A stretch of 54,075 nt of DNA from Candidatus Kuenenia stuttgartensis. GTDB lineage: Bacteria; Pseudomonadota; Alphaproteobacteria; SMXS01. The translations under genes were made by a program, and so were the position numbers. Shown in pieces: positions 1 to 54,075 of this stretch. Positions within the stretch are counted from its first letter, which is position 1. Each line of letters begins with the position of its first letter. The notes below the pieces were generated by a model, which was not told the origin of the DNA, ran no database searches, and was given only the letters and a program-made list of their open reading frames with translations. The stretch lies in NCBI GenBank assembly GCA_943329845.2, contig CALQFM020000023.1:1-54075 (forward strand), written 5' to 3'.

Positions 1-37
1 CGGCGAGATCACCACGCCCTGATAGGGAAAGGACGCA

Positions 38-81
38 GACGATATGCAAAGGGCCCCGATCGGGGCCCTTTGCATATCGTC
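38..81. repeat. Perfect 44-bp palindrome
   Basis: Two 22-base arms are exact reverse complements around a centre between bases 59 and 60. The inner part reads GGGCCCC-GATC-GGGGCCC flanked by AAA and TTT, which as RNA gives a very stable hairpin with a GATC loop; the outer part extends the symmetry with GACGATATGC. It lies 42 bases beyond the stop of the truncated primase fragment. A bidirectional terminator is the simplest reading, but there is no clear U tract, and the symmetry is longer than a terminator needs. Confidence 0.75.
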
Positions 82-123
82 ATGCCGCGGCTCAATGGCC
101 TGTTTTTACTCCGCCCCACTGGC

Positions 124-234
124 CTAGAATCCGACCGCCCTTGACAACCCTTCGTGGCGCGGGCCCTTCTTGCCGCGTGGTATCGCCACCAAGGCCCACC
201 CGTGCGCGAGGTACTCTTCGACGAAGGGCGACAT
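124..234 (-). pseudogene. N-terminal stump of a primase-polymerase (Prim-Pol) of the mobile element
   Basis: A 36-codon reading frame starts with ATG at 234, two bases after the stop of the AlpA-like gene, and ends at TAG (126-124). It contains YLAHGWALVAIPRGKKGPR, which resembles the N-terminal signature of phage and plasmid bifunctional primase-polymerases, where a residue pair GW and a conserved P-x-x-x-G/K-x-P motif open the domain. In intact homologues several hundred residues follow; here the frame loses similarity at about residue 29 and stops. I read it as a remnant left by deletion. A short unrelated peptide cannot be excluded. Confidence 0.5.
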
Positions 235-236
235 GG

Positions 237-467
237 TCACTCACCCTCCACGTCGGGTTCAGCGGGGCGGCTGGCGCTCCGCGCGCTGCGCTTCGTCTCC
301 TCGATGAATTCGGCGATCTCCGCCTCGGACCAAAAAACAGCCCGCTGGCCGATCTGTATCCTCTTGGGAAAAGCACCCGCCTGCTCAAGCAGGTCGACCA
401 TGTATCGGGTCATTCCGGTGATGCGGAAGACTTCCGCACGTCGCAGTAGTCTGTCTGGGTTGCTCAT
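237..467 (-). CDS. AlpA-family (MerR-like) phage/element regulator
   Basis: This 76-residue protein opens with LLRRAEVFRITGMTRYMVDL, the usual winged-helix start of AlpA and excisionase-like regulators, followed by FPKRIQIGQRAVFWSEAEIAEFI, the second conserved stretch of the family. Such proteins act as DNA-binding activators or recombination directionality factors for the neighbouring integrase. The ATG at 467 is preceded by AGAGGTG at five bases. It lies between the integrase and the truncated primase on the same strand, as expected for a P4-like element. Which promoter it acts on is not visible. Confidence 0.85.
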   Translation of the reverse strand: MSNPDRLLRRAEVFRITGMTRYMVDLLEQAGAFPKRIQIGQRAVFWSEAEIAEFIEETKRSARSASRPAEPDVEGE

Positions 468-657
468 GACGACACCTCTATTAGGTAGGCGTCACCCAAG
501 TAGAGCCGGTATCGTTTATCTTCAACAGTAAAAATAAGGTTGGGGGCCCGATCTTACACAGAGCTTGTAGTGGGTAACTTACAGCCTCATTTATTCTTAT
601 ACTTCAATGAGTTTGCAAAAATGTCACACTCCAATTATTTTTTGTGGGCAGCCCGAC

Positions 658-1962
658 TTAGCCACTGGCTTTCCGTAAGGTCGTGACGTTTGAGGGGGCT
701 TGGGTCGAACAGAATTGCCCCCATGCCGCCATCAGGGTAGCCCGTCGCTCGAACAAGTCGCCGCGCCGATAGGCTGCCTCCACGGCGTTGGTGATCGCAT
801 GGGCGAGAGCCTTCTCGACCACCTCGGAAGGCTCCGGACGCGTGTCGCTGCACCAGTCCCGGAAACAACTACGAAAGCCATGCGGGACCACAGCCTCGCC
901 CGATTCATCCACCCATCTCGGCTCACCACCTTGGTTGAGACGCTTGATGACCGCAGCCAAGGTCATGTCGGAAAGACTTCTGCCCAGCTTGCTACCCGGA
1001 AACACAAGGGCGTCCCTGTTCTCCGACACGCGCAACAGCCGAACCTGGGCCAACACGCTGAACGCTTCCGCACTTAAGGGTACGCGATGCTCGCGGCCAG
1101 CCTTCATGCGAGCAGCCGCTATGGTCCAAACAGCACCATCGATATTGATCTCGCCCCATGTCGCGCCCCGGACCTCTCCCGACCGCGCGGCGGTCAGGAT
1201 GGCAAACCTGAGGGCAAGGGCCCCCATGCCGGGGACTTCCTTCAGGGCCACCATCATGCTGGGGAGGAGTGACCAAGGCAGGGCCGGATGGTGTCGCACA
1301 CGCACCGTCTTCTTAGTCGAGGGTAGTAAGTGACTCAGGTTGCCGCGCCAGACGGCCGGGTTAGCCCCGGAGCGCCAGTTCCGTGTCCCGGCGTAGTCCA
1401 GCACCACTTCGATCCTCTGGCGAACGCGCGTGGCTGTTTCGGGCTTGGTAAGCCATATCGGCTGGAGTGCGCGCAGGACATCGTCGCGGTCGACATCGTT
1501 GACCGGCTTATCGCCGAACACCGGATATACATATGAGACAAGGCTATTGCGCCACTGCTGCCGGTGCTTGGCGTTGCTGTACTCCGCCTCCTTGGCGGCG
1601 ATCCGGCTCTCGGCTGCGATCTTGAACGTCACCATACCGGCGCTGGCCTCAGCCTTTGCGGCCTCCTCGGCCGCTATCCGAGCCTGAGCTTCAGCGGCTT
1701 TGTGGGCGATGGGGTCGGTGCCCGTGCCCACCAAGGCTCTGCTGGCCGCCGCCTTATCCCGGGCGTTTGCCAACGACACATCACTATAGCCACCTAGCCC
1801 GATCTCATGGGGCTCGCCGCGCAACGTATATCTGAACACCCACGCCGCTCTGCCTGGCGCACGAACGTCCAGCCATAGGCCCTCGCCATCCCCAGTGCGC
1901 CCCTTTTTCCCCGCCTTCACCAAGTTGGCGGCCGTCAGGTGACTAAGCTTGTGCTTTGGCAT
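658..1962 (-). CDS. P4-type tyrosine integrase with DUF4102 arm-binding domain
   Basis: Site-specific recombinase expected to move the element in and out of tRNA-Ser. The N-terminal part (GDGEGLWLDVRAPG, then WVFRYTLRG and IGLGGYSDVSLANAR) is the arm-type DNA-binding domain of P4 integrases; a coiled Ala/Glu-rich linker and core-binding domain follow. Catalytic residues are readable: Arg in AARSGEVRG, HRVPLS, HGFR, the His of ALAH and the Tyr of AAYRR. I chose the ATG at 1962 because the protein then opens MPKHKLSHL with GGAG eight bases upstream; an earlier in-frame start at 2016 adds 18 residues with no family similarity. Length and catalytic set look complete, so it may be active. Confidence 0.9.
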   Translation of the reverse strand: MPKHKLSHLTAANLVKAGKKGRTGDGEGLWLDVRAPGRAAWVFRYTLRGEPHEIGLGGYSDVSLANARDKAAASRALVGTGTDPIAHKAAEAQARIAAEEAAKAEASAGMVTFKIAAESRIAAKEAEYSNAKHRQQWRNSLVSYVYPVFGDKPVNDVDRDDVLRALQPIWLTKPETATRVRQRIEVVLDYAGTRNWRSGANPAVWRGNLSHLLPSTKKTVRVRHHPALPWSLLPSMMVALKEVPGMGALALRFAILTAARSGEVRGATWGEINIDGAVWTIAAARMKAGREHRVPLSAEAFSVLAQVRLLRVSENRDALVFPGSKLGRSLSDMTLAAVIKRLNQGGEPRWVDESGEAVVPHGFRSCFRDWCSDTRPEPSEVVEKALAHAITNAVEAAYRRGDLFERRATLMAAWGQFCSTQAPSNVTTLRKASG

Positions 1963-2163
1963 CGGGATCGCTCCGGAACCGTTGGAAGGTCGGACGCGGT
2001 CCACATTTTGGTCCACATATATGGACCCACTGGAGCCAGCCGAACCAAACCATCATCGACAGATGATGGTCAGATCATAGGCGAAACACAGCCCTAAAGC
2101 ACTGATATTATTGTGTTCTTATTTCTATCTTCAGCAGCTATCAGCAAGCTTTAACAGATGAAA

Positions 2164-2253
2164 TGGCGGAGGGGATGGGATTCGAACCCACGAAGGGCTT
2201 GCACCCTTACACACTTTCCAGGCGTGCGCCTTCAACCGCTCGGCCACCCCTCC
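2164..2253 (-). tRNA. tRNA-Ser(GGA)
   Basis: A 90-base class II tRNA with acceptor pairs GGAGGGG/CCCCTCC, discriminator G and an encoded CCA (complement of 2164-2166). The anticodon loop is CTGGAAA, giving anticodon GGA. A long variable arm and the T loop GTTCGAATC are present. The integrase gene begins about 200 bases past the 3' end, so this gene is the likely integration target and stays intact after integration. Confidence 0.95.
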
Positions 2254-2265
2254 GCGAAAGGGCGC

Positions 2266-2293
2266 ACTATAGCCGATCGGTCGCTTCTGGCAA
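2266..2293 (-). promoter_or_regulatory. Sigma-70-type promoter of tRNA-Ser
   Basis: TTGCCA (complement of 2288-2293) and TATAGT (complement of 2266-2271) are separated by 16 bases, and the mature tRNA starts 12 bases after the -10 element. Confidence 0.6.
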
Positions 2294-2377
2294 CGGTTCC
2301 GGGCGGTTGCGCGGCAATTTCTTCGGACGCCGGAATGCCGTAGGCTGACGGCTGCTGACGCGGCAGGGGGAACGCCC

Positions 2378-2854
2378 GTGAACTGGACGACGATCACCGA
2401 GGACGAGGCGCGGCTGCACCCGCTTTACGGGTTCGCCGGCTGGCTTTGGGCGGTCTATGCGGTCGAGGTGCTGGGCATCGCCCTGACTCTGGAGGGCGTC
2501 ATCACCGTGGTCCGCGACTACGGCCTCAACCCGATCACCAACCCGTCCTTCGGCATCGTCTGGCTCCACCTGGCGCTCAACCTGCCGTTCCTGCTGATGG
2601 CGCCGATGAAGGCGCGCCTCATGCCTGTCGTCTCGATCGCCTGCTACTGGGTGGGCATTGCGATCAGTCTGGGTAGTTTCGGCACCATGCCGGGGCCGCT
2701 GATGAACGTCTCCATCCTCGCCCGCGTGGCGTTCTGGGTCGCCTGGGGCGTGGTTTTCACGCTCTACCTGCTGCGCTCGCGGCGGGTTAACGTCACCTAC
2801 CTGCACCGGGTGGGGCCGAACGATCCGATGGCGGCGTCGCCGGCGCAGGCGTAG
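2378..2854 (+). CDS. Four-helix membrane protein resembling DUF2569
   Basis: A 158-residue hydrophobic protein starting at GTG 2378 with GGGGGA about nine bases upstream. Four membrane segments are visible at about residues 19-43, 58-78, 83-102 and 108-130. The early GFAGWLW motif and the closing YLLRSRRVNVTYLH resemble DUF2569 family proteins, which end with a similar R-V-x-x-T-F/Y motif. No catalytic motif is present. It stands alone between tRNA-Ser and the next small gene. Function unknown; the family match is moderate. Confidence 0.7.
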   Translation: MNWTTITEDEARLHPLYGFAGWLWAVYAVEVLGIALTLEGVITVVRDYGLNPITNPSFGIVWLHLALNLPFLLMAPMKARLMPVVSIACYWVGIAISLGSFGTMPGPLMNVSILARVAFWVAWGVVFTLYLLRSRRVNVTYLHRVGPNDPMAASPAQA

Positions 2855-2972
2855 CTCGGGCGTCGCCAATCCCTTGAACGTCGGACTGGGCTTCCTAGAT
2901 TTTCCGTCGCGGAGGGCCTCCATCCCTGCGGCGGTTGCCCTCCCGGCATTCGAGAGCAACGGAGAGATGATG

Positions 2973-3470
2973 ATGGATACGATCGTCACGCATCCCGCTT
3001 CCCTGCGTGCGCTGTCCATGGACGGCCAGCCGACGGTGCCCGCGAGCGCATACGCGACTCCCCGGGAAGTGATGGAAGATACCGGCCTGTCCCGCGCCGA
3101 AAAGCGGGAAATACTGGCATTCTGGGCATCGGACGCCTGCGCGGTGGATTCGCGCCCCACGCTGCGCCAGCCGCCGGGCGCGACGGCGCCCGTGGCCTAT
3201 GACGACATCATGCGCGCGCTGCGGGAACTGGATGGCTTCGATCCGGACTGGCCGCCATCGGGCGGTACGGTCGTCCGGCCAGCCGCCTGGCGGCGGACCG
3301 CCACGTGGCGCGGCGCGGGCGAGGAGCCGACCGTGGAGGAGGCGCTGGCCGATCCGATCGTGCGCCTGGTGATGGCCCGCGACCGGGTGCGCGATGCCGA
3401 TGTCTACCGGGCAATGGCCCACGCGGGCCTGTGCCGGGGAAGGCGGGGACGGTTAGCCTGGAGAGGCTGA
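2973..3470 (+). CDS. Alphaproteobacterial hypothetical protein (small acidic N-terminal conserved block)
   Basis: Three ATG codons in a row (2967, 2970, 2973) follow GGAG at 2961; the spacing favours 2973, giving about 165 residues. The conserved part is YATPREVMEDTGLSRAEKRE followed by ILAFWASDACAV and a PVAYDDIMRALRELD block, a pattern seen in many short uncharacterised alphaproteobacterial proteins. The C-terminal part is Arg-rich (RDRVRDADVYRAMAHAGLCRG). No membrane segments or known enzyme motif. Function unknown. The reading frame extends further upstream (to 2874), but that part has no ribosome binding site. Confidence 0.65.
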   Translation: MDTIVTHPASLRALSMDGQPTVPASAYATPREVMEDTGLSRAEKREILAFWASDACAVDSRPTLRQPPGATAPVAYDDIMRALRELDGFDPDWPPSGGTVVRPAAWRRTATWRGAGEEPTVEEALADPIVRLVMARDRVRDADVYRAMAHAGLCRGRRGRLAWRG

Positions 3471-3474
3471 GCCT

Positions 3475-5277
<1,803 letters not shown>

Positions 5278-5332
5278 GGGGGCGGGTTTTACACGCGGGG
5301 AAGGTTGCTGCCAAGCGGCGGATTCGCAGGGT

Positions 5333-5746
5333 TCAGAAGTCCCAGGGAGATACCAGTTCCAGGCCTGTCGCCCGAAAATCCGTCAGGTTGCGGGTGGCGA
5401 GACGGCCGCCGTTGACCCGAGCGATCGCGGCGATCATGCCATCCGGAATCGACATGGTGATACCTTGGCGTTTAGCCGCACCCATGATCTCGCCATACGC
5501 CATCGCAGCTTCCTCGGTCAGGCCGAAAATCCGGTCGGCGAAGCGGCGCCTCCAATCCGCCAAACCCGGTTCCAGGCGTGGGGCTCGCTCGGCCGGCTTG
5601 ATTTTCTGGATGCCAAAAGCAATCTCGGCGATCGTCACTGTCGGGAGAGCCAATTCTGCGTCGTGCCGCGTCAACCATTCCATCACGGCGCCGTCGGGAA
5701 CCGCTCGCAGCGTTTCCGACACGACGTTGGTATCGAGGAAGATCAA
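5333..5746 (-). CDS. vapC: PIN-domain toxin ribonuclease, VapC/FitB family
   Basis: A 137-residue PIN-domain protein. It opens [11 protein letters not shown] with the first acidic metal ligand at Asp5; TIAEIAFGI carries the second conserved acid, and [10 protein letters not shown] the later Asp. These proteins are Mg2+-dependent RNases, usually cutting tRNA. The start overlaps the antitoxin stop by four bases (ATGA), so the two are translationally coupled, the standard layout for the pair. The RNA target cannot be told from sequence. Confidence 0.93.
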
Positions 5747-5991
5747 AGATCCAAACCCTCATGGGGCTTCCGGTTCTCACGGATGACAGCCTCCAGGTCG
5801 ATGTCGGGCCCGGATCGCGCGGCCAGCCTTGCGTAGAATGCGGCGGCCGGCTCGCGCCCGGTTTCCCGCACCTCATACGCTTCCAGCGCACGCTCGACGA
5901 TTTCGGCGATCGACCGTTTCTCCCGCCGTGCAAGCCGGTGGGCAAGATCGCGCGCTTTCGCGCTGCGTACGGATAGCTGTGGCTCGGCCAT
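5743..5991 (-). CDS. vapB: VapB-type antitoxin
   Basis: An 82-residue protein whose N-terminal half (LSVRSAKARDLAHRLARR then SIAEIVERALEAYE) matches the DNA-binding region of PSK/Rv0623-type VapB antitoxins; the C-terminal tail (AAFYARLAARSGPDID) should wrap the toxin. The ATG at 5991 has GGAG six bases upstream; a GTG four codons earlier overlaps that ribosome binding site and is less likely. It is followed by the toxin with a four-base overlap and preceded by a symmetric promoter region. Confidence 0.9.
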   Translation of the reverse strand: MAEPQLSVRSAKARDLAHRLARREKRSIAEIVERALEAYEVRETGREPAAAFYARLAARSGPDIDLEAVIRENRKPHEGLDL

Positions 5992-6009
5992 GGGAAACTC
6001 CACCTGACT

Positions 6010-6068
6010 GGCCTAACATAGGCCTACAGCTTCGTGCCATCAAGATGGCAGGAGGTATCTTGATGGCA
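6010..6068 (-). promoter_or_regulatory. vapBC promoter with two inverted repeats (probable autoregulatory operator)
   Basis: On the minus strand TTGATG (6038-6043) and TATGTT (6015-6020) are spaced by exactly 17 bases. A perfect 12-base inverted repeat, TGCCATCAAGAT with arms 6035-6046 and 6057-6068, covers the -35 element, and a second repeat, GGCCT-AACAT-AGGCC (6010-6024), encloses the -10. Antitoxin or toxin-antitoxin complexes normally bind such symmetric sites to repress their own promoter. The first repeat lies just after the pheT stop, so it could instead be a weak pheT terminator, but it has no U tract. Confidence 0.65.
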
Positions 6069-6070
6069 GT

Positions 6071-8473
6071 TCAGCCCCGCAACTTCCCACCCGTGGCCTT
6101 CTCGACGGCGTCGACGATCTTCTTCGACACTGCGTCGATGTCGGCGTCGGTCAGGGTCCGGTCGGTCGGCTGCAGGCGTACGGCAATGGCCAGCGACTTG
6201 TTGCCGTCGCCCACGCCGGGGCCTTCGTAGACGTCGAACAGCGACACGCTCTCGATCAGCTGCTTGTCCGCGCCCGACGCGGCGTTCATCACCTCGTGGG
6301 CGGTAACGGCCTGCGCGACGACGAAGGCGAAGTCGCGCTCCACCGCCTGGAACGGCGAGGCGACCAGCGCCGGCTTGGAGGTGCGCTTGCGCTCCTTCAC
6401 CGGGATGTTGTCGACGAACACCTCGAACGCGACCACCGGGCCTTTGACGTCGAGCGCCTTCAGCACCTTGGGGTGCAGCTCGCCGAACTGGGCGAGGCAG
6501 TTCTTCGGGCCCAGCATCAGCCGGCCGCTGCGGCCCGGGTGATACCAGCCGGGCGCGTCGGTGGCGATGCGCAGGTTGGCGGTCGCCGCGCCCAGCGCGT
6601 CGAGCAGGGCGAGGGCATCGGCCTTGACGTCGAACACGGTCACCGGGCCGGTCGCGTCGGACCAGTGGCGCTGGTGATTGGCGCCGGAGCGCACGCCGCC
6701 CGCCACCGTCGATTGGTCCTCGGGCGCGTCGCCCAGATATTGCGGGCCGACCTCGAACAGGGCGACCGAGGTGAAGCCCCGGTCGGCGTTGCGGCCGGCG
6801 GCCTCGACCAGGTTGGGCAGCACGCTGGGGCGCATGGCGTCGAGGTCCGAGCTGATCGGATTGGCGAGCGCCAGCGCCGCGGATCCGCCGCCGAACAGCG
6901 CCGCGCTGGCCGACGAGGTGAACGACCAGGTCACCGCCTCGTTCATGCCGCGCGCGGCCAGCAGACGGCGGGCGGTGCGGACCAGCCGCTGGCGGGTGTT
7001 GACCGCCGGCCTGATGGTTTCGCTGACCGGTGGCAGCATGGTCGACGGGATGGCGTGGAAGCCGTGGATGCGCGCCACTTCCTCGACCAGGTCGGCCTCG
7101 CCCTCGATATCGGTGCGCCAGCTCGGCACTCTCGCCTGGATGACGCCGCCGAACTCCTCGGCTGCGAAGCCGAGCGATTCCAGCCGGCGCACGGATTCGG
7201 CCGCCGGAATATCGATGCCGGTCAGGGTGCGGACCCGGTCGGGCCGCATTTCCGCTGTCTTGCGCCATTCGGGCACCGCGCCCGCGAGCACCAGCTCGCT
7301 GGCCTCGCCGCCGCAGATCTCCAGGATCAGCCGGGTCGCGTCCTCGGCGCCGCCGATGACGTACTGGCTGTCGACGCCGCGTTCGAAACGGTAGCGGGCG
7401 TCGCTGTTGATGCCCAGCATGCGGCCCGTATAGGCGGTGCGCACCGTATCGAACAGCGCCGATTCCAGCACCACGTCGGTGGTCTCCGGTGTGCAGCCGG
7501 TTGACTCGCCGCCCATGACGCCGCCAAGCCCTATGGCGCCCGCATCGTCGGCGATCACGCAGACCCCTTCGGGCAGGGAATAGGCCTTGCCGTCGAGCGC
7601 GGCCAGCTCTTCGCCGGGCCTGGAGACGCGGACGTGGATGCCGCCGGTCAGCTTCGCCGCATCATAGACGTGCAGCGGTCGCGCCCGGTCATAGGACAGG
7701 TAGTTGGTGACGTCGACCAGCGCCGAGATCGGGCGCAGCCCGATGGACTTCAGCCGGCGCTGCATCCAGGCAGGGCTCGGTCCGTTCCTGACGCCACGGA
7801 TATAACGGCCAACGAATACCGGACAGGCGCTCGCGTCCAGCGGATCGAGCTTCATGGAGACGCCGACCGCGCTCGTGAACTTGCCGGTGACGGGAGTCGC
7901 GTTGACCGGCTTCAGCGCGCCGATGCCGGCAGCGGCCAGGTCGCGGGCGATGCCGCGCACGCCCAGGCAGTCCTGCCGGTTGGGCGTGATGTTGATATCG
8001 ATGACCGGATCGTCCAGACCCAGCACCTGCGCGAACGGCACGCCCAGCGGGGCGTCCTCGGGCATCTCGATGATGCCGTCATGATCCTCGGACAGGCCCA
8101 TCTCGCGCTCCGACACCAGCATGCCGTTCGACGCGACGCCGCGGATTTCGCTGGGCTTCAGGGTCAGGCCGGTGCCGGGGACGGTCAGGCCGCTGCGGGC
8201 GAACACCGCCTTCATGCCGGTGCGCGCGTTGGGCGCGCCGCAGACCACCTGCACGATGTCGGTGCCGGTTTCGACCACGCACACCCGCAGCTTGTCGGCA
8301 TTGGGGTGCGGCTCGGCCTTCTGGACGTAGGCGACGGTGAACGGCGCCAGTGCCGCGCCGTTGTCGGTGACGCTTTCGACTTCGAGGCCGATGGCGGTCA
8401 GCGTGTCGGTGATGGTCTTCAGGTCGGCCGTGGTGTCCAGATGGTCCTTCAGCCAGGACAGCGTGAACTTCAT
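6071..8473 (-). CDS. pheT: Phenylalanine-tRNA ligase beta subunit
   Basis: Large subunit of the alpha2-beta2 synthetase that charges tRNA-Phe. It is 800 residues, the normal length. The start [13 protein letters not shown], the tRNA-binding (EMAP-like) domain near residues 39-150 with [10 protein letters not shown], the B3/B4 editing region, the B5 domain and the C-terminal ferredoxin-like anticodon-binding domain ([14 protein letters not shown]) appear in order. The start overlaps the pheS stop by four bases. It is the last gene of the rpmI-rplT-pheS-pheT run. Confidence 0.98.
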
Positions 8474-9546
8474 CGGCTGATCCCCTGACCAAGAGTGGGG
8501 ACGTTAAGGGACGAGAAGCCGTAGTGGCGCAGCCAGCGCAGGTCGCTGTCGAAGAACGCGCGCAGGTCGGGCGCGCCGTATTTCAGCATGGCGATGCGGT
8601 CGATGCCCATGCCGAAGGCGAAGCCCTGGTATTTGCTGGGATCGATCCCGCCATGCTCCAGCACCTTCGGGTGGACCATGCCGCAGCCCATGATCTCCAG
8701 CCAGTCGTCGCCCTCGCCGATGCGCAGCTCGCCGCCGTCGCGGCGGCAGCCGATGTCGACCTCGGCCGACGGCTCGGTGAACGGGAAATAGCTGGGGCGG
8801 AAGCGCATCTTCACCTCGTCGACCTCGAAGAACGCGCGGCAGAACGCCTCGATGCAGCCCTTCAGGTGGCCCATATGGGTCGATTCGTCGATCACCAGCG
8901 CCTCGACCTGGTGGAACATGGGCGTGTGGGTCTGGTCGCTGTCGCAGCGGAAGGTGCGGCCCGGCGCGATGATCCGCAGCGGCGGCTTGCTGTTCAGCAT
9001 GGTGCGGATCTGCACCGGACTGGTGTGGGTGCGCAGCACGCGCCGTGTCCCGTCCGCCCGCTCGGGCAGGTAGAAGGTGTCGTGCATCTGCCGGGCAGGG
9101 TGCTCCGGCGGGATGTTGAGGGCGGTGAAATTGTAGAAGTCCTCCTCGATGTCCGGACCTTCGGCCACCGAGAAGCCCATCTGGGCGAAGATCTCGGTGA
9201 TCTCGTCGATGACCTGGCTCACCGGGTGGATGGTGCCGCGCGCCTCGGGCAGCACCGGCAGGGTGACGTCGATCCGCTCGCCGGCGAGGCGCGCGTCGAG
9301 CGCGGCTTCGTCCAGCTTCTCCTTCGCCACACGGATGGCGCCGTCGACATCATCCTTCAGGCGGTTGAGCGCGGGACCTGCGGCCTTGCGCTCGTCCTGG
9401 CTCATCTGGCCCAGGCCGCGCATCAGTTCGGAGATGGCGCCCTTCTTGCCCAGGGCGGCGACCCGGACCTGCTCCAGCGCCGCGGCGTCGGCCGCATTGG
9501 CGACCTGGCCCAGAAGGTCTTCACGGAGAGACTCGATATCCTGCAT
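8470..9546 (-). CDS. pheS: Phenylalanine-tRNA ligase alpha subunit
   Basis: Catalytic subunit of PheRS (358 residues): N-terminal coiled-coil tRNA-binding region, then the class II synthetase core with [18 protein letters not shown] and the motif 3 region [15 protein letters not shown] place the start at ATG 9546 ([11 protein letters not shown]), the usual family start; an upstream in-frame start at 9573 would run through a terminator-like hairpin. The ribosome binding site, GGGAA, is weak. The 70-base gap to rplT holds a strong intrinsic-terminator hairpin, so pheST levels may be set partly by read-through. Confidence 0.97.
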
Positions 9547-9560
9547 CTGCTTTTCCCATG

Positions 9561-9586
9561 AAAAAGGGGGCACGCAGCCCCCTTTT
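9561..9586 (-). terminator. Intrinsic terminator/attenuator between rplT and pheS
   Basis: On the minus strand AAAAGGGGGC, loop TGCGT, GCCCCCTTTTT forms a ten-pair hairpin ending in a T run. It lies only 14 bases before the pheS ATG. No Phe-rich leader peptide is visible in the gap, so an E. coli-like pheM attenuator is not supported; partial termination after rplT is the simpler reading. Confidence 0.75.
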
Positions 9587-9615
9587 CCGAAAACACCAAG
9601 GCAAGGAGGCCCGGA

Positions 9616-9981
9616 TCAGGCGGCCTTCGCCAGCGCGTCCTGCGCCTGCTTGGCCAGCGAAGCGAAGGTGGCGGGCTCGTGCACGGCGATATCCGAGAGG
9701 ACCTTGCGATCGAGCTCGATGCCGCTGAGGACGAGCCCATTGATAAATCGCGAATAGGTCAGGCCGTGCTCGCGCGCGGCGGCGTTGATGCGCTGGATCC
9801 ACAGGGCGCGGAACGTGCGCTTCTTCGCCCGGCGGTCGCGATAGGCGTACTGACCGGCCTTCTCCACCGCCTGGGTGGCGATGCGGATGGTATTCTTGCG
9901 GCGGCCATAGTAGCCCTTCGCCGCATCGATGATCTTCTTGTGACGGGCGTGCGTCGTCACACCGCGTTTTACGCGAGACAT
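9616..9981 (-). CDS. rplT: 50S ribosomal protein L20
   Basis: A 121-residue basic protein with the full L20 sequence: [31 protein letters not shown], the [18 protein letters not shown] core and YSRFINGL. L20 binds 23S rRNA early in assembly and in several bacteria represses its own operon. It lies 12 bases after rpmI and before pheS, the classical order. Confidence 0.98.
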
Positions 9982-9993
9982 GCTGCGAGCTCC

Positions 9994-10191
9994 TTAGCCG
10001 TAGGGGAGGAATTTTTTGACGATACGCGCATCGGCATCACACAGGATGGTGGTGCCGCGCTGATTGCGGATCTGCTTGTTGGTCCGCTTGATCATGCCGT
10101 GTCGCTTGTTCGCCTGGTTGGAGCGAACCTTTCCCGACGCCGTGAGGCTAAAGCGCTTCTTAGCGCCCGATTTGGTCTTTAGCTTGGGCAT
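9994..10191 (-). CDS. rpmI: 50S ribosomal protein L35
   Basis: A 65-residue protein, [14 protein letters not shown] to the C-terminal VKKFLPY, with KRHGMIKR in the middle: a typical L35. AAAGGAAAG precedes the ATG. In many bacteria infC lies directly upstream; here an oppositely oriented TraB/GumN gene (10365-11276) separates them, so rpmI needs its own promoter within 10192-10364. Confidence 0.98.
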
Positions 10192-10364
10192 TTCGCTTTC
10201 CTTTTGGTCGAATGTTGTTCAGCGATACAGATCGCCACGGCATGCCCTGCCGGCCGGGCGATCAAGGCGCGCGTTATAGCGTCTGCCTTTCGCGGTTGCA
10301 AGCGCCGTAGCGACGGGCTTGTCCGGCTGTCTATGATGGGCGATCGACGACCGGGAGACACCGT

Positions 10365-11276
10365 ATGACGCACCGCTGGACCACCCGCGCCTTCCTCCTG
10401 ATCGGGCTGCTGATCGCCACGAGCTGGACCGGCGGCGCCGCCGCCGCGCAGGTTGCCGCCGCCGGCGCACAGGGCCCGGCCATGTGGACGCTGCGGACCG
10501 ACAAGGCGACAGTCTATTTCCTCGGCTCGTTCCACATCCTGCCGCCCAGCGTCACCTGGCGGGACGACACTCGCATCCACAGGGCGCTGGCCGTGGCGAG
10601 CACCGTGCTGTTCGAGGTGGACCTGGACGACATGGACAAGCCCGAAGTCGCCGCCAAGATCGTCAGGCGCGCCACGCTTCCCGATGGCGGGACGCTGAGC
10701 AAGGTTCTGACGCCGGAAACCTATGGCGCGCTGACGCTGACAGCCGGCAAGTTCGGCATGGACATTGCCAGGCTGGAGCCCATGCAGCCTTGGCTGGCGG
10801 CGAGCGGGCTGCTGGTCGGCTACATGGTCAGCAAGGGGGCCGATCCCAGCAGCGGCGTCGACAGCGAACTGACCCGCGACGCGAGAGCGGCCGGCAAACA
10901 GGTCATCGGCCTGGAAACCATCGATGAGCAACTCGATGTACTCGATTCTCTGTCGAAAGAGGATCCGGACCTGATGATCACCGACATGATCCGCTTCCTC
11001 GACGAATCCACCGGTCTGCTGTCGAAGATTCTGACGGCGTGGCAGACCGGCGACGAGAGCGTCATCGACCAGCTTATCCGCGAGGACCTCGACAAGCACG
11101 AAGGCTCCTACGACCGGTTCATCACCCACCGCAACGCCGCCTGGGTGCCCAGGATCGACGCCCTGATCAAGCAGGGCGGCACCTATTTCGTCGTCGTCGG
11201 CGCCGGTCATCTGGTGGGGGACAAGAGCGTCATCGCCCTGCTGCGGGCGAAAGGGTACCGGGTGGAGCGGTATTAG
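10365..11276 (+). CDS. TraB/GumN family exported protein
   Basis: A 303-residue protein starting at ATG 10365 after GGGAG. Residues 1-28 form a signal peptide (Arg near the start, hydrophobic LLIGLLIATS, Ala-rich cleavage region). The family's two G-x-x-H motifs are present, GSFH at 54-57 and GAGH near the C terminus, along with AVASTVLFEVDL and SSGVDSELTRDARAAGKQV. Bacterial TraB/GumN (Tiki-like) proteins are thought to be metal-dependent proteases, but their substrates are unknown. It is convergent with infC and shares a bidirectional terminator with it. Confidence 0.88.
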   Translation: MTHRWTTRAFLLIGLLIATSWTGGAAAAQVAAAGAQGPAMWTLRTDKATVYFLGSFHILPPSVTWRDDTRIHRALAVASTVLFEVDLDDMDKPEVAAKIVRRATLPDGGTLSKVLTPETYGALTLTAGKFGMDIARLEPMQPWLAASGLLVGYMVSKGADPSSGVDSELTRDARAAGKQVIGLETIDEQLDVLDSLSKEDPDLMITDMIRFLDESTGLLSKILTAWQTGDESVIDQLIREDLDKHEGSYDRFITHRNAAWVPRIDALIKQGGTYFVVVGAGHLVGDKSVIALLRAKGYRVERY

Positions 11277-11297
11277 GTTCCGTGCGTTACAAACACA

Positions 11298-11320
11298 AAC
11301 CCCCGCACGCGGCGGGGGTT
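11298..11320. terminator. Bidirectional terminator between the TraB/GumN gene and infC
   Basis: AACCCCCGC and GCGGGGGTT pair perfectly around a five-base loop. It lies between the two convergent stops (11276 and 11348) and can act on both strands, although the U tracts are only two bases long. Confidence 0.7.
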
Positions 11321-11347
11321 CGGAACTCGTGGCCATGACGCCGGCGC

Positions 11348-11884
11348 TTATTTCGGCGCCATCACCATGGTCATCTGCTTGCCTTCCAGGCGCGGGAAGC
11401 TTTCCACCTTGGCCTGTTCGGTCAGGTCTTCCTGCACGCGCTTGAGCAGATCGACGCCGATGTCCTGGTGGGCCATCTCGCGGCCGCGGAAGCGCAGGGT
11501 GACCTTTACCTTGTCGCCTTCCTCGAAGAAGCGGTGCATGGCGCGGAGCTTGACCTGATAGTCATGCTCGTCGATGCCGGGCCGCATCTTGATTTCCTTG
11601 ACCTCGATGACCTTCTGGTTCTTGCGGGCAATGTTGGCCTTCTTCTGGGCCTCGTACTTGAACTTGCCGTAATCGAGAACCTTGCAGACGGGCGGATCGG
11701 CGTTGGGTGAAATCTCCACGAGATCGAGACCGGCGGCGGCCGCGGTGGCGAGCGCCTTCTCGATGGTGACAACCCCGACATTCTCTCCGGTTGCGTCGAT
11801 CAGGCGGACCCGCGGAACCCTGATCTCCTCATTGGCGCGCGGACCCTCCCGGTTCGGCGGCGCCTGCATTGGTGGTCTGGCTAT
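11348..11884 (-). CDS. infC: Translation initiation factor IF-3, probable AUA start
   Basis: IF-3 binds the 30S subunit, checks start-codon choice and keeps subunits apart. The conserved opening [13 protein letters not shown], the N-domain, the linker ([20 protein letters not shown]) and the C-domain ending [15 protein letters not shown] are all present. I place the start at ATA (complement of 11882-11884), giving 178 residues opening with I-A-R-P-P, because GGGAGAG lies exactly six bases upstream. An ATG at 11914 would translate the ribosome binding site itself, and the next ATG (11869) is 21 bases away from it. Rare infC start codons are known as the basis of IF-3 autoregulation (AUU in E. 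coli). The gene lies downstream of thrS on the same strand. Confidence 0.93.
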
Positions 11885-11897
11885 GTAAGTCTCTCCC
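11882..11897 (-). promoter_or_regulatory. infC ribosome binding site with AUA start
   Basis: GGGAGAG (complement of 11891-11897), six bases ACTTAC, then ATA. The strong Shine-Dalgarno sequence and the spacing decide the start. IF-3 discriminates against such codons, which gives feedback on its own synthesis in organisms where this has been studied. Confidence 0.65.
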
Positions 11898-11984
11898 GTA
11901 GTGTCCAAAAGCAATCACGCGGCGTGTTGGCGCCGCGGTGCAAGCGGTAAAGATAGGCTCAACCCCCCCGGCAAGTCCAGACGT

Positions 11985-13967
11985 TCAGGCAGGCGGCGCG
12001 GCTTCGTCGCGCAAGGCGGCGATGACAGCGTCCACGCTTTCGACCTTCTGGTCGCTGGAGCCCAGCCGGCGCACCGAAACCGTCCGCTCCTCGGCTTCCT
12101 TGCGGCCGATCACCATGATGACCGGCACCTTGGCGACGCTGTGCTCGCGCACCTTGTAGTTGATCTTCTCGTTGCGCAGGTCCGCCTCGGCGCGGATTCC
12201 CGCCTGCCTCAGCGCGGCCACCACCTCGTTGGCATAGTCGTCGCCGTCCTGGGTAATGGTGGCGACCACCACCTGCACCGGCGCCAGCCACAACGGGAAC
12301 TTGCCGGCATAATGCTCGACCAGCATGCCGATGAAGCGTTCGAACGAGCCCAGGATGGCGCGGTGGAGCATGACAGGGCGGTGCTTGGCGCCGTCCTCGC
12401 CGATATAGTTGGCGTCGAGCCGCTCGGGCAGCACGAAATCCAGTTGCAGGGTGCCGCACTGCCACGACCGGCCGATGGCGTCGCGCAGGTGGAACTCGAG
12501 CTTGGGCCCGTAGAACGCGCCTTCGCCGGGCGAATAGTTGAATTCCAGTCCGGCCGCGCTGACTGCTTCGGCCAGCAGGCGCTCGGCCTGGTCCCAGGTC
12601 TCTTCGGTGCCGCCGCGCAGCGCCGGGTTGTCCGGTCGGGTCGCCAGCTTGACGGCCACGTCGGTGAAGCCGAGATGCTCGTAGACGCTGGCCAGCAATT
12701 CGCAGAACGCTTTGGTCTCGCCGACGATCTGGTCGACGCGGCAGAAGATGTGCGCGTCGTCCTGGGTCATCTGCCGCACGCGCATCAGTCCGTGCAGCGC
12801 GCCGTGGGCCTCGTTGCGGTGGCAGCAGCCGAATTCCGCCATGCGGATCGGCAGGTCGCGGTAGGACCGGATGTCGTTCTTGAAGATCTGGATGTGCGCC
12901 GGGCAGTTCATCGGCTTCAATGCCATCAGCCTGGCCTCGCCCGACACGATCGGCTTGTCGTCGTCCACGCTGGGGATCTCGTCCGGCACCACGAACATGT
13001 TCTCGCGGAACTTGGACCAGTGGCCGGACTGCTCCCAGAAGCGCGAATCCAGCAGCTGCGGGGTTTTCACCTCCACATAGCCGTTAACTGTCAGTCGTCG
13101 GCGCAGGTACTGCTCCAGCGCCTGCCAGATGATGTAACCCTTCGGGTGCCAGAACACGGAACCCTGCGCTTCTTCCTGCAGGTGATAGAGGTCCATCTCG
13201 CGGCCGATGCGGCGGTGGTCGCGCTTCTCGGCTTCCTCGAGGCGGAACAGATAGTCTTTCAGTTCCTTGTCGTCACGCCAGGCGGTGCCGTAGATGCGCT
13301 GGAGCATCTCGTTGTCCGAGTTGCCGCGCCAGTAGGCGCCGGCCAGCTTCATCAGCTTGAACGCCTTGCCCAGCTTGCCGGTGGACGGCAGGTGCGGGCC
13401 GCGGCACAGGTCGATGAATGCGCCCTGGCGATAGAGGCCGATGGGCTCGCCCTGCGGAATCGACGCGATGATCTCGGCCTTGTAGTCCTCGCCGATCTTC
13501 TTGAAGAACGCTACGGCGTCGTCGCGGTCCCACTCCTCGCGCACGATGGTCTCGTCCCGGTCGACGATCTCGCGCATGCGCTGCTCGATCTTCTCCAGGT
13601 CCTCCGGCGTGAACGGCTCCTTGCGGGCGAAGTCGTAGTAGAAGCCATCCTCGATCGCCGGTCCGATGGTGACCTGGGTATCCGGATACAGCTCCTTCAC
13701 CGCCTCGGCCATCACATGGGCCGCGTCGTGGCGCAGCAGCTCCAGTCCCGCCTCGTCCTTGCGGGTGATGATCGACACCCGCGCATCCTTCGCGATCGTC
13801 CGCGTCAGGTCCCATTCCTGGCCGTCGACGAGAACGGCGAGGGCGGCCTTGGCGAGGCCGGGGCCGATGTCGGCGGCGAGCGCGGCGCCGGTGACGGGGC
13901 CGTCGAACTGGCGGGCGCTGCCGTCGGGCAGGGTGATCTTGACGGGGCTGTCTACTGTCTGGTCCAT
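11985..13967 (-). CDS. thrS: Threonine-tRNA ligase
   Basis: Class II synthetase charging tRNA-Thr, 660 residues. The order is TGS domain ([17 protein letters not shown]), second additional editing domain with [11 protein letters not shown] (zinc-like HxxxH) and [15 protein letters not shown], the catalytic core with motif 2 region [12 protein letters not shown], and the C-terminal anticodon-binding domain ([14 protein letters not shown]). The ATG at 13967 is the usual start. It heads the thrS-infC pair, about 100 bases upstream of the infC start. Confidence 0.98.
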
Positions 13968-14118
13968 GGTCGAAAAGCTGCTCCGGTGACAGCCGGGAAC
14001 CGTAGTCCGATTTGCCGGGGTGTCAAGCGGTGGGGCCGTTTAGCGCCTATCTGCGCCCGCCCGCCACTGGTATCCTCTGGTCAGTTTCGACATTCCATAA
14101 TGATTTGGGGGAAAATTG

Positions 14119-15207
14119 ATGTCGGAGGTCCTCGATGCGCCGGTCGACGCGCCGCAGCCCGACCGGCTGAAGGCCGGGGGAGATGGCGGCAACCTCCTGG
14201 CGATCCACCTCATGGGCCTTCTGCTCACCCTGGTCACGCTGGGCATTTACCGCTTCTGGTGGCGCACCAATGTCCGCCGCTACCTGTGGTCGAGCCTGTC
14301 CTACAAGGGCGACCCTTTCGAATACACCGGCCGGGGACTGGAGCTTTTCGTCGGCTTCCTGATCGTGCTGGTGCTGGTGGTGGCGCCGCTGATGGGCGTG
14401 TATTTCCTCGGCTACTACCTGCTGAAATCGGGTGACTTGCTGCTTGGCGGCACGATCATGGGCTTCAGCTACCTGATCATGTTCGGACTGTTCGGGGCGG
14501 CGATCTACCGGGTGATGACTTACCGGCTGTCGCGCACCAAGTGGCGCGGCATCCGCGCGGCGCTGGGCGGTTCGGCGTTCAGATATACCGGTCTGTACAT
14601 GCTCAGCCTGCTGCTGCAGGCCTTGACCCTGAGTCTGGCGACGCCGTTTGTGACCATCATGGTCTACCGCTACATCCTCAACAACGTCTGGTTCGGCAGC
14701 GGACGCCTGACCTTCGACGCCGAGTGGAAGCCACTGTTCAAGTACTACGTGGTGCCGGGCATCCTTCGCCTCGCCGCGCTGGCCGTCATCGGCGTCGCCA
14801 TCTACCAGATGACCAGGGCGTCCGGTCAGGGAGATGCCGCCGAGCGGGCAGCCGCGCTGAACGGACTCGGCTACATCGGCGCCGGTCTGCTGCTGCTGCT
14901 CGCGGCGAAGATCGCCATGTACTGGTACTGGGCGGCGGTGATCCGCACCCTTGTTGCCGGCATGGAATTTGAGGGCGTCCGCTTCTCGGCGCCGGTGACC
15001 GGTGGCAAATATGCCGGCTTCATGATCGTCAACTTCCTGCTGGTCGTGTTTACCCAGTACATCGCCTATCCGTGGGTGCAGCTCCGAATCCTGCGGTTCG
15101 TCGCCGGCATTCTCGAGATCCGCGGCGAGCCGGATTTCGCCAGGATATCCCAGAATACGGCATTGCAGCCGCGCTTTGGCGAGGGCCTCGGAGAGGCTTT
15201 CCTCTGA
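14119..15207 (+). CDS. DUF898 (YjgN family) membrane protein
   Basis: A 362-residue multi-spanning inner-membrane protein. Family signatures are readable: the LVTLGIYRFWWRTNVRRYLW motif repeated later as YRLSRTKWRGIRAALGG with RYTGLYM, and YVVPGILRL. About seven hydrophobic segments can be seen. The ATG at 14119 has GGGGGA six bases upstream. The stop at 15207 is followed after one base by the ATG of an M48 metalloprotease, so the two are probably coupled. YjgN-type proteins have no established activity; pairing with an M48 peptidase is the only functional hint. Confidence 0.88.
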   Translation: MSEVLDAPVDAPQPDRLKAGGDGGNLLAIHLMGLLLTLVTLGIYRFWWRTNVRRYLWSSLSYKGDPFEYTGRGLELFVGFLIVLVLVVAPLMGVYFLGYYLLKSGDLLLGGTIMGFSYLIMFGLFGAAIYRVMTYRLSRTKWRGIRAALGGSAFRYTGLYMLSLLLQALTLSLATPFVTIMVYRYILNNVWFGSGRLTFDAEWKPLFKYYVVPGILRLAALAVIGVAIYQMTRASGQGDAAERAAALNGLGYIGAGLLLLLAAKIAMYWYWAAVIRTLVAGMEFEGVRFSAPVTGGKYAGFMIVNFLLVVFTQYIAYPWVQLRILRFVAGILEIRGEPDFARISQNTALQPRFGEGLGEAFL

Positions 15208-15208
15208 T

Positions 15209-16309
15209 ATGAACCGATCCTACCAGGCCACGTTGTATGACGGTCATTCGGCGGCGGGGCGCGTCTGCGCCGCGTTGCCGGCGGACGGTGCGCTCGAAAT
15301 CCACTTCGACGACAGCACCTCGACCGCCTGGCCCTACGCGACGCTCACGCTGATCTCGGACGAAGGCGACGGCAACCGGGTGGTTCTCGCGCCGGGCCCG
15401 AAGTCGGGCGAGCGGCTGACGGTGGCCGGTCCGGGCGTGTTCCGGGTGATGCTGGCCGCCGTCCCGTCGCTGCGCGACCAGCAGCCGACGCGCGGATACC
15501 GCATGGCGGCCCTGACCGCCGGCGCCATCGTCGCCGTGCTGGCGCTGGCATGGGCGGGCTACCCGCTGATCAAGGACGGTCTGGCCGCGGTGCTTCCCGC
15601 GTCGTGGTCGGACAGGATCGGCGCGGAAATGGTGAACGACGAGGCCATGTTCGAGAAGCCCTGCACAGGCGCTGCGGGCATCGCCGCGCTCAACGATCTC
15701 GCCGGACGCCTGAGCAGGTACGCCGGCATGCGCGAACCCATCACGGTGCATGTGCGCTCATCGGACACCGTCAACGCCTTCGCCGCGACCGGAGGCCACA
15801 TTGCCGTGCTCGACGGCCTGATCCAGCAGGCGGCGACGCCGGATGAGGTCGCCGGTGTGCTCGCCCACGAGATCGGTCACGTGAAGCACCGGCACCCGCT
15901 GAAACGGCTGATCGACGTGGCCGGCATCCAGCTCATCGTCACCGGCATCAGCGGCGACGTGGGCGCGGTGGGCACCACGGTGCTGATGCTGAACTACGGC
16001 CGGAAGGACGAGGCGCAGGCGGACCGCACCGCCCTCGACCTGCTGGACCACGCCGGCATCAAGGCCAACGGACTGGCCGACTTCTTCGACCGCATGGCGG
16101 CAAAGCGGAAGAACAGGCTCGACATCACCGGCTTCCTGCGCACACATCCGCCGTTGGCCGAGCGTTCCGCCATGATGCGTGACCACAAGTCGCCGGCGGC
16201 CCCCCGACCGGCCCTGACCGACCGGCAATGGCGGGATGTCCGGGCGGTGTGCGCGGCCGAAAAGGCCGGCTCGTCCTCCGCGAAGGACGCGCCGGAAGCC
16301 GACAAGTAG
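15209..16309 (+). CDS. M48 family membrane-anchored zinc metallopeptidase
   Basis: Three parts: residues 1-90, a compact beta-rich domain (LYDGHSAAGRVCAALPAD, IHFDDSTSTAWPY); a single membrane helix at about 99-118; then an M48 peptidase domain with HEIGH at 220-224 and a downstream KDEAQADRTALDLL carrying the third zinc ligand. Similar proteins act in the periplasm on misfolded or outer-membrane proteins (BepA/LoiP type). Its ATG follows the DUF898 stop after one base. An in-frame start further upstream would overlap the DUF898 gene and lacks a ribosome binding site. Substrate unknown. Confidence 0.9.
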   Translation: MNRSYQATLYDGHSAAGRVCAALPADGALEIHFDDSTSTAWPYATLTLISDEGDGNRVVLAPGPKSGERLTVAGPGVFRVMLAAVPSLRDQQPTRGYRMAALTAGAIVAVLALAWAGYPLIKDGLAAVLPASWSDRIGAEMVNDEAMFEKPCTGAAGIAALNDLAGRLSRYAGMREPITVHVRSSDTVNAFAATGGHIAVLDGLIQQAATPDEVAGVLAHEIGHVKHRHPLKRLIDVAGIQLIVTGISGDVGAVGTTVLMLNYGRKDEAQADRTALDLLDHAGIKANGLADFFDRMAAKRKNRLDITGFLRTHPPLAERSAMMRDHKSPAAPRPALTDRQWRDVRAVCAAEKAGSSSAKDAPEADK

Positions 16310-16312
16310 GTT

Positions 16313-16711
16313 TTATCGCTCGCGGCCGATCTCGCGCCGGGTCAGCCACAGGCCCGGCACCATGGGTAGCCAGAAGCTCAGTCCTCGGAACAGCAGCGTT
16401 GCCGCCAGGGCGGCCGCGAAGCGCTTCGGATGACCGGCCTTTGCGAGCGCCATGCTCCATACGGCGGCCAGGCAACAATAGGTGCCGGCCTGCGCCGCGC
16501 ACGCCAGAATAAGCCATGCCGGCCGCGCATTGCCCGCCAGTTCGGCAAATCGTTCGAGTTCGCCGAAATGCAGGACGCCGCCGATCACGGCGGCGAGCGC
16601 GATCAGGCCGAATACCAGCGGTGCATATCGCAGCGCCTTCCGGGGCGTTCCGGCGCCGTACGGCTCAGGCGGCAGGAACGTAGGCTGTTCCCGGTCGGCA
16701 TCACGCCTCAT
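16313..16711 (-). pseudogene. Internally deleted UPF0104/LPG-synthase-like membrane protein
   Basis: A 132-residue frame whose ATG overlaps the stop of the Mg2+ ATPase gene by four bases (ATGA). Residues about 45-97 (LHFGELERFAELAGNARPAW, then a membrane helix and VWSMALAKAGHPKRF) look like the N-terminal part of YbhN/UPF0104-type (lysylphosphatidylglycerol synthase-like) membrane proteins, while residues 99-129 (ATLLFRGLSFWLPMVPGLW) look like their extreme C terminus. The roughly 190 residues that normally lie between are missing, in frame. I infer an internal deletion; a genuinely short protein with three helices cannot be excluded. The stop lies three bases from the convergent M48 gene. 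Confidence 0.6.
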
Positions 16712-19305
16712 GGCCGCTTTTGCCCCGGGTAGATTGCCGGCGGCAGGCGCCCCCCGCCAGCCCTCGAGCGGAAGCGCCGCGCCATGATGAGCTTGGCTGC
16801 TTCGGTCGCGCCGATATAGGCCGTGACGATAACGATGATGGCGCCGACCTGTGGCGGGCTCAGTGGGACGAAGTTGAACGGCAGGGCGAGCGGTCCCATG
16901 AACGGGATGGCGAACGCGCCCGCGCCGACCAGGATCGTCGCCCATAGCAGGGCGCGGCCCGGCCGGCTGCGCCATGTGAGGCGGTTGGTTCGGAGCACCA
17001 GCATCACGGCGAGTTCGGTCAGCAGCGAGATCACGAACCATGAGGTCTGGAACTCGGCTTCGCCTGCGCGAAACACATATATCAGCACAGCGAAGGTCAG
17101 CAGATCGAACGCCGAGCTGATCAGCCCGAACACCAGCATGAAGCGTCGCACGTCGGCGATCCGCCACCGCTGTGGGTGCTCCGTCAGCTCGGGATCCACG
17201 TTATCGGTCGAGATGGCGATCGACGGCAGGTCGGACAGAAAGTTGTTGAGCAGGATCTGGGTCGCGGCCAGCGGCAGGAACGGCAGAAGCGGCGTGGCGA
17301 GCGCCATGCTGATCATGTTGCCGAAATTGGCACTGGTCGTGACGGTGATATATTTGAGCGTGTTCGCGAAGGTGCGCCGTCCTTCGTCGACGCCGCGGCA
17401 CAGGACATCGAGATCCCGCTCGAGCAGAATCAGGTCGGCGCTCTCGCGCGCCACATCCACGGCGCTTTCCACGGATATGCCCACATCCGCCGCGTGCAGC
17501 GCGGGAGCATCGTTGATGCCGTCGCCGAGAAATCCCACGGTGTGGCCGTTCCGCTGCAGGGCGCGAACGATCCGCTCCTTCTGCTGCGGATCGACGTCGG
17601 CGAAGAGCGTCGTCCGCTCGACCAGGTTCCAGAGCGCCTCCTCCTTGGTGTCGGATATCTGGGCGCCGGTCAGGATGGCCTGCGGATCGAGGCCGATCTG
17701 TGTGGCCAAATACGCGGTGACGTGCTGGTTGTCGCCGCTGATCACCTTGATGGCGATGCCCCTGGCGCTCAACTCTCGGAGCGTGCGCTCCACGCCCGCC
17801 TTGGGCGGGTCGAAGAACAGCAACAGCCCGCGAAGAGACATGTCGTGTTCGTCTTCGCGCGTGTAGCGGTCCTTCGCCGCGATCTGCTTCGACGCGACCG
17901 CCAGGACGCGAAACCCCTGCGTGCCTTTCGCCTCGTAGAGCGCAGCGATCCGGCCCCGGAGCTCAGGCGTCAGGGCAACGTCGCCCGCGGCGGTCCGGAG
18001 CGACCCGCAGATTTCCATCACATGCTCGAAGGCGCCCTTGGTCAGGATCAGGTTCTGCTCCGCCGCATCGCCGGACACCACGACCGTCAGCCGCTTGCGC
18101 TGGAAATCGTAGGGAATCTCGTCGATCTTGCGCCGTCCAGTGACGACGACTCCGCGCCGCGCCGCGTCCTCCGTGATTGCCTGGTCCAGCGGGTTGCCGA
18201 TGCCGGTCTGCAGCGTGGCGTTGATCGCCGCCAGTTCGCGCACCTGGTCCGAGCTCACGCCGTCCGTGTCGATCGCATCGTCCAGGACGACCACGCCCGC
18301 CGTCAGCGTGCCCGTCTTGTCGGTGCACAGCACGTCCATGCCGCCGATGTTCTCGATTGATTCGAGGCTCCTGACGATGACGCCGCGGCGCGCCATTGCG
18401 CGCGCGCCGGCCGCAAGCGTGACGCTCATGATCGCGGGCAGAAGCTCGGGCGACAGGCCGACCGCCAGCGCCACAGCGAAAAGCAGCGACTCCACCGGCT
18501 CGCGACCCAGGAGCTGGTTGACGATCAACACGAACAGGACGATGCCGACCATCACCTGGAGCAGCATGTAGCCGAAATGCCTGATGCCTTGGGCAAAGGC
18601 GGTTTCCGGCACCCGTACCCTCAGCCGCGCTGCGATGGTGCCGAAGGCCGTTGCGTTGCCCGTGTTCACAGCAACGACGGTCGCGGTGCCGCTGCGAACG
18701 GACGACCCGAGATAGACCGTGTTCAGCCGCGCCGCGATCGGAGCGTCGGCGGCAACGGGGCCGGCGCGCTTTTCCACCGGGAAGGATTCTCCAGTGAGGC
18801 TGGCCTCGGTCACGAGGAAGTCGCGTGCCTCGAGGATAAGTCCATCGGCGGGCACCATGTTGCCGGCCGAGAGCATGAAGACGTCACCTGGAACGATCGC
18901 CGCGACCTTCAGCGTCCGTTCCACGCCGCCCCGCAGAACGCGGCAGCTCAGCGCCAGCCGCTGCTTGAGTTGCTGCACGGCCTGGGAGGCGCGGTATTCC
19001 TGCCAGAATCCCAGCAGCGTGCTACCGAGGACGATGGCGATGATGATGCCGCCGTCGATCCATTCCTGAACGCCGAAGGAGACGATCGCGCCGAAGACAA
19101 GGATCAGGACCAGCGGGCTCGCGAACTGCCGCAGCAGCAGCGGCAGCGCCTTTGCGGTCGAATCGTCGGCGAGGGCATTCGCGCCATAGGTGGACAGTCT
19201 GCGGTCCGCCTCCGCGTCGCCAAGCCCGCCGGTGCCGGAATTCAATGCGGCGAGAACGGTGGCGCCGTCCTGGCACCAGAACGCTGGTTCAGTTTCCCTG
19301 GGCAT
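16708..19305 (-). CDS. mgtA: Magnesium-translocating P-type ATPase (P3B, MgtA/MgtB-like)
   Basis: Inner-membrane pump that imports Mg2+ using ATP. At 865 residues it is near family length. Motifs read in order: TGES at 171-174, the membrane motif PELLP near 286-290, the phosphorylation loop DKTGTLT from Asp329, then GDGINDAP in the hinge. The segment VIVRSLESIENIGGMDVLCT matches the MgtA type rather than Ca2+ or heavy-metal pumps. No mgtL-like leader or Mg2+ riboswitch is visible in the 130 bases upstream. The remnant of a UPF0104-like gene is translationally coupled to its 3' end. Confidence 0.92.
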   Translation of the reverse strand: MPRETEPAFWCQDGATVLAALNSGTGGLGDAEADRRLSTYGANALADDSTAKALPLLLRQFASPLVLILVFGAIVSFGVQEWIDGGIIIAIVLGSTLLGFWQEYRASQAVQQLKQRLALSCRVLRGGVERTLKVAAIVPGDVFMLSAGNMVPADGLILEARDFLVTEASLTGESFPVEKRAGPVAADAPIAARLNTVYLGSSVRSGTATVVAVNTGNATAFGTIAARLRVRVPETAFAQGIRHFGYMLLQVMVGIVLFVLIVNQLLGREPVESLLFAVALAVGLSPELLPAIMSVTLAAGARAMARRGVIVRSLESIENIGGMDVLCTDKTGTLTAGVVVLDDAIDTDGVSSDQVRELAAINATLQTGIGNPLDQAITEDAARRGVVVTGRRKIDEIPYDFQRKRLTVVVSGDAAEQNLILTKGAFEHVMEICGSLRTAAGDVALTPELRGRIAALYEAKGTQGFRVLAVASKQIAAKDRYTREDEHDMSLRGLLLFFDPPKAGVERTLRELSARGIAIKVISGDNQHVTAYLATQIGLDPQAILTGAQISDTKEEALWNLVERTTLFADVDPQQKERIVRALQRNGHTVGFLGDGINDAPALHAADVGISVESAVDVARESADLILLERDLDVLCRGVDEGRRTFANTLKYITVTTSANFGNMISMALATPLLPFLPLAATQILLNNFLSDLPSIAISTDNVDPELTEHPQRWRIADVRRFMLVFGLISSAFDLLTFAVLIYVFRAGEAEFQTSWFVISLLTELAVMLVLRTNRLTWRSRPGRALLWATILVGAGAFAIPFMGPLALPFNFVPLSPPQVGAIIVIVTAYIGATEAAKLIMARRFRSRAGGGRLPPAIYPGQKRP

Positions 19306-19435
19306 GATGCGCGGTCCGATGTGGTGGCCCGCTATAGCTGAACCCTAAATGGGCCGTGTTCCTCGATCCCGGTCAAATACATCGGGTCGGTTGCCATCTA
19401 CGATCAGCCAATCACCCGACAGCTTGGATGTGACC

Positions 19436-19921
19436 ATGAAAAAGCAGAGAACGCTGTTCATTATCGCCGACGGCGGCCATGTCCGCTTCGTAGAGAAGCG
19501 TATCGGCGAAATGGTCTTCGATACGGTAAAGGAATTCGATTCGCCCACGGTCCACGAACCCGCCCGCCACCTTGGTACGGATCGCCCGGGTCGCGGCCGG
19601 GAAAGCGTCGGCCTGGCACGGCACGCCGTGCAGCCCAGGACCGATCCGCATGTCGCCGGCAAGATCGACTTCCTGCGCGGCGTCGGCGAGGAACTCAATT
19701 CGGCCCGGCGGCGCGGCGAATTCGATCATCTGGTCCTGATCGCACCGGGCAAGGCGCTCGGGCATCTCGTCGAGGCGCTGGACACGGAGACGGAGGCGCT
19801 GGTGATTACCCGGCTGCGCAAGGATCTGACCCGCGTCCCCGATGGGCATCTGCCGGCTCATCTGTCCGACATCGTCGATGGCTGGCGGGTTCAGCGGCCG
19901 ATCGGCGCCGCCAGTTCCTGA
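19436..19921 (+). CDS. Host_attach (PF10116) family protein, copy 1
   Basis: A 161-residue soluble protein starting at ATG 19436 (MKKQRTLFIIADGGHVRFVE). It shows the family pattern: an N-terminal strand ending IADGG, an acidic/His-rich middle with RHAVQPRTDPH, then EFDHLVLIAPGKALGHL and VPDGHLPAHL. The name comes from Agrobacterium plant attachment; relatives are compared to eRF1-like folds, suggesting an RNA or ribosome-linked stress role, which remains unproven. It is divergent from mgtA; its 3' end overlaps the 3' end of the family 4 glycosyltransferase by 31 bases. A second member lies at 38169-38573. Confidence 0.8.
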   Translation: MKKQRTLFIIADGGHVRFVEKRIGEMVFDTVKEFDSPTVHEPARHLGTDRPGRGRESVGLARHAVQPRTDPHVAGKIDFLRGVGEELNSARRRGEFDHLVLIAPGKALGHLVEALDTETEALVITRLRKDLTRVPDGHLPAHLSDIVDGWRVQRPIGAASS

Positions 19922-21069
19922 TACAGGCTGATCATCCGTTCGCCGACCCTGGAAAGCGCGAAGTGTGCGGTGATGTGCAGGCGCGAGGCCTCGCCGAGCC
20001 GGACCCGCGCCGCCTCGTCTAGCGAAAGAGCATGGTCGAGCGCGCGGGCCAGCGCGTCGGGATCGGCCGGCGGCACCAGCCAGCCGGTCTCGCCATCGAC
20101 AACGATGTCAGGGGTTCCGCCTGCGCGAGTCGCCACGACCGGCCGGCCCATGGCCAGCGCCTCGGCGCAGATGCTGTTGAAGGCTTCAGGCGTCCGCGAC
20201 GGCACCACGACCACGTCGGCCAGCATGTAGGCCACGGGCATGTCGGGCGCATAGCCGACGAAGCGGGCCCGGCCTTCCAGGTGCAACTCGGCGATCAGCT
20301 TCAGCAGGGTCTCGCGGTATTTGGAATTGTCCTCGTCGCGCGCGACGATCAAAAGTGTGGCCTGCTTGTTGGTCATCCGCGCCATGGCCCGCAGCAGGAT
20401 GTCGTGGCCCTTGCCGGGCGATACCCGGCCCGGCATCAGGATGACGGCGGACAGATCGTCGGCACGCCAATCCTGCATCTGGCGGACGAGCTTTTCAGTG
20501 CGCACGGCCGCCGGATCGAAACGCAGCAGGTCGACGCCACGCGGGATGATCTCGATCCTGGTCGTCGCCGGCAGGGCCTTGCGCACCAGGGCCGCGACGA
20601 AGTCCGAGGCGGCGACGATGGCGCGGGCGCCGGCCATCTCCTGCGCCACCCATTGCTCCGGTTCGTGGTTCTCGTTGGCGATCGGCGAGGCGACGAACGG
20701 CACGCGGGTCGCTTTCGAAACCTGCCTGGCCAGCCGCGCGCCGCGCCTGCCATAGGCGTGGATTACGGTGATACGGTGGGTGGCGACGGCGGCCTTCAGC
20801 CGCCGGACGATCCGCCAGCGGGTCAGCGGCGAGACCGAATCGAATGGCAGCGCCAGATGGATACCGCCCGACTGGCGGAATTCACCGACCAGCGCGCCAC
20901 TGCGTGATGCGGCCGCGACAACGCCGCCGGCGGCGATGGTGGCGCGGGCGATGTCGACGGCGTTGCGCGACGGGCCATCCGCGTCGAGGCGGGGCAGGAT
21001 CTGCAGAATCCGCGGCGCGAGCCCGGTGTTGGGGCGATCGAGAAGGTTGAAGACGGCCCCCGGCGCTGG
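19891..21069 (-). CDS. Family 4 glycosyltransferase, 5' end apparently interrupted by an amber codon
   Basis: A GT-B glycosyltransferase. The C-terminal donor-binding domain is intact (ILMPGRVSPGKGHDILLRAM, VPSRTPEAFNSICAEALAMG RP-type E-x7-E motif, then VVDGETGWLVPP). The N-terminal acceptor domain is also encoded in frame (APRILQILPRLDADGPSRNA to VIHAYGRRGARLARQV), but there is no ATG, GTG or TTG for it after the TAG at 21070-21072; the first usable start is GTG 20703, which would skip that domain. An ATG at 21105 is in frame and separated only by that TAG at codon 12. I therefore read a nonsense mutation, or a sequencing error, near the start. The acceptor is unknown; surface polysaccharide is likely. 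Confidence 0.75.
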   Translation of the reverse strand, partial: PAPGAVFNLLDRPNTGLAPRILQILPRLDADGPSRNAVDIARATIAAGGVVAAASRSGALVGEFRQSGGIHLALPFDSVSPLTRWRIVRRLKAAVATHRITVIHAYGRRGARLARQVSKATRVPFVASPIANENHEPEQWVAQEMAGARAIVAASDFVAALVRKALPATTRIEIIPRGVDLLRFDPAAVRTEKLVRQMQDWRADDLSAVILMPGRVSPGKGHDILLRAMARMTNKQATLLIVARDEDNSKYRETLLKLIAELHLEGRARFVGYAPDMPVAYMLADVVVVPSRTPEAFNSICAEALAMGRPVVATRAGGTPDIVVDGETGWLVPPADPDALARALDHALSLDEAARVRLGEASRLHITAHFALSRVGERMISLYQELAAPIGR

Positions 21070-21082
21070 CTAGATGGGTGGG

Positions 21083-21850
21083 ATGGAATCGTCACTTAGC
21101 ACCATTTCCGCGGGTGGTCATCAGCTTGCGTACGAGGCCTTGCCGGGCAGTGCGCCGGGCGTGGTCTTCCTGCCCGGATTCAAGTCCGATATGGCCGGCA
21201 CCAAGGCCACGGCGCTGCGCGACTGGTGCCTCAGGCGCCGCCAGGCGTTTACCCGATTCGACTATTCCGGCCACGGCCAATCGACCGGAAAATTCGAGGA
21301 CGGCACCATCGGGCGGTGGGCTGCGGATGCGGTCGCCATCCTCGACCAGGTCACCAGCGGTCGGCAGATTCTCGTCGGCTCGAGCATGGGCGGCTGGATG
21401 GCGCTGCTGGCGGCGCGCGCCCGGCCGGAACGGATCGCCGCGCTGGTCGGCATCGCCGCCGCGCCCGACTTCACCGAGGACCTGATGTGGGCGGGGTATC
21501 CTGAAGACGTGAAGGAAGTCCTGCGCCGCGACGGCGTCTACCACGAGCCATCGGACTACGGGGAACCCTACACAATCACCATGCGGCTGATCGAGGAGGG
21601 CAGGGAGCACCTGGTGCTTCGGTCACCGCTGACGCTGCCGTTCCCGGTGCGGCTGATCCAGGGCATGAAGGACCTCGACGTGCCGTGGAGGACGGCCTTG
21701 CGGCTGGCCGAGCACATCGGCGGCGACAACGTCGAGGTAACGCTGGTGAAGAGCGGCGATCACCGGTTGTCGGAGCCAGCCGACATCGCGCGGTTGGAGG
21801 CGGCGCTGGAACAACTGTCGGAAAGCTTCAAGCGGCCAATAGTCCTATAG
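21083..21850 (+). CDS. Alpha/beta hydrolase, ABHD10-like carboxylesterase
   Basis: A 255-residue serine hydrolase. The nucleophile motif GSSMGG places Ser101; LPGFKSDM earlier forms the oxyanion region; Asp in MKDLDVPW and His in KSGDHRLS complete the triad. The pattern, including SMGGWMALLAARARPERI, resembles the small ABHD10/acyl-protein thioesterase-like esterases widespread in Alphaproteobacteria. The start at ATG 21083 gives the expected N terminus; an ATG at 21074 adds three residues. Its 5' end is head-to-head with the glycosyltransferase. Substrate unknown. Confidence 0.88.
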   Translation: MESSLSTISAGGHQLAYEALPGSAPGVVFLPGFKSDMAGTKATALRDWCLRRRQAFTRFDYSGHGQSTGKFEDGTIGRWAADAVAILDQVTSGRQILVGSSMGGWMALLAARARPERIAALVGIAAAPDFTEDLMWAGYPEDVKEVLRRDGVYHEPSDYGEPYTITMRLIEEGREHLVLRSPLTLPFPVRLIQGMKDLDVPWRTALRLAEHIGGDNVEVTLVKSGDHRLSEPADIARLEAALEQLSESFKRPIVL

Positions 21851-22984
21851 GACTGCAGGAGCGGAAGCGACGCGCCTGACCTCGCCGATCATCGCGTCCA
21901 CGAAGGGTCCATATCCGTTTGCCGGGTTCCATACACTGGAAAACCGGAACGCGGCCTCGGCGACATTCGCGTAGGAGGCGCGGCAGTCCGCCGCGGCGCG
22001 AAGGATCGATTCCTCATCGAAATACAGGAAGGTACGGCCCGCGCCCGAACTCTCGACAAGGTCGCCCGGCACCGTATCGAACGGCGCAATGATGGGAATT
22101 CCCGCCGCTAGCGCGTCATAGGCGATGGCGGAGCCGCGATCCTTGTATTCCGACGGATCGTAAGGAAGGACAACCAGATCGCACTTGGAAATTTCTGCGA
22201 CGAGGTCGGGGACATAGCCGATCACAGACAGCTGCGGGCTTGGCTGGTGGACCTTCAGGCCGTTGTAACTGTCATGCGCCAGCACGCGAAGGCCATCGCT
22301 GATGAAGCGGGCGATGAGTCCCCGAAGGATATGAAGGCCTTTTTCCGGACGCTGCGCACCGAAGAAGCCGACGGTGCCTAGGATCTCGCGCGGGGCTTCA
22401 ATTCGCCGCGCACCATGCGGCGCCGGGAACAGGACAAACGATCCGTCCGCTGTGATCGGCAAATAGTGCTTCCGGAGTGAGGGAACGAACGAACCGCAGC
22501 GGAGCGGAGCCTTGCTCCTGCGCATGTTCAGGAACGCGTCCCGCCACCACATGGCCCCAGTCTTGAATCCGCCGATATCCGGCGTGTAATGAACGCAGCA
22601 CGAGACCGGGATGTTGCGCCTGGACAGGGCGCACGCGTTGAGCTGGTAGGCGGATACGGTAGGCCAGAGCAGCAAGTCTGCGTCACCGGTCTGGTCGAGT
22701 TCCCGCGCGGTCGTCTGGCTCAGGTTTCGGTACAGATAGTATTCGCCCGCTATGGGATCGATCTGCCTTGCATCACCTGGACCGACGAACGGATGGGCCG
22801 AAAAGATCGGCGTAACCGGAGCCAGCAGCGACAGGGCGTTGCGGGGCGCTTCGGGAAGAGCCGTATGTGAGTAGACGTGGACGGAATGCCCCCGGGCGAC
22901 GAGTTGGCGGACGATGTTGGCAACCCACTCGAAATGGTGTCCCGCCTGTCCGACGAGCCCCGGGTCCATCAGGTTGATTTTCAT
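21845..22984 (-). CDS. Glycosyltransferase, GT-B fold (family 1/4-like)
   Basis: A 379-residue protein opening MKINLMDPGLVGQAGHHFEW, with GQ-GHHFEW resembling nucleotide-sugar transferases that begin with a Gly loop. The second half holds TVGFFGAQRPEKGLHILRGL, a typical donor-domain start, then DLVVLPYDPSEYKDRGSAIA and DALAAGIPIIAPFDT, the E/D-x7 region of retaining GT-B enzymes. I chose ATG 22984; an earlier in-frame start adds 31 residues without similarity. It is convergent with the hydrolase, overlapping it by six bases. Its base composition looks somewhat lower in GC than its neighbours, which could mean transfer; not measured. Product unknown. Confidence 0.82.
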   Translation of the reverse strand: MKINLMDPGLVGQAGHHFEWVANIVRQLVARGHSVHVYSHTALPEAPRNALSLLAPVTPIFSAHPFVGPGDARQIDPIAGEYYLYRNLSQTTARELDQTGDADLLLWPTVSAYQLNACALSRRNIPVSCCVHYTPDIGGFKTGAMWWRDAFLNMRRSKAPLRCGSFVPSLRKHYLPITADGSFVLFPAPHGARRIEAPREILGTVGFFGAQRPEKGLHILRGLIARFISDGLRVLAHDSYNGLKVHQPSPQLSVIGYVPDLVAEISKCDLVVLPYDPSEYKDRGSAIAYDALAAGIPIIAPFDTVPGDLVESSGAGRTFLYFDEESILRAAADCRASYANVAEAAFRFSSVWNPANGYGPFVDAMIGEVRRVASAPAVL

Positions 22985-23092
22985 GCGCTTGCGATCATAG
23001 GAGGCTGTGTGCGGCGGTGCATATCCGGACGGCCGGACCGGCAAGCCGGTTGTAGTCAAGGTGCAAACTGGCGGCAAGGTAACGGGACGGAT

Positions 23093-23959
23093 TCATTGCA
23101 TTTTGAGGATAGCCCGCAACCCTTCCCGATAGTTCGGGTAAGCCAGCGTCAACCCCAGCTCCCGCTTCATCCTGTCGTTCCGAACCCGCTTGCTCTCCTC
23201 GTAGAAGCTGCGCGCCATGGGGGTCAGGTCGGCCTGTTCGATCGGCGTCAGCGGCTCGACCGGCACGCCCAATAGTTCGCAGGCGTAGGCGGTGACGTCC
23301 TGCGGCGGCGCAGGCTCGTCGTCGCAGAGGTTGTAGATGGCGCCGGGGCGGGGCTGGACCATGGAGGCGATCAGCGCGGCGGCGAGATCGTCCACATGGA
23401 TGCGCGAGAACACCTGGCCTTCCTTGAAAACGCGGCGCGTGCGGCCGGCCTTCACCGCGTCGATGGCGCTGCGGCCGGGGCCGTAGATGCCGGGCAGGCG
23501 GAACAGGTGCACCGGCACCCGGCCGATCTCGTAGAGGCTCGTCCAGCCCATCTCGGCCTCGGCCCGCTTGCGGCCGCGGACGGTGCTGGGCGAGCGCGGC
23601 GTGGTCTCGTCGACCCAGCCGCCGTCCTTGTCGCCGTAGACGCCGGTGGTCGACAGATAGCCGGCCCAGGCGAGGCGCGGCAGCGAGGCGATGTCGGCGG
23701 CATGATGGCGCAACACCGGATCCCCGGACTCGCCTGGCGGGACCGAGGCAAGCAGGTGGGTTGTACCGTCCAGCGCCTTCGCCGGGTTGTCGATGGGCCG
23801 GTCGCCGTCGAACAGGAACACCTCGAAGCCCTGGGCTTCCAGCGCCACCTTCGTTGCCGGCGTGCGGCAGGTGCCCGCGATCTTCCAGCCATCGGCGCGA
23901 AGCTGCCGGCCGGCGACCTGCGCCGTGTAGCCCAACCCGAAGACGAAGAGTCGCTTCAT
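23093..23959 (-). CDS. NAD-dependent epimerase/dehydratase-like SDR (YeeZ type)
   Basis: A 288-residue extended short-chain dehydrogenase with an N-terminal Rossmann start MKRLFVFGLGYTAQ (Gly at 8 and 10). YLSTTGVYGD and RKRAEAEMG are the substrate-loop and active-site regions; HLFRLPGIYGPGRSAID and IHVDDLAAALIASM are typical of the YeeZ-like subgroup. The canonical Tyr-x3-Lys is altered to a different context, as in other atypical SDRs, so a nucleotide-binding role is safer than a specific reaction. Divergent from the TPR gene, with about 70 bases between the starts. Confidence 0.85.
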   Translation of the reverse strand: MKRLFVFGLGYTAQVAGRQLRADGWKIAGTCRTPATKVALEAQGFEVFLFDGDRPIDNPAKALDGTTHLLASVPPGESGDPVLRHHAADIASLPRLAWAGYLSTTGVYGDKDGGWVDETTPRSPSTVRGRKRAEAEMGWTSLYEIGRVPVHLFRLPGIYGPGRSAIDAVKAGRTRRVFKEGQVFSRIHVDDLAAALIASMVQPRPGAIYNLCDDEPAPPQDVTAYACELLGVPVEPLTPIEQADLTPMARSFYEESKRVRNDRMKRELGLTLAYPNYREGLRAILKMQ

Positions 23960-24027
23960 GAGGTCCGATCTCCTATATGTTCCCTCGCAGCTTAGAAGCC
24001 ATCCCCAGAACCTCACAAGGCTCCCGC

Positions 24028-24969
24028 TTGAGAAAGATCCTTGCCCTGTTGAGCGCCGCCATCGCCGGCCTCCTGTCGTTCCCCGCCGCCGCCAGCAACT
24101 ATTCCGAGTGCATGAAGCTGGTCGACATGGCGCCCAAGCGCGCCTACGAGCTGGCCGCGCAGTGGCGCGACTACAGCGGCGGCATCCCGGCCGAGCACTG
24201 CATGGCGCTGTCGCTGTTCGCGCAGGGCCAGTACGAGAAGGCGGCCGGCATGCTGGAAGACCTGGCCAAGCGCGCCCAGCAGCAGGCGAAGGCGCGGCCC
24301 GCGGAGGGCGCGGCCGAGGTCAAGCTGGGCAAGGACGGCAAGCCCGAACCCGAGCCCGAGGTGCTGCCGCCGGGTCTCGCGGTCGACCTGCAGTCGCAGG
24401 CCGGCAACGCCTGGCTGATGGCCGACAACAACGAGAAGGCGTTCAGGGTGCTGTCGGAGGCGCTGGGCATGCCCGGCATCAACGACGACCAGGCGGCCGA
24501 AATCCTGATCGACCGGGCGCGCACGCAGGTCGAGATGGGCAATCTGGAAGGTGCGGTCAAGGATCTGGATGTCGCGCTGCAGCGCGGCGGCCCGCGCTCC
24601 GAGGGCTATTCCTACCGGGCTGCGGCGCACCGGGCGCTGGGCCACTTCGAATCAGCCCGCGCGGACGTGGACAAGGCGCTGATGCTCGACGCCGAGAATG
24701 TGGACGCGCTGCTAGAGCGCGCCAACCTCAATCACGCCATCGGCAACAGCGACGCGGCCATCGTCGACTGGATCCAGGTGATGAAACTGGCGCCCGACAC
24801 GCCGTCGGCCAAGGCGGCGGCGGACAGCGTCAACAAGGTCCGCGCCCATCAGGCCGAGGAGGAGAAAGAGGCGGCCAGGCCGTCCACTCCCGGCGCACGC
24901 CAGGCTCCGGTTCCCAAGCCAGCCGCGCCTCCCGCAGCGCCGCAGCCCGCGCCGGCGCCAGCTCCCTGA
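24028..24969 (+). CDS. Exported TPR-repeat protein with Pro/Ala-rich tail
   Basis: Starts at TTG 24028, with AAGG seven bases upstream; this gives a clean signal peptide ([20 protein letters not shown] then AS). The mature part has an N-terminal Cys pair region ([16 protein letters not shown]), a charged linker and TPR repeats at about residues 125-275, with [19 protein letters not shown] and [10 protein letters not shown]-like helices. The last 35 residues are Pro/Ala-rich. It is probably a periplasmic scaffold. Its 3' 140 bases overlap the 3' end of queG on the other strand. Confidence 0.8.
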
Positions 24970-26011
24970 GCGCCCACGCGGCCATCGCCCGTACCAGCGG
25001 CGAGCGGTCGTCCAGCAAGGATTCCACCACCGGCACCGTCGTTGCGTCGCCGCTGTTGCCCAGCGCGATCAGCACGTTGCGCACGAACCGGTCGCGGCCG
25101 ATACGCTTGATCGGCGAGCCGGAGAACAATGCCCGGAACCCCGCGTCGTCAAGCGCCGCCAGTTCGGTCAGCAGCGGCGCGGCCAGGTCGTCACGGGCGT
25201 GGAAGGCCGCTTCGCGCGCCTCGCTGGCGAACTTGTTCCAGGGGCACACGGCGAGGCAGTCGTCGCAGCCATAGATGCGATTGGCCATCGGCTTGCGGAA
25301 TTCGACAGGGATATGGCCATCATACTCGATGGTCAGGTACGAGATGCAGCGCCGCGCGTCGAGCTGGTAGGGCGCCGGGAACGCATTGGTGGGGCAGGCG
25401 TCGAGGCAGTTGCGGCACTGGCCGCAATGATCGGGTTCTGCCCGGTCGGCCGGAAGGTTCAGGTCGGTATAGATGGCACCGAGGAACAGCCACGAGCCGA
25501 AGGCGCGCGACACCAGGTTGGTGTGCTTGCCCTGCCAGCCCAGTCCGGCGGCCTCGGCGAGCGGCTTTTCGGGCACCGGAGCGGTGTCGACGAACACCTT
25601 CAGGCTGGCGCCCTTGCTCTCGCCGAGCCAGCGGCCGACCCGCTTCAGCCGCTTCTTGATGACGTCGTGATAGTCGCGGTTGCGGGCATAGACCGAAATC
25701 ACGCCGCGGTCTGTCCGCGCCAGCCGCGCCATCGGGTCGTCGTCGGGGCCGTAATTCATGCCGGCGACGATGATGCTGCGGACCTCGGGCCACAGGACGC
25801 GCGGATCGCCGCGCCGGTCGGCCTTTTCCGCCATCCATCCCATGACGCCGTGGCGGCCTTCGCCCAGGAATGCGCGCAGCCGCTCCGGCATGTGCGGGAT
25901 GCTGTCGGGCGTGGTGACGGCGGCGACGTCGAAGCCTTCCGCGAGCAGGCGGTCGATGATGTCCCGCTTGAGGCCGTGGTTCGCCGGGGCGTCAGAAATC
26001 GAGGTTGTCAT
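24830..26011 (-). CDS. queG: Epoxyqueuosine reductase
   Basis: Cobalamin- and iron-sulfur-dependent enzyme that performs the last step of queuosine synthesis on tRNA. Two ferredoxin-type clusters are visible: [12 protein letters not shown] and CDDCLAVCP. The N-terminal B12-binding part has [14 protein letters not shown] and [16 protein letters not shown], and [20 protein letters not shown] is a strong QueG signature. A C-terminal HEAT-like repeat ([20 protein letters not shown]) follows. The last 30 or so residues (from [14 protein letters not shown]) are a non-conserved tail read through the TPR gene's 3' end. The start overlaps the glutathione transferase gene by 20 bases. Confidence 0.95.
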
Positions 26012-26663
26012 AATGGGCGGGCGGCGACAGGCCAGGAATCCGGTCCATCAGCACCGGACGGAAGCTGGGCCGCGACTTGACCCGCACATACCAGTCCTTG
26101 GCTTCGGGGTGGCTGTCCCACGGCACGTTGTCCAGATAGTCCACGCATGACAGGTGGGCCGCGGCGGCTATGTCGGCCAGCGAGAACTCCTCGCCGCCCA
26201 GCCAGCGTCGGCGCTCGGTGAGATAGGCGATGTAGTCCAGGTGATAGCCGATGTTGTGCAGCCCGGCGCGGATGGCGCTGCTGTCGGGCGTGCCCATCTT
26301 CATGAACCGCTTCATCACCTTCTCGGTCACCAGATTGTCGGTGACCTCGCGGTGGAACTTCTGGTCGAACCAGCACACCAGGCGGCGGACCTCGGCGCGG
26401 GTCAGCGCGTCCTTGCCGAACAGGCTCTTGCCCGAGACGGTTTCGTTCAGGTACTCGCAGATCACCGCGCTGTCGGCGATGGCGGTGCCGTCTTCCTCGA
26501 CCAGCACCGGCACGGTCCCCGCGGGATTGAGCGCCAGGAACTCCGGCCGTCGCTCCCAGACCGGCTCGATGACCAGCTTCACGTCCACGCCGAGCTCGGC
26601 CATGGCGATGCGGACCTTGCGGGAGAAGGGCGACAGCCAGAGGTGGAAAAGGCGGGGGGTCAC
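25992..26663 (-). CDS. Glutathione S-transferase family protein
   Basis: A 223-residue GST. The thioredoxin-like N domain starts [20 protein letters not shown], with a Ser in the position of the catalytic Ser/Cys; [14 protein letters not shown] and DSAVICEYL bind glutathione. The all-alpha C domain has [21 protein letters not shown] 26663 is the start. It overlaps queG by 20 bases, so the two are likely co-transcribed, though a functional link is not obvious. Substrate unknown. Confidence 0.92.
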
Positions 26664-26822
26664 GAGCGGGAAAGTCCTGTCACATGCCGGCCGGGAGAAA
26701 CGACTATTGCGCGCGAACCTTGATGACCCGCGCCGAACCGGGCAGAACGCATGTGAAACCCTCCCGAAACGCCACAGACCCTAGCACAACTGCCTTGCCC
26801 GTCACAAAGTACGTGGAAGGGT

Positions 26823-27779
26823 TCAGGCCGCTTCGACGGGTTTGCTGAACTGGCCCTGCTTGCGATAGCGCTCAAGATAGGTGCCGACGATGGATTCTGC
26901 CGGCGTCGGATCGATACCCAGATCGCGCAGCGTCCGGGCGTCCGGGGAAACCACGTTGTCGTGCTTGAGCAATTCCACCTGGTCCATGGTCAGCGGCGCG
27001 TTGGGCAGGATGCCGGTGAAGAACGCGCCGATCTTGGCCGCGAAGAACGGTACCGGCAGCATCATCTTGTCGCGGCGGATCTCGGCCAGCACCAGTTCGA
27101 GGATTTCCCGGAAGCTGTAGACCTTGGGACCGCCCAGCTCGAAGGTCTGGCCGGCGAAGGCGTCCTGCGTCGCGGCGCGGGCGACCGCTTCGGCCACATC
27201 ACAGACATAGACCGGCTGGAAGCGGGTCTTGCCGCCGCCGATCAGCGGCAGGGGCAGCCGCGGGATGCAGGCCAGGCGCGCGAAGCGGTTGAAGAAGCCG
27301 TCCTCGTCGCCGAACACGATCGACGGGCGCAGGATGGTGGCGGCGGGGAAGGCCGCGCGCACCGCGATCTCGCCCTCGCCCTTGCTGCTGGCGTATGCCG
27401 ATTCGGCGTTGCGGTCGGCGCCGATGGCGGATAGCTGGACCAGCCGGCGGACTCCGGCCGCGGCTGCGGCCTTCGCCACGGCCTCGGCGCCGTTCACATG
27501 GACAGACTGGAAGTCTTCATGGCCGGAAGGCTGCAAGATGCCCACCAGGTTGACGACCGCGTCGGCGCCGTCGACCGCCCGGGCCACCGAAGCGGCGTTG
27601 CGGATGTTGGTGGGCAACAGCTGGACCTGGCCCACGTCGCCCATGGGTTTGAGGAAGAGGGCTTCGTTGGGGTGGCGCACCGCCACCCGGATGCGATGCT
27701 TCTGTTTGGCCAGCAGACGCACGACATACCGGCCGATGAAGCCGGAGCCGCCGATCACCGTAACGAGATCACGAGTCAT
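26823..27779 (-). CDS. NDUFA9-like NAD(P)-binding protein (complex I-associated type SDR)
   Basis: A 318-residue atypical SDR with VTVIGGSGFIGRYVVRLLA (Rossmann GGSGFIG) at the start, RLVQLSAIGAD, the ILRPSIVFGDEDGF region and an NDUFA9-type C-terminal part (FRFQPVYVCDVAEAV, LELVLAEIRRDKMMLPVP). Alphaproteobacterial homologues of mitochondrial NDUFA9 are associated with complex I, but direct evidence is limited. ATG 27779 (MTRDLVTVIGG) is the natural start; an earlier in-frame start adds 48 unrelated residues. Confidence 0.9.
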   Translation of the reverse strand: MTRDLVTVIGGSGFIGRYVVRLLAKQKHRIRVAVRHPNEALFLKPMGDVGQVQLLPTNIRNAASVARAVDGADAVVNLVGILQPSGHEDFQSVHVNGAEAVAKAAAAAGVRRLVQLSAIGADRNAESAYASSKGEGEIAVRAAFPAATILRPSIVFGDEDGFFNRFARLACIPRLPLPLIGGGKTRFQPVYVCDVAEAVARAATQDAFAGQTFELGGPKVYSFREILELVLAEIRRDKMMLPVPFFAAKIGAFFTGILPNAPLTMDQVELLKHDNVVSPDARTLRDLGIDPTPAESIVGTYLERYRKQGQFSKPVEAA

Positions 27780-27916
27780 GGAGTCCCTGTTCGCGCGGGC
27801 GTGGAATTCGCCGTTAAAATACCGCCGGACCGCAGGATTGCTACCTGAAACTTCCCGGCGCGGGCCGCATGACGGCCCTGTTGCATGTTTGTTGCGATTG
27901 GCGAGCGATTGGATTG

Positions 27917-27945
27917 TTGACAAGCATCGTGCCGGGCAATAGGAA
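27917..27945 (+). promoter_or_regulatory. Possible promoter of tRNA-Leu
   Basis: TTGACA (27917-27922) and TAGGAA (27940-27945) spaced by 17 bases, ending 28 bases before the tRNA. The -35 is perfect and the -10 weak. Confidence 0.4.
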
Positions 27946-27973
27946 CTGCGTCCACCGTGACAGACACGGAGTT

Positions 27974-28060
27974 GCCCAGGTGGCGGAATTGGTAGACGCG
28001 CTAGCTTCAGGTGCTAGTGATCGCAAGGTCGTGGAGGTTCGAGTCCTCTCCTGGGCACCA
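27974..28060 (+). tRNA. tRNA-Leu(CAG)
   Basis: An 87-base class II tRNA with acceptor GCCCAGG/CCTGGGC, encoded CCA and the anticodon stem CTAGC/GCTAG closing the loop TTCAGGT, giving anticodon CAG, which reads CUG. It has a variable arm and a GTTCGAGTC T loop. It precedes the RNase D-like gene; no integrase is next to it. Confidence 0.95.
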
Positions 28061-28098
28061 ATCGCCAAAGTCGTTTCGGCCCGCGGAAATCTCCCACA

Positions 28099-28713
28099 AT
28101 GACAGTAGTCCTGCATCGCGGCGATCTCCCGCCCGGCCTGAGCTTCGGGCCGTCCGTCGCGATCGATACCGAGACCATGGGACTGAAGCCCGTCCGCGAC
28201 CGGCTGTGCCTGGTCCAGCTCTCATCAGGCGACGGCTCGGCCCATCTGGTGCAGATCCCGCAGGGTCCGGTGAAAGCGCCCAACCTCTCGGCGCTGCTGG
28301 CCGATCCCGCCGTGCTCAAGCTGTTCCATTTCGCGCGTTTCGACCTGGCCGCGCTGTTCGCCCGGCTGGGGGTGATGCCGCAGCCGGTCTATTGCACCAA
28401 GATCGCCTCGCGGCTGGTGCGGACCTATACCGATCGCCACGGGCTCAAGGAGTTGTGCCGCGAACTGCTCAACATCGACCTGTCGAAGCAGCAGCAGAGC
28501 TCGGACTGGGGCGCCGCCGACCTGACCGAGGCGCAACGCGTCTATGCGGCATCGGACGTCCTCTACCTGCACGAGATCAAGGCCAGGCTCGACGTCATGC
28601 TGGAGCGCGAGGGCCGCACCGCCATGGCCCAGGCGTGCTTCGATTTCCTGCCCATGCGCGCGCGGCTGGATCTGGCTGGCTGGGCCGAGGAAGACATCTT
28701 CGCGCATATGTGA
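28099..28713 (+). CDS. RNase D-like 3'-5' exonuclease (DEDDy)
   Basis: A 204-residue protein with the DEDD exonuclease core alone: VAIDTETMGLKP (Exo I, DxE), FHFARFDLAALFARLG (Exo II, Asp) and QRVYAASDVLYLHEI (Exo III, YxxxD). The HRDC domains of full-length RNase D are absent, as in the short alphaproteobacterial form. It lies 100 bases before lptC on the same strand, the usual context. Likely substrates are tRNA precursors or other structured RNA, by family analogy. Confidence 0.92.
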   Translation: MTVVLHRGDLPPGLSFGPSVAIDTETMGLKPVRDRLCLVQLSSGDGSAHLVQIPQGPVKAPNLSALLADPAVLKLFHFARFDLAALFARLGVMPQPVYCTKIASRLVRTYTDRHGLKELCRELLNIDLSKQQQSSDWGAADLTEAQRVYAASDVLYLHEIKARLDVMLEREGRTAMAQACFDFLPMRARLDLAGWAEEDIFAHM

Positions 28714-28815
28714 GCGCGCGGCTTGCCTTGATCGTTGCGCCCATTGCCCATAGATAGTGCCTCTAACGAAAGTCGCCCTATTTCTAACCAGGCGACGACC
28801 GGATGGAGAACGCTC

Positions 28816-29436
28816 TTGGAGCCCCGCTACGACCTCCTCGTTTATCGAGAGGATCGCTACAGCCGCTATGTGCGGCTGATGAAGCGTGTGCTGCCGGCGG
28901 GCGCGGCGCTCCTGCTGGCAGGGATACTGGTTGTACCGGCGATCCGGGGCTCGAGCACGGGTTTCACCCTCGCCTTTTCGGAGCTCAAGGAATCCGACGA
29001 CAAGGCGCGCATGGTGTCGCCGCGATTCGTCGGAACCGATACGGAAGATCGCTCGTTTTCGGTGACCGCCAATTCGGCATACCACGACGCCTCCAATGAC
29101 GAACTGGTGACGCTCGAAACCATCGCGGCCGACCTGAAGTCGAAGGACGGGTCATGGGTGACGGTGGACGCACCGATGGGCACGTTCCATACCAAGTCCG
29201 AGGTTCTGGATTTGACGGGACAAGTGAATGTATTCTCGGACTCGGGCATGGAAGTCCACACGCCGAAGCTGACCATGAACCTGTCCGAGGGCAAGGGAAC
29301 GAGCAACGAGGCGGTGCATGGCCAGGGCCCGTTCGGCAAGTTCACCGCCGGCGGCCTCGACGTCGACACCAAGACGGAAAACATAACATTGCGCAATGGG
29401 GTGAAGATGACTGTCTATCCCCGCGCGGTCGACTGA
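28816..29436 (+). CDS. lptC: LPS export ABC transporter periplasmic protein LptC
   Basis: Single-pass inner-membrane protein that passes LPS from LptB2FG to LptA. Start TTG 28816, with GGAG seven bases upstream, gives 206 residues: a cytoplasmic N end (EPRYDLLVYREDRYSRYVRL), a membrane helix at about residues 26-46, then a beta-jellyroll with DGSWVTVDAPMGTF, EVLDLTGQVNVFSDSGMEV and FTAGGLDVDTKTENI typical of LptC/YrbK. An in-frame upstream start (28735) has no ribosome binding site. lptA follows after ten bases. Confidence 0.93.
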   Translation: MEPRYDLLVYREDRYSRYVRLMKRVLPAGAALLLAGILVVPAIRGSSTGFTLAFSELKESDDKARMVSPRFVGTDTEDRSFSVTANSAYHDASNDELVTLETIAADLKSKDGSWVTVDAPMGTFHTKSEVLDLTGQVNVFSDSGMEVHTPKLTMNLSEGKGTSNEAVHGQGPFGKFTAGGLDVDTKTENITLRNGVKMTVYPRAVD

Positions 29437-29446
29437 AGGCGGCGCC

Positions 29447-30049
29447 ATGCCCAACGGCAAAATCCTGAGTCCCTCGACGCTTGCATTGGCGTTGCTGCTT
29501 GCATCGGCGGTCGCCGTGCCGGCGGCGCTGGCGGCCAAGACCGGCTTCAGCAATCACGACGCCAAGGATCCGATCGAATTCTCAGCCGACCGGCTGGAGG
29601 TCCAGAAGGAGGGCAGCGTCGCCATGTTCCTTGGCAAGGTCGAGGCCATTCAGGGCGATATGACCCTGCTCAGCGACGAGGTGCGCGTCTATTACGAAAC
29701 CGGTGCCAAATCGGGCGAAGCGTCGAGCAGCCTTATCGGTTCGGTGACCAGAATCGACTCCCGCGGCAATGTGCGCATCACGTCGCGCGGCGACACGGCG
29801 GAGGGCGATTGGGCGGTCTATGACGTGGGGCGGCAACTCGTCACCATGGGCGGCAGGGTCGTACTGCACCAGGGCGGCAGCGTGGTGCGCGGCAGCCGGC
29901 TCGAACTCAACCTGGATACGGGCCAGACGCGGGTCCAGGGCATGGCGAGCACCCAAGGCGACCAGCGAGTGCGGGGTGAATTCACCCCCGCGACCAAGAC
30001 CAAGGAAGGGACGGCCGAAGCGAAACCGGCCGCCCCGAAGAAAAACTAG
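29447..30049 (+). CDS. lptA: LPS transport periplasmic protein LptA
   Basis: A 200-residue periplasmic bridge protein. Residues 1-29 are a signal peptide (LALALLLASAVAVPAALA). The OstA fold repeats appear as DRLEVQKEGSVAMFLGKVEA, GNVRITSRGDTAEGDWAVYD and GGRVVLHQGGSVVRGSRLEL. The C-terminal Lys/Ala/Pro-rich tail is variable. It lies between lptC and lptB with ten-base gaps, so the three form an operon. Confidence 0.95.
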   Translation: MPNGKILSPSTLALALLLASAVAVPAALAAKTGFSNHDAKDPIEFSADRLEVQKEGSVAMFLGKVEAIQGDMTLLSDEVRVYYETGAKSGEASSSLIGSVTRIDSRGNVRITSRGDTAEGDWAVYDVGRQLVTMGGRVVLHQGGSVVRGSRLELNLDTGQTRVQGMASTQGDQRVRGEFTPATKTKEGTAEAKPAAPKKN

Positions 30050-30058
30050 GGCGGTTCA

Positions 30059-30910
30059 GTGACCAGCGACGGCAAGCTCAAACCTGGCGACCTGTTCGAA
30101 CAGAACCCGTCCAGGGTGTTCGACACGATCGCCGCCACCGTGCAGGACGATGGCGTGGGGCCGCCGCCGGTCGCTCCGGAACAACGCCGCGAGGGCCTGT
30201 TCGTCGTCGGCATCAGCAAGAGCTTCAAGGGCCGCCCGGTGCTCAAGAGCGTGACCCTCGACGTCCATCGCGGCGAGGTGGTCGGCTTGCTGGGGCCCAA
30301 CGGCGCGGGCAAGACCACATGCTTCTATTCCATCGTCGGCCTGATCCGGCCCGACTCGGGCGAAATCGTGCTCGACGGCCTGGACGTCACGTCGCTCCCC
30401 ATGTACCGGCGCTCGCGGCTGGGCATTGGGTACCTGCCGCAGGAAGCGTCGATCTTCCGCGGCATGTCGGTCGAGAACAATATCATGGCGGTGCTCGAAC
30501 TGGTCGAGCCAGACCGCCGCGTGCGCGAGGAAACGCTCGACAACCTGCTGAACGAGTTCGGCATCCAGAGGCTGCGCCATGCGCCGTCGCTATCGCTGTC
30601 GGGCGGTGAGCGGCGGCGGGTGGAGATTGCCCGCTCGCTCGCGGGCAAGCCGAACATCATCCTGCTCGACGAGCCTTTCGCCGGTATCGACCCCATCGCC
30701 ATCGGCGACATCCGCGACCTGGTCGCCCATCTGAAGGACCGCGGAATCGGGGTTCTGATCACCGATCACAACGTGCGGGAAACCTTCGACATCACCGACC
30801 GGGCGTATATTATCTATGACGGCAATGTGCTGATGAGCGGTACGCCAGACGAGATCGTCGCCAACGAGGACGTTCGCCGGGTGTACTTGGGAGAGAAGTT
30901 TATCCGGTGA
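30059..30910 (+). CDS. lptB: LPS export ABC transporter ATP-binding protein LptB
   Basis: Cytoplasmic ATPase that powers LPS extraction. Motifs: Walker A GPNGAGKT, Q-loop in GYLPQEASIF, signature LSGGERRRVEIARSL, Walker B IILLDEPFAGIDP and the His of ITDHNVRETF. At 283 residues it is about 40 longer than E. coli LptB, because of a hydrophilic N-terminal stretch (to PPPVAPEQRREG) before the ABC domain. GTG 30059 is the only good early start. rpoN follows after 56 bases. Confidence 0.96.
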   Translation: MTSDGKLKPGDLFEQNPSRVFDTIAATVQDDGVGPPPVAPEQRREGLFVVGISKSFKGRPVLKSVTLDVHRGEVVGLLGPNGAGKTTCFYSIVGLIRPDSGEIVLDGLDVTSLPMYRRSRLGIGYLPQEASIFRGMSVENNIMAVLELVEPDRRVREETLDNLLNEFGIQRLRHAPSLSLSGGERRRVEIARSLAGKPNIILLDEPFAGIDPIAIGDIRDLVAHLKDRGIGVLITDHNVRETFDITDRAYIIYDGNVLMSGTPDEIVANEDVRRVYLGEKFIR

Positions 30911-30966
30911 CCGCACGCGTCCTGCCACCGGGCGGCGGCGCCAGGCAAACCGGCAGGTGGAGTTGA

Positions 30967-32454
30967 ATGTCAACCGGATTGCGGCAAGTCCTGCGGCAAG
31001 GCCAGCAACTGGTCATGACGCAACAATTGCAGCAGGCCATCAAGCTGCTCCAACTCTCCAGCCTCGACCTCGTCTCCTTCGTCGAACAGCAGGTTGAATC
31101 CAACCCGTTGCTCGAGTTCGACTACGCGTCTGGCGAGACCGCGCCACAGCCTGAGGCGGCGGAAGCCTCGGCCATCACGCCGGCGGATGGCGGCGACGCG
31201 CCGCTCGACAGCCGCTACGACAACGTCTTCACCAACGACGACCGCGACCTGGCTCCCGCGCCAGGCGCCGACGACGGCATCCAGGCGCTCCCCGCCAGTC
31301 CGTGGACCGCGAGTTCGGGTGGCGGCTCCGATACCGGGGTGCCCATGGACGCCTCGTCGCGCCTCGTCATGCCCACCACGCTGCGCGGCCACCTGTCCGA
31401 CCAGCTCGGCATGACGGTGGACGACGGCCGGCTGAAGATGATCGGCCGCTACCTGATCGACATGGTCGATGACGCCGGCTATCTGCGCGAGGCGTTGACC
31501 GACGTGGCCGAGCGGCTGGGCTGCAGGGTGGCCGATGTCGAGGAGACGCTGGCGCTGCTGCAGCAGTTCGATCCGCCCGGTGTCTGTGCCCGGAACCTGT
31601 CCGAATGCCTCGCGCTCCAACTCAAGGACCGCAACCGGTTCGATCCGGCCATGGAGACCCTGGTCGCCAATCTCGAGGCACTGGCCGAGGGCCGCACCGA
31701 CTGGCTGAAACGCCAGTGCGGAGTCAGCGACGAGGATTTCGCCGACATGCTGGCTGAGTTGCGAGCGCTCGATCCCAAGCCGGGCCTGGCGTTTGACAGG
31801 CCGTGTACCGAGGTGGTCGTACCGGACGTGCTGATCTCGCGCCGGGGCGACGGCGCGTGGGGCGTGGAGTTGAACGCCGACGTGCTGCCCAGGGTGCTCG
31901 TCAACGCCCACTATTATGCCGAGGTCCGCCATGCCAGCCGCTCCAAGCATGATCGGGCCTACCTGTCCGACTGCTTCAGCAACGCGAGCTGGCTGGTGAA
32001 GGCGCTCGACCAGCGGGCCAAGACCATCCTCAAGGTCGCCAGCGAGCTGGTACGGCGCCAGGACGGGTTCTTCGCGCACGGCGTATCGCAGCTGCGGCCG
32101 CTCAACCTGAAGCAGGTGGCCGATGCCATCGGCATGCACGAAAGCACGGTCAGCCGTGTCACGGCCGGCAAATATCTCGCTTGTCCGCGCGGCACCTTCG
32201 AGTTGAAATATTTCTTCACGGCGGCGATCGCGGCGGCCGATGGCGGCGAGTCCCACTCCGCCGAGGCTGTCCGCCACCGCATCCGCGAGCTTATCGACAG
32301 GGAAGATCCGAAGGCGATCCTGTCCGATGACAAGATCGTCGAATTGCTGCTGGACGATGACATAGACATCGCGCGCCGGACCGTCGCGAAGTACCGGGAG
32401 GCCATGCACATATCCTCGTCCGTCCAGCGGCGACGCCTCAAATCGGGGCGATAG
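30967..32454 (+). CDS. rpoN: RNA polymerase sigma-54 factor
   Basis: A 495-residue sigma factor for enhancer-dependent promoters. Region I has GQQLVMTQQLQQAIKLLQLS; an acidic Pro-poor region II follows; the core-binding region contains the DNA-contact helix-turn-helix MHESTVSRVTAGKYLACPRG and the RpoN box ARRTVAKYRE lies near the C terminus. The GGTGGAG ribosome binding site precedes ATG 30967. The order lptB, rpoN, hpf, ptsN is conserved across Proteobacteria. Confidence 0.98.
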   Translation: MSTGLRQVLRQGQQLVMTQQLQQAIKLLQLSSLDLVSFVEQQVESNPLLEFDYASGETAPQPEAAEASAITPADGGDAPLDSRYDNVFTNDDRDLAPAPGADDGIQALPASPWTASSGGGSDTGVPMDASSRLVMPTTLRGHLSDQLGMTVDDGRLKMIGRYLIDMVDDAGYLREALTDVAERLGCRVADVEETLALLQQFDPPGVCARNLSECLALQLKDRNRFDPAMETLVANLEALAEGRTDWLKRQCGVSDEDFADMLAELRALDPKPGLAFDRPCTEVVVPDVLISRRGDGAWGVELNADVLPRVLVNAHYYAEVRHASRSKHDRAYLSDCFSNASWLVKALDQRAKTILKVASELVRRQDGFFAHGVSQLRPLNLKQVADAIGMHESTVSRVTAGKYLACPRGTFELKYFFTAAIAAADGGESHSAEAVRHRIRELIDREDPKAILSDDKIVELLLDDDIDIARRTVAKYREAMHISSSVQRRRLKSGR

Positions 32455-32463
32455 GGTGGGAGT

Positions 32464-32492
32464 TTGACAGCGAAGGTCCACACCACTATGGT
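32464..32492 (+). promoter_or_regulatory. Sigma-70-type promoter of hpf
   Basis: TTGACA (32464-32469) and TATGGT (32487-32492) are 17 bases apart, in the 130-base gap between rpoN and hpf. This is a near-consensus promoter and gives hpf-ptsN transcription independent of lptB-rpoN. Confidence 0.65.
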
Positions 32493-32584
32493 CCGCGCCT
32501 TCCGGCGGGCGCATCATTCCTTCGGGAGTCGGCGGTAACACGTCCTGGAACTTGGTTCGAAGATCACAGGGTGTAGCGAGCAGC

Positions 32585-33160
32585 ATGGAAATTCAGGTCA
32601 ACGGCAAGCAGATCGACATCGGCGACACGCTGCGCGAGCACGTGGCGGAGCGGATGGAAGAGCGCGTCAGCAAGTATTTCGACCGCGCGGTCGACGCCCA
32701 CGTCACCTTCTCGCGGGATGCGCACATGATCCGGGTCGACTGCTCGGTGCATGCCGGGCATGCCATCGTCATGCAGAGCCATGCCTCGGCCGGCGAGCCC
32801 TACACCGCGTTCGACCAGGCGCTGGAGCGGATCGAGACCCGCCTGCGCCGCTACAAGCGCCGCCTGCGCAATCATCACAACGCATCGAAGGCACAGGCCG
32901 CCGAGCTGGTGGCGGCATCGACCTACGTGCTGGAAGCCGAGGAAGAGGGCATCGAGGAGCCGGATGACCTCCAGCCGCTCATCGTCGCCGAGATGAAGAT
33001 GGAAATTCCCACGACCAGGGTTGGCGGCGCAGTGATGCGGCTTGATCTGTCCGACGCGCCGGTCATGATGTTCCGTAACTCGGCGCACGGCCGCCTGAAT
33101 GTTGTCTACCGTCGCGCCGACGGCAATATCGGTTGGATCGATCCGCAGGGCCAGGACTAG
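32585..33160 (+). CDS. hpf: Ribosome hibernation promoting factor, long form
   Basis: A 191-residue protein that dimerises 70S ribosomes in resting cells. The N-terminal domain opens MEIQVNGKQIDIGDTLREHV and ends with basic RRYKRRLRNHHN; the C-terminal dimerisation domain has EMKMEIPTTRV and MMFRNSAHGRLNVVYRRADG. Both domains define the long form. ATG 32585 is the expected start. It has its own promoter and is followed by ptsN. Confidence 0.95.
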   Translation: MEIQVNGKQIDIGDTLREHVAERMEERVSKYFDRAVDAHVTFSRDAHMIRVDCSVHAGHAIVMQSHASAGEPYTAFDQALERIETRLRRYKRRLRNHHNASKAQAAELVAASTYVLEAEEEGIEEPDDLQPLIVAEMKMEIPTTRVGGAVMRLDLSDAPVMMFRNSAHGRLNVVYRRADGNIGWIDPQGQD

Positions 33161-33201
33161 GCCGTGCGGTGGGCACTGTCCCGCTGACGAACGGATTCGC
33201 C

Positions 33202-33669
33202 ATGGAAATTCAACACCTTCTATCGCCTGATTCCGTGTATTCCGGGCTGAAGGCCAGCAGCAAGCGGCAGGCGCTGCAGGAGTTGGCGGAGCGTGCCTCG
33301 ACCGTCACTGGAATCCCCGCGCGCGAAATCCTCGAGACCATCCTGGGCCGCGAGCGCCTGGGCACCACCGGAGTCGGCCAGGGGGTGGCGATTCCCCACG
33401 GGCGGCTGGAGAAAATCAACCGGCTCTATGGGCTGTTCGCCCGCCTCGACGACCCGATCGATTTCGAGTCCATCGACGACCAGCCTGTCGACCTGATCTT
33501 CATGCTGCTGGCGCCGGAAAGCGCCGGGGCGGATCACCTGAAGGCGCTGGCCAAGGTGTCGCGCCTGCTGCGCGACCGCGCCATGTGCGACAAGCTGCGC
33601 GGCGCAGACGGGCCCGGGGCGCTGTATGCCCTGCTGACCCAGAATCCGGCCCAGACCAACGCGGCCTGA
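33202..33669 (+). CDS. ptsN: PTS IIA-like nitrogen-regulatory protein (EIIA-Ntr)
   Basis: A 155-residue phosphocarrier regulator. His66 in VAIPHGRLEKI is the phosphorylation site; ILGRERLGTTGVGQG and FMLLAPESAGADHLKALAKV are typical. It controls K+ and nitrogen/carbon responses in other Proteobacteria. ATG 33202 gives the conserved start MEIQHLLSPDSV; the frame extends 23 codons upstream into hpf, which is not used. Confidence 0.96.
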   Translation: MEIQHLLSPDSVYSGLKASSKRQALQELAERASTVTGIPAREILETILGRERLGTTGVGQGVAIPHGRLEKINRLYGLFARLDDPIDFESIDDQPVDLIFMLLAPESAGADHLKALAKVSRLLRDRAMCDKLRGADGPGALYALLTQNPAQTNAA

Positions 33670-33696
33670 ACCGGATTCCGTCTCATTTCCTGGGGA

Positions 33697-33909
33697 TTAG
33701 TGGACGCTGACCAGGGTCATGTCGTGCTGGAGCGCGGCCGCCCGGGCAAGCTCGGGACTTTCCATCAGTCCGATCGGCTGACCGGCCGCGGTGTGTACGG
33801 CAAACGCCACGATACCGTCCTGCACGATCGGCCGCAGGTAGACGGTGTTTTCGGCGCCCAGGGCCGCGAAGGCCTCCGGGGTCATCTGCTTCAGTACCTC
33901 TGTAGTCAT
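33697..33909 (-). CDS. DUF1150 family protein
   Basis: A 70-residue protein (MTTEVLKQMTPEAFAALGAE, then VYLRPI, VAFAVHTAAGQPIG and AALQHDMTLVSVH), the standard DUF1150 pattern. In Alphaproteobacteria it lies next to hsp20, as here: 34 bases downstream of it on the same strand. Two ATGs are adjacent; 33909 is better spaced from GAGAGG. Function unknown, possibly linked to the heat shock protein. Confidence 0.88.
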   Translation of the reverse strand: MTTEVLKQMTPEAFAALGAENTVYLRPIVQDGIVAFAVHTAAGQPIGLMESPELARAAALQHDMTLVSVH

Positions 33910-33942
33910 CATTAGACCTCTCCTATGAGCCGGTCCGAAGGT

Positions 33943-34359
33943 TCAGGACTTGGCGACGATGTCGATCTTGCGGACGACCGGTTGGCTTTTCGGTCTGGTC
34001 AGATCGACGGTCAACAGACCGTTTTCGACGCCCGCATGCACGACCTCGATCCCGTCGGCCAATACGTAACGCCGCTGGAACTGTCTGGTTGCAATGCCGC
34101 GGTGAACAAAAGTGCGCGTCTTGTCGTCGGGCTGTGCGCCGGCGATGACCAGTTGGTTGTCCTCGACCGTGACGCTCAGGTGTTCGGGCAGGAACCCGGC
34201 GACCGCCAACACGATGCGCCAGCCCGTCTCGCTGGTCTGCTCGATGTTGTAGGGCGGATAGCCGTCGTCCGCCGAGCGGGCGGCACGTTCGAGCATGCTT
34301 TCCAGCCGCTCGAAGCCGAGCAGGAACGGGCTCGACAACAAGGATACACGCGTCACCAT
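33943..34359 (-). CDS. Small heat shock protein, Hsp20/alpha-crystallin family
   Basis: A 138-residue ATP-independent holdase. The alpha-crystallin domain spans about residues 35-125: YPPYNIEQTSETGWRIVLAV, LSVTVEDNQLVIAG, FVHRGIATRQFQRRYVLADG and a C-terminal VRKIDIVAK. ATG 34359 with GGAAGGAGG upstream is the start. A candidate heat-shock promoter is listed separately. It is co-directional with DUF1150. Confidence 0.94.
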   Translation of the reverse strand: MVTRVSLLSSPFLLGFERLESMLERAARSADDGYPPYNIEQTSETGWRIVLAVAGFLPEHLSVTVEDNQLVIAGAQPDDKTRTFVHRGIATRQFQRRYVLADGIEVVHAGVENGLLTVDLTRPKSQPVVRKIDIVAKS

Positions 34360-34444
34360 TGCCTCCTTCCTCGAAGCGGGCAGTGATTGGGCCCCGAAGG
34401 CGCCCATTGGTTCGCGGCCCGAAACCCCGGCGCCGCTTGCATCC

Positions 34445-34473
34445 TATGTGGTTATCCCCGGCCCCGGTTCAAG
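34445..34473 (-). promoter_or_regulatory. Candidate RpoH-type promoter of hsp20
   Basis: On the minus strand CTTGAA (34468-34473) is followed 16 bases later by CCACATA (34445-34451), about 85 bases before the hsp20 ATG. This resembles sigma-32-type elements; the -10 is not a perfect match. Confidence 0.35.
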
Positions 34474-34625
34474 GGGGCCAAGGGTCTGCGGGACCCAGGC
34501 GCCGGGCGCGGTATCTGCGCCCCGTGGGGCTTATGTTGTGGCTTGCCTGCGGCGTTGCCGCTATAAATAGTGCGGACGGACACCAACGGATTCTGCCCCA
34601 GATGGCCCCTTGTCATAGTACGGCG

Positions 34626-35324
34626 ATGTATGGCGCGGGCATCGGGCCCTGCGCTTGGCGCGTCGCCACACGACTGTTGCGTGGCGCCCTGCTGCTGCTC
34701 GCCGTTTCGGCCTGGCCGGCCCGGGCCGATTTCCAGGCGGGCGCCGAAGCCTATTCGCGGGGCGACTACAAGGCCGCGGTCGACGAGTGGCTGCCCTATG
34801 CGGCCAACAACGACCCGCGCGCGCTGTTCAATCTGGGGCAGATGCACCGGCTGGGGATCGGGGTCGACAAGGATCTGGTGAAAGCGGAGCAGTACTACCG
34901 GCGCGCCGCCGAGCTGGGGCATGTGGGCGCCCAGGCCAATCTGGGGTCCATGCTTTATGACCGAACGCCGCCGCAGGCAACCGAGGCGGTCGCGCTCTGG
35001 CGACAGGCTGCGCGGGGCGGTGATGCCAAGTCCCAGTACTTGCTGGGCGTCCAGTTCTTCAACGGCGAGTTCGTCACGCGCGACTACGTGCAGGCCTATG
35101 CGTGGCTCAGCCTGGCGGCGACGGCTGGTGTCCGCGAGGCCGTCGATGCGCTCGCGATCACCCGGACCTACCTGGATGCGCCCGCCATCGAAGAGGCGAC
35201 GAAGCTCGCGGGCACCCTGGTGATGCTACACTACGCGCGCGGCGGCCGCGCCGGCCATGCCCGCCCGCGCCGATCCCGATGCCGCCCAACTCGACGGAGC
35301 CGTGCTGCGGCATCCGGTCGATGA
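34626..35324 (+). CDS. Exported Sel1-repeat protein, 5' half of a probable frameshifted Sel1-SPOR gene
   Basis: Start ATG 34626 gives a signal peptide (RLLRGALLLLAVSAWPARA) and Sel1 repeats: DYKAAVDEWLPYAANNDPRA, LFNLGQMHRLGIGVDKDL, AQANLGSMLYDRTPPQATEA and SQYLLGVQFFNGEFV. After ...EEATKLAGTLVMLHYARGG, similarity ends and the frame runs on in Arg-rich sequence to 35324. A second frame with SPOR domains opens in the +1 frame at 35257. Sel1 proteins act as periplasmic scaffolds. Either a one-base shift between 35225 and 35257 splits one gene, or two overlapping genes exist; see the next entry. Confidence 0.72.
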   Translation: MYGAGIGPCAWRVATRLLRGALLLLAVSAWPARADFQAGAEAYSRGDYKAAVDEWLPYAANNDPRALFNLGQMHRLGIGVDKDLVKAEQYYRRAAELGHVGAQANLGSMLYDRTPPQATEAVALWRQAARGGDAKSQYLLGVQFFNGEFVTRDYVQAYAWLSLAATAGVREAVDALAITRTYLDAPAIEEATKLAGTLVMLHYARGGRAGHARPRRSRCRPTRRSRAAASGR

Positions 35325-36192
35325 CCTGGTGGCCACCGAGTTGTCGCCGATCAGCCCGGACGCGGTCCAGGGCGCTCTTCCCATCCCGCTGCGGGACGAG
35401 ACGCAGGCTTCCGCCATGGCAGCGCCGCCGCCGGCCTTGCCGGCGCAGCCGGCGGCCAGGGGCGTCGACGCGCGCGACGCCGAGTACCGGGCGCAATTCT
35501 CCAGTTTCCCGACCGAAAGCGAGGCGGTGGACCTGCGGCGGACGCTGGAAGGCAAATACGCCAGGCTGCTGGGGGGCGCCGGCGTCGAGGTCGAGAAGCT
35601 GGATGGCGGCGGGCCGCAGCCGGCGGTGTACCGGGTCAGGACCGGTCCGCTGAAGGGCGAGGCGGCGGCCAAGGCGCTGTGCGCCGGTGTCGAGGGCGAC
35701 AGGATCGCGTGCCAGCCCTCCAAGACCACCAGGGTTCCGGTCGCCGTAAAGCAGGATGTGGAGGCGGCGGCTGTCCCGGCGCGGTCCGCGCCGCAGCCAG
35801 GTGCGCCGCCGACCGCCGTATCGCCGCCAAGGTCGCCGCAGCCCACGGCAACGCAGCCCGTGGTGACGGAGCAGGCGGTCGAGCCTCCGGCGCCGGAAGC
35901 CGACGCCGAGCCCGGACCCAAGGCGGCGCATGACGGCGACAACTGGCGGGTCCAGGTGGGCGCCGGCCGGACCGAGGAGGAGGCGCGGTTCCGCTGGGCG
36001 CGGCTGATGGGCGCCAACGCCGACCTGCTCGATGCCGCCGAGCTTTATATCTACAAGGCCGATCTGGGACCCAAGGGCGTGTTCTACCGGGTGCAGATCG
36101 GCGGCTTCGGCACCCGCCCGGCGGCCATCGGCCTGTGCGAACGGCTCAAGACCCGCAAGGTCGACTGCTTCGTGACAGCGACCAAGCCGTAG
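35257..36192 (+). CDS. SPOR-domain protein, 3' half of a probable frameshifted Sel1-SPOR gene
   Basis: A 311-residue frame starting at ATG 35257 with two peptidoglycan-binding SPOR-type domains: YRAQFSSFPTESEAVDLRRT and, at the C terminus, NWRVQVGAGRTEEEARFRWA to VFYRVQIGGFGTRPAAIGLC with RLKTRKVDCFV. A Pro/Ala-rich spacer joins them. It has no signal peptide of its own, although SPOR domains act in the periplasm, so translation as the rear half of the preceding Sel1 protein makes better sense. The frame upstream of the ATG is open to a TGA at 35221 and reads an Ala-rich linker. Confidence 0.75.
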   Translation: MPARADPDAAQLDGAVLRHPVDDLVATELSPISPDAVQGALPIPLRDETQASAMAAPPPALPAQPAARGVDARDAEYRAQFSSFPTESEAVDLRRTLEGKYARLLGGAGVEVEKLDGGGPQPAVYRVRTGPLKGEAAAKALCAGVEGDRIACQPSKTTRVPVAVKQDVEAAAVPARSAPQPGAPPTAVSPPRSPQPTATQPVVTEQAVEPPAPEADAEPGPKAAHDGDNWRVQVGAGRTEEEARFRWARLMGANADLLDAAELYIYKADLGPKGVFYRVQIGGFGTRPAAIGLCERLKTRKVDCFVTATKP

Positions 36193-36210
36193 CCTGACGG
36201 TTCAGCCCGA

Positions 36211-36903
36211 TCAACTCCAGCCGTCCATCCACCGGTTGAGCAGCGCGGTGGCGGCCGGTTCCACCATGCCGCTCATCGCAGCGGTGCGGGCGCGCAGGGC
36301 GGGGATGTCGATGCCGGCCGCGGCCAGTTCGGCGGCGTGGCCGATCAGCCACTGCTCGATCCGGGCCGGGTCGGCTTCGGCGTGGAACTGCAGGCCGAGC
36401 ACGGCGGGGCCGATGCCGAAGGCCTGGTGCGGATAGAGGTCCGAGCCGGCCAGCAGTACCGCGCCGGGCGGCAGGTCGAATGTGTCGCCGTGCCAGTGCA
36501 GCACCGGCACGTCCGAGAGGCCCGCGATGCACGATCCGCCGCCTTCGGCGGTGAGCTGGATACGGCCCCAGCCGATCTCCTTGCGCCCGCCCGGATAGAC
36601 CGGCGCGCCCAAGGCGGCGGCGATGAGTTGGGCGCCCAGGCACAGGCCCAGCGTGGGCCGGCCGGCCTGGACGCGCGCCTTGATGGCTGCCAGTTCGTCG
36701 AGCAGGAAGGGATAGCGGTCGGTCTCGTAGACGCCGATGGGACCGCCGCAGATCACCGCCAGATCGGCGTCGGCGATGGCGGCGGCGATGTCGTCGACGC
36801 CGGCGTCCGCATGGGAGATGTCCCATCCCCGCGCGGCCAGCGGCGCCGCGAACAGGCCCAGATCCTCGAAGGCGACGTGACGGATGACCCTGGCCTGACG
36901 CAC
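36211..36903 (-). CDS. Class I glutamine amidotransferase (GMP synthase-like)
   Basis: A 230-residue GATase1 protein. Cys88 in LGLCLGAQL, His174 and Glu176 in LQFHAEADP form the triad; YPGGRKEIGWGRIQL and VLHWHGDTF are typical of the stand-alone class sometimes named GuaA-like. GTG 36903 with GGGAG six bases upstream is the start; an earlier in-frame ATG at 36933 lacks one. It follows modA on the same strand after about 80 bases. The acceptor reaction is unknown. Confidence 0.9.
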   Translation of the reverse strand: MRQARVIRHVAFEDLGLFAAPLAARGWDISHADAGVDDIAAAIADADLAVICGGPIGVYETDRYPFLLDELAAIKARVQAGRPTLGLCLGAQLIAAALGAPVYPGGRKEIGWGRIQLTAEGGGSCIAGLSDVPVLHWHGDTFDLPPGAVLLAGSDLYPHQAFGIGPAVLGLQFHAEADPARIEQWLIGHAAELAAAGIDIPALRARTAAMSGMVEPAATALLNRWMDGWS

Positions 36904-36983
36904 GGCATTCTCCCGGCAGGAGCCTAGGTCCATACCATGCCTGGTCTTTGTGGGGGAGTGGGAGTGTCTCCCTCAGGCGGCGC

Positions 36984-37781
36984 TTATTTCCGGTTGATGA
37001 AGCCGTACTTCTCGAACACGGCCCGGGATTCCGGCGTCAGGATGAAGGCGTAAAACGCCGCAGCGCCTGGCTTGCCGCCCTTGACCAAGGCGGCCGGGTA
37101 GACGATCGGCAGGTGGCTGCTGGCGGGGAAGGTGTCGATGATGCGCACCTTCTTCTCCACGCCGACGTCGCTGAGATAGACGATGCCCAGCGGCGCCTCG
37201 CCGCGCGCGACGAAAGCCATGGCCGAGCGCACGTTTTCGGCGCGCAGCAGCCGGTCGGCCACGTCGTTCCATACGCCCAGGCTCGACAATGCCGAGCGGG
37301 CATAGCGGCCCACCGGCACGAAGTCCGGGTCGCCGGTCGACAGGCGGCCATCCTTGCCGAGGGCGGCGGCGAGCGCGAAGCCGGGCGCGATCTTCAGTTG
37401 CACGGTGCTGTCCGCAGGCGCGATCAGCACCAGCCGGTTGGACAGAATGTCCTTGCGGGACGGGACGTCGACCAGGCCGCGCTGCTGCAGGTAATCCATC
37501 CATTCCGCGTCGGCGGAGATGAACAGATCGGCGGGCGCGCCGGCCTCGATCTGGCGGGCGACCGCCGCGCTGGAGGCGAAGGAGAACACCACCTTCACGC
37601 CGGTCTTCTCCGTATAGGCCTTGCCCAGGTCCTGCATCGCATTGGTCAGCGAAGCGGCGGCGAACACCGTCACCTGCTGTTCGGCCTTTGCCGCGGCACC
37701 CTGCAGAAGCGTCGCCATGGCCAGCGCGACGGCCGCCAGGCTGGCCAGCGCGCCGCGGCGGTTGACGTAAATGAACGACAT
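36984..37781 (-). CDS. modA: Molybdate ABC transporter substrate-binding protein, no modBC nearby
   Basis: A 265-residue periplasmic protein with a signal peptide (GALASLAAVALAMATLLQGA, cleavage near AAAKA). ModA signatures: VTVFAAASLTNAMQDLGKAY, SFASSAAVARQIEAGAPADL, FISADAEWMDYLQQRG, NRLVLIAP and RGEAPLGIVYLSD. These bind molybdate or tungstate. ATG 37781 has GGAG seven bases upstream and a ModE-like box sits 20 bases before the start. The permease and ATPase genes modB and modC are not within the window; the next gene is an amidotransferase. Confidence 0.94.
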   Translation of the reverse strand: MSFIYVNRRGALASLAAVALAMATLLQGAAAKAEQQVTVFAAASLTNAMQDLGKAYTEKTGVKVVFSFASSAAVARQIEAGAPADLFISADAEWMDYLQQRGLVDVPSRKDILSNRLVLIAPADSTVQLKIAPGFALAAALGKDGRLSTGDPDFVPVGRYARSALSSLGVWNDVADRLLRAENVRSAMAFVARGEAPLGIVYLSDVGVEKKVRIIDTFPASSHLPIVYPAALVKGGKPGAAAFYAFILTPESRAVFEKYGFINRK

Positions 37782-37801
37782 GATTTGCTCCAGATCGTAG
37801 T

Positions 37802-37827
37802 CCGCTATATTTGTCTGACTATAGCGG
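37802..37827. promoter_or_regulatory. ModE-like operator upstream of modA
   Basis: CCGCTATA (37802-37809) and TATAGCGG (37820-37827) are perfect 8-base inverted arms with a 10-base spacer. This is close to the known ModE box pattern CGCTATA-N-TATAGCG. ModE with molybdate normally represses the transporter genes from such sites. No modE gene is in the window. Confidence 0.72.
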
Positions 37828-38168
37828 TTGGTGACAAGGGAATTTTGCGTCGCGCCGGCGGTTCACCCGGTAGCGTCCCGGCCGCGGACGTTTGCGCCCC
37901 CTCACCACACGGTGCGGCAGAGGGGAGCATGGAATGGCAGCCCGAAACCGCGCGCCCGATCGCAATCGGCACCATTTCCGGAATCGCGGCAAGACCGCGC
38001 GGGGCGATCGCTTCAAATTGCGGCAGATCAACGCACCACGCGACGCCGTACCCTATCCTGCGATGCGCGGCTAAATGTTTTCGGCAGCCGCGAACTCGCC
38101 CCGGGAGGATACGTTGATGAGATGTGGTCAACGGCGTATTGCAGTGGGCCAACTTGAAGGAGATCATC
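37828..38168. other. Intergenic region between modA and the second Host_attach gene
   Basis: No convincing gene seen. It contains a short imperfect hairpin (CCCCTC at 37897-37902 with GAGGGG at 37920-37925) and a 62-codon frame (37930-38117) with no recognisable similarity or ribosome binding site. The promoter of the downstream gene should lie near its right end. Confidence 0.5.
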
Positions 38169-38573
38169 ATGCTGTTGCCCCACGGAACCATCGTCGCGGT
38201 TGTCGACGGACGCCACCTCGAACTGCATCGCAACAGCGGGACCGAGTCCGACCCGGTGCTCGCGGAGATGGCGTCACCAAAGCTCGACGAGCATAACAAG
38301 GGCGCCGGCACCCACCACCATTCCAGCGCGGCGAACCCCACCGGGCATCTGCTGGACGAAGACGCGCATGTCGCGGCCGTCGCCGGATGGCTCAATGGGC
38401 AGGTTCAGGGCGGCAAGATCGAGCATCTCGTGATCATCGCGCCACCGCGAGCGCTGGGCGAGTTGCGCCGCCACTACGGCAGCCGCCTGGAAAGCGTGCT
38501 GCTGAAGGAAGTCCCGAAGGAACTTTCCGGCCGCAGCGGCAAGGAAGTACTCGAGGCTGTCCGGGCGGTCTAA
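38169..38573 (+). CDS. Host_attach (PF10116) family protein, copy 2
   Basis: A 134-residue protein starting at ATG 38169 after AAGGAGATC. It has the family outline seen in the copy at 19436: an N-terminal strand IVAVVDGRHLELH, a His-rich middle (GAGTHHHSSAANPTGHLLDE), then GKIEHLVIIAPPRALGELRR and LKEVPKELSGR. It is shorter and clearly diverged from copy 1. It precedes a DksA/TraR zinc-finger protein and an APC permease, a stress-like neighbourhood. Function unproven. Confidence 0.8.
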   Translation: MLLPHGTIVAVVDGRHLELHRNSGTESDPVLAEMASPKLDEHNKGAGTHHHSSAANPTGHLLDEDAHVAAVAGWLNGQVQGGKIEHLVIIAPPRALGELRRHYGSRLESVLLKEVPKELSGRSGKEVLEAVRAV

Positions 38574-38610
38574 CGGCCACGGGCTTGTATTCAGACTAGC
38601 AGCCAGGGAG

Positions 38611-38955
38611 ATGGCAGTGACATCGCACCAATCGATCGCTCTTGCGCTTCGCGCCCGTCTCGACGAGCTGACCCGCAGGGTAGACGACCTCGAGGCCGAA
38701 TTGCGTCAACCCCTCGACGCCGATTTCGAGGAGCAGGCCGCCGACCTCCAGGACGATGAGCCGCTCGCGGCTCTGGAGGACGCGGGGCGTGGCGAGATCC
38801 AGCGGATACGCATGGCGCTGGCGAGAATCGACGACGGATCGTACGGCACCTGCGTGACCTGCGGCGAGGGCATCGCTCCGGCAAGGCTTGCCGCGGTTCC
38901 CACCGCGGTCCAGTGCGCCGGATGTGCCGGAGCGACAAAATCGAAGCGGACATAG
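38611..38955 (+). CDS. DksA/TraR-type C4 zinc-finger protein
   Basis: A 114-residue protein: an N-terminal coiled coil (LRARLDELTRRVDDLEAELR), an acidic segment (DADFEEQAADLQDDEPLAAL), and a C4 zinc finger with Cys81, Cys84, Cys102 and Cys105 (DGSYGTCVTCGEGI, QCAGC). DksA relatives bind RNA polymerase through the secondary channel and modulate stress promoters; this short form resembles the TraR/YbiI group. Its 3' end overlaps the start of the APC permease by 34 bases. Confidence 0.9.
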   Translation: MAVTSHQSIALALRARLDELTRRVDDLEAELRQPLDADFEEQAADLQDDEPLAALEDAGRGEIQRIRMALARIDDGSYGTCVTCGEGIAPARLAAVPTAVQCAGCAGATKSKRT

Positions 38956-40196
38956 CGACCGGGCCGCAGCCAGGCCTGATCCGCGCCCTGAGCCTGACCC
39001 AGGCGACCCTGTATGGGCTTGGTGTCACCATCGGCGCCGGCATCTATGTTCTGGTGGGTGTCGCGGCCGGACGCAGCGGCATGCATGCGCCGCTTGCGTT
39101 CATCGGGGCGGCGCTGGTGATGGCGCTCAGCGCGGCCTCCTTCGCGGAACTCGGCACGCGCATGCCGGTGAGCGCCAGCGAAGCCGCCTACGCGCAGGCG
39201 GCGTTCCATCGCAAGTGGTTCAGCCTGCTCGTAGGACTGCTGGTGGTCGCTACCGCGATGATCTCCGCCGCGACCATCAGCGCCGGAAGCGCCGGGTATA
39301 TCGGCGTTTTCCTGAATGTCCCGGACAAGGTCATCATCGCCGGTGTCGTCGTGTCGATGGGCGCACTCGCGTGCCTGTCGACGGTGCAGTCGGTGACCCT
39401 TGCCGCCGTGATGACTGTCGTCGAGATCGGCGGACTGCTGTTGATCGTCGCCGCGGGCCTGCTGGCCAGCCCCGAGGCCATCAGGCGCCTGCCGGAGATG
39501 GTGCCTGCCGCGAGCGACCTCACGATCTGGGTCGGGCTCTCCGGCACGATGCTGATCGCGGTGTTCGCGTATACCGGCTTCGAGCATCTGGTGAACGTCG
39601 CCGAGGAATTGAAGGAGCCCAGCAAGACGTTGCCCCGGGCGCTCTTCGTCACGCTGGGCATCTCCGCCGCCATCTATGCGGCGGTCGTCTGGATCGCGGT
39701 GGTCACGGTGCCGCCCGCCGAACTGACACGGTCGCCGGCGCCGCTCGCCATGGTTTTCGAACGGCTGACGGGATTGCCGTTGCTGGTCATGAGCGCCATC
39801 GCCATCGTCGCGACCCTGAACGGGATCATCATCCACATGATCATGATCGCCCGGGTGCTCTACGGTCTTGCGGCCCAGGGCAGCCTGCCCGGCGGGCTGG
39901 CCCGGCTGAATCCCGCCACCAGAACGCCCATTGTCGCCACGGCTGTCGGGACCAGTGCGATCCTGCTGCTGGCGCTGTTCGTGCCGATCGCGGGCCTCGC
40001 GGACTTCACGGCGCGTTTCACGCTCGTGGTCTTCGCGATCGTCAACCTGTCGCTGATCGTCATCAAGTGGCGGAAGACGCCGTCGCCGCCGGGCGCGTTC
40101 ATCAGTCCCGGCTGGGTGCCGGTCGCAGGCCTTGCCTCAAGCCTGCTGCTGCTCGCTTCCGACGTGGCCGTTTCGTCTGGCTTCCTGAAGTTTTGA
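38922..40196 (+). CDS. APC-family amino acid permease
   Basis: A 424-residue inner-membrane transporter with about twelve helices. The family signature GLGVTIGAGIYVLVGVAAG (helix 1) and SFAELGTRMPVSASEAAYAQ (helix 2) are clear; YTGFEHLVNVAEELKEPSKT in the middle is typical of the amino-acid/polyamine group. ATG 38922 is preferred; a GTG three codons earlier is possible. Its start lies inside the end of the zinc-finger gene, suggesting coupled expression. Substrate unknown. Confidence 0.93.
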   Translation: MCRSDKIEADIATGPQPGLIRALSLTQATLYGLGVTIGAGIYVLVGVAAGRSGMHAPLAFIGAALVMALSAASFAELGTRMPVSASEAAYAQAAFHRKWFSLLVGLLVVATAMISAATISAGSAGYIGVFLNVPDKVIIAGVVVSMGALACLSTVQSVTLAAVMTVVEIGGLLLIVAAGLLASPEAIRRLPEMVPAASDLTIWVGLSGTMLIAVFAYTGFEHLVNVAEELKEPSKTLPRALFVTLGISAAIYAAVVWIAVVTVPPAELTRSPAPLAMVFERLTGLPLLVMSAIAIVATLNGIIIHMIMIARVLYGLAAQGSLPGGLARLNPATRTPIVATAVGTSAILLLALFVPIAGLADFTARFTLVVFAIVNLSLIVIKWRKTPSPPGAFISPGWVPVAGLASSLLLLASDVAVSSGFLKF

Positions 40197-40317
40197 CCTT
40201 GACGGTCATTGATCCCCGCGCCGAGAAACGCCGCCATAGCAACATAAAAAAGCTTTAGCTTTCGAGAGCACGCAGGCACCCCAAACCATTTTCAGAGCAC
40301 CCCGTGCCTCTGCCTGT

Positions 40318-40539
40318 CTATTGTACAAGTAGAGCGCGGCCTTCAACCATCGTGTAATCACGTAGAGCGTCGAAACCCTTAACATCTTCGGGCGAGTTGA
40401 TCCGTTGAAGCGCCTGAAGGATCGCTGTCTTGCCCGCTTCATTGGGGCCAACGAGTATCGTCTTGGCATCCTCAATATCGAAGACGCCCGTATCCCTAAT
40501 GCTCCGATAGTTACGTACATGCGCAGTTTTTAACCGCAT
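40318..40539 (-). pseudogene. Truncated OLD-type AAA ATPase/nuclease, N-terminal part only
   Basis: A 73-codon remnant: MRLKTAHVRNYRSIRDTG, then DIEDAKTILVGPNEAGKT (Walker A GPNEAGKT at 31-38) and ILQALQRINSPEDVKGFDAL. This is the start of OLD/RecF-type AAA ATPases that in full length carry about 500 more residues and often a TOPRIM nuclease, as in phage-defence islands. Similarity ends at about residue 62 (RDY) and a stop follows. It lies near tRNA-Ala in a lower-GC stretch, so it looks like a decayed acquired island. Confidence 0.65.
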
Positions 40540-40706
40540 TGTGTGTCTCGCCGAAATGTTGGTCTCGTGAGGATCAGAGCATGACCGAAACGAATTGTCA
40601 CGCAAGGGCCGTAACCTCGCTGTTGTCTCGCGATAGGTAATCGGCTCTCGGCAACGATGTCGACTAGCTCGAGGACGGTGTTGGAGAGGTGCAAACTGTG
40701 TTTCAT
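40530..40706 (-). CDS. Small hypothetical protein upstream of the OLD remnant (uncertain)
   Basis: A 58-codon frame from ATG 40706 (MKHSLHLSNTVLELVDIVAE, then QQRGYGPC) that overlaps the start of the OLD remnant by 10 bases. I do not recognise it and see no clear ribosome binding site. It may be the 3' neighbour or a random frame in decayed sequence. Confidence 0.2.
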   Translation of the reverse strand: MKHSLHLSNTVLELVDIVAESRLPIARQQRGYGPCVTIRFGHALILTRPTFRRDTQCG

Positions 40707-40813
40707 GCGGGTTCAGGCAGGCTCAGCATACGCAACTCCCTCGGGCGCATCTGACGGGCTGGCGTGAGACCACATGAACCCTCATGAAACGACGATTTAG
40801 GATGATGAATCAC

Positions 40814-40835
40814 AAATCAGTCTCAAATCAGTCTC
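40814..40835. repeat. Tandem 11-bp direct repeat
   Basis: AAATCAGTCTC occurs twice back to back, between the OLD remnant and the tRNA-Ala terminator. It might be a leftover of an integrase arm-binding region or chance. Confidence 0.5.
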
Positions 40836-40853
40836 ACTTTTCGCCAAAAAATA

Positions 40854-40884
40854 AGAGGCTCAGCAGATAGTCTGCTAAGCCTCT
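40854..40884 (-). terminator. Intrinsic terminator of tRNA-Ala
   Basis: On the minus strand AGAGGCTTAGCAGA and TCTGCTGAGCCTCT form a 14-pair stem with one mismatch and a three-base loop, followed by TTATTTTTT. It lies 17 bases beyond the tRNA 3' end. Confidence 0.85.
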
Positions 40885-40901
40885 GATTTTATTAGGGGTT
40901 C

Positions 40902-40977
<76 letters not shown>

Positions 40978-41020
40978 CCAGGAGTGGCTTCGGCAACCGT
41001 CGGGCCGCCGAAGCCGCGTC

Positions 41021-41049
41021 TATATGCGCGGGGTGCGCTTGAAGGTCAA
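41021..41049 (-). promoter_or_regulatory. Possible promoter of tRNA-Ala
   Basis: TTGACC (41044-41049) and CATATA (41021-41026) on the minus strand, spaced by 17 bases. A perfect inverted repeat, GGCTTCGGC/GCCGAAGCC (40986-40994 and 41007-41015), lies between it and the tRNA; that hairpin could terminate the upstream zinc-ribbon gene or act in tRNA processing. Confidence 0.45.
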
Positions 41050-41053
41050 GCGC

Positions 41054-41380
41054 CTATTTGTCCTCGTCCGTGTCGCTGTCCACGTCCACGTCGACATCGA
41101 CGTCGATCTCGTCTTCCTCGTCCTCGATCTCGAGGATCTGGTCCATGTCGGCGTCGTCGTCATCCTCCAGGATGTCGTCGACATCGACCTCGACGTCCGG
41201 CTTCTTGACGACCTTTTCCTCGACCGGTTCGGCGGTGGGCCGGCGCGGCTTCAGGATGGTTTCGGGCAGGAAGTTTTGACCGCAATTGATGCAGGTGATC
41301 GGATCGGACTTGCCCAGATCGTAGAATCGGGTGCCGCACTTCGGGCACTGGCGCTTGGTTCCCAGCTCAGGCTTGGCCAC
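41054..41380 (-). CDS. TIGR02300 (FYDLN acid domain) zinc-ribbon protein
   Basis: A 108-residue protein. Start GTG 41380 with GAGGA five bases upstream. A zinc ribbon with Cys12, Cys15, Cys30 and Cys33 encloses [12 protein letters not shown], the FYDLN-type motif; [11 protein letters not shown] opens it. The C-terminal half is extremely acidic with alternating Asp-Val and Asp-Glu runs. Alphaproteobacteria carry it divergent from aroA, as here. Function unknown; it may bind nucleic acid or a ribosome component. Confidence 0.92.
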
Positions 41381-41537
41381 CTTTGTCCTCTTCTCTGTGA
41401 TCGTCTTCGGGGTTCGGCGAAACCCATTGCCACGTGCGGCACCGGGTGTCAAAGCACTATTTGGCTGCGAGCCCGGAATTGGCCCGCCGCACAGGCTGTG
41501 CTAGATGGAGCGCCGCAACCTCGAGGACAAGAGAAAT

Positions 41538-42860
41538 ATGGGCGTCCGCACTTCATATCGGATCACCGGGCTGACCGGGACCTACGCCGCCCCGGGCGAC
41601 AAGTCGATCTCGCACCGCTCGCTGATGCTGGGCGGGCTTGCGGTGGGCGAGACGCGCATCACCGGCCTGCTGGAGGGCGAGGACGTGCTGGCGACGGCGA
41701 GGGCCATGCGGGCGCTGGGCGCCGAGGTGACGCGCGGCGCCGATGGCGCCTGGACGGTGCACGGTACCGGCGTCGGCAGCCTGCGCCCACCAGCGGACGT
41801 CCTGGACCTTGCCAATGCGGGCACCGGCGTGCGGCTGTTGATGGGCGTGGTCGCAACCCACCCGTTCACTACCGTGTTCACCGGCGACGCGTCGCTGCGC
41901 AAGCGGCCGATGGAGCGGGTGATGACGCCGCTGCGCATGATGGGCGCGCGCTTCACCGCTGCCGAGGGCGGCCGCCTGCCGGTGACCGTCGAGGGCGCCG
42001 AGATGGCCATGCCGATCCGCTACGTGGTACCGGTGCCGTCGGCGCAGGTGAAGTCGGCGGTGATGCTGGCCGGCCTCAACGCGCCGGGCCAGACCATCGT
42101 GGTCGAGAAGCAGGCGACCCGAGACCACACCGAGAACATGATGCGGCATTTCGGCGCGCGCGTGAGCGTCGAGCGCACGGCGGACGGCGACGTGATCGTG
42201 CTGGACGGCCAGCCGGAGCTGCGCGGCCGTCCCATGGCCGTGCCGGGCGACCCGTCGTCGGCCGCGTTCCCGCTGGTCGCGGCGCTGATCACCGAGGGCT
42301 CGGAGCTGACGGTCACCGGGATCTCCGTCAATCCGCTGCGCGCCGGGCTGTTCGAGACGCTGATCGAGATGGGCGCGTCGCTCGAGATCGCCAACCGCCG
42401 GGTCGAAGGCGGCGAGCCGGTCGCCGACATCACCGCGCGTTCCAGCACGCTGCGCGGCGTCGACGTGCCGGCCGAGCGGGCGCCCAGCATGATCGACGAG
42501 TACCCGATCCTCGCCATCGCTGCGGCCTTCGCCGAGGGCCGCACCACCATGCGCGGGCTCGGCGAGCTGCGGGTCAAGGAATCGGACCGTATCACCGCCA
42601 TGGCGAAGGGCCTCGCGGCCAACGGCATCGCCGTCGAGGAACTGGAGGACGGGTTGATCGTCGACGGCCGCCCCGGCGACGTGCCGGGCGGCGGCACGGT
42701 CGAGACCCATATGGACCACCGCATCGCCATGTCGTTCCTGGTGCTGGGCTGCGCCTCGCGCAAGCCGGTGACGGTGGACGAGGACGAGATGATCGCCACC
42801 TCCTTCCCCGACTTCGCCGGCCTGATGGCCAGCGCCGGGGCCAGGCTGGAGGCGGCGTGA
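41538..42860 (+). CDS. aroA: 5-enolpyruvylshikimate-3-phosphate synthase
   Basis: Sixth step of the shikimate pathway, joining shikimate-3-phosphate and PEP. At 440 residues it is normal. [10 protein letters not shown] at 21-30, [39 protein letters not shown] and [12 protein letters not shown] are family signatures. Both substrates bind through these Lys/Arg clusters. ATG 41538 is chosen; an ATG 11 codons earlier is possible. The stop overlaps the cmk start by three bases, so the two are coupled. Confidence 0.98.
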
Positions 42861-43483
42861 TCATCGCCATCGACGGGCCGGCGTCTTCGGGCAAGGGCAC
42901 GCTTGCCCGGAAACTGGCCCTGCACTACGGCCTGCCGCACCTGGATACGGGCGCGCTCTACCGGGCCGTGGGGCGGCGTTTGCTGAAGGACGAAGCCGAC
43001 CTGCAGGACGTACAGGCGGCTGAGAACGCGGCACGGTCCCTGACGGCCGGCGACCTGAACGATCCCGGGCTGCGCGACGAGGCGACCGGCGAGGCCGCGT
43101 CCATCGTTTCCGCCATGCCGGGCGTGCGTGCGGCGCTGCTGGAGTACCAGCGGACCTTCGCGCGCCAGCCTGGCGGCGCGGTGCTGGACGGCCGGGACGT
43201 GGGGACGGTGATCTGCCCGGAAGCCGACGCCAAGCTGTTCGTGACGGCGGCGGCCATGATCCGGGCGAAGCGGCGCGCCGACGAACTGAAGGCGCGCGGG
43301 GAGCCGGCGGACGAGCGCCGCATCCTGGAAGATATCGAGGCGCGCGACCGGCGCGACGCGGAGCGCACGGTGGCCCCGCTCAGGCCCGCGGCGGACGCGC
43401 ACTTGCTCGATACCTCGAATCTGTCTATAGAAGCCGCCTTTGAAGCGGCGAAAGCCGTCATCGAGTCTGCCGTTCGCAAATAG
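42857..43483 (+). CDS. cmk: Cytidylate kinase
   Basis: A 208-residue kinase that phosphorylates CMP and dCMP. It starts at GTG 42857, overlapping the aroA TGA. P-loop GPASSGKGT at about 7-15, the CMP-binding region [39 protein letters not shown] and the lid region [19 protein letters not shown] are readable. cmk directly before rpsA is the conserved order. Confidence 0.97.
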
Positions 43484-43549
43484 CGGCAGAAAGACCGCCG
43501 GACAAACCGGCTGGCCTGTAACATCTGACGAAGCAGGAGCTTAAACAGC

Positions 43550-45265
43550 ATGTCTACCAACACCGGCGCGAACACCGCGCTTCGCGATGAATTCGCGGCC
43601 CTTCTGGATGAGAGCTTCGGCGGCGGCGACGCCATCGAAGGCACCGTCGTAAGGGGTACCGTCGTCGGCGTCGAAAACGACGTCGTCGTCATCGACGTCG
43701 GCCTGAAGGCCGAAGGTCGAGTCCCCGTTTCCGAATTCGGCCCTCCGGGCACCCGCCAGAGCCTGAACATCGGCGACACCGTCGAGGTATTCCTCGAGCG
43801 TATGGAAAACGCCATGGGCGAAGCGGTGATCAGCCGCGAGCGCGCCCGCCGTGAAGAGGCTTGGGACCGCCTGGAGGACGCCGCCGGCGACAGCTCGCGC
43901 GTCGAAGGCATCATCTTCGGCCGCGTCAAGGGCGGCTTCACCGTGGATCTCGACGGCGCCGTGGCGTTCCTGCCGGGCAGCCAGGTCGACATCCGCCCGG
44001 TGCGCGACGTGACTCCGCTGATGGGCATCTCGCAGCCGTTCCAGATCCTGAAGATGGACCGCCGCCGCGGCAACATCGTGGTGTCGCGCCGGGCCGTCCT
44101 CGAAGAGACCCGCGCCGAGCAGCGCAGCGAGCTGCTGTCGAACCTGCATGAAGGCCAGGTGCTCGACGGCGTCGTGAAGAACATCACCGACTACGGCGCG
44201 TTCGTCGACCTAGGCGGCATCGATGGCCTGCTGCACGTCACCGACATGTCGTGGCGCCGCATCAACCATCCGTCCGAGGTGCTGAACATCGGCCAGACCG
44301 TCAAGGTCCAGGTGATCAAGGTCAACCCGGATAGCCAGCGCATCAGCCTGGGCATGAAGCAGCTCGAGACCGATCCGTGGGACGGCATCGACGCCAAGTA
44401 TCCGGTCCGCGCGACCTTCACCGGCCGCGTCACCAACATCACCGAGTACGGCGCCTTCGTGGAGCTGGAGCCCGGTGTCGAAGGCCTGGTGCACGTGTCC
44501 GAGATGTCGTGGACCAAGAAGAACGTCCACCCCGGCAAGATCGTGTCGCAGAGCCAGGAAGTCGAGGTCATGGTCCTCGACGTCGATCCGTCGAAGCGCC
44601 GCATCAGCCTCGGCCTCAAGCAGGTCCAGGAAAATCCCTGGGATTCGTTCTCCGAACAGCATCCGGTCGGCTCGACCGTCGAAGGCCAGGTCAAGAACAT
44701 CACCGAATTCGGTCTGTTCATCGGCCTGGACAACGATCTGGACGGCATGATCCACCTGTCGGACCTGGACTGGAACCGGTCGGGCGACGAGGCGATCAAG
44801 GATTACAAGAAGGGCGATACCGTCAAGGCGATCGTGCTCGACATCGACATGGAGAAGGAGCGCATCGGCCTCGGCGTGAAGCAGCTCGGCGGCGATCCGT
44901 TCGCCGGCGTGTCTTCCAGCACCAAGAAGGGCTCGATCGTCACCTGCATCATCACCGCCGTGACCGAAAACGGTCTCGAGGTGAAATTCGGTGACAGCGA
45001 CTTCCCCGGCTACATCCGCCGCTCGGACCTGGCCCGCGACCGCGGCGACCAGCGTCCCGACCGCTTCGCCGTCGGCGACAAGGTCGATGCGCTGGTGACC
45101 AATGTCGACAAGTCGTCGCGCCGCATCACCCTGTCGATCAAGGCGCTGGAGATCGAGGAAGAGAAGCAGGCGGTGGCCCAGTACGGCTCGGCCGACGCCG
45201 GCGCCAGCCTCGGCGACATCCTGGGCGCGGCCATGGACAAGGCTCGCCGGGAAGCCAACGACTAA
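43550..45265 (+). CDS. rpsA: 30S ribosomal protein S1
   Basis: A 571-residue RNA-binding protein that helps mRNA bind the 30S subunit. Six S1 domains can be counted, each with the G-x-V-x-x-I-x-x-Y/F-G-A-F-V pattern, for example VVKNITDYGAFVDLGGIDGL, VTNITEYGAFVELEPGVEGL and VKNITEFGLFIGLDNDLDGM. GCAGGAG lies about ten bases before the ATG. It is followed by three hairpins, the last a strong terminator. Confidence 0.98.
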   Translation: MSTNTGANTALRDEFAALLDESFGGGDAIEGTVVRGTVVGVENDVVVIDVGLKAEGRVPVSEFGPPGTRQSLNIGDTVEVFLERMENAMGEAVISRERARREEAWDRLEDAAGDSSRVEGIIFGRVKGGFTVDLDGAVAFLPGSQVDIRPVRDVTPLMGISQPFQILKMDRRRGNIVVSRRAVLEETRAEQRSELLSNLHEGQVLDGVVKNITDYGAFVDLGGIDGLLHVTDMSWRRINHPSEVLNIGQTVKVQVIKVNPDSQRISLGMKQLETDPWDGIDAKYPVRATFTGRVTNITEYGAFVELEPGVEGLVHVSEMSWTKKNVHPGKIVSQSQEVEVMVLDVDPSKRRISLGLKQVQENPWDSFSEQHPVGSTVEGQVKNITEFGLFIGLDNDLDGMIHLSDLDWNRSGDEAIKDYKKGDTVKAIVLDIDMEKERIGLGVKQLGGDPFAGVSSSTKKGSIVTCIITAVTENGLEVKFGDSDFPGYIRRSDLARDRGDQRPDRFAVGDKVDALVTNVDKSSRRITLSIKALEIEEEKQAVAQYGSADAGASLGDILGAAMDKARREAND

Positions 45266-45275
45266 CGCGCTTTCA

Positions 45276-45386
45276 GGCAAGGCGGATTCGCCTTGCCGGC
45301 CGAAAGCCGCGACGAAAGATGCCTCTCCTTCGGGAGAGACGACTTCGGAAGCCCTGTCGCCTGTTCTCAGGCGGCAGGGCTTTCTC
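45276..45386 (+). terminator. Three successive hairpins after rpsA, last one an intrinsic terminator
   Basis: First, GGCAAGGCG/CGCCTTGCC with loop GATT (45276-45297). Second, CTCTCC-TTCG-GGAGAG, a UUCG tetraloop hairpin (45323-45338). Third, a 14-pair stem from AGCCCTGTCGCCTG (45350-45363) with loop TTCT, followed by TTCTCT. The third should end rpsA transcription; the others may protect or space the mRNA 3' end. Confidence 0.75.
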
Positions 45387-45417
45387 TATGATGAGCCCGC
45401 ATTTCAGGGAGTGACGT

Positions 45418-46317
45418 ATGGCCATCGATGTCGACGAACTGCTCGCCCGCAGGAAACTGAAGCGCCGGCTGGCGTTCTGGCGGGTCGCGGCGCTCGTGCT
45501 GGTGGTGGGGCTGGCCCTCGCCGTGTTCGGCACCAAGGGCGAGGGGGTGCTGCCGCACATCGCGCGCGTCAACATCGACGGCGTCATCATGGACGAGAAG
45601 AAGCGCGAGAAAGTGCTCGATGACATCGCCGAGGACCATACGGTCAAGGCGGTGATCGTGAGCATCGACAGCCCTGGCGGCACGGTGGTCGGCTCGGAAA
45701 TCATTTACCAGGGCCTGCGCCGGATCGCCAAGGACAAGCCGGTGGTCGCGGTGATCAGCGGCATGGGCGCCTCGGGCGGCTATATCGCGGCACTGGGCGC
45801 CGACCGAATCTATGCCCGCGACAACTCGCTCACCGGCTCGATCGGCGTGATCTTCCAGTCCCCCGAGTTCTCCAAGCTGATGGGCACCATCGGCGTCAGC
45901 ATGAACGAGGTGAAGTCGGCGCCGCTGAAGGGCGGGCCGTCGCCGTTCGAGCCCATGTCCGACGACATGCGCCAGAGCATCAAGGTGATGATCGATGACG
46001 CCTTCGACTGGTTCAAGGGCATCGTCCAGGAGCGCCGCAAGCTGACGCCCGAGGAACTGGCGGCGGTCAGCGACGGCCGGGTCTATTCGGGACGCCAGGC
46101 GATTCCGCTCAAGCTGGTCGACGCGCTTGGCGGCGAGCAGGATGCCATCGCATGGCTGGAGAAGGAAAAAAAGATCGGCAAGGATCTGCCGGTGGTCGAC
46201 GCCGACAAGAACAAGGAGTTTCCTTTCATGGAAAAGGCGATGGCCATGGTGTTCGGCGACACCCACCTGGCCGACCGGCTTTCGCTTGACGGGGTGCTAG
46301 TACTCTGGCAACCTTGA
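45418..46317 (+). CDS. sppA: Signal peptide peptidase SppA (short form)
   Basis: A 299-residue S49 serine protease anchored by a helix at about residues 21-38. [20 protein letters not shown], the nucleophile region [19 protein letters not shown] and the [16 protein letters not shown] motif are present. It degrades signal peptides and membrane fragments. It lies between rpsA and ihfB. The C-terminal part is variable. Confidence 0.95.
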
Positions 46318-46387
46318 CGTTTCCGAGACAAGAGGTAGAGCGAGACGTGCTGGGGGTCGGTCGTCTCTTGCCGACGGGGGTACTTAC

Positions 46388-46669
46388 GTGATCAAGTCAG
46401 AGCTCATCCAGCGACTTGCTGAAGAATACCCGAGTCTGTATCAGCGGGCCGTTGAACGAATCGTCTCAACCGTATTCGACGAGATCACCAGCGCCCTGGC
46501 GCGTGGCGACCGGGTCGAACTCCGGGGCTTCGGCGCGTTTTCCGTCAAATACAGGCCGGCGCGGCTGGGGCGCAATCCGCGAACCGGCGACGCCGTCGAC
46601 GTAAATGCCAAGGCGGTGCCGTTCTTCAAGACCGGCAAGGAACTGCGCGAGCGCCTGAACGACAAGTAG
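46388..46669 (+). CDS. ihfB: Integration host factor beta subunit
   Basis: A 93-residue DNA-bending protein: [57 protein letters not shown] with the Pro that intercalates in the minor groove, and [16 protein letters not shown]. Starts at GTG 46388. With IHF alpha it shapes chromatin and assists sigma-54 promoters and recombination. Confidence 0.97.
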
Positions 46670-46675
46670 GAAAGT

Positions 46676-46807
46676 CCCTCATCCGGCCGCTGCGCGGCCA
46701 CCTTCTCCCCGGGAGGGGAGAAGGGAAAAGGCGTTTTCCGAAAGCTTGCATCAGGATCCCCTCGCCCCGCCGGGGAGAGGGTGCCGCGAAGCGGCGGGCG
46801 AGGGGCC
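46676..46807. repeat. Pair of GC-rich palindromic intergenic repeats
   Basis: CCCTCATCCGGCCGCTGCGC leads into CCTTCTCCCC/GGGGAGAAGG (46701-46724); a second unit starts CCCCTCGCCCCGCCGGGG and returns to GCGGCGGGCGAGGGG near 46807. Such CCCTC...GAGGG palindromes are common dispersed repeats in Alphaproteobacteria. Here they fill the ihfB-lapA gap and could also act as a terminator of ihfB. Confidence 0.65.
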
Positions 46808-46868
46808 TTCGTGCCGATGCGCTACCCTATCTGTGTCTTCCCGAACCGATCCGCACTAGGCTGACGGC

Positions 46869-47147
46869 ATGAGTCGGTTGCGCCTGTTCGTCACCCTGCC
46901 ATTGCTCCTCATCGTCGTGCTGTTCGCCGTGGTGAATCGCAAAGCCGTGCCCGTCAATTTCTGGCCGTTCCCCTATGCCGTCGACCTGCCGCTGTCGGCC
47001 GTGGTGTTCGGCGGGTTTTTTCTCGGTGTTCTGAGCGGCGGGCTTGCGGTGTGGCTGGGCGGCGTGCGAAAACGCCGCCGCGAACGCCAGCGGGTGGCCG
47101 CGGTGGCCATGACCGCCGAGAGCGTCGAGACACCGCCGAGGTTCTGA
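46869..47147 (+). CDS. LapA-domain (DUF1049) membrane protein
   Basis: A 92-residue protein with two membrane helices (about residues 5-21 and 44-66), the motif VVNRKAVPVNFWPFPYAVDL between them, and a basic end (VRKRRRERQRV). This matches the lipopolysaccharide assembly protein A (LapA/YciS) family. It is upstream of pyrF; its TGA overlaps the pyrF ATG by one base. Confidence 0.9.
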   Translation: MSRLRLFVTLPLLLIVVLFAVVNRKAVPVNFWPFPYAVDLPLSAVVFGGFFLGVLSGGLAVWLGGVRKRRRERQRVAAVAMTAESVETPPRF

Positions 47148-47872
47148 TGACGCATGCGAACAAGGTTTTCTGCGCCCTCGACACGCCTTCCCTCGATATC
47201 GCGTTGGGCTGGGCCAACCGGCTGAAGGGCACGGTCGGCGGGATGAAGCTGGGCCTCGAGTTTTTCGGCGCCCAGGGACCGTCGGGCATCCGCCGTGTGG
47301 CCGAGACCGGCATGCCGATATTCCTCGACCTGAAGTTCCACGACATTCCCAACACCGTCGCGCAGGCGGTCACCTCGGTGACGCCGCTGGCGCCATTGCT
47401 GATGACCATCCATGCCGGCGGCGGACAGGCCATGATGCGCGCCGCTGCCGACGCGGCGCGCGAGACGGCGGCGAAGGCCGATGTGGCCCGGCCGAAGCTG
47501 CTGGGGGTCACCGTGCTGACCAGCCTCGATGACAGCGACCTTCATGCCGCCGGTGTCGCGGGCAGCGTCGAGACCCAGGTAGTGCGCCTCGCCCGGCTGG
47601 CGCAGGACAGCGGTCTTGACGGGGTGGTCTGCTCGCCCAAGGAGATCGTCCCGATCCGCCGCGCCTGCGGGCCGGACCTGATCCTGCTGGTGCCGGGCAT
47701 CCGCCCGGCCGGCGCGGCGATGGGCGACCAGAAGCGGGTGATGACCCCGCGCGAAGCGGTCGACGCGGGCGCCACCTACCTGGTGATCGGCCGTCCCATC
47801 ACCGACGCATCCGACCCGCACGCGGCGGCGCTGGCCATCGCGGAGTCGCTCGACGCCGCCGTGGCCGGTTGA
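47147..47872 (+). CDS. pyrF: Orotidine 5'-phosphate decarboxylase
   Basis: Last step of UMP synthesis, 241 residues. The catalytic DxKxxD motif is Asp61, Lys63 and Asp66 in FLDLKFHDIPNT; GMKLGLEFFG binds the substrate, and LVPGIRPAG and GATYLVIGRPIT bind the phosphate. ATG 47147 overlaps the lapA-like stop. trpF follows after 47 bases. Confidence 0.98.
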   Translation: MTHANKVFCALDTPSLDIALGWANRLKGTVGGMKLGLEFFGAQGPSGIRRVAETGMPIFLDLKFHDIPNTVAQAVTSVTPLAPLLMTIHAGGGQAMMRAAADAARETAAKADVARPKLLGVTVLTSLDDSDLHAAGVAGSVETQVVRLARLAQDSGLDGVVCSPKEIVPIRRACGPDLILLVPGIRPAGAAMGDQKRVMTPREAVDAGATYLVIGRPITDASDPHAAALAIAESLDAAVAG

Positions 47873-47919
47873 TCCGGACGCAAGCCGTCCTATCTGTCGC
47901 ACAACTGCCGGACCCGGAC

Positions 47920-48569
47920 ATGCCCATCGACGTCAAGATATGCGGCCTCAGCACCGCCGACAGCCTGCGGGCCGCCTTGGAGGCGGGCGCCGGCTATGTG
48001 GGCTTCGTGTTCTATCCGCGCTCGCCGCGCCATGTCTCGCCGCAACAGGCCGGCGCGTTGGCCTTGATCGTTCCCGAAGGCGTGCGCAAGGTGGGCCTGT
48101 TCGTCGACCCGACCGATGCGTTGCTGGCCGAAGTGCTGCAGGCCGTACCGCTCGATGTCATCCAGCTCGCCGGCGACGAAACGCCTGACAGGGTTGCGCA
48201 AGTGAGGGCGCTGACGGGCAAACCAGTGTTCAAGGCCATCCGTATCGAAGGGCCAAAGGATGTGGCGCTGGCCCACACCTACGAGGACTCGGCGGATTTC
48301 TTGCTGTTCGATGCGAAACCCCCTAAATCTATGGCCCTCGCTCTGCCTGGCGGCAACGGCCTCGCCTTCGACTGGGGGTTGATCGCCGGGGAGACCTGGA
48401 AGCGGGGCTGGATCCTCGCTGGCGGGCTGACGCCCGAGAACGTGGGCGAGGCCATGGAACAAAGCGGCGCCACTTTCGTCGACGTCTCGTCGGGCGTCGA
48501 GGACATGCCGGGCGTGAAAAGCCCGGCGAAGATCGAAGCGTTTATCAAGGCGGCACGGAACGCGAAATC

Positions 48570-48573
<4 letters not shown>
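47920..48573 (+). CDS. trpF: Phosphoribosylanthranilate isomerase
   Basis: Third specific step of tryptophan synthesis, 217 residues. [20 protein letters not shown] carries the catalytic Cys; [28 protein letters not shown] and [10 protein letters not shown] with the later Asp are typical. ATG 47920 is the expected start; the frame is open back to 47869. It overlaps trpB by four bases. Confidence 0.98.
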
Positions 48574-49790
<1,217 letters not shown>

Positions 49791-49792
49791 CC

Positions 49793-50647
49793 ATGACGCC
49801 TGGCCGCATCGAACGCCGCTTCGACGCTCTGCGGGCGCAGGGCCGCGCCGCCTTCGTGTCGTTCATCACCGCGGGTGATCCGAACATCGAGCAGTCCGAG
49901 AAAATCCTGGCAGGCTTGCCGGCAGCCGGTGTCGACATCATCGAGCTGGGCATGCCGTTCACCGATCCCATGGCCGACGGCCCGGCGATCCAGGCGGCGG
50001 GCCTGCGCGCGCTGGCTTCTGGCCAGACCCTGCGCAAGACGCTGGGCATGGTCGAGCGCTTCCGCAAGACCGACAACGACACGCCCATCGTGCTGATGGG
50101 CTACTACAACCCGATCTACAAATACGGCGTCGGCGCATTCCTGGCGGACGCGGTGAAGGCGGGCGTGGACGGCCTGATCGTCGTCGACCTGCCGGCCGAG
50201 GAAGATGCCGAACTGTGCGAGCCGGCGCTGGCAGCGGGCATCCGCTTCATCCGGCTGCTGACTCCGACCACCGACGACAAGCGGCTGGAGCGGGTCATCG
50301 GCAACTGCAGCGGCTTCCTCTACTACGTCTCGGTGACCGGCATCACCGGCGCGGCCAAGGGCGCGCAAGGCGCCGTCGGGGCGGCGCGCAAGCGGTTCGC
50401 CGCCAAAAGCGACCTGCCCGTGGTCGTGGGCTTCGGCATCCGGACCGCCGACGCGGTGGCGGAAATCGCCGCGGTGGCGGATGGCGCCGTGGTCGGATCG
50501 GCCATCGTCGACCGGATCGCGAATAATCTGGGTCCCGGCGGCAGCCTGTCCGATGAGGGCGTGCGCGACGTGCTCGGCTTCGTCGCCGACCTGGCGTCGG
50601 GCGTGCGCCGGACGAACCAGCCGGTCGCCGCGGGAGGCGCCCGTTGA
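49793..50647 (+). CDS. trpA: Tryptophan synthase alpha chain
   Basis: Cleaves indoleglycerol phosphate, 284 residues. Glu51 ([19 protein letters not shown]) and Asp62 are the catalytic acids; [20 protein letters not shown] and [10 protein letters not shown] complete the barrel. ATG 49793 is two bases after the trpB stop; a TTG at 49787 is possible. The stop overlaps the accD start. Confidence 0.99.
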
Positions 50648-51564
50648 ACTGGCTGAAGAAGGGACGCGCTAAGCTCAGCACCATCTTTCGGCGCGAGCGT
50701 CCTACCTCCGAGGAGGTGAAGTGGGACACCTGCGTCAACTGCGGCCAGATGATCTATCACAAGGAGATGGTCGCGGCGCAGTATGTCTGCCCGCATTGCG
50801 GCCATCACCACAAGATGCCGCCGAAGGAGCGCTTCGCGGCGCTGTTCGACGGCGCCTCCTATGATGCGATTGGCGTGCCGAAGCAGGCCGACGATCCGCT
50901 GAAGTTCCGCGACAAGAAGAAGTATGTCGACCGCATCAAGGCGTCCCGCGTCGAAACCGGCGAGCAGGACGCGGTGACGGTCGCCGAGGGCAAGATCGGC
51001 GGCATCCCGGCGGTCGTCGCCATCCAGAGCTTCGCCTTCATGGGCGGTTCGCTGGGCATCGCGGCGGGCGATGCGTTCGTCGCCGGCGCGTTGCGGGCGG
51101 TGAACGAGAAGTCGGCTTTCGTGATGATTACGTCATCCGGCGGCGCGCGCATGCAGGAAGGCATCCTTTCGCTTATGCAGATGCCGCGCACGACCGTGGC
51201 GGTGCAGATGCTGCGCGAGGCGCGGCTGCCCTATATCGTGGTGCTGACCGATCCGACGACCGGCGGCGTGACCGCGTCCTACGCCATGCTGGGCGACGTG
51301 CAGATTTCCGAGCCAGGCGCGCTGATCGGCTTCGCCGGGCCGCGCGTGATCGAGAGCACGGTGCGCGAGCAATTGCCCAAGGGCTTCCAGCGCGCCGAGT
51401 ATCTGCTGGAGCACGGCATGATCGACATGATCGTGCATCGGCATGACCTGGCCGCGAAGCTGGGCGGGCTGCTGAATCTGCTGATGGGTGGCCGGCGCGA
51501 TGACAGGCCGGCGCAGCTGGCGTTGCCTTCACCGGCCAAGGGCAAGCGGGCCGCCGCCAATTGA
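50644..51564 (+). CDS. accD: Acetyl-CoA carboxylase carboxyltransferase beta subunit
   Basis: A 306-residue subunit that moves the carboxyl group to acetyl-CoA. A zinc ribbon has Cys30, Cys33, Cys49 and Cys52. The carboxyltransferase fold shows [36 protein letters not shown] and [19 protein letters not shown] 50644 overlaps the trpA TGA, with GGGAGG upstream. Confidence 0.98.
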
Positions 51565-51572
51565 GCAGCCCG

Positions 51573-52841
51573 ATGAGCAGCGATACGCTCCTTGCCCGGC
51601 TGCATACCCTCCATCCCAAGCTTATCGACCTGTCGCTGGGGCGCGCCGAGCGGCTGCTGGCCGCGCTCGGTAGCCCGCACCTGAAGCTGCCGCCGGTGCT
51701 GCACGTGGCCGGCACCAACGGCAAGGGCTCCACGGTGGCGCATCTGCGCGCCATGCTGGAAGCGGACGGCAAGCGGGTGCAGACCTACATCTCGCCGCAC
51801 CTGGTGCGCTTCCATGAACGTATCCGGCTATCCGACGGGCTGATTTCCGAGGCGAAGCTGGTGGATGTCCTCACGCGCTGCGAAGCGGTGAACGGCGGCA
51901 GGCCGATCACGTTCTTCGAGATCACCATGGTGGCCGCCTTCCTCGCCTTCAGCGAGGACGAGGCGGACTACTGCATCGTCGAGGTCGGACTGGGCGGGCG
52001 CTACGACTCGACCAACGTGTTGGAGGCCAAGCTGGCGAGCCTGATCACGCCCATCGGCCTGGACCACCAAAGCTTCCTCGGCGATACCGTCGGCCAGATC
52101 GCGGGCGAGAAGGCGGGCATCATCCGCCCGGGTACGCCGGTATTCTCGGCCGAACAGGTTCCTGAAGCGCTGGCGGTGATCGAGGCGGAGGCGGCGATGC
52201 AGGGCGCACCGCTTAAGGCGGCGGGCCGGGACTGGACGGCCTCCGCCGCTGGCGGTGGCTGGACGTTCTCCGATGCCACCGGATCGCTGCGTCTGCCAAT
52301 GCCCGCACTCGTCGGCGCCCACCAGATCGGCAACGCGGCGCTGGCGCTGGCCTGTCTGCGGTCGCTGGGGATAGCGCCCGCTACGGACAGGATAGAAGCC
52401 GCGCTGAAGGCCGTGTCGTGGCCTGCGCGGCTGCAGCCGATCACGCGTGGCCCGCTGCTCGGCTCGCTGGAAAAGGGCACGAAGCTGTGGCTCGACGGCG
52501 GCCACAATCCTCACGCTGCCGAGGCGCTGGCGCTGGCGCTGGCGCTGGCAGGGCGCAGGCTGGATCTTGTGATCGGCATGCTGGCAGGCAAGGACGCCGC
52601 CGAATTTCTGCGCGTGTTGGCCCCGGTCGCCACGTCGGTGAAGGCCGTGCCGGTCGCCGGCGAGGCGTGCCACGATCCGGAGCATCTGGCCGAGCTGGCG
52701 CGGGGCCTCGGGCTGAAGGCGCAAGCCTTTCCGGATGTGCAATCCGCGCTCCGGTATTGCCATTCGCTCGAAGTACTGATCTGCGGCTCGCTCTACCTAG
52801 CGGGCCAGGTTCTTGAAACTTCCGGCATGATCCCCGACTAA
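51573..52841 (+). CDS. folC: Folylpolyglutamate synthase / dihydrofolate synthase
   Basis: Adds glutamate to folates, 422 residues. P-loop GTNGKGSTVAHLRAML, YISPHLVRFHERI (omega loop), the CIVEVGLGGRYDSTN motif and LDGGHNPHAAEALALALALA are typical. ATG 51573 is chosen; a TTG at 51561 overlaps the accD stop. It ends the core run on this strand and is followed by a pair of inverted repeats. Confidence 0.96.
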   Translation: MSSDTLLARLHTLHPKLIDLSLGRAERLLAALGSPHLKLPPVLHVAGTNGKGSTVAHLRAMLEADGKRVQTYISPHLVRFHERIRLSDGLISEAKLVDVLTRCEAVNGGRPITFFEITMVAAFLAFSEDEADYCIVEVGLGGRYDSTNVLEAKLASLITPIGLDHQSFLGDTVGQIAGEKAGIIRPGTPVFSAEQVPEALAVIEAEAAMQGAPLKAAGRDWTASAAGGGWTFSDATGSLRLPMPALVGAHQIGNAALALACLRSLGIAPATDRIEAALKAVSWPARLQPITRGPLLGSLEKGTKLWLDGGHNPHAAEALALALALAGRRLDLVIGMLAGKDAAEFLRVLAPVATSVKAVPVAGEACHDPEHLAELARGLGLKAQAFPDVQSALRYCHSLEVLICGSLYLAGQVLETSGMIPD

Positions 52842-52848
52842 CCAACCT

Positions 52849-52998
52849 CGTCATTCCCGCGCACGCGGGAACCCAGTCGGGGCCGTCACGTGGCCCATCA
52901 ACCGGCTCGGTCACGAAGAATTTTCTTTCATTGTAAGAAGCTGGGTGCAGGCAACCAGCCTTACGAAGAGCTGGGTCCCCGCGTGCGCGGGGATGACG
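52849..52998. repeat. Inverted pair of CGTCATTCCCGCG-type repeats (MITE-like)
   Basis: CGTCATTCCCGCGCACGCGG with GAACCCAG (52849-52876) and, inverted, the copy at 52971-52998 differ at only two of 28 positions. Each arm also has its own CCCGCG/CGCGGG symmetry. The 94 bases between them have no gene. Repeats of this type are widespread in Proteobacteria; the inverted pair could fold into one long hairpin and serve as a terminator between the convergent folC and Rieske genes. Confidence 0.8.
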
Positions 52999-53016
52999 AC
53001 GTTGTGGTTAAAACCC

Positions 53017-54075
53017 CTACGCCTTCAAATACTTGTCCAGCGTGTTGTGCAGGTGGCGCAGGCGGGATTCCATGTAGTTGGAATAGGTGATCGCGCCTTT
53101 CACGGTGGCGTGGTTGCCCTCGTTCTGCCAGCGCATGATCTGGGTGTCCTGGTCGAACAGCAGACCGAAGCCCGGGTCCATGCCGGGCACGTCGCGGTAG
53201 GACTCATGCTCCTTCACATAGGTCACCGGCGCCGGGTCGGGACGGGACTGGCCCTTGGGCACCGGCCGCATGAACAGGATGTCGAACAGGCAGCGGTCGG
53301 GATCGTTCCCCAGCGGGCGGTACTGGTAGAGGATGCGCAGCGAGATGCCGGTGAAAATGAACAGGTTGGGGAACAGGCTGTACTTGATGGAATCGAGCAC
53401 TTCCGAGTTCGACATGCCCGACAGGTCGATGCCGAACTGGGTCAGGTAGGCGTCGCGCATCTGCTTCGCCATCACCTCGCGGGCGGTGCTGCCTTCCGGC
53501 ACCCTGGGCTTGTCGCCGTCGACCAGCGAGCGGTCGCCCATCAGCATGCCGTCGAGCACCTGCTGCTCGGTCATCTCCACGCCGCCGCGGCGGGTTTTCA
53601 CGCCGAGCGCGACCAGGTCGCGGCTGACATGGTCGCTGAAGATGTCGTGCTGCTGCTGGGCGGCGCTGCCGGACAGCTGCGGGTGCACCATGGGGCCGTG
53701 ATAGCCCTCTATGAACGCCTCCTGCGCCGCCTTCCAGTTGCAGGCCAGCTCCTTGCGGGCGTGGACGCTGACATACCAGTCGGTGAAGTCCCATGCCGCG
53801 CAATGCTCGGGCAGCACCTCCAGATAGTCGAGCAGCGGCGGCTCACTGAGGTCCATGTTGATGAACACCAGGCTGTTCCAGACGTCCACCCGCACTTCGG
53901 GCAACCGGTTCTTCTCGTAATCCAGATGCGGGAATTCCCAGGAACACGGTACTTCGTTCAGCGTGCCGTCCAGGTTCCAGGTCCAGCCGTGATAGGGGCA
54001 CTGCAGGTTGGCCGAGTAGCCCGCGGAATTGGACGGCTTCAGCTTGGTGCCGCGGTGCAGGCAGGAATTGTGGTA
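53017..54075 (-). CDS. Rieske aromatic-ring hydroxylase alpha subunit, 5' end outside window
   Basis: The frame is open to the right edge, so the N terminus is missing. From the edge it reads a Rieske centre: Cys and His in SCLHRGTK, then Cys and His in LQCPYHGWTWNLDGT, ligands of the [2Fe-2S] cluster. The catalytic domain has NWKAAQEAFIEGYHGPMVH, the 2-His mononuclear iron site, with a longer C-terminal domain ending LRHLHNTLDKYLKA. These enzymes oxygenate aromatic or related substrates using electrons from a reductase partner; none is visible here, and the substrate is unknown. Confidence 0.93.
   Translation of the reverse strand, partial: YHNSCLHRGTKLKPSNSAGYSANLQCPYHGWTWNLDGTLNEVPCSWEFPHLDYEKNRLPEVRVDVWNSLVFINMDLSEPPLLDYLEVLPEHCAAWDFTDWYVSVHARKELACNWKAAQEAFIEGYHGPMVHPQLSGSAAQQQHDIFSDHVSRDLVALGVKTRRGGVEMTEQQVLDGMLMGDRSLVDGDKPRVPEGSTAREVMAKQMRDAYLTQFGIDLSGMSNSEVLDSIKYSLFPNLFIFTGISLRILYQYRPLGNDPDRCLFDILFMRPVPKGQSRPDPAPVTYVKEHESYRDVPGMDPGFGLLFDQDTQIMRWQNEGNHATVKGAITYSNYMESRLRHLHNTLDKYLKA

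Follow-up and report, generated by a model that had tools for sequence, protein, structure and literature searches.

A gene for a predicted exported Sel1-SPOR protein divided by a net one-base frame change in a draft genome

Results and Discussion

The two open reading frames belong to one gene

Two overlapping open reading frames in the window (the whole stretch of 54,075 nucleotides analyzed, which is contig 23 of a draft genome of 107 contigs and 3.68 Mb) are very probably the parts of a single gene disrupted by a non-programmed event, be its cause a mutation or an assembly error. Alignment with related genomes shows descent of both frames from one gene, with a net shift of one base in the interval 35223-35247. 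A real mutation is slightly favoured over an assembly error. The features of the locus are:

33943..34407, - strand: small heat-shock gene (Hsp20-type, named by eye), divergent neighbour used as orthology marker
34626..35222, + strand: upstream part of the gene, coding for the signal peptide and the Sel1-repeat solenoid and sharing the frame of the relatives through GTG (Val199) at 35220-35222
35223..35247, + strand: interval containing the net one-base frame change; it is a divergent patch where the linker begins, and it overlaps with the GC-rich repeat at 35236-35250
35223..35324, + strand: out-of-frame end of the Sel1 ORF, closed by TGA 35322-35324
35224..36192, + strand: downstream part of the gene, read in the +1 frame and coding for a Pro/Ala-rich linker and two SPOR domains

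The Sel1 ORF (34626-35324, + strand) runs from ATG 34626 to the TGA and encodes 232 residues. Its N-terminus resembles a signal peptide (RLLRGALLLLAVSAWPARA/DF, judged by eye and not with a signal predictor) and it contains Sel1 repeats (Pfam PF08238, E 8.5e-24). As the first-pass annotation had described, this half has no native end: 199 residues are homologous to those of the relatives and about 33 out-of-frame residues follow. The SPOR frame opens at 35224, after TGA 35221-35223, has its first ATG at 35257 and stops at 36190-36192. It matched the SPOR family (Pfam PF05036, E 1.3e-18) with 67.6 bits against a cut-off of 21, in two stretches which scored 51 and 21.5 bits in a profile search of the genome; the domains lie at 35485-35688 and 35935-36177. 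Inspection by eye revealed no signal peptide on the SPOR ORF, again in agreement with the first description. The two halves had also been said to abut in the +1 frame. The +1 register was confirmed, but the frames overlap by about 100 bases instead of abutting.

The relatives carry a single open reading frame

The gene was searched for in 40 relatives and in its own genome, and in a family set of 10 genomes that includes its own. In the family set, relatives G001-G006 are from the same genus and G007-G009 from two other genera; the G001 and G004 loci match contigs CAMDTB010000030.1 and CAMBYA010000054.1, respectively. Both parts were found at the same place in a single stop-free ORF in all nine other family genomes examined, with the architecture Sel1 repeats, Pro/Ala linker, SPOR, and a stop-to-stop length of 373-679 residues. 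Identity over residues 1-200 (Sel1 half) was 85% to G001 and 83% to G004, and that of the SPOR half was 76% and 78%, respectively. When the 11 aligned rows were searched with Pfam, Sel1 was found in 10 and SPOR in 10, counts made up of the nine relatives and, for each domain, the window half that carries it, since each window half lacks the domain of the other. Next to the gene, in the window and in eight of the nine relatives, the other strand encodes a GYPPYNIEQ-type (Hsp20-type) motif; it was not found in the stretch retrieved beside the gene in G003.

The Sel1-then-SPOR order at the expected place assigns the window copy to the Sel1-SPOR exported-protein orthologue group of the family, of which it is a disrupted member: it reads in frame 0 through 35222 and in frame +1 from 35248, with no single uninterrupted frame across both parts. 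The orthologues resemble it in domains, domain order and, for eight of nine, the divergent Hsp20-type neighbour, but have one open frame, in contrast to the window copy with its net extra base in the linker. These results bear out the proposal of the first-pass annotation that an indel had split a Sel1-linker-SPOR protein, and homologues encoded as two separate genes with their own signals, which would have spoken against it, were absent from the nine family relatives.

Beyond the family, fused Sel1-SPOR ORFs were found in at least 3 of 31 class-level genomes, as weaker matches in G021, G016 (contig C719) and G025 (contig C26), where both queries match neighbouring places with equal open-frame length. 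A class-wide search of 115 genomes gave matches at 1e-12 in 69, mostly to partial Sel1 or SPOR regions, and these were left out of the question of the split. A second intact copy of the gene was not found in its own genome.

The length of the linker varies among relatives. Among the 25-base blocks compared over 34950-35499, conservation of the linker that precedes the first SPOR domain was lowest at 35450-35474 (12 of 25 matches to G004 and 15 of 25 to G001).

The frame changes at the border of the solenoid and the linker

The position of the frame change was determined from a nucleotide alignment with G001, G004, G002 and G005. The window carries one net extra base relative to its two nearest relatives, G001 and G004, located after GTG 35220-35222; the base count rests on these two relatives because G002 and G005 have gaps of whole-codon scale in the linker. 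Up to 35222, differences from G001 were distributed as 22/14/54 over the three codon positions of the Sel1 frame. Between 35248 and 35324, 8 of 12 differences from G001 and 7 of 13 from G004 fall on third positions of SPOR-frame codons; this segment lies inside the Sel1 ORF, yet shows the synonymous-position signal of the SPOR frame. In 35223-35247 no codon position was preferred (3/3/3). The switch in synonymous position therefore places the event within or very near the 25 bases 35223-35247.

Over the 24 bases compared in this interval, 9 mismatches and one gap were counted, both against G001 and against G004. The block 35225-35249 matches G001 at 16 and G004 at 15 of 25 positions, compared with 18-25 in most neighbouring 25-base blocks, and some blocks deeper in the linker also drop to 12-17. 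Because the interval is a divergent patch, the event can be assigned to the interval but not to an exact base. The pattern suggests that the event may have been more complex than one base, since the patch does not look like a clean homopolymer slip. A copy of the patch from elsewhere in the genome was considered and rejected: 17 bases spanning its start (35221-35237) have no other match in the genome, even when 2 mismatches are allowed. The first-pass annotation had placed the shift at the GC repeat CGCGCGGCGGCCGCG. This string was located at 35236-35250 as described, and a shift within it is possible; the interval also includes the bases preceding the repeat.

An AlphaFold model of the intact G001 protein, built from 4 alignment rows (mean pLDDT 59.4, pTM 0.37) and of modest quality, was used for domain limits only. 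Helices extend to residue 198, and pLDDT is below 50 at residues 201-291, as if the linker were disordered, a prediction of low confidence. These limits place the break at the border of the solenoid and the linker. Residues 446-526 follow the order strand-helix-strand-strand-helix-strand, the order of SPOR domains.

Both parts have been under purifying selection

In the comparison of the window with G001, dN/dS was 0.175 (Sel1 half) and 0.325 (SPOR half), both inside the ranges found among four intact relatives (0.108-0.266 and 0.225-0.397, respectively). Lineage-specific residue changes in the Sel1 half were 14 in the window against 9 in G001, and 14 against 12 in G004, with G002 as outgroup; with G005 they were 9 against 10 and 11 against 11. 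For the SPOR half the corresponding counts (window:G001 and window:G004) were 18:16 and 18:19 with G002, and 15:21 and 13:23 with G005. By these relative-rate counts, neither half has clearly changed more on the window lineage than on those of the relatives. The substitution pattern shows past purifying selection on both halves, and together with the lack of a clear excess indicates that the break is either very recent or an assembly error. The SPOR half may have had too little time to decay, or may be intact in the organism, or may still be translated through a bypass. Absence of decay is also expected from a working bypass, and the Sel1 changes unique to the window, slightly above those of G001 with outgroup G002, would count slightly against a disruption of the kind preferred here.

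Origin of the frame change

A draft-assembly error, with the gene intact in the organism, is one form of the non-programmed disruption, so that the confidence given to it is part of that given to the whole and not to be added to it. We regard it as a serious possibility, of somewhat less than even probability. The site is GC-rich, the draft is in 107 contigs, the other nine family genomes are all intact here and there is no sign of relaxed selection on the window lineage in either half, all of which speak for an error. On the other hand, the site is a divergent patch and not a homopolymer, and no second split gene was found in the 46,034 window bases compared with relatives (see below), which indicates that the assembly is not indel-rich here.

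A functional fission, giving an exported Sel1-only protein and a SPOR protein started separately at ATG 35257, is very unlikely. This ATG lies within the open SPOR frame, 11 codons from its beginning, but no Shine-Dalgarno-like sequence was seen by eye upstream of it (GCGGCCGCGCCGGCC), a scan for the sigma-70 consensus only gave no promoter-like site in 34400-36300, and the product would lack a signal peptide as judged by eye. Furthermore, homology to G001 and G004 in the SPOR frame reaches 35236, upstream of the ATG. The two-gene reading was rejected because none of the nine family relatives is split.

Programmed +1 frameshifting, which would yield a short product with Sel1 alone and a long one with Sel1 and SPOR, had been thought conceivable in the first-pass annotation and is now given almost no weight. 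In its favour are the conservation of both halves under selection and the overlap of the ORFs, about 100 bases in the register that such a mechanism requires. The mechanism would also require that selection maintain the shift. It was rejected because all nine family relatives are in frame and none carries the shift, the Sel1 frame has no nearby stop at which a ribosome would stall (the nearest is at 35322-35324) and the RNA fold of 35236-35325 is ordinary (z -0.51, with 56 of 200 shuffles folding at least as well). A stimulatory RNA structure is not required at every programmed frameshift site. A search of one literature library found no paper that mentions both programmed frameshifting and a SPOR domain, which is weak evidence. 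A +1 recoding particular to this species, or a phase-variable linker site that chooses between free and SPOR-anchored Sel1, is just as improbable.

Predicted function of the intact protein

SPOR domains recognise peptidoglycan strands that have lost their peptide stems and that are concentrated in the septal ring; binding of such denuded glycan is a trait of the family as a whole (PMC6895207). Repeats of the Sel1 type serve in contacts between proteins, for example in periplasmic ExoR (PMC7327166, PMC4550343). From this peptidoglycan recognition, and from the Sel1 contacts known elsewhere, we infer that the intact protein would act in the periplasm as an adaptor held to the cell wall. The gene would encode one exported, probably periplasmic protein composed of signal peptide, Sel1 solenoid, Pro/Ala linker, SPOR domain, second linker and C-terminal SPOR domain, in which the SPOR domains would attach the protein to denuded peptidoglycan where the cell divides and the solenoid would bind a partner.

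In the assembly this frame is broken by the one net extra base at the linker start (35223-35247). If the base is real, the cell would make an exported Sel1 product of about 199 native and about 33 foreign residues, and the two SPOR domains would be left unmade or in the cytoplasm. Four other SPOR loci were found in the same genome by the profile search, suggesting that this loss may be tolerated.

Besides the orthologues, the closest known proteins include ExoR-like proteins of Alphaproteobacteria, akin to the window protein in being periplasmic and Sel1-repeat, some with SPOR. PMC4550343 lists SPOR among the outlying structural predictions for non-orthologous ExoR homologues, which occur in Caulobacterales, Rhodobacterales, Rhodospirillales and Sphingomonadales, and the pairing of Sel1 with SPOR is therefore not new. 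The window protein is not ExoR: it scored 25.1 against the equivalog cut-off of 450 bits (NCBIfam NF045484). Like the SPOR-domain division proteins FtsN, DedD and DamX, named in PMC7642682, it has a C-terminal SPOR domain, but unlike them its N-terminal part is a Sel1 solenoid. It scored 21.7 bits against a cut-off of 300 for FtsN of the Caulobacter type (NCBIfam NF050813) and 29.7 against the equivalog cut-off of 201 for RlpA. Since the scores with the equivalog models for ExoR, FtsN, RlpA, MerG, AlgK and MotX were all far below the cut-offs, no named family is claimed.

The first-pass observation is correct but ordinary. Its value is mainly for annotation, in that the entry for the two ORFs should be a single frameshifted Sel1-SPOR gene and not two proteins. 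If the extra base is real, the locus would be a natural experiment in which a conserved envelope protein has lost the half that binds peptidoglycan and kept the one that is exported.

Other genes of the window

The search for other split genes used ORFs of at least 90 aa and relatives G001, G004, G002 and G005 (38, 11, 47 and 44 matched ORFs, respectively); rows were dropped if E was above 1e-8, if identity was under 45% or if a better match overlapped them by over 40%. At least one relative covered 46,034 of the 54,075 window bases, leaving 8,041 without a relative, and the comparison was confined to the window. The Sel1-SPOR gene was the only gene found split in the bases compared. It accounted for four of the eight multi-frame rows, one per relative. 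Three of the other four start at tRNA genes, where the ORF of the relative extends upstream of its gene:

2164-2253: tRNA-Ser, multi-frame row against G002
27974-28060: tRNA-Leu, multi-frame rows against G004 and G005

The last, 40967-41501 against G001, is antisense to a - strand ORF (41054-41452) and continues in another frame against G002. In a noisier version of the comparison seven rows were flagged, three of them the Sel1-SPOR gene and two the region 26826-28000. Another, 46418-46826, is antisense to an intact 93-aa ORF on the + strand (46388-46669) that matches G001 and G002 at 94-96%, and the remaining one, 40882-41045, overlies tRNA-Ala (40902-40977). None of the flagged rows other than those of the Sel1-SPOR gene was judged to be a broken gene.

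At 26826-28000 (- strand) the ORF of G001, G004 and G005 switches frame at the upstream end (27875-28000); the switch adjoins the tRNA-Leu gene and looks like extension of an ORF past its start codon. An open frame of 819 aa at 41024-43483 (+ strand) passes through an aroA-like gene (41505-42860) out of the frame of that gene, and its end resembles a cytidylate kinase (names by eye); it is a chance extension in GC-rich DNA that ORF callers could take for one gene.
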